NCBI RefSeq assembly: GCF_000182745.2 | Contig: NC_016027.1 | Location: 1,890,001-1,954,000, forward strand | Direction of reading: 5' to 3' | Source: Komagataeibacter medellinensis NBRC 3288 | Lineage (GTDB): Bacteria; Pseudomonadota; Alphaproteobacteria; Acetobacterales; Acetobacteraceae | Length of the DNA stretch: 64,000 bases | Shown: positions 1-64,000 of the stretch, in pieces | How positions within the stretch are numbered: position 1 is the first letter of the stretch | How the letters are laid out: every line of letters starts with the position of its first letter | Notes under the pieces: model-generated | What the model was told of the DNA's origin: nothing | Database searches by the model: none | What the model saw: the letters and a program-made list of their open reading frames with translations, nothing else | Translations under genes and position numbers: made by a program

Positions 1-629
1 CCCGGCTCACCAATCAGAACGGGGTTATTCTTGCTGCGGCGCGCAAGGACCTGAATGGCGCGGCGGATTTCCTCGTCACGGCCGATCACGGGGTCCAGCT
101 TGCCCTGAAGGGCAACTTCCGTCACGTCACGCGCGTATTTTTTCAACGCGTCAAAATTGGCTTCGGCGTTTTCGCTATCCACGGTACGTCCCTTGCGGAT
201 GGTGGCAATGGCTTTTTCCAGCGCCTGCGGTGTCGCACCGCCCGCACGCAGAGCCTGCCCAGCAGGTGTTTCGGACGCGGCGATGGCGGCCAGCAGGCGA
301 TCCTGCGCCACATATTCATCACCTGCTTTCTGAGCTGCCTGCTCGGCCCCGTCCAACACGCGCACCAGTTCACTTGTAGCGGTGGGCTGTCCGGCACCGC
401 TGCCCTGCACCTTTGGCAGCTTGGCAAGGGCGGCCTCGTTTGCCGCCGTAATGGCAGGCACCTGCCCGCCTGCTGCGCGAATAAGGGAAGATGCAGCCCC
501 CTGCTCATCATCCAGCAGAGCCTTGAGCAGATGCTCCGGCGTCAACTGCTGATTGTAATCGCGCATGGCAATGGTCTGTGCAGCCTGCAAAAAACCGCGC
601 GACCGTTCTGTAAACTTCTCGATATTCAT
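1..629 (-). CDS. clpB: ATP-dependent chaperone ClpB, N-terminal part (runs off the window)
   Basis: ClpB is a hexameric AAA+ disaggregase that works with DnaK to rescue aggregated proteins in the cytoplasm. The translation starts [18 protein letters not shown] and shows the two Clp N-domain repeats over about residues 1-150, including the [10 protein letters not shown] stretch. The start of the first AAA domain follows ([12 protein letters not shown] near residue 180, then [11 protein letters not shown] leading into the P-loop at the window edge). About 209 of an expected 860 or so residues are present. The ATG at 627-629 is chosen because Clp homology begins there. A heat-shock-type promoter lies just upstream. 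No disruption is seen. Confidence 0.95.
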
Positions 630-658
630 ATGCTTTCCCGTCCCTCTTGATCAGGCGA

Positions 659-690
659 CAAAATAGGTTCCGCCCTGCGCCGTCCCTCAA
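659..690 (-). promoter_or_regulatory. Candidate sigma-32 (RpoH) promoter of clpB
   Basis: On the minus strand TTGAGG (690-685) is followed after 17 bases by CCTATTTTG (667-659), about 30 bases before the clpB start. This resembles the alphaproteobacterial heat-shock consensus (CTTG, then CYTATNT). Expected for a heat-shock gene, but it is a by-eye match only. Confidence 0.45.
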
Positions 691-977
691 CAGGCAACGG
701 CATGGCGCTGGATTCCAGATGGGTTCAACTGGATGTTATTACAAGATATCGGAAGCGAATTCCTTCCCCTGTATCCTGTCGCGCGCATGAGGTCATGGGC
801 GATGCGGAACAGGGAATAACTGATCATTGGGAGGCGGTTTCCAACCTTGACCCAGATCAACCTTGCTGTGCCTTCTTGGCGCAACGGCCATTCGTCCAGC
901 GGTATGCAATCCTCACCAAGGGAAAGCAGCCCGACGGGAAACGGCTTTCAGGCAAACCTCTGATAGAAATGATGGAC

Positions 978-1054
978 GTTTTTGGGTGCCGCCTTTTTTC
1001 AAAAAGGCGGCGTTCTCTGAAGCTTTTTTGGAAAAAAGCCTCACCCAAAACTTC
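978..1054. repeat. Dispersed double-hairpin repeat, copy 1
   Basis: An outer stem (GTTTTTGGGTG at 978-988, CACCCAAAAC near 1042-1051) encloses two hairpins: GCCGCCTTTTTT / AAAAAGGCGGC at 988-1011 and GCTTTTTT-GG-AAAAAAGC at 1022-1039. Related copies occur near 11510, 44960 and 51085, with half copies near 3172 and 63849. The T-runs could make it a bidirectional terminator for the genes on either side. Confidence 0.75.
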
Positions 1055-1065
1055 CTTCCGCTGTT

Positions 1066-2130
1066 TTATTGCTTCTTCTTTGCCAACGTCGGTCCAAGCA
1101 GCAGCAGGTCGGCTGCGGAAAGACGATCCGACGCCGTACTCGCCTGATGCCAGAAGGGATAAAGGATCGGCGGGGCGCTGGCTTCATCAAGGCGACTGAT
1201 TTCTTCCACCGTCAGACTCAGGTCAATGGCCTTGAGGTTATCGACCAGTTGCGCCTCGGTCCGGGCACCGATCAGGACGGATGTCACGGCCGGCCGCTGC
1301 GCCACCCAGGCCAGCGCCACCTGCGCTGCGGAGATGCCACGGCTTTCGGCAATGCTGACCAGCACGTCTACCACGTCATACAGTTTTTCGATGTCATAGA
1401 CCGGGGGTTCGCCCCATTTTTCGATCTGGCGCGTACCTTCGGGCTGTGGCTTGCCACGGCGGTACTTGCCAGACAGCAGGCCGCCCGCCAGCGGGCTCCA
1501 GACCTGCACACCAATGCCCTGGTCCACGGCAACGGGCAGAAGTTCATATTCCGCCTCACGCCCCTGCAGGGAATAGTATATCTGCTGTGACACAGGTGCG
1601 ATCAGGCGGTTACGCTCCGCCGTGGCGAGGGCCTTCATGATATGCCAGGCCGAAAAGTTGGAAACCCCGGCATAACGGATCTTGCCCGCGCGCGTCAGGG
1701 TATCCAGCGCCTCCAGCGTTTCATCCAGAGGGGTCTGGCCATCCCATTCATGCAGGTAATACAGGTCGATATGGTCACGACCCAGACGCTTGAGGCTAGC
1801 CTCGCACGCACTGACAAGATGATAGCGTGACAGACCGGCATCATTGGCGCCCGGCCCCATGTTAAAACGCGCTTTGGTAGTCACCATCACATCGGCGCTG
1901 CGGCCCTTGAGGGCAGCACCGAGAATTTCCTCCGATACACCGGTCGAATAGATATCCGCCGTATCGAACATGTTGATCCCGGCATCAATGCACAGATCGA
2001 TCTGACGGCTGGCCCCGGCAAGATCGGTGTTGCCTGTCTTGGCAAAATTGCCCTTGCCGCCAAATGTCATGGTGCCAAGGGTAAAGGCTGAAATCCGCAG
2101 GCCGGAACGGCCAAGCTGACGGTACTGCAT
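1066..2130 (-). CDS. Aldo/keto reductase family oxidoreductase
   Basis: A 354-residue NADPH-dependent TIM-barrel reductase of carbonyl compounds. The family's catalytic tetrad can be placed at Asp56, Tyr61 (in FDTADIY), Lys86 (VTTKARF) and His127 (YYLHEWD). Length and motifs resemble the YajO/Tas/YhdN-like group; the natural substrate cannot be told. The start MQYRQLGRSG at 2128-2130 is preferred over a longer frame reaching 2304 because homology begins there and GAAGGAT lies about 7 bases upstream. It is followed by a palindromic repeat acting as a probable terminator. Confidence 0.9.
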   Translation of the reverse strand: MQYRQLGRSGLRISAFTLGTMTFGGKGNFAKTGNTDLAGASRQIDLCIDAGINMFDTADIYSTGVSEEILGAALKGRSADVMVTTKARFNMGPGANDAGLSRYHLVSACEASLKRLGRDHIDLYYLHEWDGQTPLDETLEALDTLTRAGKIRYAGVSNFSAWHIMKALATAERNRLIAPVSQQIYYSLQGREAEYELLPVAVDQGIGVQVWSPLAGGLLSGKYRRGKPQPEGTRQIEKWGEPPVYDIEKLYDVVDVLVSIAESRGISAAQVALAWVAQRPAVTSVLIGARTEAQLVDNLKAIDLSLTVEEISRLDEASAPPILYPFWHQASTASDRLSAADLLLLGPTLAKKKQ

Positions 2131-2314
2131 GTTTCTGATCCTTCTACCTGACAGGGCACAAAGCCCTGGCACCCCGCCACGCAGGCGCGATGGGGTGCAA
2201 TAATGATGAATGCCGGAACGTCCATGCGGCAGGTCACGCATACGGGTACCGCAGCCTGACAGCCTGACGGACGGGGGGCCGACCAGATGCCCAGCCCCAT
2301 CCATGAACCTGAAC

Positions 2315-3007
2315 CTAGCCGGTATAGGTCACGTTCAGTTCGCCCACACCGGCGCAGTTGGCGTGCAGCACATCCCCACGCCTGACCGGCCCCACGCCAG
2401 CGGGCGTGCCGGTCATGATCAGGTCACCCGCACCAAGGGAAACGAAACGGCTGAGGCTGGAAATGATTTCCGCAACAGACCAGATCATATCCATCAGGTC
2501 ACCTTTCTGCCTGGGCTCTCCATTCACGCTCAGCGTAATGGCCCCGCGTTCGGGATGCCCTATGGTTGCGACGGGCACGATGGATGAAATGGGGCAGGAC
2601 TGGTCGAACCCCTTGGCCAGATCCCACGGGCGGCCCGCCTTCTTGGCTGCCGCTTGCAGGTCGCGGCGCGTCATGTCCAGGCCAACCGCATAACCGTACA
2701 CATGGCCCAGCGCCTTTTCCACGGTAATGTCGTGGCCATCGCGGCCGATCGCAGCCACCAGTTCCACTTCATGATGCAGGTCGGACGTGCCGACCGGAAA
2801 TGGTAGCAGCCCGCCGCCGGGCACCACCGCATCACCCGGTTTGGAAAAGAAGAAGGGTTCGGAACGCTCGGGGTTGCTGCCCATCTCGCGGGCATGGGCG
2901 GCATAATTCTGCCCCACGCACCAGATCCGCCGAACGGGAAAGACACCCCTACTCCCCTCCACTGGCACAACGGGCGGGCTGCAGGGGGGAATCACGTAAT
3001 CCGTCAC
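2315..3007 (-). CDS. Fumarylacetoacetate hydrolase family protein
   Basis: A 230-residue single-domain FAH-family protein, the size of bacterial acylpyruvases, oxaloacetate decarboxylases and isomerases of aromatic degradation. Recognisable features are WCVGQNYAAHAREMG near the N-terminus, the metal-ligand segment HHEVELVAAIGRDG, and DLAKGFDQSCPIS. It probably hydrolyses or decarboxylates a 2,4-dioxo acid in a Mg-dependent reaction, but the substrate is not predictable. I chose the GTG at 3005-3007 because AAGGAGC lies 9 bases upstream and homology starts shortly after. The frame stays open further upstream to 3190, but that part is low-complexity and unlike the family. Confidence 0.85.
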   Translation of the reverse strand: MTDYVIPPCSPPVVPVEGSRGVFPVRRIWCVGQNYAAHAREMGSNPERSEPFFFSKPGDAVVPGGGLLPFPVGTSDLHHEVELVAAIGRDGHDITVEKALGHVYGYAVGLDMTRRDLQAAAKKAGRPWDLAKGFDQSCPISSIVPVATIGHPERGAITLSVNGEPRQKGDLMDMIWSVAEIISSLSRFVSLGAGDLIMTGTPAGVGPVRRGDVLHANCAGVGELNVTYTG

Positions 3008-3106
3008 GGTACGGTGCTCCTTCAGGTTCTTTCCGGTCGCGCATGGTGGCACCCGTTCCCCATGCCTGTCACGGCAAATACGGACGACAATGCGGCTGGC
3101 GGATAT

Positions 3107-3141
3107 AAAAAAAACGCCAACCGGAACATTTCCGGCTGGCG
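3107..3141 (-). terminator. Rho-independent terminator of the ilvC transcript
   Basis: A 12-base stem (CGCCAACCGGAA at 3115-3126, TTCCGGCTGGCG at 3130-3141, one mismatch) with a 3-base loop is followed on the minus strand by eight T residues (3107-3114). It lies about 85 bases past the ilvC stop. Confidence 0.9.
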
Positions 3142-3171
3142 CATGCAGGCTGGGGGGTAACGACTCACCAC

Positions 3172-3197
3172 CCAAAAAGGCGGCACCCAAAAAATTT
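3172..3197. repeat. Half copy of the dispersed hairpin repeat
   Basis: AAAAAGGCGGCACCCAAAAA matches one arm and one outer end of the double-hairpin repeat found elsewhere in the window. The partner arms are missing, so this looks like a decayed copy between ilvC and its terminator. Confidence 0.55.
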
Positions 3198-3224
3198 TAT
3201 TCTTTTTTTATTAACGGGAAATTT

Positions 3225-4295
<1,071 letters not shown>

Positions 4296-4811
4296 TTACA
4301 GGATTGCCGCCCCCCGGGCGATGGCGGCAACACCCGTGCGCGACACCTCGGCGAGGCCAAGGGGACGCATGAGGTCGATAAAGGCATCGAGCTTGTCGGT
4401 CGCACCCGTCAGTTCAAAGACGAACGATGTGGCCGAGGCATCAACAGGATGGGCGCGGAAAGCCTGCGCAATGCGCAGGGCGTCAGCGCGGCGTTCGCCG
4501 CTGGCAATCACCTTGACCAGCGCCATTTCGCGCGCAACGTGGGGTTCTGCCGCCGTCATGACCGACACGCGGTAAACCGGCACCAGGCGTTCCACCTGCG
4601 CGCGGATCTGTTCCAGCACGCGCGGGGTCGCGGTGGTGACGATATTGATACGCGACTGGCGGCGGGTTTCATCAACCGGAGCCACGGTCAGGCTTTCAAT
4701 ATTATATCCACGGCCGGAAAACAGGCCGATGACACGCGCCAGCGCACCGCTTTCGTTTTCGACCTGAATGGAAATGACCGCAGAGACCGGGCTCTCCTGC
4801 TGCGTGGTCAT
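4296..4811 (-). CDS. ilvN: Acetolactate synthase small (regulatory) subunit
   Basis: The regulatory subunit of acetohydroxyacid synthase stimulates the large subunit and gives feedback inhibition by branched-chain amino acids. It is 171 residues. An N-terminal ACT domain (NESGALARVIGLFSGRGYNI) is followed by the IlvN C-terminal domain (LVKVIASGERRADALRIA). The ATG at 4809-4811 has AGGAAA about 8 bases upstream; an in-frame upstream extension has no family similarity. It lies 102 bases downstream of ilvB. Confidence 0.96.
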   Translation of the reverse strand: MTTQQESPVSAVISIQVENESGALARVIGLFSGRGYNIESLTVAPVDETRRQSRINIVTTATPRVLEQIRAQVERLVPVYRVSVMTAAEPHVAREMALVKVIASGERRADALRIAQAFRAHPVDASATSFVFELTGATDKLDAFIDLMRPLGLAEVSRTGVAAIARGAAIL

Positions 4812-4913
4812 GATGGCGTTTCCTGACTGCTGAAGATACTGGCATGCAGGCTGCATGCCAGCAAAAGGTACGAAAAACACCCGGCAGGAAAACCCACCGG
4901 GACTGACGGGCGA

Positions 4914-6737
4914 TCAGACCAGCATGCGGCCTTCGGCGCTGATCTCGTCATCCTGATCGGGACCGAGCAGCATCTGGTTATGCGCTGCCCCCGACGGGAT
5001 CATAGGGTAGCAGTTTTCATCCTGTGCAACACAGATGTCGGCCACGACCGGACCGGGATAGGCCAGCATTTCCGCAATCACGCCATCCAGTTCACCCACG
5101 CAGGTCGCCCGCAGGCCGCGCCCATGGAAGCTTTCCGCCAGTTTCACGAAATCCGGCAGCGCTGCGCTGTAGCTTTCGGAATAGCGCGATTCATGCAGCA
5201 GTTCCTGCCACTGGCGCACCATGCCCATATACTGGTTGTTCAGGATGAACACCTTAACCGGCAGACGGTACTGCGCGATCGTGGACAGTTCCTGAATGTT
5301 CATGAGCGTCGATGCCTCGCCCGCAATGTCAATCACCAGCGCATCGGGATGGGCCACCTGCGCGCCAACGGCGGCCGGCAGGCCATAACCCATGGTGCCA
5401 AGCCCGCCCGATGTCAGCCAGCGGTTGGGTTTGTCGAAGCCAAAATGCTGGGCGGCCCACATCTGGTGCTGCCCCACCTCGGTCGAGACATAGGTGTCGC
5501 GCCCTGTGGCGGTCGCCATCTCATGCAGGCGACGGATGGCGTATTGCGGGCGGATGATAGCCTCGGGCGCCATGTCCTGCGAAAAGCCGAGGCTGTCGAG
5601 CTTCCGCCATTCATTGATCTGGTGCCACCACTGCGCAACATCGATCGGCTGGCGGGTATTGGCGGGCGTGCAGTCCCACTCCTCCAGCATCATCTCGATC
5701 ACACGCCGTGCATCACCCACGATACCCACATCAACCCGTACGATCTTGTTGATCTGGCTGGGATCGATATCCGCATGGATCTTGAACGAACCGGGCGAGA
5801 ACGCATCCAGCCGCCCGGTCACCCGGTCGTCAAAGCGCGAGCCGAGTGCGATCAGCACATCACAGTCGTGGGTGGCCATGTTGGCTTCGTACGTACCGTG
5901 CATGCCCAGCATGCCCAGGAAGCGGCGGTCGCCCGCAGGCATCGCCCCCAGCCCCATGAGCGTGGACGTACAGGGAAATCCGGTCTTTTCCACCAGTCGG
6001 CGCAGCGCCATGGAGGCTTCCGGCCCGGCATTGATGATACCGCCACCAATATAGAACAGCGGACGGCGCGCGCCCTTCATGGCCGCCATCGCGCGGGCGA
6101 TCACATCGCGGCCCGGCTCGGTCTGCGGCTGATAGGACGGATGTGGCGTGCGCGGTGGCGCCACGTAGGGCGCGGGCGCGACCATGAGGTTCTTGGGCAG
6201 GTCAACCAGCACCGGTCCGGGGCGGCCACTGCGTGCGATATGGAAGGCTTCGTGCACGCTGGGCGCAATCTCGTCCGCGCGGCGCACAAGGTAATTGTAC
6301 TTGGTGACGGGGCGGGTGATGCCGGTCGTGTCGGCTTCCTGAAAGGCATCGGTGCCGATCAGCGGCACGCCGACCTGCCCGGAAAAACAGACCACCGGAA
6401 TCGAGTCGAGCATGGCGTCGAGCAGTCCGGTCACCGTGTTGGTGGCACCGGGGCCGCTGGTCACCAGCACCACGCCCACCTTGCCGGTGGAGCGGGCATA
6501 GGCTTCCGCCGCATGCACAGCCGCCTGCTCGTGGCGGACCAGCACATGGCGAATCGCGTTCTGGCGGAACAATGCATCGTAAATGGGCAGCACCGCGCCA
6601 CCGGGATAGCCGAAAATCACTTCGACCCCCTGCTCACCCAATACGCGCAGAAGAACCTCGGCCCCGCTCAGGACAACAGGCGTGTCCTTGCTGGTGGCAT
6701 GAAGTTTCAGGTCGGTCTGGTGCGATGCTGCGTTCAT
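4914..6737 (-). CDS. ilvB: Acetolactate synthase large subunit (biosynthetic)
   Basis: The catalytic ThDP- and FAD-dependent subunit condenses pyruvate with pyruvate or 2-oxobutyrate as the first step of branched-chain amino acid synthesis. It is 607 residues and starts MNAASHQTDLKLH with GAAGGAGC ahead of the ATG. The N-terminal ThDP half has FGYPGGAVLPIYD and the catalytic glutamate in VRHEQAAVHAAEAYAR. The central FAD-type domain and the C-terminal ThDP motif (DIAGEASTLMNIQEL ending in LNNQYMGM) are present. The GE in that motif, instead of GD, is from memory usual in alphaproteobacterial homologues. It heads the ilvBNC group. Confidence 0.97.
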   Translation of the reverse strand: MNAASHQTDLKLHATSKDTPVVLSGAEVLLRVLGEQGVEVIFGYPGGAVLPIYDALFRQNAIRHVLVRHEQAAVHAAEAYARSTGKVGVVLVTSGPGATNTVTGLLDAMLDSIPVVCFSGQVGVPLIGTDAFQEADTTGITRPVTKYNYLVRRADEIAPSVHEAFHIARSGRPGPVLVDLPKNLMVAPAPYVAPPRTPHPSYQPQTEPGRDVIARAMAAMKGARRPLFYIGGGIINAGPEASMALRRLVEKTGFPCTSTLMGLGAMPAGDRRFLGMLGMHGTYEANMATHDCDVLIALGSRFDDRVTGRLDAFSPGSFKIHADIDPSQINKIVRVDVGIVGDARRVIEMMLEEWDCTPANTRQPIDVAQWWHQINEWRKLDSLGFSQDMAPEAIIRPQYAIRRLHEMATATGRDTYVSTEVGQHQMWAAQHFGFDKPNRWLTSGGLGTMGYGLPAAVGAQVAHPDALVIDIAGEASTLMNIQELSTIAQYRLPVKVFILNNQYMGMVRQWQELLHESRYSESYSAALPDFVKLAESFHGRGLRATCVGELDGVIAEMLAYPGPVVADICVAQDENCYPMIPSGAAHNQMLLGPDQDDEISAEGRMLV

Positions 6738-6806
6738 GTTCCTGCTCCTTCGCCGTGGTGGCCGGAACAACCGGCCTGCCATGAGTGGCGAAATCCCGGG
6801 CCGGGT

Positions 6807-7841
6807 TTACGGAAACCCTTGGCCCACGTCAATGCGATTAATAACAAAAGAAATGATTTTATTGTCACATCTTTCCATTTGTTGCGTACCTGAGGGATTT
6901 TCATAACGCTTTTCATGCACATACGTGTCTGCGGGTGCCGCCAGTGCATGATGGGCGAACCATGTGGCCTGGCGCTTGGTGTACTGTCCGGTCAGCGTGA
7001 TCGCCCGCGCGGTGGCATCAGCCAGGGTCATGTCGCCACGCAGCACGGCGGCCAGTTCGGGCACCCCGTGGGCGCGCATGGCAGGCAGGGTGGCAGGCAG
7101 GTTGTGTTCCAGCAGATGGGCGACCTCCGCCACGGCACCGCATTCCACCATGGCGTGAAAGCGCTGTGCTATGGCGGCGCGCAGGTCTGCCCGCGCCGGG
7201 TGAAGGCGCACGGCAATGAAGCGTGCATCCAGCGCAGGCAGCACCGCCTCGCGCCGCCACCATGCCAGACCATGGCCGGTAGCCAGATACACTTCCAGCG
7301 CGCGGGCAATACGCTGGCCATCGGTGGGGCGCAGGGTGGCGGCCGTCTGGGCATCGAGCGTATGGAGTTGCGCGTGCGCGCCCTGGGGGCCCAGAGCCTC
7401 CACCATGGCGCGCGCCTGTGCACGGATGGCATCGGGTGGTTGGGGAATATCAGCCAGCCCATCAGTCAACGCACGGAAATACATTCCCGTCCCGCCACAG
7501 AACACCGGCACGCGCCCTGCGTCCCACGCCGCCTGTGCGCACGCCATGGCCTGTTCGCGCCACCAGGCCACGCTACCGGTCTGGGCCGCAGGCAGCACGC
7601 CATACAGCGCATGCGGAACGCAGGCTTCATCGCGCGGGTCGGGGCGGGCGGTCAGGATACGCAGTTCGCGGTACACCTGCATCGAATCCGCATTGATGAT
7701 GGTGCCACCCACCCGCTGCGCCAGCGCCAGCGCAAGTGCGGACTTGCCCGAACAGGTCGGACCCGCCACGATCAGCGCCACGCGCCCCTGCCCCACAGGC
7801 GGATGCGTGTGTGTCCCACCCCTGTTATACCCGGACCCCAT
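6807..7841 (-). CDS. miaA: tRNA dimethylallyltransferase
   Basis: MiaA transfers a dimethylallyl group from DMAPP to A37 of tRNAs that read codons starting with U. It is about 344 residues. The P-loop ALIVAGPTCSGKS and the DSMQVYRELRI and FCGGTGMYFRAL segments are diagnostic; the C-terminal YTKRQATWF is also conserved. The start is uncertain: the first ATG is at 7839-7841, which overlaps the divergent serB start. A later GTG (VGQGRVALIV) would give a more usual N-terminus and leave room for a promoter. Confidence 0.95.
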   Translation of the reverse strand: MGSGYNRGGTHTHPPVGQGRVALIVAGPTCSGKSALALALAQRVGGTIINADSMQVYRELRILTARPDPRDEACVPHALYGVLPAAQTGSVAWWREQAMACAQAAWDAGRVPVFCGGTGMYFRALTDGLADIPQPPDAIRAQARAMVEALGPQGAHAQLHTLDAQTAATLRPTDGQRIARALEVYLATGHGLAWWRREAVLPALDARFIAVRLHPARADLRAAIAQRFHAMVECGAVAEVAHLLEHNLPATLPAMRAHGVPELAAVLRGDMTLADATARAITLTGQYTKRQATWFAHHALAAPADTYVHEKRYENPSGTQQMERCDNKIISFVINRIDVGQGFP

Positions 7842-8748
7842 GGCTGATTCCTCTTCCCTTACCCATACCCTTGTACTGGTGGCCGCGCGTGATGCCACAT
7901 CCCTTACCCCGGTTGATATCCAGGCCGCACGCGACCTGGTGCGGGGAGCCGCCCCCAGCACCCTTTCGGTAGGGGAAGCCGTCGAGATCGCCTGCCCGGC
8001 ACCCGAAACATGGGAACAAGCGGGCATAGGGTCCGTACGCACCGCTTTTGCAAACCGGGGGCTGGATGTGCTGGTAACCCCCACCCATAACCGCCGCAAG
8101 CGCCTGCTGGTAGCAGACATGGACAGCACCATCGTCAACTGCGAAACGCTGGATGACATCGCGACGCATGCGGGCATTGGCGAGAAGATTGCCGACATCA
8201 CGCGCCGGTCCATGAACGGGGAGATCGAATTCGAATCCGCCCTGCATGAACGCGTGGCCCTGCTGGCGGGTCTGCCGGTCAGTCTGCTGGAACGGGCGTG
8301 GAAAGATGTCAGGCTGAATGCCGGCGCACTGGAACTTGTGCGCACCATGCGGGCCAACGGCGCGCGCACGGCACTGGTCTCGGGCGGGTTCACGTTCTTT
8401 ACCAGCAAGGTGGCCACCCTGTGCGGCTTTGATGAAAACCACGCCAACACCCTACTCACCCAGGGCGAGACGTTAACGGGCAAGGTGAGCGAACCCATTT
8501 TAGGCCCGGACGCCAAGCTGGCCCACCTGTGGCGGCTGGTAAAGGAAAGCAGGCTGGACATGGATGACGCCATGGCCACGGGCGATGGCGCAAATGACCT
8601 GGCGATGCTACGGGTGGCGGGGGCAGGCATTGCCTTCCATGCCAAGCCTGCGGTACGGCGCGAGATTGAAAATCAGGTCAATAACACCACGCTGCGCACC
8701 CTGCTGTTCGCCCAGGGCTACCGGGCGGACGAATTCGTCACGGCGTAG
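7840..8748 (+). CDS. serB: Phosphoserine phosphatase
   Basis: SerB hydrolyses O-phosphoserine to serine, the last step of serine synthesis. The protein is 302 residues: an N-terminal ACT-like region of about 80 residues precedes the HAD domain. The HAD motifs are DMDSTIVNCETLDD (nucleophile and acid/base aspartates), LVSGGFTFF, and GDGANDLAML. The 5' end overlaps the most upstream miaA start, and the 3' end overlaps the convergent cation efflux gene by 11 bases. An upstream extension of the frame is only the reverse of miaA. Confidence 0.96.
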   Translation: MADSSSLTHTLVLVAARDATSLTPVDIQAARDLVRGAAPSTLSVGEAVEIACPAPETWEQAGIGSVRTAFANRGLDVLVTPTHNRRKRLLVADMDSTIVNCETLDDIATHAGIGEKIADITRRSMNGEIEFESALHERVALLAGLPVSLLERAWKDVRLNAGALELVRTMRANGARTALVSGGFTFFTSKVATLCGFDENHANTLLTQGETLTGKVSEPILGPDAKLAHLWRLVKESRLDMDDAMATGDGANDLAMLRVAGAGIAFHAKPAVRREIENQVNNTTLRTLLFAQGYRADEFVTA

Positions 8749-9706
8749 GCACCCCCTCCGTGGCAGCCGTGATGGTGGCACTGGTGGGCTGGGCATGGCT
8801 GTCCTGCGCTTCAATAAAAACACGGGTGACTTCGGGGTAAGCCTGTTTGATCTGCCGCTCCAGCGCGCTGACCACGATTTCCACCTGTCCTGCCGTCAGG
8901 TCATTACGGAAATCAAGGCTGATCACCACCAGCACATCACGTGGGCCGAAATGCATGGAGCGGATTTCGTTCAACCGCTCCACCCCCTGGGCCGCCAGCG
9001 CCATGCGCCGCAGGGCGGCCAACACTTCCGGGGCCACGCCCTCACCCGTCAGCAGTGACTGGGATTCGCGGGCGAGAAACGCCGCCGTGACCGCCAGGAT
9101 GCAGGCAATCACGATGGAGGCCACGCCATCGAGAACCGGCATGTCCAGCATCTCGGACAGGATATTGCCCAGAAGGGCCACGGCCAGGCCGCCCAGCGCC
9201 GCCGTATCTTCAAACAATACAGTAAAGACGGTGGGGTCCTTGCTCATCTGCACGGCTTCCACCCAGCCACGCCGCCCCTTGCCCTCCTTGCGGAAGGCGC
9301 GCAGGGCCAGCAGCCAGACCGACCCCTCGAACACGATGCTGGCCACCAGCACGGCATAATTGACCAGCACATGCGAGACCGGCTGCGGATGGATGATGTG
9401 GATGATCCCCTCATACAGCGAGACACCCGCCCCCAGCCCGAAAATGAGCAGGGCCACGACAAAGGTCCAAAAATAAAGTTCCAGCCCGTAGCCAAACGGG
9501 TGCATGGCCGAAGCCGGGCGTATGGCGCGCCGCATGCCCACCAGCAGCAGCCCCTGGTTGCCGGTATCGATCAGGGAGTGGATGGCCTCGCTCAGCATCG
9601 AGGCGCTGCCGGTCAGGAAAGCCGCCCCAAATTTGGTGGCGGCCACCAGAAGGTTGCCTGCAAGGGCCGCGAAGATGACAGTTCGGGAAGAGGAAGAATG
9701 TGCCAT
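8738..9706 (-). CDS. Cation diffusion facilitator family transporter
   Basis: A 322-residue inner-membrane proton antiporter of the CDF family, expected to export Zn, Fe, Mn or Co. The first membrane segment is followed by FGAAFLTGSASMLSEAIHSLIDTGNQG, whose Ser/Glu/His/Asp pattern is typical of transmembrane segment 2. HPFGYGLELYFWTF is the conserved start of the next segments. A cytoplasmic domain ends the protein (MHFGPRDVLVVISLDF, typical of the FieF-like C-terminus). The metal cannot be assigned. It is convergent with serB and overlaps it by 11 bases. Confidence 0.9.
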   Translation of the reverse strand: MAHSSSSRTVIFAALAGNLLVAATKFGAAFLTGSASMLSEAIHSLIDTGNQGLLLVGMRRAIRPASAMHPFGYGLELYFWTFVVALLIFGLGAGVSLYEGIIHIIHPQPVSHVLVNYAVLVASIVFEGSVWLLALRAFRKEGKGRRGWVEAVQMSKDPTVFTVLFEDTAALGGLAVALLGNILSEMLDMPVLDGVASIVIACILAVTAAFLARESQSLLTGEGVAPEVLAALRRMALAAQGVERLNEIRSMHFGPRDVLVVISLDFRNDLTAGQVEIVVSALERQIKQAYPEVTRVFIEAQDSHAQPTSATITAATEGVPTP

Positions 9707-9847
9707 TGTTTTTTCAATACGAGATCTGCCCGCATCCTATCCCCCACCCATGACTTTTAACAGGGCCGCACGCATTGGCGGTGCCTGTTGCGGGCGCGGG
9801 GGCGGCTGTCCTATGGTCTGGGGATTATCCATGGAGTACCTGTCCTG

Positions 9848-10699
9848 ATGCGCACCACTGTCATCCAGATGGCGCCCGGCGCATCCGCGCCCGAAAACAT
9901 GCACCATGCCCGCGCGCTGATTGCCGCCGCCACAGGTGCTGACAAGCCCGACCTTGTGGTCCTGCCCGAAATGTGGAGTTGCCTGGGCGGGACACGGGAC
10001 ATGAAATTCATGGCCGCCGAGTCCCTGCCAGCCCCCGATGGCACGGGGGAAGCCGGGCCGCTGTACCGCTTCCTGTCCGACACGGCACGCGCACACGGCA
10101 TCATGCTCCATGGCGGTTCCATTGGCGAACGGCATGGGGACAGGCTGTTCAACACGACACTGGTATTCGATGCCAGGGGCCGTGAGATTGCGCGCTACCG
10201 CAAGATTCACCTGTTCGACATCACCACTCCCGGTGGCGAGGGCTACCGCGAAAGCGATACCTACGACCCCGGTTCGGACATCGTGACCGCCCCGCTTTCT
10301 CCCGATTTCACGGCGGGGCTGGCCATCTGCTACGATATCCGCTTTCCCGCCCTGTTCCACGCCCTGCGCGCCCGTGGCGCCAACGTGCTGCTAGTACCCG
10401 CAGCCTTTACGGTCGAAACCGGGCTTGCCCACTGGGAGACCCTGCTGCGCGCACGCGCGATCGAAACCCAATGCTGGATGGTCGCCTGCGGCACCACCGG
10501 TACCCATGTGGATGAAAGCGGCCAGAAACGCCGCACCTACGGCCATTCCATGATCATCGACCCGTGGGGCACCATCGTGGCCCAGGTATCGGACGGGCCG
10601 GGCTGGAGCACAGCGCGGCTTGATGCAGCAGTGGTGGAAACCATACGCGGACGCATGCCGGTCATGGCGCATCATCGCCTGTCCGTCCACACACCATGA
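9848..10699 (+). CDS. Carbon-nitrogen hydrolase (Nit2/omega-amidase-like)
   Basis: A 283-residue nitrilase-superfamily amidase. The Glu-Lys-Cys catalytic triad is visible: Glu in VVLPEMWS, Lys in YRKIHLFDI and Cys in [11 protein letters not shown]. The pattern fits the Nit1/Nit2 branch, which hydrolyses omega-amides such as deaminated glutathione or 2-oxoglutaramate. That substrate is inference from family resemblance. The ATG at 9848 is used because homology starts at MRTTVIQ; GGAG lies about 11 bases upstream. Its last four bases overlap the NAD kinase start (ATGA), so the two are translationally coupled. Confidence 0.9.
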
Positions 10700-11499
10700 C
10701 TGAAATGTCGTATCCCGGCTGGACCGACGGGTACATCCCCGAAAGGCTGCATTTCTGCGCCGCCCCCAATGAAAGCGCCCAGATGTGGCTGGCGCGGCTG
10801 GTTGCGCAGTATGGGCAGTACCCCACCACCGAAGCCGATGCCATGGTCTGCCTGGGCGGCGACGGGTTCATGCTGGAAATGCTCCACACCACGCTGGAAC
10901 GCACACTGCCGGTTTACGGCATAAACTGCGGCACGGTGGGGTTCCTGATGAACCCCGCCGTGCCCGACAACCTGCCCGAGCGGCTGGCGGCGACACAGGT
11001 GGCCATCCTGCACCCGCTGCGCATGGAAGCCACAACACGCGATGGCGCGTGTATCCATGCGCTGGCGCTCAATGACGTGTTCCTGTTCCGCCAGACCCGA
11101 CAGGCGGCGAAAATCCGCATCAACGTTGATGAGCGCGTGCGCCTGCCCGAACTGATTTGCGACGGGGTGCTGATCTCCACCCCCGCAGGTTCCACAGCCT
11201 ACAACCTGTCCGCCCATGGCCCAATCGTGCCGCTCTCGGCAAACCTGCTGCCACTAACCCCCATCAGTGCCTTCCGTCCGCGCCGGTGGCGGGGCGCGCT
11301 GCTGCCCTCCACGGCGCAGGTGCGCTTTGACATACTGGAAACCGACAAGCGCCCCGTCGCCGCCGTGGCCGACTTTACCGAGGTACGCGACGTGGTTTCC
11401 GTCAAGATTACCGAAGCACGCGAACTGCACACCACCGTGCTGTTCGACCCCGGGCAAAGCCTGTCCGAGCGGATCATTGCCGAGCAGTTCACCGCCTGA
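10696..11499 (+). CDS. nadK: NAD kinase
   Basis: NAD kinase phosphorylates NAD to NADP in the cytoplasm. The 267-residue protein shows the GGDG motif ([10 protein letters not shown]), the conserved [12 protein letters not shown] segment and the [16 protein letters not shown] region that binds NAD. It overlaps the amidase gene by four bases and is followed by a palindromic repeat shared as a terminator with the convergent metallopeptidase gene. Confidence 0.96.
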
Positions 11500-11509
11500 A
11501 GCAAAACGA

Positions 11510-11593
11510 TCAAAAGTCTTTGGTGAATCTTTTTCCAAAAAGCTTTGAAAGACGCCGCCTTTTTGAAAAAAGGCGGCACCCAAAAACTTCTGT
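11510..11593. repeat. Dispersed double-hairpin repeat, copy 2
   Basis: The same architecture as copy 1, reversed: CTTTTTCCAAAAAG near 11528-11541, then GCCGCCTTTTT / AAAAAAGGCGGC near 11554-11576, with outer arms AAGTCTTTGGTG and CACCCAAAAACTT. It sits exactly between the convergent stop codons of nadK and the YgjP-like gene, which fits a bidirectional terminator. Confidence 0.75.
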
Positions 11594-11608
11594 CCCTTTT
11601 ATCTGTTT

Positions 11609-12328
11609 TCAGGCTGGCACTATCCGATGCAGACCGGCGCCATTGGCACGCAGCCACTTCTCGGCCTGGCGACGGTGGGGGGTCAACCGATCCACCAGCA
11701 GCCAGAAGTCAGGACCATGATTCATGTGGCGCAGATGCGCCAGTTCGTGGGCGATGATGTAGTGCTGGACCTCCTGCGGAGCCATGACCAGCCGCCAGCA
11801 CAACATGATGGTGCCATCGGATGAACAGCTTCCCCACCGGCTTTTCGTATCGCGCAGCCTGACCTGCACGGGCCGCAAGTCGGCCTGTTCAGCCTGAAGG
11901 CGCAGGCGCGCGGGCAGGAGCACCTGTGCCTGCGCACGCAGGTAGGCCCCCACACGACGGGCAATAAAATCCTCCGCCCCACTGACATGGAGCCTGCCAT
12001 CCTCCAGCCACACACCGCGCCGGGCCTCAGGCGCATGGCGAATCTCAAGGGCTATGCCATCAAGCAGCACCGTGCCGCCATGGCGCAGTTCAGTGGCAGG
12101 CGGCAGACGTGACAGGCCGGCTGCAACCCAGGCGGAATGCGCGCGCAGCAGCGCCAGACCATCCGCCTTGCGCGCGCCACGCGGCAGGGTGATGATGACA
12201 TGACCACTGGCCGGGTCGATCCGCATGGAAATGCGCCGCGCCTGCCGCGATGGGCGCCAGCGCACCGTAACCGTGCCCGATGCAATGGGCACGACCTCCA
12301 GCATCCTGTCGCCCGCGCCGTCAGCCAT
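11609..12328 (-). CDS. YgjP-like M48-type zinc metallopeptidase
   Basis: A 239-residue protein of the YgjP/SprT-like group. The zinc site is visible as IIAHELAHLRHMNHGPDFW, containing HExxH plus a downstream His. It is preceded by the family signature RDTKSRWGSCSSDGTIMLCWRL. The first half has an all-beta pattern (RRISMRIDP, HVIITLPRG). The role of this family is poorly known. It is the last gene of a minus-strand operon; its ATG overlaps the stop of the YcgN-like gene by one base (TGATG). Confidence 0.88.
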   Translation of the reverse strand: MADGAGDRMLEVVPIASGTVTVRWRPSRQARRISMRIDPASGHVIITLPRGARKADGLALLRAHSAWVAAGLSRLPPATELRHGGTVLLDGIALEIRHAPEARRGVWLEDGRLHVSGAEDFIARRVGAYLRAQAQVLLPARLRLQAEQADLRPVQVRLRDTKSRWGSCSSDGTIMLCWRLVMAPQEVQHYIIAHELAHLRHMNHGPDFWLLVDRLTPHRRQAEKWLRANGAGLHRIVPA

Positions 12329-12816
12329 CAGCGCGACCGGGGGCGGCTACGGCAGAATGCATTCCGTGGCGCTTCACCAGGCCAGTCGATCACGTGATCC
12401 TCCAGCATGCCGGCATGACGTTCGCTGATGACCCGGCCACTGACGGATATACCGGCCTCATGCACCGTCTCGGTCGTGCCGGACACCAGCGGGTGCCACC
12501 AAGGCAGCGGCTCCCCATCGCGCAGCAGCACGTAACCACAGGTGGGCGGAAGCCAGTCGATATCGGCCAGCTTGTCCGCCGTCAGCGTAATGCAGTCCTG
12601 CACCCGGCTCTGGCGGTGGGCGTAATCACTGCACTGGCAGGTTTCGGTATTGAGCAGACGGCAGGCGACATCGGTGAAGAGCACGTCATCAGTTTCATCC
12701 TCACGCAGCTTGTGCAGGCAGCACCGGCCGCAGCCATCACATACCGCCTCCCATTGCGGGCGGGTCATCTGGTCGAGGGGCGTCGTTTCCCAGAAGGGTC
12801 GGGTCTTGTCTGTCAT
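12328..12816 (-). CDS. YcgN family cysteine-cluster protein (UPF0260)
   Basis: A 162-residue cytoplasmic protein with the cysteine pattern of the UPF0260/YcgN family: CDGCGRCCLHKL near residue 26, CRLLNTETCQCSDY near residue 52, and further Cys in DCITL and PTCGYVLL. These probably bind zinc or an iron-sulfur cluster; the function of the family is not established. It is tightly coupled to the downstream metallopeptidase and follows the ABC-transporter-like genes by 37 bases. Confidence 0.9.
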   Translation of the reverse strand: MTDKTRPFWETTPLDQMTRPQWEAVCDGCGRCCLHKLREDETDDVLFTDVACRLLNTETCQCSDYAHRQSRVQDCITLTADKLADIDWLPPTCGYVLLRDGEPLPWWHPLVSGTTETVHEAGISVSGRVISERHAGMLEDHVIDWPGEAPRNAFCRSRPRSR

Positions 12817-12853
12817 GATCGTGGTCCTGACGTGTGCAATCCATCAATACAGT

Positions 12854-13339
12854 CTACGGCCATGCCGCCGCGGCCATGGCGCACAACATGACCATGGCGG
12901 CACAGCAGGCCACAACACCGGCCAGCGGCCCACCAAGCAGCGGCAGCCACAAAAGGCGCAACCGGGCCTGCGCATCCGCCCCCAGCCCGCTGGCCGTACG
13001 CGCCAGGGTGGGAGGCATGCGCTGCAGCACGCGCAAGAGCGGCCACATGGCGGCAGGGGTCATGAACACGCCCTGCATCATGCACACCGCAACCGATGCC
13101 CCGCGCATGATATCTGGCCACCAGAGCGCCAGCGCCAGCCCGGGCAGCATGCACGCCAGCATGCACCCGCGCAGCACAATACCCAGCCCCGACCGGGCAC
13201 GACGGAGCATGGCATGCCCCCCCAGCACCACCAGGCAAGCCAGCCCCAGCCCCAGCGCCGCATACAGACCATCCACCGCCACCAGGCCGGGGGGCTGGCC
13301 GGTCAGGGCAGGCAGCATCAGCCAGCGCCCCGCAGCCAT
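12854..13339 (-). CDS. Truncated ABC transporter permease-like membrane protein
   Basis: A 161-residue very hydrophobic protein with about four membrane segments. Near residues 113-140 it carries TASGLGADAQARLRLLWLPL, which matches the EAA-loop pattern through which binding-protein-dependent permeases contact their ATPase. It is about half the usual length of a PotB/PotC-type permease, so it looks like the C-terminal half only. Its start lies 22 bases inside the end of the upstream solute-binding-protein gene. Whether it works alone is doubtful, because its partner ATPase is also degenerate. Confidence 0.6.
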   Translation of the reverse strand: MAAGRWLMLPALTGQPPGLVAVDGLYAALGLGLACLVVLGGHAMLRRARSGLGIVLRGCMLACMLPGLALALWWPDIMRGASVAVCMMQGVFMTPAAMWPLLRVLQRMPPTLARTASGLGADAQARLRLLWLPLLGGPLAGVVACCAAMVMLCAMAAAAWP

Positions 13340-14370
13340 ATGTCGAAACGGTGCGACAGAGTGGCATAATGAGCCTGCCAGAACTGCACGTCCATCGGCA
13401 GGACCCGGGCGGGATGACCCGCATCGGGGCGGGGCGTGGTGGCATAATGGGTGGTAAAATTGTCCCGCCTGTCAGGCTGCACGATAAAATGCAGCAGTTC
13501 GCGTGACTGACCCAGCCGGGCCGCCACCTGCCCGGCCACAACACCCCATGACAGACCATAGGACAAAGCCATGTCAGTACTGACACCGATGACGCGCCGA
13601 CCCTGCGCGGGGGACATCATGACTGCATCACTGGGCGCGCTGCTCATGAGTACCTGACCATGGGCCAGAATACTGGCAGCCTGCTGGGGGGTAGACCACC
13701 ATGTTATGTAAGGACGCAACTGGCTGAGCTTGCGAAAGGCGCGGTCCACGCCTGCATCGGTGGAAAGCTGGGCATAGACATCCCCTGGTGCCACACCATC
13801 GGCCATCAGCGCGATCTCCAGCGTGGTACGCGGGTCACGACGCAGGCCGCGCTTGCCGGGAAAGCGCACGACGTCCCAGAAATCCCCCCATTGTGGCGCC
13901 ACCTGTCGCCATGTCGGATCCCATGCCACAACCACCTGCGTGGTCAGGCCCGGCACGCCACAGCCATCGGGATTGGTCGCACTGCCCGCCAGACGCACGA
14001 GCAGGCCGTCCATGCAGGCGGCACGGATGGTGCTGTCTTCGGTAAAGACCAGTGACCATGTATCCGCCGCTGCCGCGTGCAGGCCATGGCGGTCCAGTTC
14101 GGTCAGACTACCATCCCAGGCCCTGTGCGTGACCGACAGCCCCGATTCCTGCATAAAGGGCCGGAAGAAGACGGCATCCTGCACCGGTTCGAGATGTGAC
14201 TCCGCACTGGCCACCACAAGGGCCGGTCTGTGCCGCACCCGAACGGCACCCTGGGCCGGTATGGCCTGCGCCACGGACAGCATGGCCATGGCGGCAACCA
14301 GGCAGAACAGGGCAAAACGGGCAGGGCTGCGGATTACGGGCTGGAACACGGACAGGAAACAGTCTTTCAA
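13318..14370 (-). CDS. Extracellular solute-binding protein of a polyamine/iron-type ABC system
   Basis: About 350 residues. A positively charged start and hydrophobic stretch (RSPARFALFCLVAAMAMLSV, then AQAIPAQG) form a signal peptide, so the protein is periplasmic. The rest resembles PotD/AfuA-type binding proteins (LVFTEDSTIR, VVVAWDPTW, WWSTPQQAA) and ends in a tryptophan-rich tail. The start is uncertain: TTG at 14368-14370, GTG at 14347-14349, or an ATG at 14448 inside the upstream gene. I prefer the TTG because it gives a normal signal peptide. The ligand is unknown. Confidence 0.65.
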   Translation of the reverse strand: MKDCFLSVFQPVIRSPARFALFCLVAAMAMLSVAQAIPAQGAVRVRHRPALVVASAESHLEPVQDAVFFRPFMQESGLSVTHRAWDGSLTELDRHGLHAAAADTWSLVFTEDSTIRAACMDGLLVRLAGSATNPDGCGVPGLTTQVVVAWDPTWRQVAPQWGDFWDVVRFPGKRGLRRDPRTTLEIALMADGVAPGDVYAQLSTDAGVDRAFRKLSQLRPYITWWSTPQQAASILAHGQVLMSSAPSDAVMMSPAQGRRVIGVSTDMALSYGLSWGVVAGQVAARLGQSRELLHFIVQPDRRDNFTTHYATTPRPDAGHPARVLPMDVQFWQAHYATLSHRFDIWLRGAG

Positions 14371-14396
14371 GCATTGGGCGGCACGATGGCCGGACG

Positions 14397-15509
14397 CTAC
14401 CCCATTTCCCCCCGGAACGGAAAGGCAATTGCCTGCCCCGGCTGCCACGCCAGCACCGCAACCTGCCCTGGTGCCACACGTTGCAGAGCGGGGGTAGGCG
14501 GCCTGCGGGCCAGCAGTTCCTCCCCATTCGCCAGCCGGAACCGCAGCAGGACATGGTCACCCATCTGCCGCAGATCTGTCAGCGTTGCTTCCAGCAGGGG
14601 CGGGGCATCGGGATCATCGGTCACAGGCACAGCACGGGTGGGAAACAGGACCGCAATCCGGTCAGGACGGATGCACAGCGTGGCCAACTGGTCGGCCACC
14701 ACACCGGGCGCAGCCATGGCTTCGACCAGCAGGCCACCGGGCAGGTGGGCACGGACCACGTCATCCTCCACACTGGCCACGCGCACCGTCAGGCTGTTGG
14801 CATGGCCAAAGCCGGTGGCCACGCGGTCACAGGCCGGGCGCTCGAACAGGTCCAGCGCCGTGCCCTGCTGCACGATTTCCGGGCCTGACATGTAGGCAAT
14901 CGTATCACCCAGCAGCAGCGCATCCTCCCGCGCACGGGTAAGCAGCACCACGCACAGCCCCCGCGCGCGCACAAGCCGGCCGACAAGACGGCGCATGGCC
15001 GTGCGCGATGCGGGGGGCAGCGGGGTGAAGGGATCATCCAGCACCAGCACCGGCGGCTCGGACACCAGGGCGCGACCGATCATGACACGCAGCACCTGTT
15101 CTGGCCCGAGCCGGGCGGGACGCAGGTGTCCTACCCCGTCAAGCCCCAGAAGCGCCAGGATGGCGCCCACCCTTGCCGCCACCACCCGTGCATCCACCCC
15201 GCGTGCCCGCAGCCCGAAGGCAAGGTTGGCCTGGACCGTCATGTGTGTGAACAATGGGTCGCGCCACCCTACCGCTACACACAGGCGGCGGGGCGGTGGC
15301 AGGCCAGTCACGTCGTGGTCATCGATCACGACCTGCCCCGCATGCGCCGCCACATGGCCCGCCAGCATGTCCGCCAGCGTGGAAAGACAGGCTGCGTCGT
15401 CATTCACTACCGCCAGGCATGCTCCCGCTGCGGCGCGCAGCGAGAGCGCCGGCGCGCCGGGAACAGCCGTAAGCGCGTTGACAACCAGCCGAGAGGAGAA
15501 AGGAGACAT
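14397..15509 (-). CDS. Degenerate PotA-like ABC ATPase homologue (predicted pseudo-ATPase)
   Basis: The 370-residue length, the fold pattern and the C-terminal TOBE-like part match PotA-type importer ATPases. Every catalytic motif is altered. The P-loop position reads VVNDDAACLSTLADMLAG, with no GxxGxGK. The signature reads LGPEQVLRVMIGRAL instead of LSGGQ. Walker B ends VLVLDDPFTPLP, with Asp for the catalytic Glu and a lost D-loop. The switch His is absent (LLTRARED). ATP hydrolysis is therefore unlikely. The start has a strong AGGAG-type site. It heads the operon with a binding protein and a half permease. Confidence 0.7.
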   Translation of the reverse strand: MSPFSSRLVVNALTAVPGAPALSLRAAAGACLAVVNDDAACLSTLADMLAGHVAAHAGQVVIDDHDVTGLPPPRRLCVAVGWRDPLFTHMTVQANLAFGLRARGVDARVVAARVGAILALLGLDGVGHLRPARLGPEQVLRVMIGRALVSEPPVLVLDDPFTPLPPASRTAMRRLVGRLVRARGLCVVLLTRAREDALLLGDTIAYMSGPEIVQQGTALDLFERPACDRVATGFGHANSLTVRVASVEDDVVRAHLPGGLLVEAMAAPGVVADQLATLCIRPDRIAVLFPTRAVPVTDDPDAPPLLEATLTDLRQMGDHVLLRFRLANGEELLARRPPTPALQRVAPGQVAVLAWQPGQAIAFPFRGEMG

Positions 15510-15607
15510 GCGATAACAGAAACCTGACTGGGGGGATAACGCGTTATAAGCAATGGTTACCTCCTTACCAGAGGATTATCCGCACTTTACCCGCAAAGGA
15601 TACGATC

Positions 15608-15865
15608 ATGAGCAAGACCGACTCCATCAAGAATGTCACGCATGAAGACCTGCAGGCCCTGAAAACCCATGTCGAGAACCTGCTGCATACCCATGGCAAG
15701 CAGGCCCTGCACGACGTGGCCAGCAAGGCCGAAAAGCTGGCCGGGCAGGCCCGCGAAAGCCTGGAGGAGCATGCCCCCAAGAAAAACGGTTCACGCGCTC
15801 GTTCGCTGGTGGCTATCGCCATTTTCTCGGCAATCGGGTATTTCCTTGGCCGTGCAACGAAATAG
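15608..15865 (+). CDS. YqjD/ElaB-like (DUF883) membrane-anchored protein
   Basis: An 85-residue protein with an amphipathic, coiled-coil-like N-terminal two thirds (LQALKTHVENLLHTHGKQAL), a basic stretch (KKNGSRARS), and one C-terminal membrane segment (LVAIAIFSAIGYFLGRATK). This is the layout of DUF883 proteins, which in enterobacteria are inner-membrane ribosome-binding, stationary-phase proteins. AAAGGAT precedes the ATG. The membrane gene 40 bases downstream is probably co-transcribed. Confidence 0.75.
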   Translation: MSKTDSIKNVTHEDLQALKTHVENLLHTHGKQALHDVASKAEKLAGQARESLEEHAPKKNGSRARSLVAIAIFSAIGYFLGRATK

Positions 15866-15905
15866 GGCATTATAGCCTGCTGCAACCAGAGGATATGCGA
15901 GCATC

Positions 15906-16331
15906 ATGAAAATAGGCGAACTCGGTAAAACCATCATCGAAGGGGAACTGACCCTACGCAAACTGATGGCGATCCGTCTGGGGCGTCAGGCCGCATTTCT
16001 GATTGTGGCAGCAGTCTTTGCCTTTTTTGCCGCCATTACCGGCCATGGGCTGCTGTGGGCGCTGTGTTACCAGACCTTCGGCTTCAGCGCCCTTGGCGCG
16101 GCGGCAACGGTTTTTGGTTTTGACGTGCTGATCGTGCTTATGGGGCTGGTCATGGGGCGGCGTTCGTACATGACACCGGAGGAAATCCGGGTACGATTCG
16201 CACGCGAACACGCCATGAATGAACTGCGCCAGAGCCTTGCGCTGTCAGCCGTCGCGGCCACGATGGCGGGTCCACTGACCCGCCATACCGGCCGCGCGGT
16301 ATGGAACCTGTTCCGCGGCCGGGCTAGATAA
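15906..16331 (+). CDS. Small inner-membrane protein, phage-holin-family/YqjE-like
   Basis: A 141-residue protein with two adjacent membrane segments (AAFLIVAAVFAFFAAITGHG and an Ala/Gly/Leu-rich second segment ending in VLIVLMGLVMGRRS), then a charged helix (EEIRVRFAREHAMNELR). The order after a DUF883 gene mirrors yqjD-yqjE of enterobacteria. The assignment is by layout rather than by a strong motif; function unknown. Confidence 0.6.
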   Translation: MKIGELGKTIIEGELTLRKLMAIRLGRQAAFLIVAAVFAFFAAITGHGLLWALCYQTFGFSALGAAATVFGFDVLIVLMGLVMGRRSYMTPEEIRVRFAREHAMNELRQSLALSAVAATMAGPLTRHTGRAVWNLFRGRAR

Positions 16332-16356
16332 GGCCACCGGCACAGCCCATGCCTGA

Positions 16357-16390
16357 CTATCTGGCAATGATCCACCTCATTGCCAGATAG
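16357..16390. promoter_or_regulatory. Perfect 14-bp inverted repeat upstream of the MarR gene
   Basis: CTATCTGGCAATGA (16357-16370) and TCATTGCCAGATAG (16377-16390) are exact inverted arms around six bases. No T-run follows, so an operator or an RNA hairpin is more likely than an intrinsic terminator. It lies 125 bases ahead of the marR-like start and 26 bases after the previous gene. Confidence 0.6.
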
Positions 16391-16456
16391 TATCCATGCT
16401 GAAATTGCATTGGCTCACATTGTCGTTTTCTGGAAACGTGCAGCTTGTGGATATAC

Positions 16457-16483
16457 TAAGCACGCAAATGGTTTGCATGCTTA
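16457..16483. promoter_or_regulatory. Candidate MarR-family operator
   Basis: TAAGCACGCAAA (16457-16468), TGG, TTTGCATGCTTA (16472-16483) form a 12-bp inverted repeat with one mismatch. It lies about 31 bases before the start of the MarR-type regulator and overlaps its expected promoter. Size and position suit autoregulation of the efflux operon. Confidence 0.65.
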
Positions 16484-16514
16484 TTACCTGTATGTCCCCC
16501 GCTGGCGGAACCCG

Positions 16515-16994
16515 ATGCCCGATCTGGAGCGCAACAAGAAGGAACTGTCGTTTGGTCGTCGCCTTGCCCGGCTTGGAGCAGCTTGGCGCAGGCAGGTCGA
16601 CCACGACCTGCGTGACTATGGCCTGACCGAGGCCACATGGCGACCCGTGCTGTATCTGGGCCTCCTGCCGCCCCCCGTGCGCCAGACCGACCTTGTACGC
16701 GCCCTGGAGATCGAGGCTCCGTCCGTTGCCCGTCTTCTCGATGTACTGGAACGCCGTGACCTGGTGTTCCGTTCCCCCGATCATACAGACAAACGCTCCA
16801 AGCTGGTCAGCCTGACCGAAAAAGGCGAACGGACCGCCCGCCAGGTCCGCCATGCGGTGGAAGCCGTATCCAGCCGCCTGCTGCAGGGTATCTCCACGCC
16901 TGAACTGCTGGCCTGCTATTCCGTATTCGAACGGATCGAGGCCAATCTGTGCAGCAGGCCCGTCCCCCCTGCAAACGCGGCACCCCAGCCATGA
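16515..16994 (+). CDS. MarR family transcriptional regulator
   Basis: A 159-residue winged-helix regulator. The DNA-binding region includes VRQTDLVRALEIEAPSVARL (helix-turn-helix) and the wing RSPDHTDKRSKLVSLTEKG, a signature of MarR proteins. The ATG at 16515 is chosen over an upstream one at 16380 because homology starts shortly after MPDLERNKKEL. It probably represses the downstream efflux genes through the inverted repeat just upstream. Its stop overlaps the next small reading frame by four bases (ATGA). Confidence 0.9.
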   Translation: MPDLERNKKELSFGRRLARLGAAWRRQVDHDLRDYGLTEATWRPVLYLGLLPPPVRQTDLVRALEIEAPSVARLLDVLERRDLVFRSPDHTDKRSKLVSLTEKGERTARQVRHAVEAVSSRLLQGISTPELLACYSVFERIEANLCSRPVPPANAAPQP

Positions 16995-17215
16995 ACGTGT
17001 GCGCCCCCACCTGCATGATGGCGCTGCCGCGCCCGGGCACCGGGTGCCAGGACTTTGCACCTGCAGGTGTGGCATCTTTGCAGTTTGGGGTCATTGCCGG
17101 TTTCTTCATGGCACATGGTCCGCTACAGATAGCACCGGACAGGTACCGCGTGCGCACCGGCCTGCCCGTGCCTGCTTCCCCTCCAACGGGACCGTTCGGA
17201 ATGAGAACCGCCTGA
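16991..17215 (+). pseudogene. 74-codon remnant, probably of a FUSC-type efflux permease gene
   Basis: This frame starts with an ATGA overlap on the MarR stop and ends in a TGATG overlap with the DUF1656 start, the arrangement expected of a coupled operon gene. In related MarR-FUSC-DUF1656-HlyD-NodT operons a FUSC-domain permease of roughly 650-700 residues sits at this place. The present product (MNVCAPTCMMALPRPG at the start, PPTGPFGMRTA at the end) is far too short. I infer an in-frame internal deletion that kept both ends of the gene; no FUSC motif can be proven in what is left. Confidence 0.45.
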
Positions 17216-17409
17216 TGCTGAGCGAATTCAACCTATTCGGTGTCTTCATGGCACCGATTGTCGTCTATGCCGTGGCCGCGCTGCCTGTCACCATGCTGCT
17301 GCGCTCGCTGTTGTGGTGGTGCGGCATAATGAAGTGGTTCTGGCATCTCGCCCTGTTCGAGGTGGCGCTATACACTTGCGTCCTCTGCCTGATGATCCTG
17401 TACATCTGA
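17215..17409 (+). CDS. DUF1656 (AaeX-like) small membrane protein
   Basis: A 64-residue protein with two membrane segments (FMAPIVVYAVAALPVTMLL and LALFEVALYTCVLCLMILYI) separated by LWWCGIMKWFWH. The start MLSEFNLFGVF is typical of DUF1656, the small partner encoded with AaeA/AaeB-type efflux systems. It overlaps the preceding remnant by one base and precedes the membrane-fusion protein by 27 bases. Confidence 0.88.
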   Translation: MLSEFNLFGVFMAPIVVYAVAALPVTMLLRSLLWWCGIMKWFWHLALFEVALYTCVLCLMILYI

Positions 17410-17436
17410 CTGTCCCAAAAAGGTTCGAGAATCCCC

Positions 17437-18348
17437 ATGCCCCTCTTGCGCACCCTGATCCGTGTGGTCCTGACCCTGGCGGTCGTGACGATGGCCATCG
17501 TCATGGGCGTCACCTTATGGGACACCTACATGATTGCCCCCTGGACTCGTGATGGGCGTGTCCGTGTCTATGTGGTTGACGTGGCGCCGGAAGTCTCGGG
17601 CACGGTGGTGCAGTTGCCCGTGGTGGACAACCAGTTCGTGCATCGGGGGGACCCTTTGTTTGTGCTTGACCCCGTGCGCTTCCGTCTGGCGATCCGTGAG
17701 GCACAGGCCCGGCTGGATGGCGCGCTTGAAGACCTGAAGCTCAAGCAGAACGACGCACGCCGCCGCATGGGGCTGGGTGGCATCGTGTCGGCGGAAGAGC
17801 AGGAAGTCTTCAACTCGAACGTGGCAACCCAGATCGCATCGGTCGATGCGGCACGCGCGGCACTCGACCTTGCCAAGCTGAACCTGCAGCGCTCCATCCT
17901 GTATTCCCCGGTCAACGGCAACATCACCAACCTCAACCTGCGGGTGGGTGACTACGTGACCGAGGGCCATGCCCGCCTGGCGGTGATCGATTCCGATTCC
18001 TACTGGGTGAACGGCTACTTCGAGGAAACGAAGATGTGGGGCGTGCATGTAGGTGATGAGGCCCGCGTCAAGCTGATGGGCTACAAGGACATCCTGCCCG
18101 GCCATGTGGTCAGCATCGCGCGCGGTATCAATGACCAGAACGGCAAGCCCGACGGGCTGGGACTGCAGGATGTCAGCCCGATCTTTACATGGGTGCGGCT
18201 GGCGCAGCGTATCCCGGTCCGTATCCACCTTGACCATGTGCCCGACAGCGTAACCCTTGCGGCCGGCATGACCGCAACCATAAGCGTGGGCCCCCAGTCC
18301 CGTACCCAACGCGGCCGTCTGACGACATGGCTGCAAGACCACCTGTAA
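17437..18348 (+). CDS. HlyD/EmrA-type membrane fusion protein (AaeA-like)
   Basis: A 303-residue periplasmic adaptor. A single N-terminal membrane anchor (LIRVVLTLAVVTMAIVMGVT, residues about 6-25) is followed by a barrel-sandwich hybrid domain (VDVAPEVSGTVVQLPVVDNQ), an alpha-hairpin, and its second half (ILYSPVNGNITNLNLRVGD). These are the standard parts of HlyD-family subunits. It should link an inner-membrane pump to the NodT-type outer-membrane factor encoded next. The expected pump gene upstream appears to be deleted. Confidence 0.92.
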   Translation: MPLLRTLIRVVLTLAVVTMAIVMGVTLWDTYMIAPWTRDGRVRVYVVDVAPEVSGTVVQLPVVDNQFVHRGDPLFVLDPVRFRLAIREAQARLDGALEDLKLKQNDARRRMGLGGIVSAEEQEVFNSNVATQIASVDAARAALDLAKLNLQRSILYSPVNGNITNLNLRVGDYVTEGHARLAVIDSDSYWVNGYFEETKMWGVHVGDEARVKLMGYKDILPGHVVSIARGINDQNGKPDGLGLQDVSPIFTWVRLAQRIPVRIHLDHVPDSVTLAAGMTATISVGPQSRTQRGRLTTWLQDHL

Positions 18349-18363
18349 GGCGCGGGCACGATC

Positions 18364-19881
18364 ATGAACATCAATTCAGTTACCCGCCGGACCGGCCTGT
18401 TGCTGACATCGGCCATTTTCCTGGCCGGTTGCACGGTGGGACCGCGCTACCAGCCCGACCGGATGAAACCCCCGGCCAAGTTTACCGAGGATGACCACGC
18501 CGCCACTCCAGAAGAGATTGAGGAGACCAACAAGGAACTCAAGCAATGGTGGCACCTGTTCAAGGACCCCGAACTCGACAAGCTTATCGACAAGGCTATT
18601 GCGGGTAACTACAATCTGCAGGTGGCGGGCCAGCGGATCATGGCCGAACGCGCTATCCGTGACGTGCAGGCCTCACAGTGGTATCCGCAGGTGGATGCTC
18701 AGGCGGCGGCGGGTGACGTGCGGTATTCGATCAATATCGATAACTGGCCCCTGCGTCCCGGCAACCCGGTCAATCATCCCGAAGCGTCCTATCTTGGCTA
18801 CGGGTTCAGCGCGAGCTGGCAGATTGACGTGTTCGGCCGCATCCGCCGCAGCGTGGAAGCCCAGAACCGCGCGGTGGAAGAATCGATTGAGGACCGTCGC
18901 GCCGTGATGGTGATGATGCTGTCCGAACTGGCGGGCGACTACATGATGCTGCGCGACCAGCAACTGCGGCTAAACATTGCCAACAACAACATCCATGTGG
19001 CGCAGGATGCCTATGACCTGACCAACCGGCTGTACCTGGAAGGTGTGGGCAACACCATGCAGATCGCGCAGGCCAAGGCGGAACTGGATTCACAGACTGC
19101 GGCGCGCGAACCGCTGAAGACCCATATCTCCCAGATCACGCATGCGATTGACGTGCTGATGGGGCAGATGCCCGGCACGTCGGAACTGGAACTGAAGGTG
19201 GCCAAGCCCCTGCCGCCAGTGCCGGAATTCCCTTCCACCCTGCCCTCCATGGTCATTGCCAATCGGCCCGACATCCGCAAGGCCGAACGCACTTATGCCG
19301 AGGCAACGGCGCGCATTGGCGTGGCGGTGGCGCAGCTGTACCCGAACTTTACCATTCCGCTGAACTTCAACCCCAATGCATCGGCCATGTATCAGGTGTT
19401 CCAGATGGGGGGCATGAGCTGGCAGTTCCTGATGATGGCCTCCCTGCCGCTCATGCACGGGGGCAAATACACCTCACAGATCCGCATGGCGCAGGCAGCA
19501 GCCGAAGCCAGCCGCCTGGCCTATCGCCAGTCTGTCCTCAACGGCTTCAAGGAAGTCGAGGACGCGATGGCCGCCTGGCATGACGATGAGGAACACACCG
19601 AATTGCTGGCCAAGGCCGCTGAAGACAGTGCCCTAGCCAGCGAACGCGCGCGCAAGCTTTATGCGGCGGGTCTGGTCGGTTTCCTTGAAGTGCTGACCAC
19701 CGAACGCACCACCCTGAACGCCCAGAATGCTGAGGCCATGGCCCGGTTGGAACGGCTGCAGGATGCCATCAACCTTTATACGGCACTGGGTGCGGGCTGG
19801 CAGGGCATTGCGCTGACCAATACGACCCTTCCCGTATCGCTTGAAAAACAGAACATGCTGGCCCGCGCTTTCCAGCAGTAA
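18364..19881 (+). CDS. NodT-family outer membrane efflux lipoprotein
   Basis: A 505-residue TolC/OprM-like outer-membrane channel. The signal peptide ends in a lipobox, FLAGC with Cys23, so it should be lipid-anchored in the outer membrane. The two outer-membrane-efflux repeats are recognisable, with WWHLFKDPELDKLI early, GFSASWQIDVFGRIRRSVEA at the first hairpin and FKEVEDAMAAW in the second. It lies 15 bases after the adaptor gene and ends the operon. Confidence 0.94.
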   Translation: MNINSVTRRTGLLLTSAIFLAGCTVGPRYQPDRMKPPAKFTEDDHAATPEEIEETNKELKQWWHLFKDPELDKLIDKAIAGNYNLQVAGQRIMAERAIRDVQASQWYPQVDAQAAAGDVRYSINIDNWPLRPGNPVNHPEASYLGYGFSASWQIDVFGRIRRSVEAQNRAVEESIEDRRAVMVMMLSELAGDYMMLRDQQLRLNIANNNIHVAQDAYDLTNRLYLEGVGNTMQIAQAKAELDSQTAAREPLKTHISQITHAIDVLMGQMPGTSELELKVAKPLPPVPEFPSTLPSMVIANRPDIRKAERTYAEATARIGVAVAQLYPNFTIPLNFNPNASAMYQVFQMGGMSWQFLMMASLPLMHGGKYTSQIRMAQAAAEASRLAYRQSVLNGFKEVEDAMAAWHDDEEHTELLAKAAEDSALASERARKLYAAGLVGFLEVLTTERTTLNAQNAEAMARLERLQDAINLYTALGAGWQGIALTNTTLPVSLEKQNMLARAFQQ

Positions 19882-20028
19882 TATCTCCCCAGTGACCGGG
19901 TGCCTCCCGATGGCGTCCGGTCCCGGTGGAACAGCCTGCCTGCACGGAAAATAGATGGGACGGACGACCAATAAAATCATGGCAGATGATTGTCCTATGC
20001 GCAGCATATGCTAAACAGGACACCATTG

Positions 20029-20116
20029 GCGAACTTGGCGGAATGGTAGACGCACGAGACTTAAAATCTTGCGCCCGCAACAGGGCGTGCGGGTTCGAGT
20101 CCCGCAGTTCGCACCA
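20029..20116 (+). tRNA. tRNA-Leu (UAA)
   Basis: GCGAACT (20029-20035) pairs with AGTTCGC (20106-20112), followed by A and an encoded CCA. The anticodon arm is CGAGA-CTTAAAA-TCTTG with anticodon TAA. The long variable arm (GCCCGCAACAGGGC) is typical of leucine tRNAs, and GGTTCGAGTCC is the T arm. The 3' end is the integration site of the adjacent elements. Confidence 0.97.
20089..20116 (+). other. Attachment site at the tRNA-Leu 3' end (left junction of element 1)
   Basis: The 28 bases of the T arm, acceptor end and CCA recur exactly at 25058-25085, 4969 bases away. In both places a near-identical integrase gene follows at the same spacing. The repeat therefore marks successive integrations into the tRNA gene. 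The exact crossover core inside the repeat cannot be fixed by eye. Confidence 0.85.
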
Positions 20117-20211
20117 CTCATAACATATTGATTTAATTGACTTTTATGGTCTTCCCACAACCATAAAAGCCGAACCTTCTACAATCGGCTTCTATAATGT
20201 GAGCCGTCTGT

Positions 20212-20967
20212 ATGTTGATCCGTCTCCAATCCGGGTATCATTTCCGCAGGGCTGTGCCTTCACATATCCGTGATATTGTGGGCAAAAAGGAGCTATGGTT
20301 CTCGCTTGGCACTAACAAACGCGAGGTTGCCAAACCATATGCGTGTGCAGTTTTCGCAGAGACCGAAAGGCTGTTCCGTTCCGTAATGCACCTCAAAACA
20401 GAACTCAGCGAAAACGAAAATTTTATCAGGAATGAACTGCCTGAAGACGCACAGGAACTCTTTGACCTGCTTATTCAGGACTACCAGCACAGGATTGCAT
20501 CCTTACAGACGCAATATGACCATCAGAGACTCAGACATTCCATGGAAAGTCTGGAACAGGTGGAAAAGCTGGAGAAAGCCAGAAATCTGACTGGCAGAAG
20601 TGTGCATCTGCTGGAACGCACTGTTACAGACCTGAAAAAGACCAAAGCCAGCCTTCCAGCCCTGACGGATATTCAAAGCCAGATTAAGGACATGAAAGCC
20701 TTTCTGGCTCCGAAGGAAAAACCTTCTCCCCTCTTTTCAGAAGCGATTAAAATTTTCCTGGAAAGCAAGGACACCACAGTCAAATCCACTGTGGTCAAAT
20801 CCTACGAACGCACCTTCAAACGCTTTCTGGAAGTTTGTGGGGATAAGCCTATGCGGGATTATACCGGGGCAGATGTCGGGCATTTCAAAGCCCTGATGGA
20901 ACAACTACCGGAAAGTTATGGCAAACAGCGTAACGACACCCGGACAGTTCAGGAATTTGTGGCAGAT
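20212..20967 (+). pseudogene. Tyrosine recombinase/integrase of element 1, truncated by an IS
   Basis: The first 252 codons match the integrase at 25181 almost base for base: N-terminal MLIRLQSGYHFRRAVPS, a coiled-coil-like middle, and the start of the core-binding domain (FSEAIKIFLESKDTTVKSTV). After ...VQEFVAD the IS5-family element begins; its sequence adds 13 foreign codons and a stop at 21009. The whole catalytic domain is missing and does not resume beyond the IS. It cannot be an active recombinase. Confidence 0.88.
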
Positions 20968-22256
20968 GGAGGGATCGAAGAACCGTTGATTGGCGCGCGT
21001 GGTTCCTGATTTCAGGCTTTTGTCGTGCTGATTGACGGTTCTTGGGGTGACTTTTGATCTGCGTCTTGAGCAGATCGGACGCTGTCGCCAATGGGATAGC
21101 TACGCGGCCGCGTTCAACCTCTCGAGGAAGAGGAAGCGGCGCATGTTGTAGACGATATTGGCCAAGCCAATCCTCATGGTGGCCCGGGTAATGCCCACGG
21201 TCCGGACGAACAATCCCGTCTGCGATTTCTGATCGGCAAAGACATGCTCGACGCGGGATCGGATGACGGACTTCCCTGCGTTAGAGCGCTGGATATGGCG
21301 AGGCATGGGCTTGAGATGCGGCTTTTTCCTGTGAACCTTCGAGACGAAACCCTCTTTGTCCATGAAGTCCTCATTGGCTTTCGAGCGATACGCGGTGTCG
21401 GCCCAAACGCTTGAGGCCGTATTGGTTTTATCGAGCAAGCCCTCGCGCAGCCTGGCACCATCACTGGCGGCGGCATCCGTCGCTTTCCATTTCCGGATCA
21501 GTCGAAACTTTCGATCGATGGAAATATGCGATTTGTAGCCAAAGAACGGGATGGCGAGGTCCGTGGACGGGAGCGTCCCGTCCTCCTGCCGCTTTGCCTT
21601 CGTGAACTTCAGTGTCCATCGCGCATGGCGATCCTTGTGGGACAACTTGGCAGGCTTGTCCTGCCAGTCCTGCGGAATGCGGCCTTCCCGAAGATCAACT
21701 TTCTCCGCGTTGGTATTGCGCTGCTTTGGCGCCGCCACCAGCGTGGCATCCAGGATCTGGCCGGACATCGGCAGATACCCGGCGTTTCGCAGGGTGGCGT
21801 CAAAGCGCTCGAACAGCTTCTGGATGGCGCCAGCCTCGGTCAGCCGTTCACGGAACAGCCAGACCGTTTTGGCGTCAGGCACCCGGTCCGATAACGCCAG
21901 GCCGAGGAAGCGCATGAAGGACAGCCGGTCGTTGATCAGATACTCCGTTCGCTCGTCGGAGAGATTGTTCAGCGTCTGGATCACCAGGATCTTGAACATC
22001 AGCACCGGATCAAACGGGGGACGGCCACCTTTACTTCCGTCCGCATAGGCCAGAGCCCTGTCCAGATCAGGACGGAACACCTCAAAATCCACAGTCCGAG
22101 AAAACGCTTCGAGCTGATCGCCAAGGCCACTCAAACGGGCTAGTCGCTCGTCCACATCAAAGAAGCCCGGCTGCTTCATGAGCCATTCCCTCAATCATCA
22201 CAGAAGAGAGGGAATCACACACAGAGGGCCAGAACCAGGGGTTTTTCGAACCCTCC
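20968..22256 (-). mobile_element. IS5-family insertion sequence, copy 1 (1289 bp)
   Basis: The ends are imperfect inverted repeats (GGAGGGATCGAAGAACC on the left; GGAGGGTTCGAAAAACC read inward on the right). One transposase gene fills the element. A second copy of identical length lies at 26426-27714 with only a few base differences. No target-site duplication is recognisable: the left flank is integrase and the right flank is unrelated. Confidence 0.9.
21100..22194 (-). CDS. IS5-family transposase (copy 1)
   Basis: A 364-residue DDE transposase. An N-terminal DUF772-type domain (YADGSKGGRPPFDPVLMFKI) is followed by the catalytic domain (QILDATLVAAPKQRNTN with the first Asp, VWADTAYRSKANEDF with the second, and RSRVEHVFADQK with the Glu). 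It is intact and nearly identical to copy 2, so it is probably active or recently active. Confidence 0.93.
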   Translation of the reverse strand: MREWLMKQPGFFDVDERLARLSGLGDQLEAFSRTVDFEVFRPDLDRALAYADGSKGGRPPFDPVLMFKILVIQTLNNLSDERTEYLINDRLSFMRFLGLALSDRVPDAKTVWLFRERLTEAGAIQKLFERFDATLRNAGYLPMSGQILDATLVAAPKQRNTNAEKVDLREGRIPQDWQDKPAKLSHKDRHARWTLKFTKAKRQEDGTLPSTDLAIPFFGYKSHISIDRKFRLIRKWKATDAAASDGARLREGLLDKTNTASSVWADTAYRSKANEDFMDKEGFVSKVHRKKPHLKPMPRHIQRSNAGKSVIRSRVEHVFADQKSQTGLFVRTVGITRATMRIGLANIVYNMRRFLFLERLNAAA

Positions 22257-22380
22257 ATCTCAAAGGCAAGAACAAAACCGAAAGCGCTTTTCAAATTCTC
22301 CAAATCTTTGGTCTGGATTGACTTCTCTAAAACTTCATTACATCCTACAAAAATTAACTATTTATAAGGCAACCCTGTTA

Positions 22381-24051
22381 ATGAAAATTAAAAAAGTTAC
22401 CGCAAAAAATTTTAGAACCCTTCAAGACTTTGAAGTCTCTTTCGACAATACATATTCTGCCATTTCAGGAAAAAATAATTGTGGGAAATCAGCAATATTT
22501 AAAATTCTGCAACATTTTTTAATTAAAGATGTTCGTGATTCTATTTTTTCCGTCCATGAAGATATAACATATGAAGAAGATCTTACAAAATGGTTGCCGC
22601 AAGATAAGCAAGAAAAAATAGAAATAGAAGTTGATTTGGAAATATCAGATGAAAAAGACCCTGAAATTTTCTTTTCAATTAATTCTTATGCGGGAAAGCT
22701 AGTAAAAGGAAAAATTATTGAACTAAAACTTCATCAAGAATTTATAAGCGCAAACGAATCTAAATTAACATGTAAAATTGATAATGCCGTTGTAGAGGAT
22801 CGATCTTCAGTAGAAATACTTAAAAAACTAAGAAATTCAAATGCTTTAATATTTCATAATTCTGTTAGCCCCGGACGTTCTTTTTTCCTCGGTGGACAAG
22901 GGATATTAGAAGTTGTTGAAGCGCATTTTTCTGCCGATGATTTGAAAAAAATTACAGCAGCTAAAAAAGCTCTACAGACCAAAATAAAATCAGCAACTAA
23001 AGCTCATAAAGGAGAAATTGATAAATTATTAGGAAAGCTAAATGATAAATATCAAGTAGAACTTTCTGCTGTAGATGGAAGTAAAAATTCGTCATATTCA
23101 TTAGATGTTAGGCTGGCAGATAAAAGTGTCGCTGTGCCTTTAAAAGACTGGGGAGCGGGCACTCAAAATCGAACTAGACTTTTAATGACAATACTTGAGG
23201 CTATTAGGAAAAAAACAAATTCTAATGATCAGGAAAGACTTTCGCCTGTCTTGTTAATTGAAGAGCCCGAAAGTTTTTTACATCCTTCCGCTCAAAGTGA
23301 TTTTGGACATGTGCTTTCTAGCTTATCTGAAGAATATGATATCCAGATGGTCGTTAATACGCATAGTCCGTATCTGTTAAATGTGAAAAAGCCGGATGCC
23401 AACATACTACTGGATAGAAAAACATTCAGAAACTCTTTGAGAGAAACATCTATCGTACCTACAAATGGCGATAAATGGATGCTGCCTTTCTCAAAAATTT
23501 TGGGTGTAGTTCCAGAAGATTTTGATGGATGGTCAAAAATTTTTGGCACAAAATTCGGAAAAATCATCCTAGTAGAAGGCGCAATTGATGTTGAGTATTT
23601 TCAATTCTTCAAAGAAAAATATCCATCAATTTATCAAATTGATTCATCGATAGGAATACTTCCCTACAATGGAAAGGATGCTCTAAAGAATACTCAAATA
23701 TTGAAATTCATGTTAAGCCGAATGGATCAGTCTTTTATTACGTTTGACTTTGATGCCAAAGAGGAAATTCAGAAAAAATTGGAAGCAATAGATTTATTAG
23801 AAGATGTCGATTTTTGTGCTGTAGGAAGAGCAGAAGCCGGGGCTGGGTGTATCGAAGGATTAGTACCTAAACAAATAAAAGCGAAAGTCTACGCTGAAAA
23901 TGTTGATATTGTTCAGGCACTAACGTCTGCGAATACGAAAGAGAAAAACGATGCGAGAAATAAAATAAAAGCAAAAATGTTAGAAGAAACAAAAAAACCT
24001 CACTCCCTGAGAAAGATTTTTCTGAATTTAAGAAATTCTTTTCGAAAATAG
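22381..24051 (+). CDS. OLD-family ATP-dependent nuclease (AAA ATPase plus TOPRIM)
   Basis: A 556-residue protein. An ABC/SMC-type ATPase half has Walker A SGKNNCGKS (residues 29-37) and Walker B LLIEEPESFLHPSAQ, followed by VVNTHSPYLL. A TOPRIM half has IILVEGAIDVEYFQFF and FITFDFDAKEE. This is the layout of class 1 OLD nucleases, which stand alone and act in phage defence. No UvrD partner (as in Gabija) is present. The gene is strikingly AT-rich compared with its surroundings, a sign of recent transfer. ATG 22381 is preferred over one at 22318 because homology starts at MKIKKVTAKNFR. Confidence 0.8.
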   Translation: MKIKKVTAKNFRTLQDFEVSFDNTYSAISGKNNCGKSAIFKILQHFLIKDVRDSIFSVHEDITYEEDLTKWLPQDKQEKIEIEVDLEISDEKDPEIFFSINSYAGKLVKGKIIELKLHQEFISANESKLTCKIDNAVVEDRSSVEILKKLRNSNALIFHNSVSPGRSFFLGGQGILEVVEAHFSADDLKKITAAKKALQTKIKSATKAHKGEIDKLLGKLNDKYQVELSAVDGSKNSSYSLDVRLADKSVAVPLKDWGAGTQNRTRLLMTILEAIRKKTNSNDQERLSPVLLIEEPESFLHPSAQSDFGHVLSSLSEEYDIQMVVNTHSPYLLNVKKPDANILLDRKTFRNSLRETSIVPTNGDKWMLPFSKILGVVPEDFDGWSKIFGTKFGKIILVEGAIDVEYFQFFKEKYPSIYQIDSSIGILPYNGKDALKNTQILKFMLSRMDQSFITFDFDAKEEIQKKLEAIDLLEDVDFCAVGRAEAGAGCIEGLVPKQIKAKVYAENVDIVQALTSANTKEKNDARNKIKAKMLEETKKPHSLRKIFLNLRNSFRK

Positions 24052-24107
24052 ATAAATCTTTTAAAGATAAAGGATAATATTATTTTAAATGATAATATTC
24101 ATTAAAT

Positions 24108-24210
24108 GAAAGTTTCTTACATTTATGAAAACAAAGGGGCGATGGGAGAAACTTTCTTCATTACGTGCTACTCAATCGGTCGTCATTGAGCATTGCTAGC
24201 CCCTTTTAAA
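24108..24210. ncRNA. Interlocked inverted repeats behind the OLD-like gene; possible structured RNA or terminator
   Basis: Three arm pairs are visible: GAAAGTTTCT/AGAAACTTTC (24108-24117 and 24147-24156), AAAGGGGC/GCCCCTTT (24133-24140 and 24199-24206), and CTCAAT/ATTGAG (24171-24176 and 24185-24190). The first two interlock, so they would form a pseudoknot or alternative folds. The second ends in TTTTAAAA and could terminate the OLD transcript. No reverse transcriptase is nearby, so a retron is not supported. Confidence 0.3.
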
Positions 24211-24280
24211 AACAACCTATCGAAACAGACGGTTTCTTATTCTTCTCTATTATCAAAATATTTCACGAAACTTATTTTTA

Positions 24281-24625
24281 TCACCCAAGCAGCAATCTGA
24301 TACGCTGCCGGATGGCCTCAAGCTCTTCTGGTAAAACTTTGCCTTTGAGCTTTGCCTTTCTCACGCGCCAATCCAGACTTCTGAGCTGATCTGACAAAAC
24401 CACACTGGCAGTTTTTCCAGTCAGAGCCACTTCAAAGGGGTAGCCTTTGATTTTGGTCGTTGTCGGACAGCACAGCATCATTCCAGCTTTAGCGTTATAA
24501 CTGGCGGGGCTCAACACAACAGCAGGCCGGTGTCCTGCCTGCTCCCTGCCCGCCTGCGGATCAAATTCCAGCCAAACGATGTCCCCGCAATCAGGAACCC
24601 AAGCAGTCTTTACTTTGGCACTCAC
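24281..24625 (-). CDS. mazF: MazF/PemK-type endoribonuclease toxin
   Basis: A 114-residue MazF-fold toxin that cleaves mRNA at short sequences. Diagnostic segments are VPDCGDIVWLEFDPQAGREQ, GHRPAVVLSPASYN and CCPTTTKIKGYPFEV near the middle, and ASVVLSDQLRSLDWR toward the end. It overlaps the antitoxin gene by four bases, the usual coupling. It sits on element 1 and may stabilise it. Confidence 0.93.
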   Translation of the reverse strand: MSAKVKTAWVPDCGDIVWLEFDPQAGREQAGHRPAVVLSPASYNAKAGMMLCCPTTTKIKGYPFEVALTGKTASVVLSDQLRSLDWRVRKAKLKGKVLPEELEAIRQRIRLLLG

Positions 24626-24864
24626 CAGCTTTCACCACCAACAGATGGACCGAAGTCCATTTCATCATGGCGGTTCTCGGCCGTAATACCTGACACTAAT
24701 TCTTCCAGTTTGAGAGGAACTGCTTTGACTGGCTCAATGATAATCCGTCCATCTTCTTCCCGCACATCGACGGCCTGATCGATCTTCAGACTGACGGCTT
24801 CAAGCACACCAGCGGGAAGACGAATGGCTGCACTGTTTCCCCATTTCCTGACAACGCCTTGCAT
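24622..24864 (-). CDS. mazE: MazE-type antitoxin (AbrB-like)
   Basis: An 80-residue antitoxin. The N-terminal swapped-hairpin DNA-binding domain (VRKWGNSAAIRLPAGVLEAV) is followed by an acidic C-terminal tail that would wrap the toxin. It precedes mazF with a 4-base overlap. A 13-base palindrome lies 23 bases before its start and is a likely site of autoregulation. Confidence 0.93.
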   Translation of the reverse strand: MQGVVRKWGNSAAIRLPAGVLEAVSLKIDQAVDVREEDGRIIIEPVKAVPLKLEELVSGITAENRHDEMDFGPSVGGESW

Positions 24865-24887
24865 GATGACATTCCTTACTTAAAGTT

Positions 24888-24900
24888 TATACGTCGTATA
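24888..24900. promoter_or_regulatory. Candidate MazE operator
   Basis: TATACGTCGTATA is a perfect palindrome with one central base, placed 23 bases upstream of mazE in an AT-rich promoter-like stretch. Autorepression of mazEF at such a site is usual for the family. Confidence 0.55.
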
Positions 24901-25057
24901 TACATCATATTCCCACCAGAGCCCAGACAAATCCCTCTCTTGACTGCCCCACGGGTTTGCCCGCAGAGTGAACCCGCAGTCACCATGCGAAGGATGATTT
25001 CATCTGAAATTATCGTTCTATTTCAGTGGTTTGCCTTTCTGGTTGCGACCAAGGGGA

Positions 25058-25085
25058 GCGGGTTCGAGTCCCGCAGTTCGCACCA
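25058..25085 (+). other. Second copy of the tRNA-Leu 3' end (junction of elements 1 and 2)
   Basis: GCGGGTTCGAGTCCCGCAGT and the rest of the acceptor end with CCA are repeated here, without the 5' half of a tRNA. The similarity continues into the following about 95 bases and the integrase gene. The site is the right end of element 1 and the left end of element 2. Confidence 0.88.
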
Positions 25086-25180
25086 CTCATAACATATTGG
25101 TTTAATTGACTTTTATGGCCTTCCCATAACCATAAAAGCCGAACCTTCTACAATCGGCTTCTACAAAATGAGCCGTCTGT

Positions 25181-26425
25181 ATGTTGATTCGTCTCCAATC
25201 CGGGTATCATTTCCGCAGGGCTGTGCCTTCACATGTCCGTGATATTGTGGGCAAAAAGGAGCTATGGCTCTCCCTTGGCACTAACAAACGCGAGGTTGCC
25301 AAACCATATGCGTGTGCAGTTTTCGCAGAGACCGAAAGGCTGTTCCGTTCCGTAATGCACCTCAAGACAGAACTCAGCGAAAACGAAAATTTTATCAGGA
25401 ATGAACTGCCTGAAGACGCGCAGGAACTCTTTGACCTGCTTATTCAGGACTACCAGCACAGGATTGCATCCTTACAGACGCAATATGACCATCAGAGACT
25501 CAGACATTCCATGGAAAGTCTGGAACAGGTGGAAAAGCTGGAGAAAGCCAGAAATCTGACTGGCAGAAGTGTGCATCTGCTGGAACGCACTGTTACAGAC
25601 CTGAAAAAGACCAAAGCCAGTCTTCCAGACCTGACGGATATTCAAAGCCAGATCAAGGACATGAAAGCCTTTCTGGCTCCAAAGGAGAAACCTTCTCCCC
25701 TCTTTTCAGAAGCGATTAAAATTTTCCTGGAAAGCAAGGACACCACAGTCAAATCCACTGTGATCAAATCCTACGAACGCACCTTCAAACGCTTTCTGGA
25801 AGTCTGTGGGGATAAACCCATGCGGGATTATACCGGGGCAGATGTCGGGCATTTCAAAGCCCTGATGGAACAGCTACCGGAAAGTTATGGCAAACAGCGC
25901 AATGACACCCGGACAGTTCAGGAATTTGTGGCAGATGCGAAGAAACGCAAACTGGCCCGTATTTCCGGGAAGTCAGTCAAAAACCATTTCACCAAGCTTT
26001 CGGGACTTTGGAAGCATTTCCTTCTGCGTGACCTTGTGGATCGCAATGTTTTCACAGGTGGCTGGCAGTTTGACACCAAGTCCAAAACCAATCGTGTGCG
26101 CTGGAGTGATAACGACTTAAAGGCCATTGCGGGTCAGCCCTGGCAGTTTGGCACCATCAGCCATAAGACAGCATCCATGATTGTGGGGATTGCCTCTTAC
26201 ACAGGGATGCGACTGGAAGAAATCTGTCGTTTAAGACCACAGGACATTCAGGAGATTCAAGGTATTCCCTGCATTCTGGTGCAGGATCACCCTGCCCTGA
26301 AAGGTAAACCCTGGATGGAATGGAGTGCGAAGACAGAAGCCGGGAAACGTGTTGTTCCCATTTGCACGGCCTTACAGCAAGCTGGTTTGCTTGACCTTGC
26401 CCAAAGAGCCATGAACCAGAAACGT
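25181..26425 (+). pseudogene. Tyrosine recombinase/integrase of element 2, truncated by an IS
   Basis: Its 415 codons match the copy at 20212 and extend further into the catalytic domain: SYTGMRLEEICRLRPQDI supplies the first catalytic Arg, with KPWMEWSAKTEAGKRVVPI after it. It is cut at ...RAMNQKR by the same IS5-family element, which adds GGIEEPLIGARGS and a stop at 26467. The HxxR box and the catalytic Tyr are lost, so it should be inactive. The codon of interruption differs from copy 1, so these were separate events. Confidence 0.9.
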
Positions 26426-27714
26426 GGAGGGATCGAAGAACCGTTGATTGGCGCGCGTGGTTCCTGATTTCAGGCTTTTGTCGTGCTGATTGACGGTTCT
26501 TGGGGTGACTTTTGATCTGCGTCTTGAGCAGATCGGACGCTGTCGCCAATTGGATAGCTACGCGGCCGCGTTCAACCTCTCGAGGAAGAGGAAGCGGCGC
26601 ATGTTGTAGACGATATTGGCCAAGCCAATCCTCATGGTGGCCCGGGTAATGCCCACGGTCCGGATGAACAATCCCGTCTGCGATTTCTGATCGGCAAAGA
26701 CATGCTCGACGCGGGATCGGATGACGGACTTCCCTGCGTTAGAGCGCTGGATATGGCGGGGCATGGGCTTGAGATGCGGCTTTTTCCTGTGAACCTTCGA
26801 GACGAAACCCTCTTTGTCCATGAAGTCCTCATTGGCTTTCGAGCGATACGCGGTGTCGGCCCAAACGCTTGAGGCCGTATTGGTTTTATCGAGCAAGCCC
26901 TCGCGCAGCCTGGCACCATCACTGGCGGCGGCATCCGTCGCTTTCCATTTCCGGATCAGTCGAAACTTTCGATCGATGAAAATATGCGATTTGTAGCCAA
27001 AGAACGGAATGGCGAGGTCCGTGGACGGGAGCGTCCCGTCCTCCTGCCGCTTTGCCTTCGTGAACTTCAGTGTCCATCGCGCATGGCGATCCTTGTGGGA
27101 CAACTTGGCAGGCTTGTCCTGCCAGTCCTGCGGAATGCGGCCTTCCCGAAGATCAACTTTCTCCGCGTTGGTATTGCGCTGCTTTGGCGCCGCCACCAGC
27201 GTGGCATCCAGGATCTGGCCGGACATCGGCAGATACCCGGCGTTTCGCAGGGTGGCGTCAAAGCGCTCGAACAGCTTCTGGATGGCGCCAGCCTCGGTCA
27301 GCCGTTCACGGAACAGCCAGACCGTTTTGGCGTCAGGCACCCGGTCCGATAACGCCAGGCCGAGGAAGCGCATGAAGGACAGCCGGTCGTTGATCAGATA
27401 CTCCGTTCGCTCGTCGGAGAGATTGTTCAGCGTCTGGATCACCAGGATCTTGAACATCAGCACCGGATCAAACGGGGGACGGCCACCTTTACTTCCGTCC
27501 GCATAGGCCAGAGCCCTGTCCAGATCAGGACGGAACACCTCAAAATCCACAGTCCGAGAAAACGCTTCGAGCTGATCGCCAAGGCCACTCAAACGGGCTA
27601 GTCGCTCGTCCACATCAAAGAAGCCCGGCTGCTTCATGAGCCATTCCCTCAATCATCACAGAAGAGAGGGAATCACACACAGAGGGCCAGAACCAGGGGT
27701 TTTTCGAACCCTCC
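26426..27714 (-). mobile_element. IS5-family insertion sequence, copy 2 (1289 bp)
   Basis: It has the same length, ends and single transposase as copy 1. The left flank is the integrase gene and the right flank is a relaxase-like fragment, so again there is no matching target duplication. Homologous recombination between copies or an IS-adjacent deletion is likely. Confidence 0.9.
26558..27652 (-). CDS. IS5-family transposase (copy 2)
   Basis: 364 residues, intact, differing from copy 1 at a couple of positions (for example Phe for Ser in the SHISIDRKF region, and Ile for Val in GLFVRTVG). The DDE residues described for copy 1 are all retained. Confidence 0.93.
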   Translation of the reverse strand: MREWLMKQPGFFDVDERLARLSGLGDQLEAFSRTVDFEVFRPDLDRALAYADGSKGGRPPFDPVLMFKILVIQTLNNLSDERTEYLINDRLSFMRFLGLALSDRVPDAKTVWLFRERLTEAGAIQKLFERFDATLRNAGYLPMSGQILDATLVAAPKQRNTNAEKVDLREGRIPQDWQDKPAKLSHKDRHARWTLKFTKAKRQEDGTLPSTDLAIPFFGYKSHIFIDRKFRLIRKWKATDAAASDGARLREGLLDKTNTASSVWADTAYRSKANEDFMDKEGFVSKVHRKKPHLKPMPRHIQRSNAGKSVIRSRVEHVFADQKSQTGLFIRTVGITRATMRIGLANIVYNMRRFLFLERLNAAA

Positions 27715-27721
27715 ACCTGTT

Positions 27722-28087
27722 GTGACTGAACGGAACAGACCCAGGCTGGAGCGCATCAAAACAAAATATGATACGGAATTTGGAGCTCTGGCCAAACCGA
27801 AAAAACGTGAAGACTGGCTGAGCAAGCAGTTTGAGGCACAAAGCCGGACGCATCAGAGACAGATTTACGAGTGGAACGAAAAACACCGCCCAGCCAAGGA
27901 ACAGGCCCGTCGCGACATGTCCCTGTTTCGGTCTCTACTTCACAGCAAGCCGTTTTCTGCCGAGCGGGCAGAATTTACAAAACTGGCATCACAGATGCCT
28001 GTTGAGGACGGCCTGCTTCAGGCACTACAGAAACCTATTCGAAGCCGAAGCAAGCAGCACTTTGGAAGACAATCCTCTTACCAGTGA
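27722..28087 (+). pseudogene. Relaxase/mobilisation protein C-terminal fragment
   Basis: About 120 codons without their own start, directly next to the IS. VTERNRPRLERIKTKYDTEF and the helical, Arg/Glu-rich stretch after it match the tail of the relaxase-like frame at 32561 (VLTERDRSALEGFRKQYDAE). This suggests the 3' end of a MobA/VirD2-like gene whose body was lost on the other side of the IS. The relaxase label is inference from the longer remnant at 31838. Confidence 0.45.
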
Positions 28088-28345
28088 TATCGCCTTTTGG
28101 GGTAAACGGAATGTCCGTTCGTGACGTATAACTCAAAATACCGGATGTTCGTTCAGGCTAGCGTCGGCTTGGTGGTTTTATTTATAATTCCCACTCGATT
28201 ATAAATTTTTGAAAAAATATCATATTTATCAATATGTTAATTGAAATACGAATCTAAATGCCATGAAAAATACCATGCGCCGCTAATCCGCAGTCATTCA
28301 GGGTCACGCACGTCTAACGCGTCACTCCGGTGCCGGGCTATGGCT

Positions 28346-28471
28346 TCAACCACGTTTGGCCTCGCGTAGCCCGTACAGGTCGCGGGCGTTGGAGGTAGAG
28401 ATGAACGCAGGCAGATCATTAGATGGCCCTTCGCCATTCAAGAATGCAAACTGATCTAGAATATTAGACAT
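28346..28471 (-). CDS. Small 41-residue reading frame behind the restriction endonuclease gene
   Basis: The product starts MSNILDQFAFLNGEGPSND and ends LYGLREAKRG. A GAGGGGAG ribosome site precedes the ATG, which lies 12 bases after the endonuclease stop, so it is placed like a third gene of the restriction operon. It may be a small control protein or, more likely, the start of a longer gene truncated by rearrangement. No family recognised. The 258 bases between it and the relaxase fragment hold nothing I can identify. Confidence 0.4.
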   Translation of the reverse strand: MSNILDQFAFLNGEGPSNDLPAFISTSNARDLYGLREAKRG

Positions 28472-28482
28472 GCGCTCTCCCC

Positions 28483-29424
28483 TCAAAAATATCCACGTTC
28501 AAGCACAATCTCCTCAGAATCATGCTCCTCAGCAGGAAAACACTCGTTAAGATGCCAAATCAACCTCTTGAACCCATCAAGACTGAGAGGATATTTATCA
28601 AGATAATCACTATACCACTGACTTTTTTTCTGACGCCCTGCTGCTGTGGAAAACTCTGAACGTTGATTAGAAGCTATGCGCTTAGCGCGTCGAAGCACAA
28701 TTACTTCATCCATCGCTGTTAGTTTTGTGTTGATTGGTGTCATATCCAACCATTCGCAGAGTAAAATATATTTTGACCCTGACGACACTCTTTTCAGTTC
28801 ACCAGCGGTAGCAGCCGCCTCCTGGAACATAGTCTTATCGAGATTAGTCTTTATTTCCGTAGCGAAATAAGAAACATGGAAATCTTGTTCAAAAATATCG
28901 TTTGGATTAGAGGGAGTCGTGATTCGCATTTTATGCCTACGAGTCACAGAAAAATCCTGATCTTTTCGCTTGATATAAACTCCTCCGCCGGACAGCGCAA
29001 GCAACGGACTTTCGAATGACAACCCAGCAAAACTAGCTTTCGGCCCGCACTCAAGGCCATTTTGCCTAGCAAAACCCGGAATAAGCCGAGCATCGAACAA
29101 TCGAGGCAAAAATTCTTCAAGAATAGTGTTATCTAACTTGAGCTGTCCCTTTTGCCGGTAAAGAAAATTTTCCTCAGAGCAAAAAATAAGGTCAAACTCT
29201 ACCGTTTTCTTGTATGCATTAAGGAGGGTCACCAGCTCTTCCAGGAGTTCATCGCCCTCGCTTGTAAGAGAGTCCATGCTCTCCACCCAAGAGGCATAAA
29301 CCTGGAGTTGATTCTCTACCATGGGCTTATCACTGTCAGGAAGCTTAGCGTTCTGCGCTAACGCATGAAGTTTATCTCCATGTGCCCGAACATAGACAAC
29401 ATCAATCATTGGCTGCGTCCCCAA
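28483..29424 (-). CDS. Putative type II restriction endonuclease (Bpu10I-like, PD-(D/E)xK)
   Basis: A 313-residue protein. The segment FATEIKTNLDKTMFQEAAAT has the E-x-K half of a PD-(D/E)xK nuclease site. It is followed by YILLCEWLDMTPINTK, a combination I associate with Bpu10I-type restriction enzymes; this is recall, not a search. It overlaps the methyltransferase gene by 23 bases on the same strand, the expected partner arrangement. The recognition site is unknown. It is less GC-rich than the core genes. Confidence 0.65.
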   Translation of the reverse strand: MGTQPMIDVVYVRAHGDKLHALAQNAKLPDSDKPMVENQLQVYASWVESMDSLTSEGDELLEELVTLLNAYKKTVEFDLIFCSEENFLYRQKGQLKLDNTILEEFLPRLFDARLIPGFARQNGLECGPKASFAGLSFESPLLALSGGGVYIKRKDQDFSVTRRHKMRITTPSNPNDIFEQDFHVSYFATEIKTNLDKTMFQEAAATAGELKRVSSGSKYILLCEWLDMTPINTKLTAMDEVIVLRRAKRIASNQRSEFSTAAGRQKKSQWYSDYLDKYPLSLDGFKRLIWHLNECFPAEEHDSEEIVLERGYF

Positions 29425-30637
29425 TCAGTGGTGATGGCAAAATTTTATTTGCTGAACAAATTGCTTCCGAGATTTCTTCCCGCCTCTCTGCTGGGCAATA
29501 CTTCAAGGCATTTTTTAACGCCTGAGCACCTACAGCACGCCCAATCTCCACAGCTTTATCGAGGCTGAATTTCTGAGGCGTCATTGTAAGCACATCCTCA
29601 AATATAGATTCTCCAAAACGATTTATAAACTTTCGCTCATTCCATTCAATGAGGTCATACCCCATCCCTTGGCAAGCAACAGCACTAATCAACTCTCCGT
29701 TCTTAAACGATACAGATCGAACATTAGACTCTCGCCCGAGCACTATCGTTATTTTTGCCTGATCCTTTAGAACGCGACTTGCCTCTATAAAAAACTGCGC
29801 CATATCCATGCAGTACTGCACAACAGTCATGTACCTGTTCTGACGAAATTTTCGGTTAGCACCAATCTCAGACCTAGCGGCAGAGAGCGGCTGATGACCG
29901 AGAGCCTCAATAACAGGGCGATAGTTTTGATGGTAATTGAATACGTTTATATATGGAGGAGAAGTGACTAGATAATCAAAAGTATTCGGTGGAATATCTA
30001 CAGACCTAGCATCACCAATCCTCGCAGAAATCAAACACTTATGGGCATAAAAATCAAAAACAACATTCAAATAACGCTCAATTCCTTTTGACAACTTTGC
30101 GCCAGAAACTGAATTTCCATTTGAAAATAGAAATAGAAGAGAACCCTCCAATAAAATTCTCTCCTCTTCATTCAACTCTGTATCAACGAGCACTCTTACT
30201 GCCTGCTCAACCAAAATAATTCCTTGATTTCTGGACGAGATTAATTGCAGGTTTCGGCAGAACTTGCGCGCACAATCAACAAGCAACTGCCTGCACTCTG
30301 GCTCAACCCCTAGCAACTCACTAACTTTGGCAAGGCAGATTGCAGCAGGATTAACATCCATCCCAAGAGAATTAAAGCCGCCCCTCGCTGCTTCGCGGAG
30401 AACGGTGCCACTCCCACAAAAAGGATCGAAAATGTAGTCCCCTTCCTTGCAATGCTTTGTAAGTAAGTATTCAATGAGTTGTGGACTGAACTGCCCCCGC
30501 CACGGCAAAGCGCTAGTACGCTCCTTTTCGACAATATCTAGAAAATGCTGATCATCGCTCGGCTGCACACGATCAGAAAATGCAGAATAGTTAAGCGCTT
30601 TAGCTGCATTGAAATCTTGATCCAGGATTATTTCCAT
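29402..30637 (-). CDS. DNA methyltransferase of a type II restriction-modification system
   Basis: A 411-residue amino-methyltransferase. The SAM-binding motif I is FDPFCGSGTVLREAA near residue 72 and the catalytic motif IV is VTSPPYINVFNYH; the SPPY form points to N4-cytosine rather than N6-adenine methylation. Motif I precedes motif IV, as in the alpha or gamma order. It probably protects host DNA against the nuclease encoded by the overlapping downstream gene. Confidence 0.88.
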   Translation of the reverse strand: MEIILDQDFNAAKALNYSAFSDRVQPSDDQHFLDIVEKERTSALPWRGQFSPQLIEYLLTKHCKEGDYIFDPFCGSGTVLREAARGGFNSLGMDVNPAAICLAKVSELLGVEPECRQLLVDCARKFCRNLQLISSRNQGIILVEQAVRVLVDTELNEEERILLEGSLLFLFSNGNSVSGAKLSKGIERYLNVVFDFYAHKCLISARIGDARSVDIPPNTFDYLVTSPPYINVFNYHQNYRPVIEALGHQPLSAARSEIGANRKFRQNRYMTVVQYCMDMAQFFIEASRVLKDQAKITIVLGRESNVRSVSFKNGELISAVACQGMGYDLIEWNERKFINRFGESIFEDVLTMTPQKFSLDKAVEIGRAVGAQALKNALKYCPAERREEISEAICSANKILPSPLIGDAAND

Positions 30638-30714
30638 CTACAATCTACCATCTCAAAGATGTAATCCCGTCCCCATGCCTTAAACTCATATCAATCATCG
30701 GAACTGTCTGCCTG

Positions 30715-30912
30715 CTATTCAAAAGGCAGGCTGTTTTGCTGTCTTTGAACAAACATCTGCACATAGTCACGCATGAAGTCACGAATTAGCACGGAAGCTG
30801 GACGATCATTCGCCTTAGCAGCCCTAAGAAAAGCTTGTTTGAGATCAACATCGACGCGGCATGTAAAGTTTGTTTGCTCCAAACTGGGCTCCCTTGCAAT
30901 AACAAAGCACAT
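30715..30912 (-). CDS. Small ribbon-helix-helix-like protein
   Basis: A 65-residue product. FTCRVDVDLKQAFLRAAKA, then DRPASVLIRDFMRDYV, looks like the beta-strand plus two helices of an RHH DNA-binding or antitoxin domain. I use the ATG at 30910-30912; the frame extends to 31038 but that part overlaps the IS end. No toxin partner is seen. The IS5/IS427-like element begins 75 bases upstream and may have removed its promoter or partner. Confidence 0.55.
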   Translation of the reverse strand: MCFVIAREPSLEQTNFTCRVDVDLKQAFLRAAKANDRPASVLIRDFMRDYVQMFVQRQQNSLPFE

Positions 30913-30986
30913 AACATGCACTAACAGGGTTAGGATAACAGCTATACACCGGCCTGTCACGATAGCTAATACTAATTCCTGTTTGC

Positions 30987-31819
30987 TAGGCTCAGGACCC
31001 ATTGATTTATGTAGGGAATTTTGCTTCAGGCTCTGCAAGGAGACTGAAGATGAGTGACCTGTTTTGGCTGACGGATGAACAGATGGAGCGTCTGCGGCCG
31101 TTCTTTCCCAAGAGCCATGGTAAACCGCGCGTTGATGACCGCCGCGTGCTGAGCGGCATCATTTTTGTGAACCGCAATGGTATGCGCTGGCGTGATGCGC
31201 CCCGGGAATACGGTCCGCACAAGACGCTCTACAACCGTTGGAAGCGTTGGGGCGACATGGGCATTTTCATGCGGATGATGGATGGCCTGTCTGCCGCGAA
31301 GGCTGAGCCTCAGACTATTATGATTGATGCGACCTATCTCAAGGCACACCGCACGGCTTCAAGCCTGCGGTTAAAAAAGGGGATCCAGGCCGCCTGATCG
31401 GACGCACTAAAGGGGGCATGAACACCAAGCTGCATGCGGTTACCGATCAGAACGGACGACCGCTGAGCTTCTTTATGACAGCCGGACAGATCAGTGATTA
31501 CACCGGAGCTTCTGCTCTGCTGGACAACCTTCCCATGGCACAGTGGTTGCTGGCGGATCGGGGTTATGATGCTGACTGGTTCCGGGATGCCCTGGAGGAA
31601 AAAGGGATCAGGCCCTGCATTCCGGGAAGAATATCCCGCGGAAAACCAGTCAAATACGACAAGCGAAAATACAAAAGACGCAACCGCATCGAAATCATGT
31701 TCGGCCGCCTCAAGGACTGGCGGCGGGTCGCAACACGCTATGACAGATGCCCGAACGTCTTCTTCTCAGCCATCTGCCTCGCTGCAACCGTCATCTTCTG
31801 GCTATGAGTCCTGAGCCTA
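30987..31819 (+). mobile_element. IS5-family (IS427-like) element, copy A
   Basis: The terminal inverted repeats are GGCTCAGGAC(C)CAT on the left and the matching ATGAGTCCTGAGCC on the right, flanked by TA on both sides, a plausible 2-bp target duplication. It carries two overlapping transposase frames. A shortened second copy lies in inverted orientation at 42148-42943. Confidence 0.88.
31050..31807 (+). CDS. IS427-type transposase, two frames joined by -1 frameshifting
   Basis: OrfA (31050-31397) holds the DUF4096-type domain (MSDLFWLTDEQMERLRPFF) and the first catalytic Asp (TIMIDATYLKAH). OrfB reads to 31807 in the other frame, with LLADRGYDADWFRDAL and RNRIEIMFGRLKDWRR giving the remaining D and E. 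TTAAAAAAGGGG at 31371-31382 lies at the junction; a -1 slip there joins the frames as KKGDPGRLIG, as is usual for this IS group. Confidence 0.88.
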
Positions 31820-31837
31820 ACGGAACATGGCCTGACC

Positions 31838-32896
31838 ATGCGCGAAGGAGACCGGGCGGATAAAAGGTCAGGAGCGCACATCATTGAAGATCAGGACGGA
31901 AAACTGATCGGCAGCTTTACCCGTCTCACAAAAGTCAAAATGACGGAGTTCAGAAAGCTTCTTGCAGAAGAACAGCACCGCACTGTCAGCAAGTCAGAAA
32001 CAGATATCAAAAGCAGCCGTTTACTCATCCGCCGGACAACCGCTGATTTTTATGAGGAATACCCTATCCCCAAAGGCCCAGACACTCAGACCGTCCTTAG
32101 AAAAAGACCTGTTATAAAACGCCCCCAAATGCGCAAATGGCAAAGAGAACTCTGGCTCCAACGTATGGCTGATGTTGATACGACAACAACAGAACCACTC
32201 AGCCCCACATCTTCTATCCGGATCATCAGTGCAGGGGAGGCCCGTTTCCACAAGGAGATCACAAAGGCTATTGTGCAACAACAGGCTATTCTCGACCAGC
32301 AAGCCCCGGAAGCAAGCTGGAAACCTCTGGACAGAAACAGAACCATAACGACATGGCGCAGACAGCTTATCCCCTATCAGAAGCAGCTCCGAAAAAGCTA
32401 TGATCGTTACGCCACGGCAAAACGAGCATGGCAGGAGGCCGAGAAAAGCCGCTTGCAGCGTATGACCGGACGAGCCGGGAAACTGGAAAAAGTCTGCCAG
32501 TAACTCCTGCTTAAATTTCTGGACGTCCTGCGCTTTGTCGTTCAAGCCCTCCTTCACATCGTGGGGCTACGCTCCTCGCCGCCAGAACCAGTCCGACATG
32601 TTTTGACAGAACGCGACAGATCAGCCCTTGAGGGCTTTCGTAAACAATATGATGCTGAATTCACCGCCATGGCCGATCCAGATAAACTCGAACCATGGCT
32701 TGCAGGCCGTTTTAACAGGCTGGTGCAGGCCAGAGCCGACCGCATCCGACGGTGGGACAGGGAACGTCAGGCCGAAAAAGCGCAGGCACGACAGGAGATC
32801 GCACGCCTGAGCACTAAACTCGACAGCCCGATATCCACGAGCAGAACGCAGGCTTCGGCTCCTTCCTCGCGAATACATGCGCCGGACCTTGAGTAG
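31838..32896 (+). pseudogene. Relaxase/mobilisation protein, C-terminal part with an internal stop
   Basis: One frame runs from the IS edge through LTMREGDRADKRSGAHIIED and KLIGSFTRLTKVKMTEFRKL, a segment seen in the C-terminal region of relaxases. It is interrupted by TAA at 32501-32503, then continues in the same frame (LLKFLDVLRFVVQALLHIVG) into VLTERDRSALEGFRKQYDAE and ends at 32896. The nuclease domain is missing, removed at the IS insertion. It is therefore a decayed mobilisation gene; the family label is by recall. Confidence 0.5.
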
Positions 32897-32899
32897 AAC

Positions 32900-33245
32900 G
32901 CCGTCACGTGCAACGGATATGCGTACGACGACCCATTGATAACTGTCGACTACCACTCTACGGTTTCAGAAATGGAGAAACATACGTGACCCATCCCGGA
33001 ATGTTTGTTCGCCAAGAGTGCCTTGATCCCAACGGCTTGTCCGCAACCAATACCGGGCAGGTGCTCGGGTGCGACTTCCTGAACGAGCGATCCGGCACTT
33101 CGCCGGAGATGGCGCTACGCCTTGAATAAGGCATTCGGCACCTCCGCCCGGCCCAGGATGGAACGGCAAATGAACCACGAACTAGAAACGGTCATGGCCC
33201 GCGCCTATGAGATCGACGTCCAGTCATTTACAAAGCGCCCCTCAT
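32900..33245 (+). pseudogene. Decayed HigBA-type toxin-antitoxin remnant
   Basis: QRICVR near 32910 and TVDYH near 32943 resemble the end of a HigB/RelE toxin. From GTG 32986 the frame reads VTHPGMFVRQECLDPNGLSA, then GTSPEMALRLE and a stop, like the HigA antitoxin with part of its helix-turn-helix deleted. In another frame AFGTSARPRMERQMNHELET and AYEIDVQSF continue the HigA pattern to about 33228. Multiple frameshifts make it non-functional. Confidence 0.5.
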
Positions 33246-33281
33246 GCACATGAATCGCGCGACAATTACAGTAGGCAGCAA

Positions 33282-33416
33282 GTGATCACAGGCACAATCA
33301 AAACCCAGATCGACCAGATCTGGAACGCGTTCTGGTCCGGCGGGGTCTCCAACCCGCTTTCCGTGATCGAACAGCTCACCTTCCTCATGTTCATCAAGCG
33401 GCTCGACGACCTCCAG
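33282..33416 (+). pseudogene. hsdM: 5' end of hsdM, separated from the rest by an IS110-type insertion
   Basis: GTG 33282 starts VITGTIKTQIDQIWNAFWSG and ends RLDDLQ, the standard N-terminus of type I methylase subunits. Joining base 33416 to base 34868 restores an open frame (LQ then TVEERKSEDLGRP) of 512 codons with nothing missing, so the split is due to insertion alone. Confidence 0.85.
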
Positions 33417-33492
33417 ATGGGGTGGACGGCCTCCCTGCGGCATCAATGTGCCATGATGGAGGTTCACTGACCATCAGGAGGAGACCGCCCGT

Positions 33493-34524
33493 ATGAAAGC
33501 TAGCATAATTGGCCTTGATATTGCCAAATCCGTTTTTCAGGCTCATGGGGCTGACGCAATTGGAAAGTGCGTTTTCAAGCGCAAGCTTGGTCGCAGTGAA
33601 GTTTCAGCATTTTTTGCAAAACTTGACCCATGTGAAGTTGTTCTGGAAGCCTGCGGGTCAGCTCATTACTGGGCACGGGTGATCAGCAGGATTGGTCATG
33701 ATGTCAGACTGGTTCCTCCTGATCGGGTCAAATCATTTGTCAAAAAAGGCAAGAAAAATGACGCTGTTGATGCGGCTGCGATCTGCATGGCGGCGACTCA
33801 TCCTGATACGATGTGTGTTCCGATCAAGAGCGAAGAGCAGCAAGGTGTCTTGTCACTGCATTCTGCCCGCGCTCTTCTGGTCAAACAGCAGACCATGCTG
33901 AGTAATGCGTTACGGGCTCTTGCTTCCGAGTTCGGGCTGATAGCCCCTCTGGGCACACGCCATCTGCCAGAACTGATGGCAAAAATAGAGACATCAGCCG
34001 ACCTGCCTGCTGCCATGAAGCAGAGTGCCATGTTGTTATTTGAGCATTATGAAAAGGTCGCTCAGAGCATTGATGCTTTGGAAGTGCAGATCCGGGCGCG
34101 TGCAAAAAGCGATGACGATGCGCGTCGGTTGATGACCATCCCTGGGGTCGGTCCTATAACGGCTTCTCTGATTGTCGCCTCGGTCGCGGATATTGGCTCT
34201 TTCGCCTCTGCGCGCCATTTTGCCGCCTGGCTGGGGCTTGTGCCTCGTCAGCATTCTACCGGCGGTAAAACCCGTCTGGGAAGGATTACCAAAACGGGCA
34301 ATCGGCAGATAAGAACGTTGCTGGTTCTTGGTGCGACGGCCATGCTTCATCGTGCCCATAAGTGGGATAGCGCTGCGGGTCAGTGGCTATGCGAACTCAT
34401 GGCGCGTCGTCCAAGGCGTCTGGCAACAGTTGCACTTGCCAATAAAATGGCTCGTATCATCTGGGCGTTGTTGTCACGTAAAGAGATCTATCGTCCGGCT
34501 GGTGTCAGTGTTTCAGCAGGCTGA
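33493..34524 (+). CDS. IS110-family transposase (DEDD recombinase)
   Basis: A 343-residue protein. The RuvC-like DEDD domain has Asp in IIGLDIAKSVF, Glu in VVLEACGSAHYW and the Asp pair in KKNDAVDAAAI. The C-terminal transposase_20 domain has the helix-hairpin-helix TIPGVGPITAS and the serine region PRQHSTGGKTRLGRITKTGN. It is intact. Such enzymes use an element-encoded RNA to choose targets. Confidence 0.95.
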   Translation: MKASIIGLDIAKSVFQAHGADAIGKCVFKRKLGRSEVSAFFAKLDPCEVVLEACGSAHYWARVISRIGHDVRLVPPDRVKSFVKKGKKNDAVDAAAICMAATHPDTMCVPIKSEEQQGVLSLHSARALLVKQQTMLSNALRALASEFGLIAPLGTRHLPELMAKIETSADLPAAMKQSAMLLFEHYEKVAQSIDALEVQIRARAKSDDDARRLMTIPGVGPITASLIVASVADIGSFASARHFAAWLGLVPRQHSTGGKTRLGRITKTGNRQIRTLLVLGATAMLHRAHKWDSAAGQWLCELMARRPRRLATVALANKMARIIWALLSRKEIYRPAGVSVSAG

Positions 34525-34852
34525 CCTGCACCAGCAGAACGATGGACACCGGAGCTTGCTCCGGTAGATCCGGCAGTATGTACGAACCGACGTGATGGGA
34601 AGACAGTCATTCAGCAACAGTTCAGGCCATACCGTTCGACCGTCTGTGCCCCTGAGCACGTGATACCAGATTGGTGCCTGACACGTGAGCGCACACCCAT
34701 GATGGCCAGCGCATAAAGTCGCATAAACAGGCCGGACATAAGAGCGCATCTGACCGGGTCTTCACGTTAAATCGGTATTCATCATCCAGCCGGTAGAATA
34801 ATACGTTTTAGAAATGACATCGGGAGAACAATGTGAGGTATTGCGCTTAAAC
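34525..34852 (+). ncRNA. Possible bridge RNA region of the IS110/IS1111-type element
   Basis: 328 bases between the transposase stop and the right subterminal repeat contain no gene. ACCGGAGC-TT-GCTCCGGT (34548-34565) is a perfect hairpin near the start. Position and size fit a bridge RNA in this subgroup, but I could not identify the target- and donor-binding loops by eye. Confidence 0.4.
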
Positions 34853-36271
34853 GGCCGTCCACATAAGACGGTCGAGGAACGCAAGTCAGAAGACCTCGGC
34901 CGACCCATCGCCCGCCGCATCTTCCCCGAAGGCACCGACGACAAGGGCGAGCCCTACGACAATCTTCGCTGGTCCCGCTTCAAGCATTTCGAAGCCAGAG
35001 AGATGATGCGCATCGTGGATGAGCACGTCTTCCCCTTCCTGCGCCAGCTAGGTGAGGAAGGATCGTCCTACGGCACCCACATGAAGGACGCACGGCTTGG
35101 TTTCTCCAACGCCAACCTGCTGGCCAAGGTCGTGCAGATGCTCGACGAGATCCCCATGGACGACCGCGACACCAAGGGCGACGTTTACGAATATATGCTG
35201 AGCAAGATCGCCAGCGCAGGCACCAACGGCCAGTTCCGCACGCCCCGCCACATCATTGAGCTGATGGTCAACATCATGAAGCCCCAGCCCGGCGACACCA
35301 TCTGCGACCCGGCGGCGGGCACCTGCGGCTTCCTTGTGGCGGCGGGGGAATACCTGCGCGACCACCATCCGGGGATGTTGCGAAAAAAAGAAACGCGCGA
35401 CCATTTCCACAATCACATGTTCCATGGCTTCGACTTCGACGCGACCATGCTGCGGATCGGCGCGATGAACATGACCCTGCACGGGGTCGAGAACGCCGAT
35501 GTCTCCTACCGCGATAGCTTGGCCGAGGAACATGGCAGCGACGCGGGTAGCTATTCCCTGATCCTTGCCAATCCGCCCTTCGCCGGATCGCTCGACTATG
35601 ACACCACGGCCAAGGACCTTTTGAAGATCGTCAAGACCAAAAAGACCGAACTACTCTTCATGGCGCTCTTCCTGCGGCAGCTGCGGATCGGCGGGCGCGC
35701 GGCGGTGGTCGTGCCGGACGGGGTGCTCTTCGGTTCGTCGACCGCTCACAAGGACATTCGCAAGATGCTGGTCGAGGAACACAAGCTCGATGCCATCATC
35801 AAGCTGCCCTCAGGTGTCTTCCGCCCTTACGCCGGTGTGTCCTGCGCCATCGTGGTCTTCACCAAGACTGGCGTCGGCGGTACGGAGGGCGTGTGGTTTT
35901 ACGACATGACGGCGGATGGCTTTAGCCTCGATGACAAACGAACGCCGCTTCTGGACGCCGAAAAGCTCGGCGTCTGCCCAGCACATACGCTGACGGACGA
36001 GGAGCATACGAAAAACAACCTGCCCGACATCCTCACCCGCTGGGGCGATTGGGAAGCCGAGGCAGCGCGGCCCCGCACAGCGCAAAGCTTCATGGTGCCT
36101 GCTGAGGACATCATCGCCACCGGGTCCTGGGACCTGTCGCTGAAACGCTACAAGGAGATCGAGCACGAGGAGGTCACCCACGCAGCCCCCACTGACATCA
36201 TCGCCGAGCTACGCGCGCTGGAGGCCGAGATCGCCGAGGGACTGGATCGGCTCGAGGGGATGCTGGGATGA
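34814..36271 (+). CDS. hsdM: Type I restriction methylase subunit HsdM, N-terminally altered by the IS
   Basis: From codon TVEERK (34868) onward the gene is intact: SAM motif DPAAGTCGFLVAAGEY and catalytic NPPF in LILANPPFAGSLDY mark an N6-adenine methylase. The first 45 residues lie across the IS. An ATG at 34814 inside the IS end is in frame, so a protein with 18 foreign residues in place of the native N-terminus could be made if transcribed. The missing part belongs to the HsdM N-terminal domain that contacts HsdS, so activity is doubtful. The stop overlaps hsdS by four bases. Confidence 0.85.
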   Translation: MTSGEQCEVLRLNGRPHKTVEERKSEDLGRPIARRIFPEGTDDKGEPYDNLRWSRFKHFEAREMMRIVDEHVFPFLRQLGEEGSSYGTHMKDARLGFSNANLLAKVVQMLDEIPMDDRDTKGDVYEYMLSKIASAGTNGQFRTPRHIIELMVNIMKPQPGDTICDPAAGTCGFLVAAGEYLRDHHPGMLRKKETRDHFHNHMFHGFDFDATMLRIGAMNMTLHGVENADVSYRDSLAEEHGSDAGSYSLILANPPFAGSLDYDTTAKDLLKIVKTKKTELLFMALFLRQLRIGGRAAVVVPDGVLFGSSTAHKDIRKMLVEEHKLDAIIKLPSGVFRPYAGVSCAIVVFTKTGVGGTEGVWFYDMTADGFSLDDKRTPLLDAEKLGVCPAHTLTDEEHTKNNLPDILTRWGDWEAEAARPRTAQSFMVPAEDIIATGSWDLSLKRYKEIEHEEVTHAAPTDIIAELRALEAEIAEGLDRLEGMLG

Positions 36272-37458
36272 GCTGGCCTACAGCAACGCTCGACAGCATC
36301 TCCGAGGTGGTTCGAGGAGTTACCTTTAGCAAAGCCGATGCGGAAAGTGATCTGAGAGAAGGACTTTTGCCAGTTTTGCGTGCAGGCAATATCGCCGAAA
36401 CGCTGAATATTGAGTCAGACCTCGTTTACGTTGATCAAGGGCGCATTTCGGAGAAGCAGAGACTTCGCCCGAAAGACATTGTCGTCTGCACCTCCTCTGG
36501 CAGCGCCTCTGTGCTTGGGAAAAGTGCGATGTTGGGGCAAGAGTGGCAGGGTTCATTCGGTGCGTTCCTTGCGACCGTCAGAACTGACTCGCATGTCGCT
36601 GATCCTGACTTTGTAGGTCACTACCTTCGGAGCCCCCGCTTTCGGGCATGGGCTAGCAACTCAGCGGGTATTGGCATCAAAAACATCCGAGCTTCTGACC
36701 TCAAAAAAATCGAAATCCCTCTCCCGCCACTGGAGGAGCAGAAGCGGATTGCGGGGATACTGGATCAGGCAGTAGAGCTCTGCCGCCTCCGCACCCGCAC
36801 CCTCGACAAACTAAACTCCCTCGGCCAGGCGATCTTTCATGAGATGTTTGGGGATGTGGCACAGAACTCAATGGGTTTTCGGAGGGGAACCGTCGGCGAC
36901 CTAGCTGCAGAAACTCAATACGGGACAAGTGAGAAAGCCAGAGAAACTGGGCCGCTTCCAGTACTGCGAATGAATAACCTGACATATGACGGCCGGATGG
37001 ATCTAGCGTCTCTGAAATACATGGACCTCAAGGCCTCGGACTTTGCAAAATACACGGTTGTCGCAGGCGACATGCTGTTCAACCGCACCAACAGTCCTGA
37101 CCTGGTGGGAAAAACCGCGGTCTATCGAGGCCAGTCGCCGATGGCCTTTGCAGGTTATCTTGTCCGACTTCGTGCAAATGCGGAGGGGAACACGGACTAC
37201 ATTTCAGCGGTGCTGAATTCGGCTTATGGAAAGGCTACCCTGCGCGGAATGTGCAAAAGCATTATCGGCATGGCCAACATCAATGCTAAAGAGCTGTGCA
37301 AAATCTCGCTGCCGATCCCGCCACGCCAATTGCAGGACGCTTTCTCCAACCGACTGTCCGAGGTCGACAAAGAGCGACCCAAGTTCGAAGCGGCAATAGC
37401 CGAGAGCAACACCCTCTTCGCCTCCCTCCAACACCGTGCCTTCCGGGGAGAGCTTTGA
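36268..37458 (+). CDS. hsdS: Type I restriction specificity subunit HsdS
   Basis: A 396-residue subunit with two target recognition domains, each followed by a conserved helix. The first half ends IEIPLPPLEEQKRIAGILDQ with a coiled-coil spacer (LDKLNSLGQAIFHEMFGD); the second half ends SLPIPPRQLQDAFSNRLSEV and LFASLQHRAFRGEL. The two halves recognise the two parts of a bipartite DNA site; the sequence recognised cannot be predicted. It overlaps hsdM by four bases and the next gene by one. Confidence 0.93.
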   Translation: MSWPTATLDSISEVVRGVTFSKADAESDLREGLLPVLRAGNIAETLNIESDLVYVDQGRISEKQRLRPKDIVVCTSSGSASVLGKSAMLGQEWQGSFGAFLATVRTDSHVADPDFVGHYLRSPRFRAWASNSAGIGIKNIRASDLKKIEIPLPPLEEQKRIAGILDQAVELCRLRTRTLDKLNSLGQAIFHEMFGDVAQNSMGFRRGTVGDLAAETQYGTSEKARETGPLPVLRMNNLTYDGRMDLASLKYMDLKASDFAKYTVVAGDMLFNRTNSPDLVGKTAVYRGQSPMAFAGYLVRLRANAEGNTDYISAVLNSAYGKATLRGMCKSIIGMANINAKELCKISLPIPPRQLQDAFSNRLSEVDKERPKFEAAIAESNTLFASLQHRAFRGEL

Positions 37459-38456
37459 TGCGCGGTGAATTTCTGGGTGTCCAAAGACTGCTGATAACCG
37501 AGGTCTTCGAACCTTTGTTCGAGTTCATTGAAGAGAACGAAATCGAGGTCGAAGACTTGTGGCTGGATATCTTGCAGTCGGCGTTGCCAAGACCGATGCC
37601 GCCGGTCGCCCCGACATACCAATCGTACAACGACGACGGTGAGCTGCACCTCCCGGAGGACCTTGAGGCACGGGCAACCTACGAAGCGGCTCTCGAACGA
37701 TATCAAGCCAAGCTAGAAACCTACATGAACGCCAGCATGGACGACGGACTCGCGCAGGATTACATCCACAATTTTTTCGACGATGCGCCCTCGGAACATG
37801 CCCTCGTCGAAACTCTTGAGAAGTCCTTTAAACCTTTCGACGATGCCGGCGACGATCAGCTGTCAAACGCGTACTTCGTTGCCGTCCAGACTTTCATTGA
37901 GAAGTTCAGCCTTCGCTACGACATCCGCCGACCGTCCTTCAACAGTAGGATGTCGATATATCCAACGCTTCCAGGGCTATTCACCAAGATGCTGCGAGAT
38001 CTGAGGCTATCCAGCGCTCAAGATACCGCTCTAGCCGCGCTAATGGTGGCCTTCGAGGAGGCGATCCGAGATCTGCACGATGAGCGGTCGCCTCGAAGAG
38101 TGAAGCAATGCATTGCGGCTCAGTTCAACCTGCTCGAAGCTATGTTATCCCAGCACCCGAACATACTTGCCTATAATGCCAGTATGGAAAACCGCACTCC
38201 GAAAGGCCAGAAGGTGAACACTTTCGGTGCAATGTGCGACAAGGCGGGCGTGTGGCCTCACAACAAGGTCAGGGAAGCCGCAAAAGCCATCTATGGCTTT
38301 GCGTCCGACTATCCGGGAATTCGCCATGGCGGTAATCCGGCCAGCCAACTGCGTGAAGTTGATATGCGCGATCTCCTTTCGATATCTGTGATTTTGACAG
38401 GGCTTTCCCCTTATTTGAGTCCCTCCATGGATCCAGAGAAGATTTATTTGGATTGA
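37458..38456 (+). CDS. Accessory protein with an abortive-infection C-terminal-like domain, inside the type I operon
   Basis: A 332-residue soluble protein between hsdS and hsdR. The C-terminal region (NTFGAMCDKAGVWPHNKVRE, then AIYGFASDYPGIRHGGNPAS) resembles the Abi-C/HEPN-like domain found in abortive infection proteins. The N-terminal two thirds is acidic and helical with no motif I know. The one-base overlap with hsdS (TGATG) makes it a genuine operon member, so it may back up or regulate the restriction complex. The domain call is by recall. Confidence 0.55.
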   Translation: MRGEFLGVQRLLITEVFEPLFEFIEENEIEVEDLWLDILQSALPRPMPPVAPTYQSYNDDGELHLPEDLEARATYEAALERYQAKLETYMNASMDDGLAQDYIHNFFDDAPSEHALVETLEKSFKPFDDAGDDQLSNAYFVAVQTFIEKFSLRYDIRRPSFNSRMSIYPTLPGLFTKMLRDLRLSSAQDTALAALMVAFEEAIRDLHDERSPRRVKQCIAAQFNLLEAMLSQHPNILAYNASMENRTPKGQKVNTFGAMCDKAGVWPHNKVREAAKAIYGFASDYPGIRHGGNPASQLREVDMRDLLSISVILTGLSPYLSPSMDPEKIYLD

Positions 38457-38513
38457 GGATTGCATGACCACCAGTTTACCCGTGCTGCCAAAATTCATTC
38501 CGTCCAAAAGGGC

Positions 38514-38606
38514 ATGATTCAGCTCGTGACCACAGGAACAGATTTCCCTCTTGGTCAAGCTATTCCGGGTGAAACGGAATTCAGTTTTGAGGAGGCTAAT
38601 ACATGA
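38514..38606 (+). CDS. 30-residue reading frame coupled to hsdR
   Basis: MIQLVTTGTDFPLGQAIPG... ends at TGA overlapping the hsdR ATG (ATGA), and the hsdR ribosome site GAGGAGG lies inside it. AAAAGGG precedes its own ATG. It could be a short leader that couples translation to hsdR, or a chance frame. Confidence 0.3.
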   Translation: MIQLVTTGTDFPLGQAIPGETEFSFEEANT

Positions 38607-41600
38607 GCCAGTTCAGTTTTCTGTCAGCAGACTTTCCAGCCCTCTTTAAAACGGCCAGCAAAGCCGAGACACACGCGTTGTCCGACCCGCGAGGAGCTTG
38701 CTTCTGGGCGCGGCTGACGCTTGAGACAGCACTGAAATGGCTCTACCGGACCGACCCAGCGCTGCGGACCGGCTACACCGACACGCTGGCTGCGATGATT
38801 GCTGAGCCGAGCTTGGAGGCGCTGACCGGCCCCTCCATCGTCCTCAAGGCCCGCTACATCAAGGACCAGGGTAACCGCGCCGCCCATGACACTGGCAAGA
38901 CACTGAGCGCCTATGATGCCAGCGCCTGTGTACGCGAGTTGTTTCATGTCTGCTACTGGATTGCCCGGACCTATGCCAAGATCGATCGCCCGGACCCGGC
39001 GCTGACCTTTGATGCCGGGAAGTTGGAGAAATCGCTGACAATCACCGCCAGCACCGTGGCGCAGATTCAGAAGATTGAAGCGGACATCAAGGCCGAGCGC
39101 AAGCGCGCGGCGGACGCCGAGGAAGCCCTTCGTACCTCTGAAGAGGGACGCGCCAAGCTGGATGCGGAGCTAGCCGCCGTGCGGGCGGAGATGGCCGCAC
39201 TGCGCAAGGCCAACAGCACAGTGCAGGACGACCACGACTACGGTGAGGCCGAGACCCGCGATAACTTCCTCGACCTGCTTCTGAGCGAGGCGGGCTGGCC
39301 TCTCGATCAGGAGCGGGACCGGGAGTTCGCCGTGACTGGCATGCCCAACCAGAGCGGTGACGGTTACGTCGACTACGTGCTCTGGGGCGACGACGGGAAG
39401 CCTCTGGGTTTGGTCGAGGCCAAGCGGACGAAGAAAGACAGTCGAACGGGGCAGCAGCAGGCGAAGCTCTACGCTGACTGTCTGGAGAAGCGATACGGTC
39501 GCCGCCCGGTGATTTTCACCAGTAACGGCTACGAGCACTGGATCTGGGACGACCAAGCCTATCCGCCGCGACGGATCTCGGGTTTTCTGAAGAAGGATGA
39601 GTTGCAGCTGCTCTTACAGCGTCGCGAGAACATCAGCCCCTTGGCGAAGGTCGATGTAGACCCGGAGATTGCGGGGCGTCACTACCAGCAGCGGGCCATT
39701 CGCCGTGTGGGTGAGGCCATCGAACGCGACGCTCAACGCAAGGCCCTGCTGGTCATGGCCACGGGCAGCGGCAAGACCCGGACCGTCATCGCCCTGATCG
39801 ACCAGTTGATGCGTGCCAACAGGGTGAAGCGCGTGCTCTTCTTGGCGGACCGGATCGCCTTGGTGAAGCAAGCCCATGGGGCGTTCAAAGCGCATCTGTC
39901 CTCGACGCCCTCGGCCAACCTGCTTGAGCGACACGACACCAGGAAGAACGACCACGCCGGAGCGCGCGTCTGCCTGTCGACCTATCCGACCATGATGGGG
40001 CTGATCGAGGAGAGCAAGGGCGGCGAAAAGCGTTACGGCCCTGGTCACTTCGACCTAATCGTGATCGATGAGGCGCACCGGTCGGTCTACCGCAAATACC
40101 GGGCGATCTTCGATTACTTCGACAGCCTGCTGGTCGGGCTGACTGCGACACCACGCGATGAGATCGACAAGGACACCTATTCCCTGTTCGGGCTCGAGAA
40201 AGGCGTGCCAACCGACGCTTACGACCTTGATGATGCCGTGAGCGATGGTTACCTCGTGCCACCGACCACCATCTCCGTGCCGCTGAAGTTCCAGCGCAAC
40301 GGCATCGACTACGATCAGCTGACCGACGAAGAAAAGGAAGCCTGGGACGCCATCGAGTGGGACGAGGACGGCACAGAGCGGGACCGCGTCGAAAGTGCCG
40401 ACCTGAACAAGTGGCTTTTCAACAAGGACACGGTCGACAAGGTGCTGGAGCACCTGATGCTCAACGGGATCAAGGTCGAGGGGGGCGACCGGCTGGGCAA
40501 GACGATCATCTTCGCCAAGAACAGCAAGCACGCCCGGTTCATCGTCGACCGCTTTAATGAGGCCTATCCGTATTACAAGGGGCAATTCGCCCAGCTGATT
40601 GATTACAGCGTCAGCTACGCCCAGTCGCTGATTGACGACTTCTCCAAGGCGGACAAGACCCCACACATCGCGGTTTCGGTCGACATGCTGGATACCGGCA
40701 TCGACGTGCCCGAGGTCGTGAACCTCGTTTTTTTCAAGATCGTCAGGTCCAAGACCAAGTTCTGGCAGATGGTCGGTCGAGGAACCCGCCTATGTCCCGA
40801 TCTATTAGGGCCAGGCAAGGACAAGCAGCAGTTCGTCATCTTCGACTACTGCCAGAACCTTGAGTTCTTCCAAGAGAACCTTAACAAGACTGATGGCCCC
40901 ACAGCTAAGCCGCTAGGCGAGCGATTGTTCGGCTTACGCGTCGAACTGATCGAGGCCTTGGCAGACGCAGGCGAGCCGCACGAGGCGCTAATCAAGGACA
41001 TCAAAACTCGGCTCCGTGACGAGGTACTTGGCATGCCGCTGGACAACTTCATCGTCCGGGCCAAGCGGCGGAGTGTCGAAAAGTTCCGCGATCCGAAAGG
41101 CTGGGGCAACCTGACCCTCGACGACCGACTGACGTTGATCGAGGAGGTCGCCGGGCTGCCAACGGCCTTCGAGGATGGCAACCTGCCCGCAAAGCAGTTT
41201 GACCTATTGCTTTTGACTACGCAGCTAGAGCTGCTGAAGCAGACCGGAGCCTCCACCAGGCTCCAGGTGCGAATCATCAGCTTCGCTTCAGCGCTGGAAA
41301 GCATTGACAACGTGCCTCTCGTGGCGAAGGAAATGGAGCTGATTCTCGACATTCAGACTGACGCCTTCTGGGAAGACATCACACCGGAGATTCTGGAGAC
41401 CGTGCGTCGACGCCTTCGACACTTGGCTGAGCTCATCAAGCCTATGGAGCGCAAGGTGGTCGTCACCGACTTCGAGGATGAAATCGGCGAAGGGACCGAG
41501 GTCACCATGCCGGAGGTGGGCAGCGGGGTGGACAAGGCGCGCTTTAAGATGAAGGTTCGTCGCTTCATTGACGATCATCGTGACCACATCACCCTAATCA

Positions 41601-41998
41601 AGATCCGCCGAGGTGAGCCCCTGACCAAGCTGGATCTCGAAGAGCTGCAGCGCATACTAATAGAGCAAGAGATCGCGAATGATACCCTCATCGCTGGCCT
41701 CGACGAGGAAGGAGGCCTCGGACGCTTCTTGAGGTCACTGACCGGCCTGGACAAAGCTGCCGCGAAGGAAGCTTTCAGCACATTCGTGGGGCAACATCAA
41801 TTGAACGCCGACCAAACCGAGTTCCTCGATTTGGTTATCAATAGCCTGACGGAGTCTGGGTATGTCGATCCGGCTAGCTTCTACGAGAGTCCGTTCACCG
41901 ATCTGGACGACATGGGCATCGCTGGCGTCTTCGACCGAGATCAGGCTAAAGAGATTATTCAGATTGTGAGAACTCTGAACGATGCTGTTGCTGCGTGA
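38603..41998 (+). CDS. hsdR: Type I restriction subunit HsdR (translocase and nuclease)
   Basis: An 1131-residue motor subunit. An N-terminal DUF4145-like region (LTLETALKWLYRTDP, IKDQGNRAAHDTG) and a coiled coil precede the nuclease site (GYVDYVLWGDDGKPLGLVEAKR). The SF2 helicase follows, with Walker A VMATGSGKTRTV, DEAH box VIDEAHRSVYRKY, motif III GLTATP and motif VI QMVGRGTRLCPD. A C-terminal domain binds HsdM. The size and layout fit the EcoEI/KpnBI-like class. It is intact, but its methylase partner is interrupted, so unmodified host DNA could be at risk unless the truncated HsdM still works. Confidence 0.94.
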   Translation: MSQFSFLSADFPALFKTASKAETHALSDPRGACFWARLTLETALKWLYRTDPALRTGYTDTLAAMIAEPSLEALTGPSIVLKARYIKDQGNRAAHDTGKTLSAYDASACVRELFHVCYWIARTYAKIDRPDPALTFDAGKLEKSLTITASTVAQIQKIEADIKAERKRAADAEEALRTSEEGRAKLDAELAAVRAEMAALRKANSTVQDDHDYGEAETRDNFLDLLLSEAGWPLDQERDREFAVTGMPNQSGDGYVDYVLWGDDGKPLGLVEAKRTKKDSRTGQQQAKLYADCLEKRYGRRPVIFTSNGYEHWIWDDQAYPPRRISGFLKKDELQLLLQRRENISPLAKVDVDPEIAGRHYQQRAIRRVGEAIERDAQRKALLVMATGSGKTRTVIALIDQLMRANRVKRVLFLADRIALVKQAHGAFKAHLSSTPSANLLERHDTRKNDHAGARVCLSTYPTMMGLIEESKGGEKRYGPGHFDLIVIDEAHRSVYRKYRAIFDYFDSLLVGLTATPRDEIDKDTYSLFGLEKGVPTDAYDLDDAVSDGYLVPPTTISVPLKFQRNGIDYDQLTDEEKEAWDAIEWDEDGTERDRVESADLNKWLFNKDTVDKVLEHLMLNGIKVEGGDRLGKTIIFAKNSKHARFIVDRFNEAYPYYKGQFAQLIDYSVSYAQSLIDDFSKADKTPHIAVSVDMLDTGIDVPEVVNLVFFKIVRSKTKFWQMVGRGTRLCPDLLGPGKDKQQFVIFDYCQNLEFFQENLNKTDGPTAKPLGERLFGLRVELIEALADAGEPHEALIKDIKTRLRDEVLGMPLDNFIVRAKRRSVEKFRDPKGWGNLTLDDRLTLIEEVAGLPTAFEDGNLPAKQFDLLLLTTQLELLKQTGASTRLQVRIISFASALESIDNVPLVAKEMELILDIQTDAFWEDITPEILETVRRRLRHLAELIKPMERKVVVTDFEDEIGEGTEVTMPEVGSGVDKARFKMKVRRFIDDHRDHITLIKIRRGEPLTKLDLEELQRILIEQEIANDTLIAGLDEEGGLGRFLRSLTGLDKAAAKEAFSTFVGQHQLNADQTEFLDLVINSLTESGYVDPASFYESPFTDLDDMGIAGVFDRDQAKEIIQIVRTLNDAVAA

Positions 41999-42147
41999 TC
42001 AACTACTTCTCACTGTCGCATATCAAACACACATCTCTCATGCCTACCAAAGCAACTGCCTCTAAATATAAATTCTGGGGCTATTTACTGTGACACATCA
42101 ATGCGGCTCTCATAATCACGCACGAACTGGCATCAGAGGGTCACTGT

Positions 42148-42943
42148 TAGGCTCAGGACTCATAGCCAGAAGATGACGGTTGCAGCGAGGCAGATGGCTG
42201 AGAAGAAGACGTTCGGGCATCTGTCATAGCGTGTTGCGACCCGCCGCCAGTCCTTGAGGCGGCCGAACATGATTTCGATGCGGTTGCGTCTTTTGTATTT
42301 TCGCTTGTCGTATTTGACTGGTTTTCCGCGGGATATTCTTCCCGGAATGCAGGGCCTGATCCCTTTTTCCTCCAGGGCATCCCGGAACCAGTCAGCATCA
42401 TAACCCCGATCCGCCAGCAACCACTGTGCCATGGGAAGGTTGTCCAGCAGAGCAGAAGCTCCGGTGTAATCACTGATCTGTCCGGCTGTCATAAAGAAGC
42501 TCAGCGGTCGTCCGTTCTGATCGGTAACCGCATGCAGCTTGGTGTTCATGCCCCCTTTAGTGCGTCCGATCAGGCGGCCTGGATCCCCTTTTTTAACCGC
42601 AGGCTTGAAGCCGTGTGGTGTGCCTTGAGATAGGTCGCATCAATCATAATAGTCTGAGGCTCAGCCTTCGCGGTAGACAGGCCATCCATCATCCGCATGA
42701 AAATGCCCATGTCGCCCCAACGCTTCCAACGGTTGTAGAGCGTCTTGTGCGGACCGTATTCCCGGGGCGCATCACGCCAGCGCATACCATTGCGGTTCAC
42801 AAAAATGATGCCGCTCAGCACGCGGCGGTCATCAACGCGCGGTTTACCATGGCTCTTGGGAAAAAACGGCCGCAGACGCTCCATCTGTTCATCCGTCAGC
42901 CAAAACAGGTCGCTCATCTTCAGTCTCCTTGCAGAACCTGAAG
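42148..42943 (-). mobile_element. IS5-family (IS427-like) element, copy B, truncated at one end
   Basis: It is nearly identical to copy A but inverted. The end near 42148 keeps the terminal repeat TAGGCTCAGGACTCATAG. At the other end similarity stops just upstream of the transposase ATG, about 45 bases short of the terminal repeat, in the shared stretch GCAGA(G/A)CCTGAAG. The join to the hsdR remnant therefore probably arose by deletion through this short homology. Confidence 0.82.
42160..42917 (-). CDS. IS427-type transposase, copy B (two frames, -1 frameshift)
   Basis: Same frames and catalytic residues as copy A, with small changes (Thr for Ala in LSAAKAEPQ and His for Arg in KAHRTAS). 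Coding is complete, but the element lacks one terminal repeat and should not move by itself. Confidence 0.85.
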
Positions 42944-44047
42944 GCGGCTTTGGGTGAATATTCCGCCGGAGACCGCGAACAGGTCGGCATTGACGAAGGC
43001 GAGGCCATCCGCGCCTTGCAGGAACGCTACGAAGTTGTGAGGGCCATGTTCAACCCCGGTCAGCCCGGCGGCTTTGACTACCGCCCGGCCTTGCAGGACG
43101 GCGCAACACCCAAGGCCAAGCTTTCCATCATGGCGGGAGCGCTTGACCATATTCTGGGCCAGCAGCAACGCGCCATGGCATCCGCCAAAAATGATGAAGA
43201 ACGTAAGGCTGCCCAGAAGCGCTACCCTGATGCCGTCAAGGCGCTCTCAGTCGCCTTTGCGCTGGCTTCTGCCAGTGATGAGGCCGCCAGATTACGCGAT
43301 GAAATCGGGTTTTTCGAGGCTGTCAGGGCGGCACTGGTCAAGAGCGTAAGCAATGGCAACGATGGGCGCAGTGCGCAGGAGCGCGAACTGGCCATCAAGC
43401 AACTGGTCAGCAAGGCGGTCATTTCAACCGATATTATTGACATCATGGAAGCCGCAGGTATTGGAAAGCCTGATATTTCCATCCTTTCGGACGCCTTCTT
43501 GCAGGAAGTGCGGGAAATGCCCCAGCGCAATCTGGCCATCGAAGCGCTCAAGAAGCTGCTGGAAGGCCAGATACGCAGCCGCACACGCACCAACATCACG
43601 CAAGCCGAAGCCTTCTCACAACGGCTGGAACAGGCCGTTGCCCGTTATCACGCCAACGCCCTGACATCCGCCCAGATACTGGATGAACTGATCCGCATGG
43701 CCCGTGACATGGCCTCTGCCCGCGACCGGGGGGAGGAACTGGGTCTGACACAGGAAGAAATCGCCTTCTATGACGCACTGGCCCAGAACCAGAGTGCCAA
43801 GGAAGCCATGGGCGACCCCAGCCTGCGGGTTATCGCCACAGCACTGGTGAAGACCATTCGGGAAAATGCTACAGTGGACTGGACAGTAATGGCCCAGGCC
43901 CGCGCCAAAATGCGGACTTCCGTCAAACGCCTGTTGCGTCACTATGGATACCCGCCAGATATGCAGGATGAAGCTGTGCAGCACATCCTGCGTCAGGCAG
44001 AGCAGTTCGCGCCCATTTGGACAGATAAGGGAGAAACGCCCCCATGA
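42944..44047 (+). pseudogene. hsdR: C-terminal remnant of a second type I HsdR subunit
   Basis: About 365 codons without the nuclease or helicase parts. YEVVRAMFNPGQPGGFDYRP and TDIIDIMEAAGIGKPDISIL lie in the middle; the end RAKMRTSVKRLLRHYGYPPD, then EQFAPIW, is the standard C-terminus of HsdR subunits of the EcoR124I-like type. The sequence differs from the intact HsdR at 38603, so it belonged to another type I system. The frame reads into the IS end, which supplies an ATG at 42929. Confidence 0.85.
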
Positions 44048-44137
44048 TCGTAATGCTGGAGTGGTCTTTTCAAACGCTCCCTTGTTCGCCCTTCAGAACG
44101 GGTGCGCAGTTCCCGCCACCACGCGTGCCTGTATGAA

Positions 44138-44893
44138 TCAGGTCCTGTAATCAGGCTGTTCGCGGTCCAGCTTGCGGCGCAGGGCCTGCCAGATCAGACA
44201 ACCCTGATCGGGGTCATCATCAAACTGTTTCTTTGTGCGCAGGATCTGCGCTTCGGACGGAATATGCAGCGGCATGCCCGTGGCCTGTGCCGCGATCTGG
44301 ATACGGCAGGCCTGTTCCAGATAATACATACGGTAGAAGGCATGCGCCACGGTGCCCCCGACCGTAAGCAGACCATGATTTTGCAGGATCAGCGCGCTAT
44401 GGCTGCCAAGGTCGCGCACCAGGCGCTCACGCTCGCCCAGATTGTCATCGGCGGCAATGCCTTCGTACGGATGAAAGCCAACACTGCCGTAAAATTCCAT
44501 GTTGATCTGGTTAAGTGGCAGGATATTGGTCTCCTGCGCCGCCACCACCATACCCGGCACGGTATGGGTATGCATGACACACGCGGCATCGGGCCTGCTG
44601 CGGTGGATGGCGGAATGAATGACAAACCCGGCCGGGTTGATCGGCCATGATGTTTCCTGCCGGGGCAGGCCATCCGCATCGACCAGAACCAGCGAGCTTG
44701 CCGTAATTTCCTCAAATAGCAGGCCATACGGATTGACCAGATACACATGGTCATGGCCGGGCACACGCACGGACAGGTGGGTATAGACAAGATCGGTCAT
44801 GCCAAAATGCGCCATAAGGCGGTAAGCCGCTGCCAGATCTTCACGCAGGGCCTGCTCGGATATCATTGCAGGCGCAACCGGTACTGTAGACAT
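44138..44893 (-). CDS. Class II aldolase/adducin family protein
   Basis: A 251-residue zinc-dependent aldolase-like protein. Recognisable segments are YTHLSVRVPGHDHVYLVNPY near the start, AACVMHTHTVPGM containing metal-ligand histidines, and ILQNHGLLTVGGTVAHAFYR with the third histidine. Relatives include fuculose-phosphate aldolase, ribulose-phosphate epimerase and decarboxylase-like enzymes, so the reaction is not predictable. It is the first core-type gene after the accessory region and shares its strand with the deiminase-like gene. Confidence 0.88.
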   Translation of the reverse strand: MSTVPVAPAMISEQALREDLAAAYRLMAHFGMTDLVYTHLSVRVPGHDHVYLVNPYGLLFEEITASSLVLVDADGLPRQETSWPINPAGFVIHSAIHRSRPDAACVMHTHTVPGMVVAAQETNILPLNQINMEFYGSVGFHPYEGIAADDNLGERERLVRDLGSHSALILQNHGLLTVGGTVAHAFYRMYYLEQACRIQIAAQATGMPLHIPSEAQILRTKKQFDDDPDQGCLIWQALRRKLDREQPDYRT

Positions 44894-44959
44894 GATCTTG
44901 AAGAACCCCGTCGTTCAGATGGCTGCCTGAAAAGGCAATCCAGAAAATATCTGGTAAGC

Positions 44960-45042
44960 GTAAAGGTGTGTTCGGTGAAGCTTTTTTCAAAAAACTTCGA
45001 AGAACGCCGTCTTTCTGAAAAAAGGTAACACCCAAAATACGT
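44960..45042. repeat. Dispersed double-hairpin repeat, copy 4
   Basis: AAGCTTTTTTCAAAAAACTT near 44978-44997 and the CGTCTTTCTGAAAAAAGG region near 45007-45025, inside outer arms GTGTTCGGTG and CACCCAAAAT, keep the layout of the repeat with several mismatches. It separates the aldolase-like and deiminase-like genes. Confidence 0.6.
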
Positions 45043-45099
45043 CTTGTCTTTTTTGTCAAAAAGGTTGTTTTCGGGCCCTTCCCGTCACGGCATGAACGC

Positions 45100-45993
45100 T
45101 CATCCCGGCAGCAGCGGGCGCCGGCGCAGCGGCATGGTCATACAGTGGATGCTGCCACCACCTTGCGAGAACTGGTCCAGTTCAGGCTCAAGCACGCGTA
45201 ACCCTTCGGCGCGCAGCATCTGGTTGATGCGTATGCAGTGCTTCGGGCTGACCACACGCCCCCCGCCCAGGGAGAGCACGTTGCAACCCATGTCGCGCAT
45301 CGCCTCGGCATACGTGACCGACAGCAGGCGGATGCCCTGCGCGCGCAGCCATGCCACATCCGCACTGTCCAGCGCATCCACCAGCGCAATGGCCAAGTCT
45401 GCCGTCACCATGGTAAAGATCACATCAAGATGCAGGTAGTGTTCGGGAAAGCGGATCATGCGGCATGTCCATCCCGCATCCTCGAACCAGCTGATGAACT
45501 TGGCCGCACCCGCTTCGTCCGTGCGGCCGCCGCTTACGCCTACCGCCAGCAGGCCGGGGCGGATGATATGGATATCCCCCCCTTCGATATGGCCTTGGGT
45601 GCAAGTCTTCCAGATCCCGCCGTCCCCATAGAAATCCCGCACCGGCCCGGTCTCGGCCTGGCGCTCTGGGCGGACAAGACTGGTCACAACAGTGCCGAAC
45701 GGCGTCGTCTGGGAACTATCGCGGGTATAGACCTGATAGGGCATGCCCGCATGAGGTGTCAGGAAATGGCAGGTGACCTGCTCGGCCCGCAACAGGGCCA
45801 CCAGACCGTCAAACTGCGCCTTCAGGGCCACATGGTCGAGCTTTGCGCCATTGGCCATGCTCTGGATGGCAATGTCGTTGCTTGGTATCCAGGAATAATG
45901 ATCGGGCCGACAGAGTAGCACATCCTCCAGTTGCCCGGTTTCACTGTCCATGAACCTGCGGTCTGTCACCATTCCCTCGCAATCCTTGCTCAT
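45100..45993 (-). CDS. Arginine deiminase/dimethylarginine dimethylaminohydrolase-like protein
   Basis: A 297-residue pentein-fold enzyme. The guanidine-modifying signature is present: YTRDSSQTTPFGTVV near residue 92, GHIEGGDIHIIRPG with the catalytic Glu/Asp, EHYLHLDVIFTMV with the catalytic His, and GGGSIHCMTMPLRRR with the catalytic Cys near the C-terminus. It probably hydrolyses arginine or a methylated or related guanidine compound to citrulline. The adjacent LysR regulator and amino-acid transporter suggest uptake and breakdown of that compound. Confidence 0.85.
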   Translation of the reverse strand: MSKDCEGMVTDRRFMDSETGQLEDVLLCRPDHYSWIPSNDIAIQSMANGAKLDHVALKAQFDGLVALLRAEQVTCHFLTPHAGMPYQVYTRDSSQTTPFGTVVTSLVRPERQAETGPVRDFYGDGGIWKTCTQGHIEGGDIHIIRPGLLAVGVSGGRTDEAGAAKFISWFEDAGWTCRMIRFPEHYLHLDVIFTMVTADLAIALVDALDSADVAWLRAQGIRLLSVTYAEAMRDMGCNVLSLGGGRVVSPKHCIRINQMLRAEGLRVLEPELDQFSQGGGSIHCMTMPLRRRPLLPG

Positions 45994-46377
45994 GATCCAA
46001 ATAGATTACTCTACCGATCCGAAACGATAACAACCGCACCACATGATAAAATATCAATAGTTCATAGTTTACTTTGTATTTTCGTTAATCCCGCCCTCTC
46101 CTGCCCAGCCACGAGACCTGCATGCCAGCACGCCGGGACACAAATATATCTTTTTGATTCTTTATGAACATTTTATGTTTATAGTCTGCATGTGACGGCT
46201 CTCGCCTACCTGCCGTCATGATCGTTACAATGCACCGATAATCCTGATAACGAACTGGCCCTGCCTGATAATGAGAAGATCCGCATCCCCCCTTATGGTT
46301 TTGCACGGCAGGAAACCCGGTCGCCGGCCGCGCCGCGCCGCGCCCTGCATGCCAGGCATGGGGCAGGACATGCGAAT
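45994..46377. other. Divergent control region between the deiminase-like and LysR genes
   Basis: 384 bases with no gene. An AT-rich stretch at about 46010-46080 and another at 46140-46195 look like promoter DNA for the two divergent genes. LysR-type sites are likely here, but I could not pick one with confidence. Confidence 0.5.
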
Positions 46378-47358
46378 ATGACACGACAGTACACATCCGC
46401 TCCGGCTACCGCCACATCTGGCCGCCGCAATATGGGGCACCGCAAATCAACCGGCTTTCATGGACAGATTGCCGAGGTGGACCTGCGCCTGCTGCGCGTG
46501 TTCCGCACGGTTGCGGAACACGGCGGCTTTGCCGCAGCCGAAGTAGCGCTGGGCAAGAGTAAATCCTCCATCAGCATCGATATATCGGCATTGGAAAACC
46601 GGCTGGGCCTGCGGTTGTGCATGCGCGGGCGCGGCGGCTTCGCGCTGACAACGGAAGGGCAGATGGTCATGGAAGCGACCAATGCGCTGTTTTCCGACAT
46701 CGCACGCTTCCAGCAACGCATAAACGAAGCCAGTGGCATGCTGTCGGGACGGTTCTGCCTGTATGTGCCCGACAACATCCAGATCCATGGCGAAACGGCG
46801 CTGGTCCGGGCAATCGGCACCTTTACCGCAAACCATCCGGCCGTTTTCATGGATATCCGCTCCGCTTCATCGCGGGAAGTCGAATTCGCGGTGCTCAATG
46901 GCCAGGCCTCCGCCGGGATCACCCTCAGTTCCCGGCACCTGCCCGGCATGCAGACCACCCCGCTGTTCAGGGAAGAGTTGCACCTATTCTGCGGCATGCG
47001 CCACCCCCTGTTCAACATGCCGGAAGACGAGATCACACCCGAACTGCTGTCCCACCAACGCATGATCGAGGTGGCGGAAGCAGCCACATCCCCCATGTGG
47101 GAAGGGCTGCGCCCACGCCTGAGCTTTGCTGCGGCGGCAGAAAATGTGGATTCGCGTGCGCTGCTGATCCTGTCGGGCAGCTATATCGGCTTCCTGCCCG
47201 ACCCCTTTGCCCACCCCCTGCTGCGTAAGGGCATGCTGCGCCGCATCGAACTGGGTGGACTACAGTTGATGACGGGCTTCCATTTCCTCGCCCGTCCCTC
47301 GGCCGAGACCGGATTGCTGGTCGATACCTTCCGCACCATTCTGGAGGATGCCTGCTGA
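46378..47358 (+). CDS. LysR family transcriptional regulator
   Basis: A 326-residue regulator. The helix-turn-helix is in LRLLRVFRTVAEHGGFAAAE, then ALGKSKSSISIDISALENRL, and the co-inducer domain follows from about residue 125. The N-terminus is about 30 residues longer than usual; an ATG at 46432 would shorten it. It is divergent from the deiminase-like gene and 66 bases upstream of the transporter genes, so it probably controls both in response to the transported compound. Confidence 0.92.
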   Translation: MTRQYTSAPATATSGRRNMGHRKSTGFHGQIAEVDLRLLRVFRTVAEHGGFAAAEVALGKSKSSISIDISALENRLGLRLCMRGRGGFALTTEGQMVMEATNALFSDIARFQQRINEASGMLSGRFCLYVPDNIQIHGETALVRAIGTFTANHPAVFMDIRSASSREVEFAVLNGQASAGITLSSRHLPGMQTTPLFREELHLFCGMRHPLFNMPEDEITPELLSHQRMIEVAEAATSPMWEGLRPRLSFAAAAENVDSRALLILSGSYIGFLPDPFAHPLLRKGMLRRIELGGLQLMTGFHFLARPSAETGLLVDTFRTILEDAC

Positions 47359-47423
47359 GACCGCCCCACACCGGCACGTATCCCTTCCTCCACACGCGGA
47401 AGAAGCATGCCCTGCCCCCTGCC

Positions 47424-48986
47424 ATGGCACAGCCCGCATGCCGCACGCACGTCTGGCCCATGCTGTGGGCAGCACTGCTTGGGCTGCTGCTGGCCATGGC
47501 GGGACATGCACGGGCGGACAGCCCGGACCTGCCAGGATTCATCCACGATGGCACGTTGACAGTCTGTACCAATCCAACCTTACCCCCCATGACATTCGTG
47601 AACGGCACGGACGCCAACGCGGTAGACGGGTTGGACATGGACATCGCCCACAGCCTGGCGGCCTACTGGCATGTGCACATTGACATTACCACCATGGAGT
47701 TCAGCGGCCTGTTTCCCAGCCTTGCGGCGCAGCGGTGCGCGATGGTGGCCAGCGGTCTCATCCGACTGCCCGCGCGGGAAGAGAATTTCGATGCGATCAC
47801 CTATCAGGATACCGCCCTCGTCATCGTGGCACGCGCGGGCACGCGGCCCCTGACCAGCATGTCCGACCTGTCAGGTCGGACAGTGGCCGTGCAGGCCGGC
47901 ACCAGCTACGCCGCATGGCTGGCGCGCGAAAATACCAGCATGGCCGCCCATGGCCGTCCGCCCATTATCATCCAGCAATACCCGACGGAAGACCAGGTGG
48001 TGCAGCAGGTCCTCGTCGGGCGCGCCTTCGCGTTCGCCAGTCAGGATGTGGAACTGTACTACCGGCAGAAACAGCTTCACGGCGAGATCAGCATCATCCT
48101 TGTTCCCCCCTCCCCCGAATACGGGCATTTCGCCCTGTACATCCGCAAGGATGCACATGACCGGGCCTTACTGGCACAGGCAGTGGCCAGCCTGGAACAT
48201 AATGGACAACTGGCGACCATCCGCCAGAAATGGACGATCACGCCCGACCATGCGGGTAGCCTGTCCCACCCCGATCCTGCGCCCCTGTTCCGCTGGGGCG
48301 TCTTTTTTGGCGCGCTGACCTCCACAGCCTTTGCACGCGGCGCCTTCATCACCCTTGCCATAGCCGTGCTGTCGCACCTGACCGCCATCGTCATTTCAAT
48401 CCCGATCGCGCTGGCGCTCAATGGCCGCAATACCGTGCTCAGGCTGGTGCTGAAGGGTTATGTCACCCTCTTCCGTGGTGCCCCCACGCTGTTGCAACTG
48501 CTATTCATATGGAATGCACTGCCACAGTTCCTGCCCATCTTCCGTGAAAGCTGGTTCACACCCTTCCTTGCCACATGGATTGCGCTCTCGATCAATGAAT
48601 CCGCCTACCAGGTCGAAATCAACCGCGCGGCACTGGCAGCAGTGGACAAGGGGCAGGAACTGGCAGGCGATGCGCTGGCCCTGTCACGGCGGCAGGTCTA
48701 CCGGTATGTCATCTTTCCGCAGGCACTGCGCATCGCGCTGCCACCGACCATGAATGCCTTCATCAGCCTGCTCAAGACCACATCGCTCGCCTCGGTCATC
48801 TCACTACAGGAACTGCTGGCTGTCACCCAGATACAGGTGGCTCGTACATTCGAGTTTACCGAATATTATGCGGCGGCACTGGTTTACTACCTTGCCATGG
48901 TTTTTGTGTTCCTGTTCATACAGAAATGCATCGAACACCGCTTTGCATGGGCCGATCCCCACAGGGTAACTACCAATGCCCCCTGA
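47424..48986 (+). CDS. Amino-acid ABC transporter, fused binding protein and permease
   Basis: A 520-residue fusion. A signal-like N-terminus (MLWAALLGLLLAMAGHARA) leads into a polar amino-acid binding domain (LTVCTNPTLPPMTFVNG, MDIAHSLAAYW). From about residue 295 a HisM/GlnP-type permease follows, with RGAFITLAIAVLSHLTA, the EAA-like region LALSRRQVYRYVIFPQALRI and SLLKTTSLASVISLQELL. Binding and transport are thus in one chain, as in GlnPQ-type systems. It overlaps the ATPase gene by 11 bases. The substrate is unknown; a guanidino or basic amino acid fits the neighbours. Confidence 0.9.
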   Translation: MAQPACRTHVWPMLWAALLGLLLAMAGHARADSPDLPGFIHDGTLTVCTNPTLPPMTFVNGTDANAVDGLDMDIAHSLAAYWHVHIDITTMEFSGLFPSLAAQRCAMVASGLIRLPAREENFDAITYQDTALVIVARAGTRPLTSMSDLSGRTVAVQAGTSYAAWLARENTSMAAHGRPPIIIQQYPTEDQVVQQVLVGRAFAFASQDVELYYRQKQLHGEISIILVPPSPEYGHFALYIRKDAHDRALLAQAVASLEHNGQLATIRQKWTITPDHAGSLSHPDPAPLFRWGVFFGALTSTAFARGAFITLAIAVLSHLTAIVISIPIALALNGRNTVLRLVLKGYVTLFRGAPTLLQLLFIWNALPQFLPIFRESWFTPFLATWIALSINESAYQVEINRAALAAVDKGQELAGDALALSRRQVYRYVIFPQALRIALPPTMNAFISLLKTTSLASVISLQELLAVTQIQVARTFEFTEYYAAALVYYLAMVFVFLFIQKCIEHRFAWADPHRVTTNAP

Positions 48987-49740
48987 CACCACACCCCTAC
49001 CCGACCCGGACACCATGATCTCGGCGCGCAACCTGTACAAGCTGCACAAGGATTTCATGGCCCTGGACCGGATCAACCTTGACATCCGGCGCGGGGAAAA
49101 AATTGTTGTGCTGGGACCATCGGGATCGGGCAAGTCAACCCTGATCCGCTGCTTCAACCGCATTGCACCGCATGATGGTGGCATCCTGAGCATTGATGGA
49201 CAGATCATCAATGAACACACCGACCTGACCCGGTTGCGCGCCACAGTGGGGCTGGTCTTTCAGGATTACAACCTGTTCGCGCATCTGAGCGTGCTGGACA
49301 ACTGTACACTTGCCCCCCGGCTGGTCAGGAAAATGCCCCCCGCACAGGCCCGTGACATGGCCATGCGCTTCCTTGCTCAGGTTAATATTGGGGAACAGGC
49401 ACATAAATACCCAATCCAACTCTCGGGCGGACAGCAGCAGCGCGTGGCCATCGCGCGCGCGCTGTGCATGCAGCCCGGAATCATGCTGTTTGATGAACCC
49501 ACCGCAGCGCTCGACCCCGAGGCGATTTCCGGTGTAGTGCGGATCATAAACGACCTGGTGGCACAGGGCATTACCACCGTGTGCGTAACCCATGAAATGG
49601 GTTTTGCACGTCATATTGCGGACTGGATCATCTTCATGGATCATGGGCGCATACTGGAAATGACCCGTCCGGCCGCGTTTTTTACCAATCCCACCACTCA
49701 GCGTGCCCGTGATTTCCTCGACCAGATGATTGCTTACTGA
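48976..49740 (+). CDS. Amino-acid ABC transporter ATP-binding protein
   Basis: A 254-residue GlnQ-like ATPase with all motifs intact: Walker A LGPSGSGKSTLIRC, Q-loop VFQDYNLFAH, signature LSGGQQQRVAIARAL, Walker B MLFDEPTAALDPE and the switch His in VTHEMGFAR. It energises the fused permease encoded upstream. Confidence 0.95.
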   Translation: MPPDTTPLPDPDTMISARNLYKLHKDFMALDRINLDIRRGEKIVVLGPSGSGKSTLIRCFNRIAPHDGGILSIDGQIINEHTDLTRLRATVGLVFQDYNLFAHLSVLDNCTLAPRLVRKMPPAQARDMAMRFLAQVNIGEQAHKYPIQLSGGQQQRVAIARALCMQPGIMLFDEPTAALDPEAISGVVRIINDLVAQGITTVCVTHEMGFARHIADWIIFMDHGRILEMTRPAAFFTNPTTQRARDFLDQMIAY

Positions 49741-49885
49741 ATACAGGCCCCTGCGTGCCAACCGCATGCAGCCTGCGCCATGCAGTCGGGGTATGCCGTT
49801 TGCCTGCCGCCCATGCTGTCAGACACATCCAGATACGATATAAGAATACCCGTCCATATGTCCCTGCCCGAGGTACACTGACTGC

Positions 49886-51019
<1,134 letters not shown>

Positions 51020-51084
51020 TGCAGCGTTTCAAATAAAAAACGATATTGCAAAATTTTTATATTTATTATTAAGATAAATTGTAA

Positions 51085-51165
51085 AAGTTTTTGGGTGTCT
51101 ACTTTTTAGAAAATGGCGACATTCTCCGAATCTTTTTGAAAAAAGCATCACAAAAAACTTCTGTA
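51085..51165. repeat. Dispersed double-hairpin repeat, copy 5 (diverged)
   Basis: AAAGTTTTTGGGTGTCTACT at the left, CTTTTTGAAAAAAG near 51132 and CATCACAAAAAACTTCTG at the right keep the repeat's outer ends and one hairpin, with many changes. It lies between the convergent L,D-transpeptidase and phosphoketolase genes. Confidence 0.55.
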
Positions 51166-51218
51166 CTTTACGGATATTACAGATGTATTCCGCATATGGC
51201 ATACCGGGCAACAGCGCA

Positions 51219-51246
51219 TAAAAAAGGGGGCATGACTGCCCCCTTT
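51219..51246 (-). terminator. Rho-independent terminator of the ackA-xfp transcript
   Basis: GGGGGC (51226-51231) and GCCCCC (51238-51243) form a stem, extended by AAA/TTT, around a six-base loop. On the minus strand it is followed by six T residues. It begins 28 bases past the phosphoketolase stop. Confidence 0.9.
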
Positions 51247-51274
51247 CCTAACCCATCAACATGACTGGAACCAG

Positions 51275-53644
51275 TTACGACCAGCGCCAGTTGCGGATCT
51301 CGGGCAAGTCCTCTCCATACTGCGCCACGTATTCCTGATGTTCAACCAGCTTGTTGCTGATCGCCTCATTGGCATAGGCTGCCTTGGCCGCAAGGCCCGG
51401 CACATGGCGGATCACGTTCTGCACAAGATGGAAACGGTCAAGGCTGTTACGCACCGTCATATCGAATGGCGTAGTGGTGGAACCTTCCTCACGGTAGCCA
51501 TGCACATGGAAGTTGCGGCAATTGGTCCGCTTGTAGATCAGCTTGTGGATCAGCGCCGGATAACCATGGAATGCGAAGATAACCGGCTTGTCTGTGGTGA
51601 ACAGGCTGTCAAACACGAAGTCATCCAGTCCATCCGGGTGCTGGGTCTTCGACTCAAGCGTCAGCAGATCCACCACGTTGATTACGCGGATCTTCAGTTC
51701 CGGCAGGTGCCTGTTCAGCAACTGCACCGCAGCAAGCGTTTCCATGGTCGGCACGTCACCCGCGCAGGCCATGACCACATCGGGTTCGCCACCCTTGTCA
51801 TTGCTGGCCCATTCCCAGATACCGATGCCCTTGGCGCAATGCGCCATGGCGGCATCCATATCCAGCCATTGTGGTTCGGGTTGCTTGCCCGCCACGATTA
51901 CGTTCACACGGTCACGGCTGTCCAGGCATTTATGGGCCGTGCACAGCAGGGTATTGGCATCGGGCGGCAGGTACACCCGCACCGTCTTGGCTTTCTTGTT
52001 CAGCACATGGTCAATGAAGCCGGGGTCCTGATGGCTGAAGCCATTATGATCCTGCCGCCAGACATGTGACGTCAGCAGGTAGTTCAGTGATGCGATCGGC
52101 GCCCGCCAGGGCACCTCATCAGCCTGCTTGATCCACTTTGCATGCTGGTTGACCATCGAATCCACAATGTGGATGAACGCCTCATAGCATGACAGGAAAC
52201 CGTGGCGACCTGTCAGCAGGTAGCCTTCCAGCCAGCCCTGGCAGGTGTGCTCGCTCAGGATTTCCATCACGTGTCCATCAACAGCCAGATGGTCATCATA
52301 ATCGAAGGTCTCGGCGTTCCAGGCGCGGTTGGTCACGTCCAGCACGGCATTGAGGCGGTTGGAGTTGTTCTCGTCCGGTGCCAGCACACGGAAATTGCGC
52401 GCGGCCAGGTTGAGCTTCATCACATCCCGCAGCCACGATCCAAGCACACGCGTGGCCTCACCCAGTTCATGCCCCGGCGAGGACACGCTCACCGCGTAAT
52501 CACGCACATCCGGCAGGCGCAGGTCACGGCGCAACAGACCGCCATTGGCATGCGGATTCGCACTCATCCGGCGGTTGCCCCTGGGCGCCAGTGCCGCGAT
52601 TTCGGGCATCAGGGTGCCGTTTTCGTCAAACAGTTCTTCCGGCTTGTAGCTGTGCATCCACTCATCGAGCAGCTTGAGATGCTCGGGCTTGGTCATGTCG
52701 GTAATAGGCACCTGATGGGCACGCCAGTAACCTTCCGTGCGCAGACCATCCACCGTCTTGGGGCAGGTCCAGCCCTTTGGGGTGCGCATGATGATCATGG
52801 GCCAGACCGGGCGCGTGGTGTCGTTCTTTTCACGCGCGGTTTTCTGAATCTCGGCAATGCGGGCAAAGGCCGTATCCATTGCCGTAGCCATCTTCTGGTG
52901 CATGGTGTCCGGGTCATCCCCTTCCACCACGATCGGATCATAGCCGTAGCCACGGAACAGGCTCAGCAGTTCCTCGGGCGCGATACGGGCCAGAACGGTG
53001 GGGTTGGCGATCTTGTAGCCGTTAAGGTGCAGAATCGGCAGGACCGCGCCGTCGGTCCGGGGGTCAAGGAACTTGTTGCTATGCCACGATGTGGCCATGG
53101 GGCCGGTCTCGGCCTCGCCATCGCCCACCACGCAGGCAACAACCAGATCGGGATTGTCAAACGCAGCACCATAGGCATGCGAGAGCGAATAACCCAGTTC
53201 ACCGCCTTCGTTGATCGAACCCGGTGTCGTGGGTGCGGCATGACTGGGAATGCCACCGGGGAAGGAAAACTGCTTGACCAGACGGGCCAGGCCGTCCGCA
53301 TCCTGCGACACTTCGGGGAAATACTCGCTGTACGTCCCTTCCAGATAGGTGCTGGCCACCACACCCGGCGCCCCGTGACCCGGACCCGCCACGAACAGGA
53401 CACTACGGTCCTGTTCACGAATGATGCGGTTGAGGTGCAGGTAAAGGAAGTTCAGCCCCGGTGTGGTGCCCCAGTGGCCCAGCAGGCGCGGCTTGGTATG
53501 TTCCAGCTTGAGCGGTTCACGCAGCAGCGGATTGGCCAGCAGGTAGATCTGGGCAATCGACAGGTAGTTTGCTGCATGCCACCATTTGTTGAACAGGGCG
53601 ACATCCGCTGCGGACAGCGGTGTTGCGGATGCAGTTTCACTCAT
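51275..53644 (-). CDS. xfp: Xylulose-5-phosphate/fructose-6-phosphate phosphoketolase
   Basis: A 789-residue ThDP enzyme that splits xylulose 5-phosphate or fructose 6-phosphate with phosphate to give acetyl phosphate and a triose or tetrose phosphate. Family landmarks are [32 protein letters not shown], the ThDP motif [17 protein letters not shown] and the C-terminal [26 protein letters not shown] lies 7 bases before the ATG. The 42-base gap to ackA upstream and the shared terminator show one operon that converts sugar phosphates to acetate with ATP gain, a known acetic acid bacterium route. Confidence 0.97.
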
Positions 53645-53686
53645 TTGCGTTCCTTCCGAGATAATTCATCTCTGCCCGGCCTGCAT

Positions 53687-54901
53687 TCAGCCCAGACACA
53701 TCAGCACATGCCGACGGATTGTTGTTTCCTCATCGGTGGGAATAATACGCACCTCCACGGCGCTGTCGGGCGTACTGATAATTTCCCGATGCGCGGCATT
53801 GGCCTGCGCGTCTATCCGGATAGCCGCCCATTCCAGCCGCGTGCACACAGCGGCACGGATGATGGCATCATGCTCACCAATACCGGCGGTAAAGACCAGT
53901 CCGTCCAGCCCCTGCAGGGCGGCCATCATGCCGCCTGCCTGCTGGGCAAAGCGGTAGACAAACAGGTCCAGCGCCGCCGTTACCGCAGGGCTCGTGCCCG
54001 CATGGGCATGCAGGTCGCGCATGTCATCCGACAGGCCTGAAACACCCAGCAGGCCGGAACGGTGATAGAGGATATTCTCGATCTCCGCGACACCCAGCCC
54101 TTCCTCGCGCAGCATGTACAGGAGCACGCCGGGGTCCAGATGCCCACACCGTGTGCCCATAACCAGACCATCGAGCACCGAGAAGCCCATGGTCGTATCC
54201 ACGCTGCGCCCACCCAGCAGCGCGCACAGGCTGCCACCGCTACCGATATGGGCCACAATAGTGCGCCCCTGCGCCAGATGTGGCGCGCATGTGCGCAGGC
54301 TGGCTGCGATATATTCGTAAGACAGACCATGGAACCCATAGCGCCGCACGCCTTTTTTTGCGTACTCGTCCGGCAGCGCCTGCGCCTGCGCAACCGGGGG
54401 CAGGGTATGGTGGAAACCGGTATCGAAACACGCCACCTGCGGCAGGTTGGGGTACTGCGCCAGCAGGGCGCGGATGGGGGCCAGGCTGCCGGGCTGGTGC
54501 AGCGGGGCAAAAGGGGTCAGGGCGGTCAGACGCGCCAGCACATCGGGGGTGATTCGCACGGGGGCGATGAAATCTGGCCCGCCATGCACCACCCTGTGGC
54601 CCACGGCCATGAGATCGACATCACCCAACTGCTTGCCTACCCACTCCATCAGGGTGGCCATGGGGCCGTGGTGGGCCTGCGCCGGCGTGCTGCCGGGGGC
54701 AATGGGCGCCCATGTCTCGTCCACCAGCACGCCGCCCGAGGCATCATGGGCGACAAAATGGGGATGGGTACTGATCCCCTCCAGTTCCCCCGATGCAATG
54801 CGGCGGGAAGGAGAAGTGACCGTATCACCCTTTTCAATGGCGAACAGGGCGAACTTCAGGCTTGAAGAGCCTGCGTTGAGTGCCAGAACGGCATGGGTCA
54901 T
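53687..54901 (-). CDS. ackA: Acetate kinase
   Basis: A 404-residue acetokinase-family enzyme that makes ATP and acetate from acetyl phosphate. The start MTHAVLALNAGSSSLKFALF matches the phosphate-binding N-terminus. VGHRVVHGGPDF, FDTGFHHTLP, YGFHGLSYEYIA and HIGSGGSLCAL are conserved, and VFTAGIGEHDAIIR is near the end. It is transcribed ahead of xfp. Confidence 0.96.
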   Translation of the reverse strand: MTHAVLALNAGSSSLKFALFAIEKGDTVTSPSRRIASGELEGISTHPHFVAHDASGGVLVDETWAPIAPGSTPAQAHHGPMATLMEWVGKQLGDVDLMAVGHRVVHGGPDFIAPVRITPDVLARLTALTPFAPLHQPGSLAPIRALLAQYPNLPQVACFDTGFHHTLPPVAQAQALPDEYAKKGVRRYGFHGLSYEYIAASLRTCAPHLAQGRTIVAHIGSGGSLCALLGGRSVDTTMGFSVLDGLVMGTRCGHLDPGVLLYMLREEGLGVAEIENILYHRSGLLGVSGLSDDMRDLHAHAGTSPAVTAALDLFVYRFAQQAGGMMAALQGLDGLVFTAGIGEHDAIIRAAVCTRLEWAAIRIDAQANAAHREIISTPDSAVEVRIIPTDEETTIRRHVLMCLG

Positions 54902-55222
54902 GCCTATATCCCCCTGTTCGTTTTACGAAACCGGCAGCATGTCACGCTGATCTGGCAAGCCTGACATTGATGCGAATCAATTGCCTACGTCGCAGCCCCG
55001 TCCAGAAAAGCACAATATCCGACCGGCAGGCCATGCGCTTGCCGTGGGTACAGGGCTGCATGGCAACGTGGGATATCTGAAAAAGTTTTTTAAATCAGCC
55101 TTCTACAGACATAAACCATCCAGTGGCTTTTGCCATTTTGGGCACAGGGTGCGCGCGGGCGTGCATATCACCTGCCCATATCACATATTTGCGTGCGCGC
55201 CCTGCGGGTGAGCGCGCGCGAC
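54902..55222. other. Intergenic region upstream of ackA
   Basis: About 320 bases with no gene I can support. It should hold the ackA promoter and the end of the hpnG transcript. GAAAAAGTTTTTTAAATC near 55079-55096 has some likeness to the dispersed hairpin repeat but is too short to call. Confidence 0.5.
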
Positions 55223-55903
55223 TCAGCCAAAACGTCGTGCCAGCACGGCGCGCACGGCCTTGCGTGCCTCCCCCGCATCACGCCCCACACGGATAAGGGC
55301 GGGAATCTGCAACGGGTTGCACATGATACTGCGCACCAGCGCCCCGACCGCAAGACTCCCATCGGGTCGCAGGGCCACCACGGCGGCAGGGGGCAGGGTG
55401 CGGTCTGCCGGATCACACACCACGCGCATGACCGCAAAGGGCACCTTGCGAGCGGCGGCCATTTCCGCCACCACGCCGCTTTCCATGTCCAGCGCCACGC
55501 AACCGGTCTGGCGAAACAGGTCCGCCTTGCGCGCGGCCGCCGTCACGATCACGTCGCTATGCAGCAGGTCGCCTGCCATCACATCGGCACGGGTCGCCCC
55601 TAACCAGCCCAGTAGTGCGGGGGATACGGCAATCCGCTCGGCATTGACCACCACATGCGCGGGCATGACCACGGCGCCAGGTGCAAGTGCCGGGTCCAGT
55701 CCCGCCGCCAACCCGAAGGAAAGCAACGCATCCGCGCCCCCTTCCAGCAGGTCGAGTACCGCCTGCCGCGCACCCGACAGGGTCGCCCCGCTCAGGCCGA
55801 AACGCGCCTGCGGCAGGAAGGGACGGATCAGGGATGCTTCCGCCTCCATCCCCACCACAATGCCCAAGCGTGAAAAGGGAGATACGGATACGGGATCAGA
55901 CAT
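55223..55903 (-). CDS. hpnG: Hopanoid-associated nucleoside phosphorylase-type enzyme HpnG
   Basis: A 226-residue purine-nucleoside-phosphorylase/MTA-nucleosidase-fold protein (LGIVVGMEAEASLIRPF, SFGLAAGLDPALAPGAVV, VALDMESGVVAEMAA with the substrate-binding ME). In hopanoid producers HpnG removes adenine from adenosylhopane to give ribosylhopane. ATG 55901-55903 is preferred over one at 55918 because AAAGGGG lies six bases upstream. It is separated from hpnE by about 320 bases, unlike the tight upstream genes. Confidence 0.9.
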   Translation of the reverse strand: MSDPVSVSPFSRLGIVVGMEAEASLIRPFLPQARFGLSGATLSGARQAVLDLLEGGADALLSFGLAAGLDPALAPGAVVMPAHVVVNAERIAVSPALLGWLGATRADVMAGDLLHSDVIVTAAARKADLFRQTGCVALDMESGVVAEMAAARKVPFAVMRVVCDPADRTLPPAAVVALRPDGSLAVGALVRSIMCNPLQIPALIRVGRDAGEARKAVRAVLARRFG

Positions 55904-56223
55904 GACTGCCCCTTTCACAGGTTTTTACAAACTGTAGCCAACACGACCACATTCACAAAATGGTCTGCCACGCCCATACACGCGCGCCACAAACCAAAAA
56001 AACTTCCGGAAATCATGCTAATGCAGACGGGACACACGAGAAAATCCCGCTGCGTTGCAGACCTTCCCTGCCGTCTTTGTATTGCCCTCGGCGGGTGTGC
56101 GAAAAACTGGCATTGCCACGCGGGGCATGGCGTTCCCTGCCGGCAAGGTCCGCCCCATCACCGCGACAGACCCAGAGTAACAGACAGGGCGGCAGAAGCC
56201 TGTAGACAATCCGTGCCATACCA
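55904..56223. other. Gap between hpnE and hpnG
   Basis: 320 bases without a recognisable gene. Open frames here are out of register with codon use and have no family likeness. It may carry a separate hpnG promoter. In some relatives a squalene-hopene cyclase gene sits at this point; none is present. Confidence 0.5.
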
Positions 56224-57537
56224 TCATTGCGGGCGACCAGCAGTGCCCCGGCGGTCATGCACGGCCCGTGCTGCCGCCGCACCGGAGCGGATCGCGCCCT
56301 CGATCGTGGCGGGCAGCCCCGTTGCCGTCCAGTCACCGGCCAGCAGCAGATTGGCGGCCATGGTACGCGTATCCGGCCGCAGGCGGTCCTGTGCCGGGGT
56401 TGCAGCAAAGGTAGCACGCTTTTCACGCACAATGCGCAGCGGTGGCATGGACACAGGCAGGGGCACCATTGCCGCGGGGTCGATCGCGGCACGCACCTCG
56501 TTCCAGATGAGGCCCGCCAGTTCGTCCAGATCCCGCGTGGCGTAGCGATTGGCGGCGCTGACCGTGACCGAGAGAATCCGCTCCTTGGCAAATACCCACT
56601 CACTGATCCCGCCCACAACGCCAATGAAATGAGCCTGCGCCAGACCACCAGTCAGCACGGGCGGCCGGGGCAGCAGGAAATGTACGTTCAGGATCGACTC
56701 GAATTCATCCGGTGCGCTGAAGCCGGGCAGGCCACCCGCCAGCAAGCTGGCCGCAACGGGAGCCGGCACCGCCATGATTACGGTATCTTGCCCGCCAATG
56801 ACAATTCGCTCCTCGCCCAGACGCAGCGCCGTAACCTGGCCCGCTTCCATTTCCACCCCGCTTACACGGCTAGCGGTACGCACATCCGCCTTCAGCACCG
56901 ACAGGTGAGCAAGGGCAGGATCGACAAAACTTTCAGACAGGCCCACGGCGGGAAAGCGCGGCAGGCAGTTACGCCCCCCCTTCGCAAGGCTCTCCTTCAC
57001 CACCGCGCCCAGCAGGGCGGCGCTACCGATATCGGGCATGGTATTGAGCACGGATATGGCAAAGGGTTCGAGCAGGCGGCGCGCCAGGCTACCGGGCTGC
57101 AGACAGTCGGCCACCACCATATCCGGTGCAGCTTCCATCAGCGCCATCAGGCCGCGCAGTTCAGCCAGCCGCATGCCCGGCACGCGCCTGCGCTTCGAGA
57201 GCACCCATAGCGGCACCCGCCCACGGGAGAGGTCGAGCGTCCAGCGCAGCCGGTCGGCCAGGTCCACGAACGGAAAGACAGGGTGCTTCGGCCCCACCAG
57301 CGTATCCTGCGCCCCGATCAGGCCCAGATAGCGGTACACCGCCGGGTTGCCTGACAGCAGCAGGTGGTTGCCATTATCAATCCGGCAGCCCAACTGGCGA
57401 TCAAGATAAGATCGCGCGCGACCACCGCAGGCCGGTCCTGCCTCGTAAACCGTGACCCGTTCGCTGCCGCCCGCCAGTTCAACCGCTGCCGACAGGCCAG
57501 CCAGCCCGCCGCCAACAATATGGACATGTCCCGCCAT
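56224..57537 (-). CDS. hpnE: Hydroxysqualene dehydroxylase HpnE
   Basis: A 437-residue FAD-dependent amine-oxidase-fold enzyme. The dinucleotide motif VHIVGGGLAGLSAAVELAGG is at residues 5-24, followed by the GGRARSYLD segment; AANLLLAGDWTATGLPATIE near the end is the FAD C-terminal motif. HpnE reduces hydroxysqualene to squalene, the third step from farnesyl diphosphate in bacteria that use HpnCDE. It follows hpnD after seven bases. Confidence 0.95.
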   Translation of the reverse strand: MAGHVHIVGGGLAGLSAAVELAGGSERVTVYEAGPACGGRARSYLDRQLGCRIDNGNHLLLSGNPAVYRYLGLIGAQDTLVGPKHPVFPFVDLADRLRWTLDLSRGRVPLWVLSKRRRVPGMRLAELRGLMALMEAAPDMVVADCLQPGSLARRLLEPFAISVLNTMPDIGSAALLGAVVKESLAKGGRNCLPRFPAVGLSESFVDPALAHLSVLKADVRTASRVSGVEMEAGQVTALRLGEERIVIGGQDTVIMAVPAPVAASLLAGGLPGFSAPDEFESILNVHFLLPRPPVLTGGLAQAHFIGVVGGISEWVFAKERILSVTVSAANRYATRDLDELAGLIWNEVRAAIDPAAMVPLPVSMPPLRIVREKRATFAATPAQDRLRPDTRTMAANLLLAGDWTATGLPATIEGAIRSGAAAARAVHDRRGTAGRPQ

Positions 57538-57544
57538 GCTCTGC

Positions 57545-58429
57545 TCAGCCCGCCAGCGCGCGCAGCGCGATCAGCAGCTTGCGCGGGCGCGAGAGCGAGA
57601 CCCGCCGCTCCGGCGTGCCCCAGCCCTGGCGTTCCTGTGCCGAAAGGATGGCGGCATAGGTCGCCCCCATCAGGCGGGCGGGGCGCATGGCCGTGTGGTC
57701 GCATTGTGCCATGGCCACGGCTGCCGCACGAAAATGGTCATGCGCGCGCCCGGCCAGGATGCGCCCTACCTGCTCAAGGCGCGACGAGCGCATCACCGCT
57801 TCGGGTTCAGGCGTAATATTGAAGCGCTCCAGCAGGTCACGCGGCAGGTACAGGCGGCCCAGACGAGCATCCTCTGCTACGTCGCGCAGGATGTTGGTGA
57901 TCTGCAACGCCCGGCCCAAATGGTAGGCCACCTGGTCGGCACTGGCCGACGCATCGCCAAACACCCGTACCGACAACCGCCCCACGGCAGAGGCCACGCG
58001 GTCGCAATACAGGTCGAAGGTAGCTTCATCCGGGGCGACAACGGGGCCACGGGCATCCATTTCCATGCCGTCGATCACGTCATTGAAATCCTGCTGGCGC
58101 AGGTCGAAGCGACGGATGGTAGCCATCAGCACACGGTCAAGGCCATCTTGCGCCGCGCCCGCGTAAAGCCGGGCAATGCGCGCGCGCCATTCTTCCAGTC
58201 GGCGCGAGCGGTCGGCCGCATCGCCCTGCTCGTCATCGGCCACATCATCCACCAGGCGGCAGAAGGCATAGACCGCGTACATGCCATAACGCCGGTCCGG
58301 CGGCAGGATACGCATGCCTTTGCCAAAGGATGTACCCGACCGCACCACGATCTGCTCGACCTGTGCCAGATCGGCGGGATCGCTGCCCAGTACCGGAGCC
58401 TCATCATGCCGCGCGCGCAAAAAACCCAT
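57545..58429 (-). CDS. hpnD: Presqualene diphosphate synthase HpnD
   Basis: A 294-residue trans-isoprenyl diphosphate synthase that joins two farnesyl diphosphates to presqualene diphosphate. The first Asp-rich motif is FCRLVDDVADDEQGD, and the second part has YCDRVASAVGRLSVRVFG and LQITNILRDVAEDARLGRLY. RYGMYAVYAFCR is typical of the HpnD branch. It is encoded between hpnC and hpnE on the same strand. Confidence 0.95.
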   Translation of the reverse strand: MGFLRARHDEAPVLGSDPADLAQVEQIVVRSGTSFGKGMRILPPDRRYGMYAVYAFCRLVDDVADDEQGDAADRSRRLEEWRARIARLYAGAAQDGLDRVLMATIRRFDLRQQDFNDVIDGMEMDARGPVVAPDEATFDLYCDRVASAVGRLSVRVFGDASASADQVAYHLGRALQITNILRDVAEDARLGRLYLPRDLLERFNITPEPEAVMRSSRLEQVGRILAGRAHDHFRAAAVAMAQCDHTAMRPARLMGATYAAILSAQERQGWGTPERRVSLSRPRKLLIALRALAG

Positions 58430-58514
58430 TCCCGCGTGTTCCGTTCACTTCAACAAATTACAGTTCAGCCTGTTTTGTAGCGGCAATAACGCGCCAGGAC
58501 AAAATCCCGCCCGC

Positions 58515-59378
58515 TCAGACCAGCGTATGCATGGCCCCCGCCACAGCCCCCACCACATCCGCGCGTGAAAGTTTGACACGGCCCGCTACCGGGTCCTCCA
58601 CCCGCAGGCGGGCCGCCAGACGTTTTGACAGACCCACGATCACCGCCGCCTCCATACGCATGCGTCGGTCACGGATCATGCGCGGCAGCAGGACGGCGTG
58701 GCGGTTGAGTTCATCCACCCTGTCCAGCAATGCCGCAAACACGCGGCGCAGGCCGGGCACGGCATAGGGGCGGCGCAGGTCATCAACCGTTACCCCCTCG
58801 CGCTCAAGCCATGGGCGCGGCAGGTAGCAGCGATCGAGGGTGCGCAGGTCATCGGCACAGTCCTGCAGGTGGTTGATTACCTGCAGCGCCGTGCACAGCG
58901 CATCCGACGCGGCAAATGTCTTGGGATCCTCGCCATGCAGTTCCAACAGAAAGCGCCCTACGGGGTTGGCGGAATAGCGGCAATATTCCTCCAGTTCCTC
59001 CCATGTGTCATAGCGATTCTTCACCGCGTCCTGCCGGAACGCCACGATCAGGTCGGTGGCCGTATTGGTGGAGACACCGGTGCGGGCCAGCGTGCGCCCC
59101 ACGCGCACCGCCGTCTGTGCATCGCGCCGGTCGGGAGCGGTACGCCTGCCCAGCACCACGTCCTCCATGGCATCAAGGCGGGCGATTTTCTGTTGTGCAT
59201 CCAGCCGGTCAGTATCGACGATATCATCGATCACGCGGGCAAAATCATAATAGGCGTGCACATGCGGTCGCAGTCGGCGGCTGATCAGCAGGGAGCCGAC
59301 CGGAAAGTTCTCATCGCCCGCGTCCTTGCCGGACGAGACATCCTCGCTGCCCCATACAGCCTGCTCATCAGTATTCAC
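58515..59378 (-). CDS. hpnC: Hydroxysqualene synthase HpnC
   Basis: A 287-residue squalene/phytoene-synthase-fold enzyme that converts presqualene diphosphate to hydroxysqualene. ENFPVGSLLISRRLRPHVHA starts the domain, the first Asp-rich motif is YDFARVIDDIVDTD, and CRYSANPVGRFLLELHG and LQVINHLQDCADDLRTLDRC follow. It overlaps hpnB by four bases. Confidence 0.95.
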   Translation of the reverse strand: MNTDEQAVWGSEDVSSGKDAGDENFPVGSLLISRRLRPHVHAYYDFARVIDDIVDTDRLDAQQKIARLDAMEDVVLGRRTAPDRRDAQTAVRVGRTLARTGVSTNTATDLIVAFRQDAVKNRYDTWEELEEYCRYSANPVGRFLLELHGEDPKTFAASDALCTALQVINHLQDCADDLRTLDRCYLPRPWLEREGVTVDDLRRPYAVPGLRRVFAALLDRVDELNRHAVLLPRMIRDRRMRMEAAVIVGLSKRLAARLRVEDPVAGRVKLSRADVVGAVAGAMHTLV

Positions 59379-60607
59379 CCTACGTCATCCCCTATGGTGC
59401 GGTTCATTGCGGTCGCGGTGGTCTCACCACGCATATGTGTCGAGATCGCGCCATCAGGCTCGGTATAGGCGCGGCTTTTCCATACCACACCCCGGCCCCG
59501 ATGATGATCCAGTGCCGAACCGATCGTGGCCAGCGTATAGAACCCCGCAATGACCGGCAGCAAGAGCGCCCATGCGGGTGACTGCCTGAACCGACGCAGC
59601 GTGGGCGTATAGGACGCCATGGACATGACCCATGCCCCGGCCCCCAGCAGGCTGGGCAGGCCATGGGCCAGCAGCGCCAGTTGCATGGGCACGATCCACA
59701 CCAGCACCATGCCGATTATGGTGCCCACCAGCAGAAGAGGGGAATAGCCAAGCTGCACGTAGGCCGTTCGCGCGACCATGCGCCAGATATCGGCCGGATG
59801 CGGATAGGGGCGGATGGAACGGGCCAGGCAGCTGTGCCCCAGATAGATGCGGCCACCACTGTGCTTGACGTGGGCGGCCAGCGTGCAGTCATCAATCAGC
59901 GCGCCGCGCAGGCTCTCGATCCCGCCAATGCGGGCCAGCGCGCTCCAGCGCACCAGCACCGTGCCCCCTGCCGCCCCCGCCACCCGACTGCGCGGGCTGT
60001 TCACGCTGGCAAAAGGATAGAGCAGGGCAAAAAAGAACACGAAGGCTGGCACCAACATGCGCTCGGCCGGGCTTGCGCAGTTCAGTTCCACCATCTCCGA
60101 TACCTGATCAAGATGGTCCGCCTGTGCCCTGGCCACCAGGGTGGAGACATGGCGCGGATCGTGTGTGATGTCGGCATCGGTCAGCAGCACGAAGCCATTG
60201 GAATCCGGCACCAGTTCACGCGCGCGCGCCACGCCCTGCGCCACCGCCCACAGCTTGCCGCTCCAGCCCGCGGGCCGCGCCCGGCCGGTCACCACCGTCA
60301 GCCGCCCATGCGGGTCGGGCACCTTGCGGGCCAGCCTGCCGGTCCCATCGGTGCTGTTGTCATCCACCAGTATGACATGCAGCGCGCCGGGATAGTCCTG
60401 CGCCAGCAGGGAACTGATGCAGGCCGCGACCGATGCCGCCTCATCACGCGCGGGCACCACTACGCACACTTCGGGGCAACTGGCCTGTGCAAGCTGCCTG
60501 CCGCGCACCGGCACCAGTACCGGGCCTGCCTGCCAGAAGCGGCCATGGCAGAAAATCAGTCCGAACCAGATGACCAGTATCAGGATGGAAAGCGCAAGCA
60601 GTAACAT
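59375..60607 (-). CDS. hpnB: Hopanoid-associated glycosyltransferase HpnB
   Basis: A 410-residue membrane-bound family 2 glycosyltransferase. An N-terminal membrane anchor (LLLALSILILVIWFGLIFCH) precedes the GT-A domain (VCVVVPARDEAASVAACI, HVILVDDNSTDGTGRL, FVLLTDADITHDPRH). Several C-terminal membrane segments follow from about residue 285. The family name comes from its location in hopanoid clusters; the sugar reaction is not established. It lies 10 bases after hpnA. Confidence 0.93.
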   Translation of the reverse strand: MLLLALSILILVIWFGLIFCHGRFWQAGPVLVPVRGRQLAQASCPEVCVVVPARDEAASVAACISSLLAQDYPGALHVILVDDNSTDGTGRLARKVPDPHGRLTVVTGRARPAGWSGKLWAVAQGVARARELVPDSNGFVLLTDADITHDPRHVSTLVARAQADHLDQVSEMVELNCASPAERMLVPAFVFFFALLYPFASVNSPRSRVAGAAGGTVLVRWSALARIGGIESLRGALIDDCTLAAHVKHSGGRIYLGHSCLARSIRPYPHPADIWRMVARTAYVQLGYSPLLLVGTIIGMVLVWIVPMQLALLAHGLPSLLGAGAWVMSMASYTPTLRRFRQSPAWALLLPVIAGFYTLATIGSALDHHRGRGVVWKSRAYTEPDGAISTHMRGETTATAMNRTIGDDVG

Positions 60608-60617
60608 GACAGGGGCC

Positions 60618-61613
60618 TCAGTCCAGCATGCCGTGCTGGCGGAACCAGTCTATGGCGTCCTTCACCGCCTCACGCGCGGGGCGGGGGGCGTAGCCGAGTT
60701 CACGGATGGCCTTGTCCGACGAGAAGAACATCTTCTTGTGCGACATGGCCAGCATCTCACGCGTGACCCTGGGCGCAATACCGAACGCACGCGACAGCCA
60801 CTCACTCGCCATCGCCACGGGCCAGATCACGGCCTGCGGCAGGCTGACGCGCGGCGGAGCCACACCGGCAAGTTCGGCGGTCATGGCAAACAGGTCGCGC
60901 AGCAGGTAATTCTGGCCACCCAGGATGTATTTCTCGCCGATGCGCCCGCGCTCCAGCGCCAGGGCGTGCCCTTCGGCCACGTCATCCACGTGCACGATGT
61001 TCACGCCGGTATCGACATAGGCCGGCATGCGCCCTGCCGCGCAGTCCAGGATCATCTGCCCGGTGGGTGTGGGCTTGATATCACGGGGGCCTACGGGGGT
61101 GGAGGGGTTCACGATTACGGCAGGCAGCGCGCGTTCATGCACCAGCCGCAACACTTCCTGCTCTGCACGGTATTTGGAGCGCTTGTAGATGCCGATCACG
61201 CCATGCTCGTGCACCGGCGTCTCCTCATCGGAGACCGTGCCATCACCGATCAGCCCCAGCGCCGCGACGGAGGAACAGTAAACAATCCGCTGCACACCCG
61301 CCTTCTGTGCGGCCAGCATCAGCGCACGCGTACTTTCCACGTTAGCCACCATCATCGGTACCGGGTCGGGCACCCACAGCCGGTAATCCGCCGCCACATG
61401 AAAGACATAGCGGCAGTCCTTTACCGCCGCATCGAAACTGCCGGGGGTGGACAGGTCCCCTTCCACCAGTTCGGCGGGCAGGTCGCGCAGGTTGGTCAGA
61501 TCGCTCCCCTTGCGCACCATGAGCCGGAGCAAATGCCCACGCTCGATCAGGTTACGGGCAACGGCGGAGCCGACAAAACCGGTCGCACCGGTTACAAGGG
61601 TTGGGGCAGTCAT
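60618..61613 (-). CDS. hpnA: Hopanoid-associated sugar epimerase HpnA
   Basis: A 331-residue extended short-chain dehydrogenase. The NAD-binding motif is TLVTGATGFVGSAVARNL; the catalytic Tyr-Lys is expected in YKRSKYRAEQEV, and VYCSSVAALG provides the Ser. It resembles dihydroflavonol reductases and is named for its place in hopanoid clusters. The ATG at 61611-61613 is chosen because homology starts at MTAPTLVTG; the frame extends to 61670 without homology. It heads the minus-strand hpn operon. Confidence 0.93.
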   Translation of the reverse strand: MTAPTLVTGATGFVGSAVARNLIERGHLLRLMVRKGSDLTNLRDLPAELVEGDLSTPGSFDAAVKDCRYVFHVAADYRLWVPDPVPMMVANVESTRALMLAAQKAGVQRIVYCSSVAALGLIGDGTVSDEETPVHEHGVIGIYKRSKYRAEQEVLRLVHERALPAVIVNPSTPVGPRDIKPTPTGQMILDCAAGRMPAYVDTGVNIVHVDDVAEGHALALERGRIGEKYILGGQNYLLRDLFAMTAELAGVAPPRVSLPQAVIWPVAMASEWLSRAFGIAPRVTREMLAMSHKKMFFSSDKAIRELGYAPRPAREAVKDAIDWFRQHGMLD

Positions 61614-61805
61614 GGTCTGAACGATCACTCCGTCGGGGACAGAATTCACGATTGCGATACGGACTCGCAACCAGCGGGCGTTCCATTTATCCCGACACCT
61701 CCCGGTGGCGCCAGACCTTCCTGTAGTGTAAGTGAGGCACGACTGGCCACCGCGGCATGAATTTTACCCGGTGTTCCCCCGCCAACAGACCAAGACGGAT
61801 CTTTT

Positions 61806-62888
61806 TTGAGAAAGCTCACCATCCTGCTGGCCATTCTTGGCCTGGCCCTGCTTACCGGCTGCACCGCGTGGTTCGGGGCGGGGTCGGTCATGCAGGCCAT
61901 CGTCTCCATCGGATTCACCGGATTCATGGCGACCGTCGTGGCGCAGCTTGCAGTTGATGCAATACTGGGTCTTGCGTGGCACGCGGCTTGCCGGGATATT
62001 CCGCTGGTGCAGCTGACCGTCTCGCGCATGATCCGCGACGCTGCGGCGTCGTGCCTGCCGTTCTCGCAATTGGGCGGGATGGTGCTTGGCATCCGCGCCA
62101 CATGTTCGAGCGACCTGTTTGCAGGAGCGAAGGGCCGGCATGTTGACGGGAGCGAGGCCGCCTGCGCCAACCTGGTGGACATCACCACCGAGGTGATGGG
62201 CCAGATCCTGTTCATCCTGACCGCCGTGCTGTGCCTGGTCGCCCACCAGCAGTCCAGCCCGTTCGCCCGTCCCGTCATTATCGGGCTGGTGCTGCTCAGC
62301 CTGGGAATCGGCGGGTTCATCTATACCCAGCGCCGTGGCGGCGACCTGCTCAAACGCGTGGGCCGCAAACTGGGCCACAACATGGCCGCCCAATGGCAGG
62401 ACGCCATGCTCAGCAGCGCCGACAGCATACAGGAACGCTTCGACGCCATATGGTCACACCCCGGCCGCATCATTCAGGGCGCGCTCCTGCATTATGTGGG
62501 CTGGCTGGGCAGTGCCGCCACCATCTGGATTGCCTATTATTTCCTGGGTGCGCATCTGGGCTTCAGCGGCGCCGTGGCGATCGAGGGCGTGGCCTGCGGC
62601 ATCATGTCCGTCTCGTTCCTGGTGCCTGCGGGCCTGGGTGTGCAGGAAGCGGCCTATATCGCGCTGGGTTCGGCCTTTGGCATTGCGCCATCTGTCTCGC
62701 TGGGACTGTCGCTGCTACGGCGCGGGCGGGAACTGGTCATTGGCATTCCCATGCTGCTGCTGTGGCAGGGCATGGAAATGCGTGCCCTACGCCGCAAGGA
62801 AGGCAATATCCCGCCAGCGGAGGGGAATGGCGCACCTGCCGCCTCCCCCGTCGTGCTGCAAAAGCCCCACGACCCCACGCGCAAGTAA
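61806..62888 (+). CDS. hpnL: Hopanoid-associated membrane protein HpnL
   Basis: A 360-residue polytopic inner-membrane protein of the lysylphosphatidylglycerol-synthase-TM/flippase-like family. Landmarks are FSQLGGMVLGIRA in the first third and SFLVPAGLGVQEAAYIALGS near residue 285, a typical end of the HpnL family. The start is a TTG at 61806, the first possible start after an in-frame stop at 61758-61760. It is divergent from hpnA across a 192-base control region and may take part in moving or placing hopanoids; that role is inference. Confidence 0.85.
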   Translation: MRKLTILLAILGLALLTGCTAWFGAGSVMQAIVSIGFTGFMATVVAQLAVDAILGLAWHAACRDIPLVQLTVSRMIRDAAASCLPFSQLGGMVLGIRATCSSDLFAGAKGRHVDGSEAACANLVDITTEVMGQILFILTAVLCLVAHQQSSPFARPVIIGLVLLSLGIGGFIYTQRRGGDLLKRVGRKLGHNMAAQWQDAMLSSADSIQERFDAIWSHPGRIIQGALLHYVGWLGSAATIWIAYYFLGAHLGFSGAVAIEGVACGIMSVSFLVPAGLGVQEAAYIALGSAFGIAPSVSLGLSLLRRGRELVIGIPMLLLWQGMEMRALRRKEGNIPPAEGNGAPAASPVVLQKPHDPTRK

Positions 62889-62933
62889 CATTCCCCTCCC
62901 GTGAACCCAAAAAGCCGGACAGACCACCGCGCC

Positions 62934-63836
62934 ATGACGGACCAGTCTTACCCCCTGTTTGATACACTGGCCGTTATCGGCCCTGGCCTGATCGGCTCAT
63001 CCATCCTGCGGCGCGCGATGGAAGACCGGCGCATCGCACGCAGGCTGGTGGCGTGCGACATCAACCCTGAAGTGCGCGCCCGCGTGGCCGAACTGGGCAT
63101 TGCCGACGCAGTGGAGGCCGACCCCGCCACGGCTGCGCGTGATGCGGACTGCGTGATCATATGCGTGCCGGTGGGTGCGATTGCCATGGTCGCGGCACAG
63201 GTCATGCCGACCATGAAACCCGGCGCCATCCTGAGCGAGGTGGGATCGGTCAAGATCACGGTCATGGAAGCGATGCAGCCGCTGCTGGCGCAGTATCCCG
63301 ATATTGCCTTCATCCCCGCACACCCCATGGCGGGCACGGAATTCTCCGGCCCCGATGCCGGTTTCGCCACCCTGTTCGAGGACAGGTGGTGCCTGCTGAC
63401 CCCACCGGCCAGTACCCCGGCCCCCGCCATCGCCCGCATCACCACCCTGTGGGAGATGATGGGTGCCCGCGTGCGCGACATGACGGTGGAACACCATGAC
63501 CGGGTATGCGCAATCGTAAGCCACCTGCCGCATCTGCTGGCTTTCACCATATGCGGGACGGCGGATGACCTGGCGGATGAAACCCGATCGGAAGTGCTGG
63601 ACTTCGCGGCATCGGGCTTTCGGGACTTCACGCGCATCGCAGCGTCGGACCCCACCATGTGGCGCGACATCTTTCTCAACAACCGCGAGGCGCTGCTGGA
63701 CATGCTCGACCGCTTCATTGCAGATGCGCAGGCCATGGGGGACGCCATCCGCACCGGTAATGAGGATGTGATCGTAAGCCGCATCCAGCGCGGCCGCGCC
63801 ATCCGGCGCAGCCTGATCGAGAATCGTCAGGCCTGA
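62934..63836 (+). CDS. Prephenate/arogenate dehydrogenase (TyrA-type)
   Basis: A 300-residue NAD(P)-dependent enzyme of tyrosine synthesis. The Rossmann motif is LAVIGPGLIGSSILRRA; CVIICVPVGA, SEVGSVKITVMEAM and AHPMAGTEFSGPDAG are conserved, the last with the His and Gly of the active site. It has no ACT or chorismate-mutase domain, as in cyclohexadienyl dehydrogenases (tyrC). A GTG at 62901 is a possible earlier start. The ATG at 62934 fits homology better, although no clear ribosome site precedes either. Confidence 0.92.
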   Translation: MTDQSYPLFDTLAVIGPGLIGSSILRRAMEDRRIARRLVACDINPEVRARVAELGIADAVEADPATAARDADCVIICVPVGAIAMVAAQVMPTMKPGAILSEVGSVKITVMEAMQPLLAQYPDIAFIPAHPMAGTEFSGPDAGFATLFEDRWCLLTPPASTPAPAIARITTLWEMMGARVRDMTVEHHDRVCAIVSHLPHLLAFTICGTADDLADETRSEVLDFAASGFRDFTRIAASDPTMWRDIFLNNREALLDMLDRFIADAQAMGDAIRTGNEDVIVSRIQRGRAIRRSLIENRQA

Positions 63837-63848
63837 AAACGAAAAGAA

Positions 63849-63868
63849 GTTTTTGGTGCAGCTTTTTG
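63849..63868. repeat. Half copy of the dispersed repeat, interrupted by an IS
   Basis: AGTTTTTGGTGCAGCTTTTT is the outer arm and first hairpin arm of the double-hairpin repeat. The returning arm is absent; the sequence changes to an IS end at about 63868. Confidence 0.6.
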
Positions 63869-64000
63869 AGGCCTGTTTGGAATCGGGTTTTCTAAAGGGC
63901 CGCAATGCGTTTCAAAGTTGAGATGGATCGCTTCATCCTGACCGATGCCCAATGGGCGAAAATGGAACCGCTATGCCTTGGCAAGAAGACGGATCGGGGA
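63868..64000 (+). mobile_element. Start of an IS element with transposase (cut by the window end)
   Basis: From about 63868 (GAGGCCTGTTTGGAATCGGG) the DNA no longer matches the repeat. A frame from ATG 63905 or 63923 reads MDRFILTDAQWAKMEPLCLG, the usual N-terminus of a DUF4096-type IS5-family transposase. Only about 26-32 codons are in the window. Confidence 0.75.

Follow-up and report, generated by a model that had tools for sequence, protein, structure and literature searches.

A motif-dead ATPase and a permease stub at a PotD-like importer locus of Acetobacteraceae

Gene layout and start codons

The window, a stretch of 64,000 nucleotides from Komagataeibacter medellinensis NBRC 3288 (contig NC_016027.1), contains three co-directional minus-strand frames within positions 12854–15509, which encode an ABC ATPase lacking its ATP motifs, a PotD-like binding protein and a permease stub (Table 1). 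The genes for the stub and the binding protein overlap by 22 nt. Flanking genes and gene arrangement are the same across the 17 loci with a dead ATPase that were inspected, which exceeds chance. The downstream CxxCxxCC-domain gene, which we take to be YcgN-like, is found in 16 of them, the contig ending before that point in the remaining one, and the YgjP-like gene in 15, the stretch ending earlier in the other two. The DUF883-like gene of the window gives no match to Pfam DUF883, and its homologue in genome G115 matches DUF883_C below the cut-off.

Table 1. Features of the locus, with positions in the window
Feature	Position	Strand	Basis
PotA/MalK-type ATPase subunit, motif-dead (NBD + TOBE), 370 aa	14397..15509	-	Pfam ABC_tran, TOBE_2; alignment; predicted fold
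P-loop equivalent N36-T44 NDDAACLST, Walker A Lys to Leu42	15378..15404	-	alignment
R83-H89 RDPLFTH, clade-specific replacement, Q-loop/coupling-helix groove	15243..15263	-	alignment
Signature equivalent LGPEQVLR, LSGGQ absent	15087..15110	-	alignment
Walker B and D-loop equivalent VLVLDDPFTPLP, Glu to Asp, D-loop Asp to Pro	15015..15050	-	alignment
Switch (H-loop) equivalent VLLTRAR, His to Arg192	14928..14948	-	alignment
PotD-like (SBP_bac_8) binding protein, 343 aa, GTG start	13318..14349	-	Pfam; relatives
Permease stub, 161 aa	12854..13339	-	open frame; PotC alignment; hydropathy
EAA-type loop of stub, residues 114-135, RTASGLGADAQARLRLLWLPLL	12935..13000	-	stub alignment; PotC alignment
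CxxCxxCC-domain gene, downstream neighbour	12328..12816	-	Pfam PF03692
YgjP-like metallopeptidase gene, downstream neighbour	11609..12328	-	Pfam PF01863
DUF883-like gene, divergent, ancestral upstream neighbour	15608..15865	+	locus comparison
Small membrane protein, divergent, ancestral upstream neighbour	15906..16331	+	Phage_holin_3_6 far below cut-off

The sequence-only reading placed a strong ribosome site in front of the ATPase. This is not borne out: the closest GGAGG is 50 nt away, upstream of the ATG at 15509, and AGGAGAAAGGAGACATG, which adjoins that position, is a reading of the other strand. A rare ATT start behind the Komagataeibacter GGAGG was considered and dropped; the ATG was retained because an in-frame TAG separates the two places in locus L100 (genus g97). 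For the binding protein, GTG 14349 is most likely the start, and has the same position in 16 of 17 relatives. The N-terminus is signal-peptide-like by eye.

ATPase motifs and predicted fold

With 40.3 bits for ABC_tran and 46.1 bits for TOBE_2, the ATPase passes both Pfam cut-offs, and it reaches 140.4 bits against the curated NCBIfam potA model TIGR01187, under its cut-off of 355.6 bits. The family profile matches Escherichia coli PotA with E 2.1e-56. The alignment bears out what had been read from the letters, that the P-loop Lys, the signature, the Walker B Glu, the D-loop and the switch His are all lost in a frame that stays open over 370 codons (residue numbers refer to this frame). In addition, the Q-loop Gln is replaced by Trp82. 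The Walker B segment VLVLDD retains its Asp, with the catalytic Glu changed to Asp, and the D-loop reads TPLP. Among the dead loci, the Walker A Lys is found in 0 of 84 (loci with a letter there), LSGGQ and the Walker B Glu in 0 of 86 each, and the Q-loop Gln and the switch His in 2 of 86 each. The operon contains no second ATPase gene; in the genome, the ABC ATPase family is matched 47 times.

The triplet RDP, new relative to intact ATPases, is present in 66 of 86 dead loci and maps to the region matching the MalK F81–Y87 groove described in PMC7658222. The predicted fold is intact (mean pLDDT 69.0; 82–94 over residues 81–190), and the model superposes on MetN (3tui; Z 25.1, rmsd 2.3, 228 aligned) and on AlgS (4tqu; Z 25.7, rmsd 10.9, 317 aligned), with Z 22.6–25.7 among the best 50 matches listed. 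By the Pfam matches and this model, the ATPase retains the ABC fold with a C-terminal TOBE domain. Structure prediction of the stub gave an unusable model (pLDDT 52.6).

Permease stub and binding protein

Matches of the stub to Pfam and NCBIfam permease models are all sub-threshold. The stub family profile aligns with E. coli PotC at E 2.5e-5, including the EAA loop, and PotB and PotC matches are mixed with respect to origin. All six columns that are invariant among 18 aligned stubs lie inside the EAA loop, and a simple hydropathy scan gives three strong segments in the window stub and three or four in relatives. The alignment suggests that the stub comprises roughly TM2–TM5 with the EAA loop, and that it probably lacks two parts of a PotB/PotC-type permease, the final helix and TM1 together with its periplasmic insert. 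The EAA-like loop noted earlier is thus confirmed and the assignment to a C-terminal half is not. This 161-residue stub is the whole permease content of the operon, where a type I importer would have a pair of complete permease domains, each with an EAA loop. Loss of the stub is seen in two genomes of genus g81; in G098 and G258 none follows the gene for the binding protein.

The binding protein matches SBP_bac_8 with 67.1 bits (cut-off 27). Its N-lobe is eroded and a block at about residues 161–220 is conserved: residues 161–180 and 201–220 score 0.75–0.76, versus 0.59–0.61 in relatives with intact ATPases, and residues 181–200 slightly less than in those relatives (0.62 versus 0.67). The motif SWGG(A/P)Y, found in the N-lobe of intact relatives and given a ligand role by assumption, is missing from the window protein and from all of the 15 dead rows, out of 17, that have letters at this place; it is also altered in G097, G118 and G211, all with intact ATPases.

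Distribution and origin

The dead-ATPase profile matches at least 81 of 397 Acetobacteraceae genomes in 18 genera with 349–544 bits, the next genome scoring 331.5 bits; the scans at family and class level scored the best five first-look candidates per genome, so that absence is not proof. None of the 81 has a stop codon inside the matched stretch. Within the genus, 18 further genomes carry the same frame, 75–86% identical and stop-free, one ending at a contig edge. A recent pseudogene or sequencing artefact in one strain, for which nothing speaks beyond the motif loss itself, is refuted by these frames, by the 17 other genera that share the dead ATPase and by their single clade, and is exceedingly improbable.

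In a 52-row tree (quick method, no bootstrap), all 31 dead rows fall on one side of a branch with SH-aLRT 100; the intact ATPases of the family branch below this clade, with five part-decayed rows between. The dead ATPase thus arose once. At class level (E 1e-95), at least 2 of 385 genomes match, namely that of the window and a second from the Acetobacteraceae. Spread outside the family was therefore rejected within the best five candidates per genome, and a plasmid-borne origin was rejected as no plasmid record matched the ATPase at E 1e-50.

Intact operons of the family have the order ATPase-PotD-PotB-PotC. That of G299 is flanked by DUF883-like, holin-like and enoyl-CoA-hydratase genes, and that of G115 by DUF883-like and holin-like genes. 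In sister genera, this locus is occupied by the intact operon or by stages of partial decay, and the dead form descends from this one locus with its gene order conserved. The G105 ATPase has the Walker A Lys and the Walker B Glu, with the signature gone, and the permease beside it is already short and bears an EAA-like loop; the stub may therefore be older than the dead ATPase.

Selection and the docking elements

Median dN/dS values within Komagataeibacter are 0.203 for the ATPase, 0.323 for the binding protein and 0.451 for the stub. The ATPase value is near that of the neighbouring YgjP gene (0.17), and ranges over 0.11–0.37 in six other genera. The stub is under weak constraint, with a median of 0.555 and a maximum of 1.02 in genus g67. 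From the distance to K. rhaeticus alone, about six ATPase stops would be predicted under neutrality (probability of none about 0.003). Purifying selection therefore acts on the ATPase, and clade-specific residues are fixed across genera. Mean pairwise identity across genera is 0.40 for the dead ATPase (18 rows) versus 0.64 for the intact one (9 rows), at differing depths. The conserved parts are the EAA loop of the stub, the facing ATPase groove with RDP, and the one binding-protein block. Both refuting conditions set by the sequence-only reading turned out in its favour: the canonical motif set is absent throughout the dead clade, and the substitutions are non-random, as the ATPase dN/dS and the RDP count indicate. 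Retention rather than simple decay is therefore supported in most of the 18 genera.

In canonical systems, MalK Arg47 forms a salt bridge with the EAA Glu. Of 84 dead loci, 76 have Asp at ATPase position 47, which aligns with the Arg of PotA VLRLIAG, and of 82 stubs, 75 have Arg where the EAA Glu would lie. A charge-swapped Asp47–Arg bridge is kept as an idea only, because Arg is already present at the EAA position in intact relatives (in G194, G299 and G087 in both permeases, in G115 in the first one), because the co-change test rests on few events (four independent changes, two in step, p 0.5), and because, as PMC5730181 reports, maltose uptake is affected little or not at all when this Glu is changed to Ala (MalF E401, MalG E190). 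The EAA loop of DppB also reads RTA, according to PMC12136057.

Interpretation

Since the frames are mostly open despite the lost ATP motifs and the reduction of the permeases to a stub, the present job of the remnant appears to differ from pumping. The reading that we favour, at a probability of roughly 0.45, is an ATP-independent membrane scaffold or sensor/receptor built from a dismantled importer, as far as the sequences allow. The operon descends in place from a full type I importer of the polyamine/PotABCD kind in the Acetobacteraceae. In one lineage, transport would have been lost, with the catalytic motifs of the ATPase disappearing once, the permeases reduced to a single short stub and the presumed ligand motif gone from the N-lobe of the binding protein. 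The dead ATPase, held together by its TOBE domain, would still grip the stub through the coupling groove and the EAA loop, and the stub would link it to the periplasmic binding protein. We infer from this an assembly of all three proteins that would act as scaffold or receptor across the inner membrane, with sensing or scaffolding as its putative output. The wider formulation, a clade-wide "pseudo-importer" in which a whole type I ABC importer became an ATP-independent transmembrane complex in 18 genera, with stages still alive in sister genera, is offered more tentatively.

A close rival, itself a real possibility, is uneven erosion, in which the binding protein has a periplasmic job of its own, and ATPase and stub are slowly vanishing relics whose frames stay open through operon position or translational coupling, with no function as a complex. 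The binding protein, rather than the ATPase, is indeed the most widely retained part: its profile matches at least 313 of 397 genomes at E 1e-8, where weaker matches may be other PotD-like proteins. It lies without an adjacent ATPase beside mlaE at eight loci, and in g57, g125, g94, g85 and g14, five small-genome genera that lack both ATPase and stub there, it precedes the CxxCxxCC and YgjP genes. Some genes are broken: ATPase and binding protein are spread over two frames in G167, the ATPase N-terminus is in another frame in G322 (possibly a sequencing error) and was not found in G158, and one TAA lies within the binding-protein match of G249. Of the marks of a pseudogene (stops or frameshifts, dN/dS near 1), the ATPase frames of the window and of its 18 same-genus relatives show none, and broken frames occur in single relatives, G167 and G322. 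These losses, with the weakly constrained stub missing from G098 and G258, the Arg that predates motif loss and the lower identity of the dead ATPase, weigh against a scaffold or sensor, and the two binding-protein blocks that exceed their intact-ATPase relatives also suit erosion. On the other hand, erosion does not account for 81 of 81 stop-free ATPases, their clade-specific fixed residues, the missing stops relative to K. rhaeticus, or an ATPase dN/dS below that of the binding protein and near that of YgjP. Of the earlier proposal of a new role rather than decay, retention in most of the 18 genera therefore stands, and sensing or scaffolding, given the weak stub constraint and the part losses, is a candidate role.

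Improbable, in our view, is a borrowed motor, in which the stub, or a permease encoded elsewhere, forms an importer with another MalK-type ATPase and the dead subunit serves as regulator. Multitask ATPases that energise several importers exist, as PMC7658222 describes, and the many ABC ATPase matches in the genome would offer candidates. Against this, the stub probably lacks the helices at both ends of a permease as well as the periplasmic part, the binding protein has lost its N-lobe motif, and the genome has one match to the binding-protein profile among the best five candidates scored.

Comparison with known systems

The PotABCD spermidine/putrescine importer (E. coli, PDB codes 8y5f and 8zx1) resembles the locus through the profile matches to PotA and PotC and the gene order of the intact family operons, but the window operon has no consensus ATP motif or full permease, and its binding-protein N-lobe is eroded. 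MalK-type ATPases of type I importers share the fold and the TOBE domain; unlike these, every scored dead locus lacks the Walker A Lys, LSGGQ and the catalytic Glu. Transporter-free binding proteins can serve as sensors, for example NspS with MbaA. That pair likewise features a PotD-like protein without a working transporter, whereas ATPase and permease stub still lie beside the binding protein in most of the 18 genera. ABC ATPases with one degenerate site are already known, since type I exporters and fused RbsA/NupO importers can lack the Walker A Lys, the signature or the catalytic Glu at one of their sites, according to PMC7756269 and PMC11466899. In those transporters one consensus site remains, but the sole ATPase gene of the window operon has none. 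A search of open-access papers, mostly through listed entries, gave no report of an importer ATPase family that is motif-dead as the only ATPase of its operon and retained across many genera.

Annotation of the genes at dead loci as polyamine uptake may mislead and calls for caution. The locus provides a natural series, with an intact importer at one end, the dead form at the other, and between them stages that lack permeases or have few motifs left. The order in which transporter parts are lost is therefore testable in culturable, industrially used bacteria, as is an ATP-free role of the TOBE and docking parts.

Operon layout and loss of the ATP motifs

In the window, which lies in a Komagataeibacter genome, the ATPase homologue, the PotD-like binding protein and a permease remnant with an EAA-type loop (the stub) are encoded consecutively, with 47 nt between the first two genes and an overlap of 22 nt between the last two. 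The stub gene is followed after 37 nt by a CxxCxxCC-domain gene, which directly abuts a YgjP-like metallopeptidase gene. Two small divergent genes upstream, DUF883-like and holin-like, gave no Pfam match above the cut-off, and their homologues in genome G115 matched DUF883_C and Phage_holin_3_6 below the cut-off only. Among 17 inspected loci with a motif-less ("dead") ATPase, the holin-like gene is present at all, the CxxCxxCC gene at 16 and the YgjP gene at 15, the missing neighbours being cases where the fetched stretch ended first.

The intergenic region between the divergent genes has conserved blocks, with GGAGG 50 nt before the ATPase ATG, and shares GTCAGGTTTCTGTTATCGCATG with genus g97. 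In most relatives, the first ~40 residues of a further ORF, which we take to be MarR-like, match in a different frame from the remainder, and the true start is therefore probably an internal ATG, the DNA upstream of it probably being conserved for another reason.

Coordinates of the operon and associated features (window positions unless a locus is named)
Feature	Position	Strand	Remark
ATPase homologue	14397-15509	minus	first of three consecutive genes
Binding protein	13318-14349	minus	GTG start, conserved
Permease stub	12854-13339	minus	third gene of the row
Intergenic region	15510-15607		between divergent genes
Presumed MarR-like ORF	16380-16994		
G105 short permease	L124, about 1086-1510	minus	EAA-like loop; beside ATPase retaining Walker A lysine

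Aligned with an intact relative, the ATPase homologue reads NDDAACLST for GPSGSGKTT in the P-loop, AVGWRDPLFTH for VVFQSFALFPH in the Q-loop region, LGPEQVLR for LSGGQQQR in the signature, VLVLDDPFTPLP for LVLMDEPLGALD, and VLLTRAR for VYVTHDQ in the switch; the protein is predicted to be catalytically dead. Pfam still detects ABC_tran (40.3 bits) and TOBE_2 (46.1 bits), and an AlphaFold2 model (14 rows, mean pLDDT 69.0) matches MetN 3tui (Z 25.1, rmsd 2.3, 228 aligned), AlgS 4tqu (Z 25.7, rmsd 10.9, 317 aligned) and E. coli PotA 8y5f (Z 23.7, rmsd 11.4, 322 aligned), ranks differing by Z 1 or less being treated as ties.

Distribution and origin of the dead ATPase

The same frame occurs in 18 of 18 other genomes of the genus examined (75–86% identity; one cut by a contig end), with stops in none. 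Of 397 Acetobacteraceae genomes, 81, spread over 18 genera, match a profile built from 22 dead copies at 349–544 bits, all without a stop across the match, and the score then falls to 331.5 bits for the genome next in rank. Below this gap, nine inspected genomes have canonical motifs (G211, G118, G194, G115, G097, G087, G299, G028 and G034), five have part-decayed ATPases (G105, G094, G030, G139 and G103), and G158 carries a truncated dead copy. Beyond the family, 385 class-level genomes gave two matches at E 1e-95, both from Acetobacteraceae. Recent loss of the motifs is ruled out by the 18 same-genus frames and the 81 genomes.

At 86 scored dead loci (the 81 minus the window, plus G158 and five more same-genus genomes), the Walker A lysine is found in 0/84 (two gaps), LSGGQ and the Walker B glutamate in 0/86 each, and the Q-loop glutamine and switch histidine in 2/86 each; the Walker B aspartate is retained in 56/86 and the D-loop aspartate in 34/86. 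The match in G322, one of the 81, begins at profile position 53, with the N-terminus in a different frame. The ATPase frame is split in L215 (G167) and L188 (G322) and intact in congeners, and the G167 binding protein is split as well; either loss in progress or assembly error would account for these frames.

Among the 52 rows of a quick maximum-likelihood tree, made without bootstrap, the 31 dead ones are set apart from all others by a single branch (SH-aLRT 100) and are nested inside Acetobacteraceae ATPases with five part-decayed rows in between. The dead ATPase has a single origin, and graded stages of its decay are found at a single locus. The intact order ATPase, PotD, PotB, PotC is found in G194, G087, G299 and G115, preceded by DUF883-like, holin-like and enoyl-CoA-hydratase genes in G299 and by the first two in G115, and followed by mlaE and mlaF in G194 and G087; Pfam confirms MlaE, ABC_tran and ECH_2 for the query copies. 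G097, G118 and G211 have an intact ATPase and a binding protein with an altered N-lobe, with no adjoining permease; permease loss may thus have come before ATPase loss. The Walker A lysine is present in G094, G105 and G030, where signature and switch histidine are lost; G139 and G103 have lost all three, with the Walker B glutamate still in G103. In G105, the frame after the binding protein is short and hydrophobic and contains an EAA-like loop (TRSAAAAGAS...LLLPAMAPG); it is possibly an early stage of the stub, and a stub therefore seems to have been present while Walker A was intact.

Selection and conserved regions

Nei-Gojobori dN/dS among 18 Komagataeibacter sequences (pairs with dS 0.1–1.2) has a median of 0.203 for the ATPase (153/153 pairs), 0.323 for the binding protein (153/153; the G012 sequence began too far upstream) and 0.451 for the stub (152/153). 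Control medians are 0.094 (CxxCxxCC gene), 0.173 (YgjP-like), 0.106 (DUF883-like) and 0.126 (holin-like), with 0.089 and 0.027 for genes that we take from their sequences to be NAD kinase and EmrA-like. ATPase medians in six other genera are 0.11–0.37, four of them based on 4–7 usable pairs. Over the K. rhaeticus distance alone, a simple substitution count (kappa 2, indels ignored) predicts about 6 stops in the ATPase, 15 in the binding protein and 6 in the stub if selection were absent.

The stub is matched at 82 of the 86 dead loci; the exceptions are G027 and G001, which are cut by contig ends, and G098 and G258, where the binding protein is followed by no stub-like frame. Its conservation is highest in the EAA loop, which holds all six invariant columns (R114, L119, G120, A121, W131 and P133) of 18 aligned stubs, the very divergent G127 and G112 being left out. 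In the ATPase, RDP at 83–85 (66/86 dead loci) and Asp47 (76/84) are specific to the dead clade, and both fall in the region that faces the EAA loop in MalK, where, as PMC7658222 describes, the F81–Y87 region takes up the EAA helix. Counting against a neat docking story, the EAA arginine of the stub is present already in intact relatives, and co-change between Asp47 and this arginine is not significant. In several genera the binding protein has an eroded, shortened N-lobe. Comparing 17 dead rows (two without letters in part of the N-lobe) with seven intact-ATPase rows, blocks 161–180 and 201–220 are better conserved in the dead rows and 181–200 about equally.

Functional implications

The binding protein lies, without its own ATPase, immediately upstream of an mlaE-type lipid transport gene at eight loci (L115–L118, L120, L123, L126 and L127). 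In five genera with genomes of 1.9–2.7 Mb (g57, g125, g94, g85 and g14; L209, L210, L211, L216 and L135), it precedes the CxxCxxCC and YgjP genes, ATPase and stub being gone. The dead-ATPase profile has no match at E 1e-40 in G074, G142, G111 and G102, representing the first four (five candidates scored each), and matches G031 (g14) at 3.9e-50, elsewhere than the binding-protein locus. Retention of the gene in these small-genome genera after loss of its partners suggests that the binding protein has an independent function.

Under the main rival explanation, the binding protein is the sole part of importance, and ATPase and stub are remnants that are gradually disappearing. It is favoured by the losses in these five genera, the stub losses and the broken frames in G167 and G322, and opposed by the low dN/dS of the ATPase and its stop-free matches in 81 genomes. 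Conservation is retained in the parts by which the three proteins could stay attached to one another; the ATP-burning and solute-moving parts are gone, and the ligand-closing part of the binding protein probably so. The sequence-only reading had proposed that the retained frames mark a new role rather than simple decay; a non-transporting complex, sensor or scaffold, derived from a dismantled importer would be the simplest mechanism to fit.
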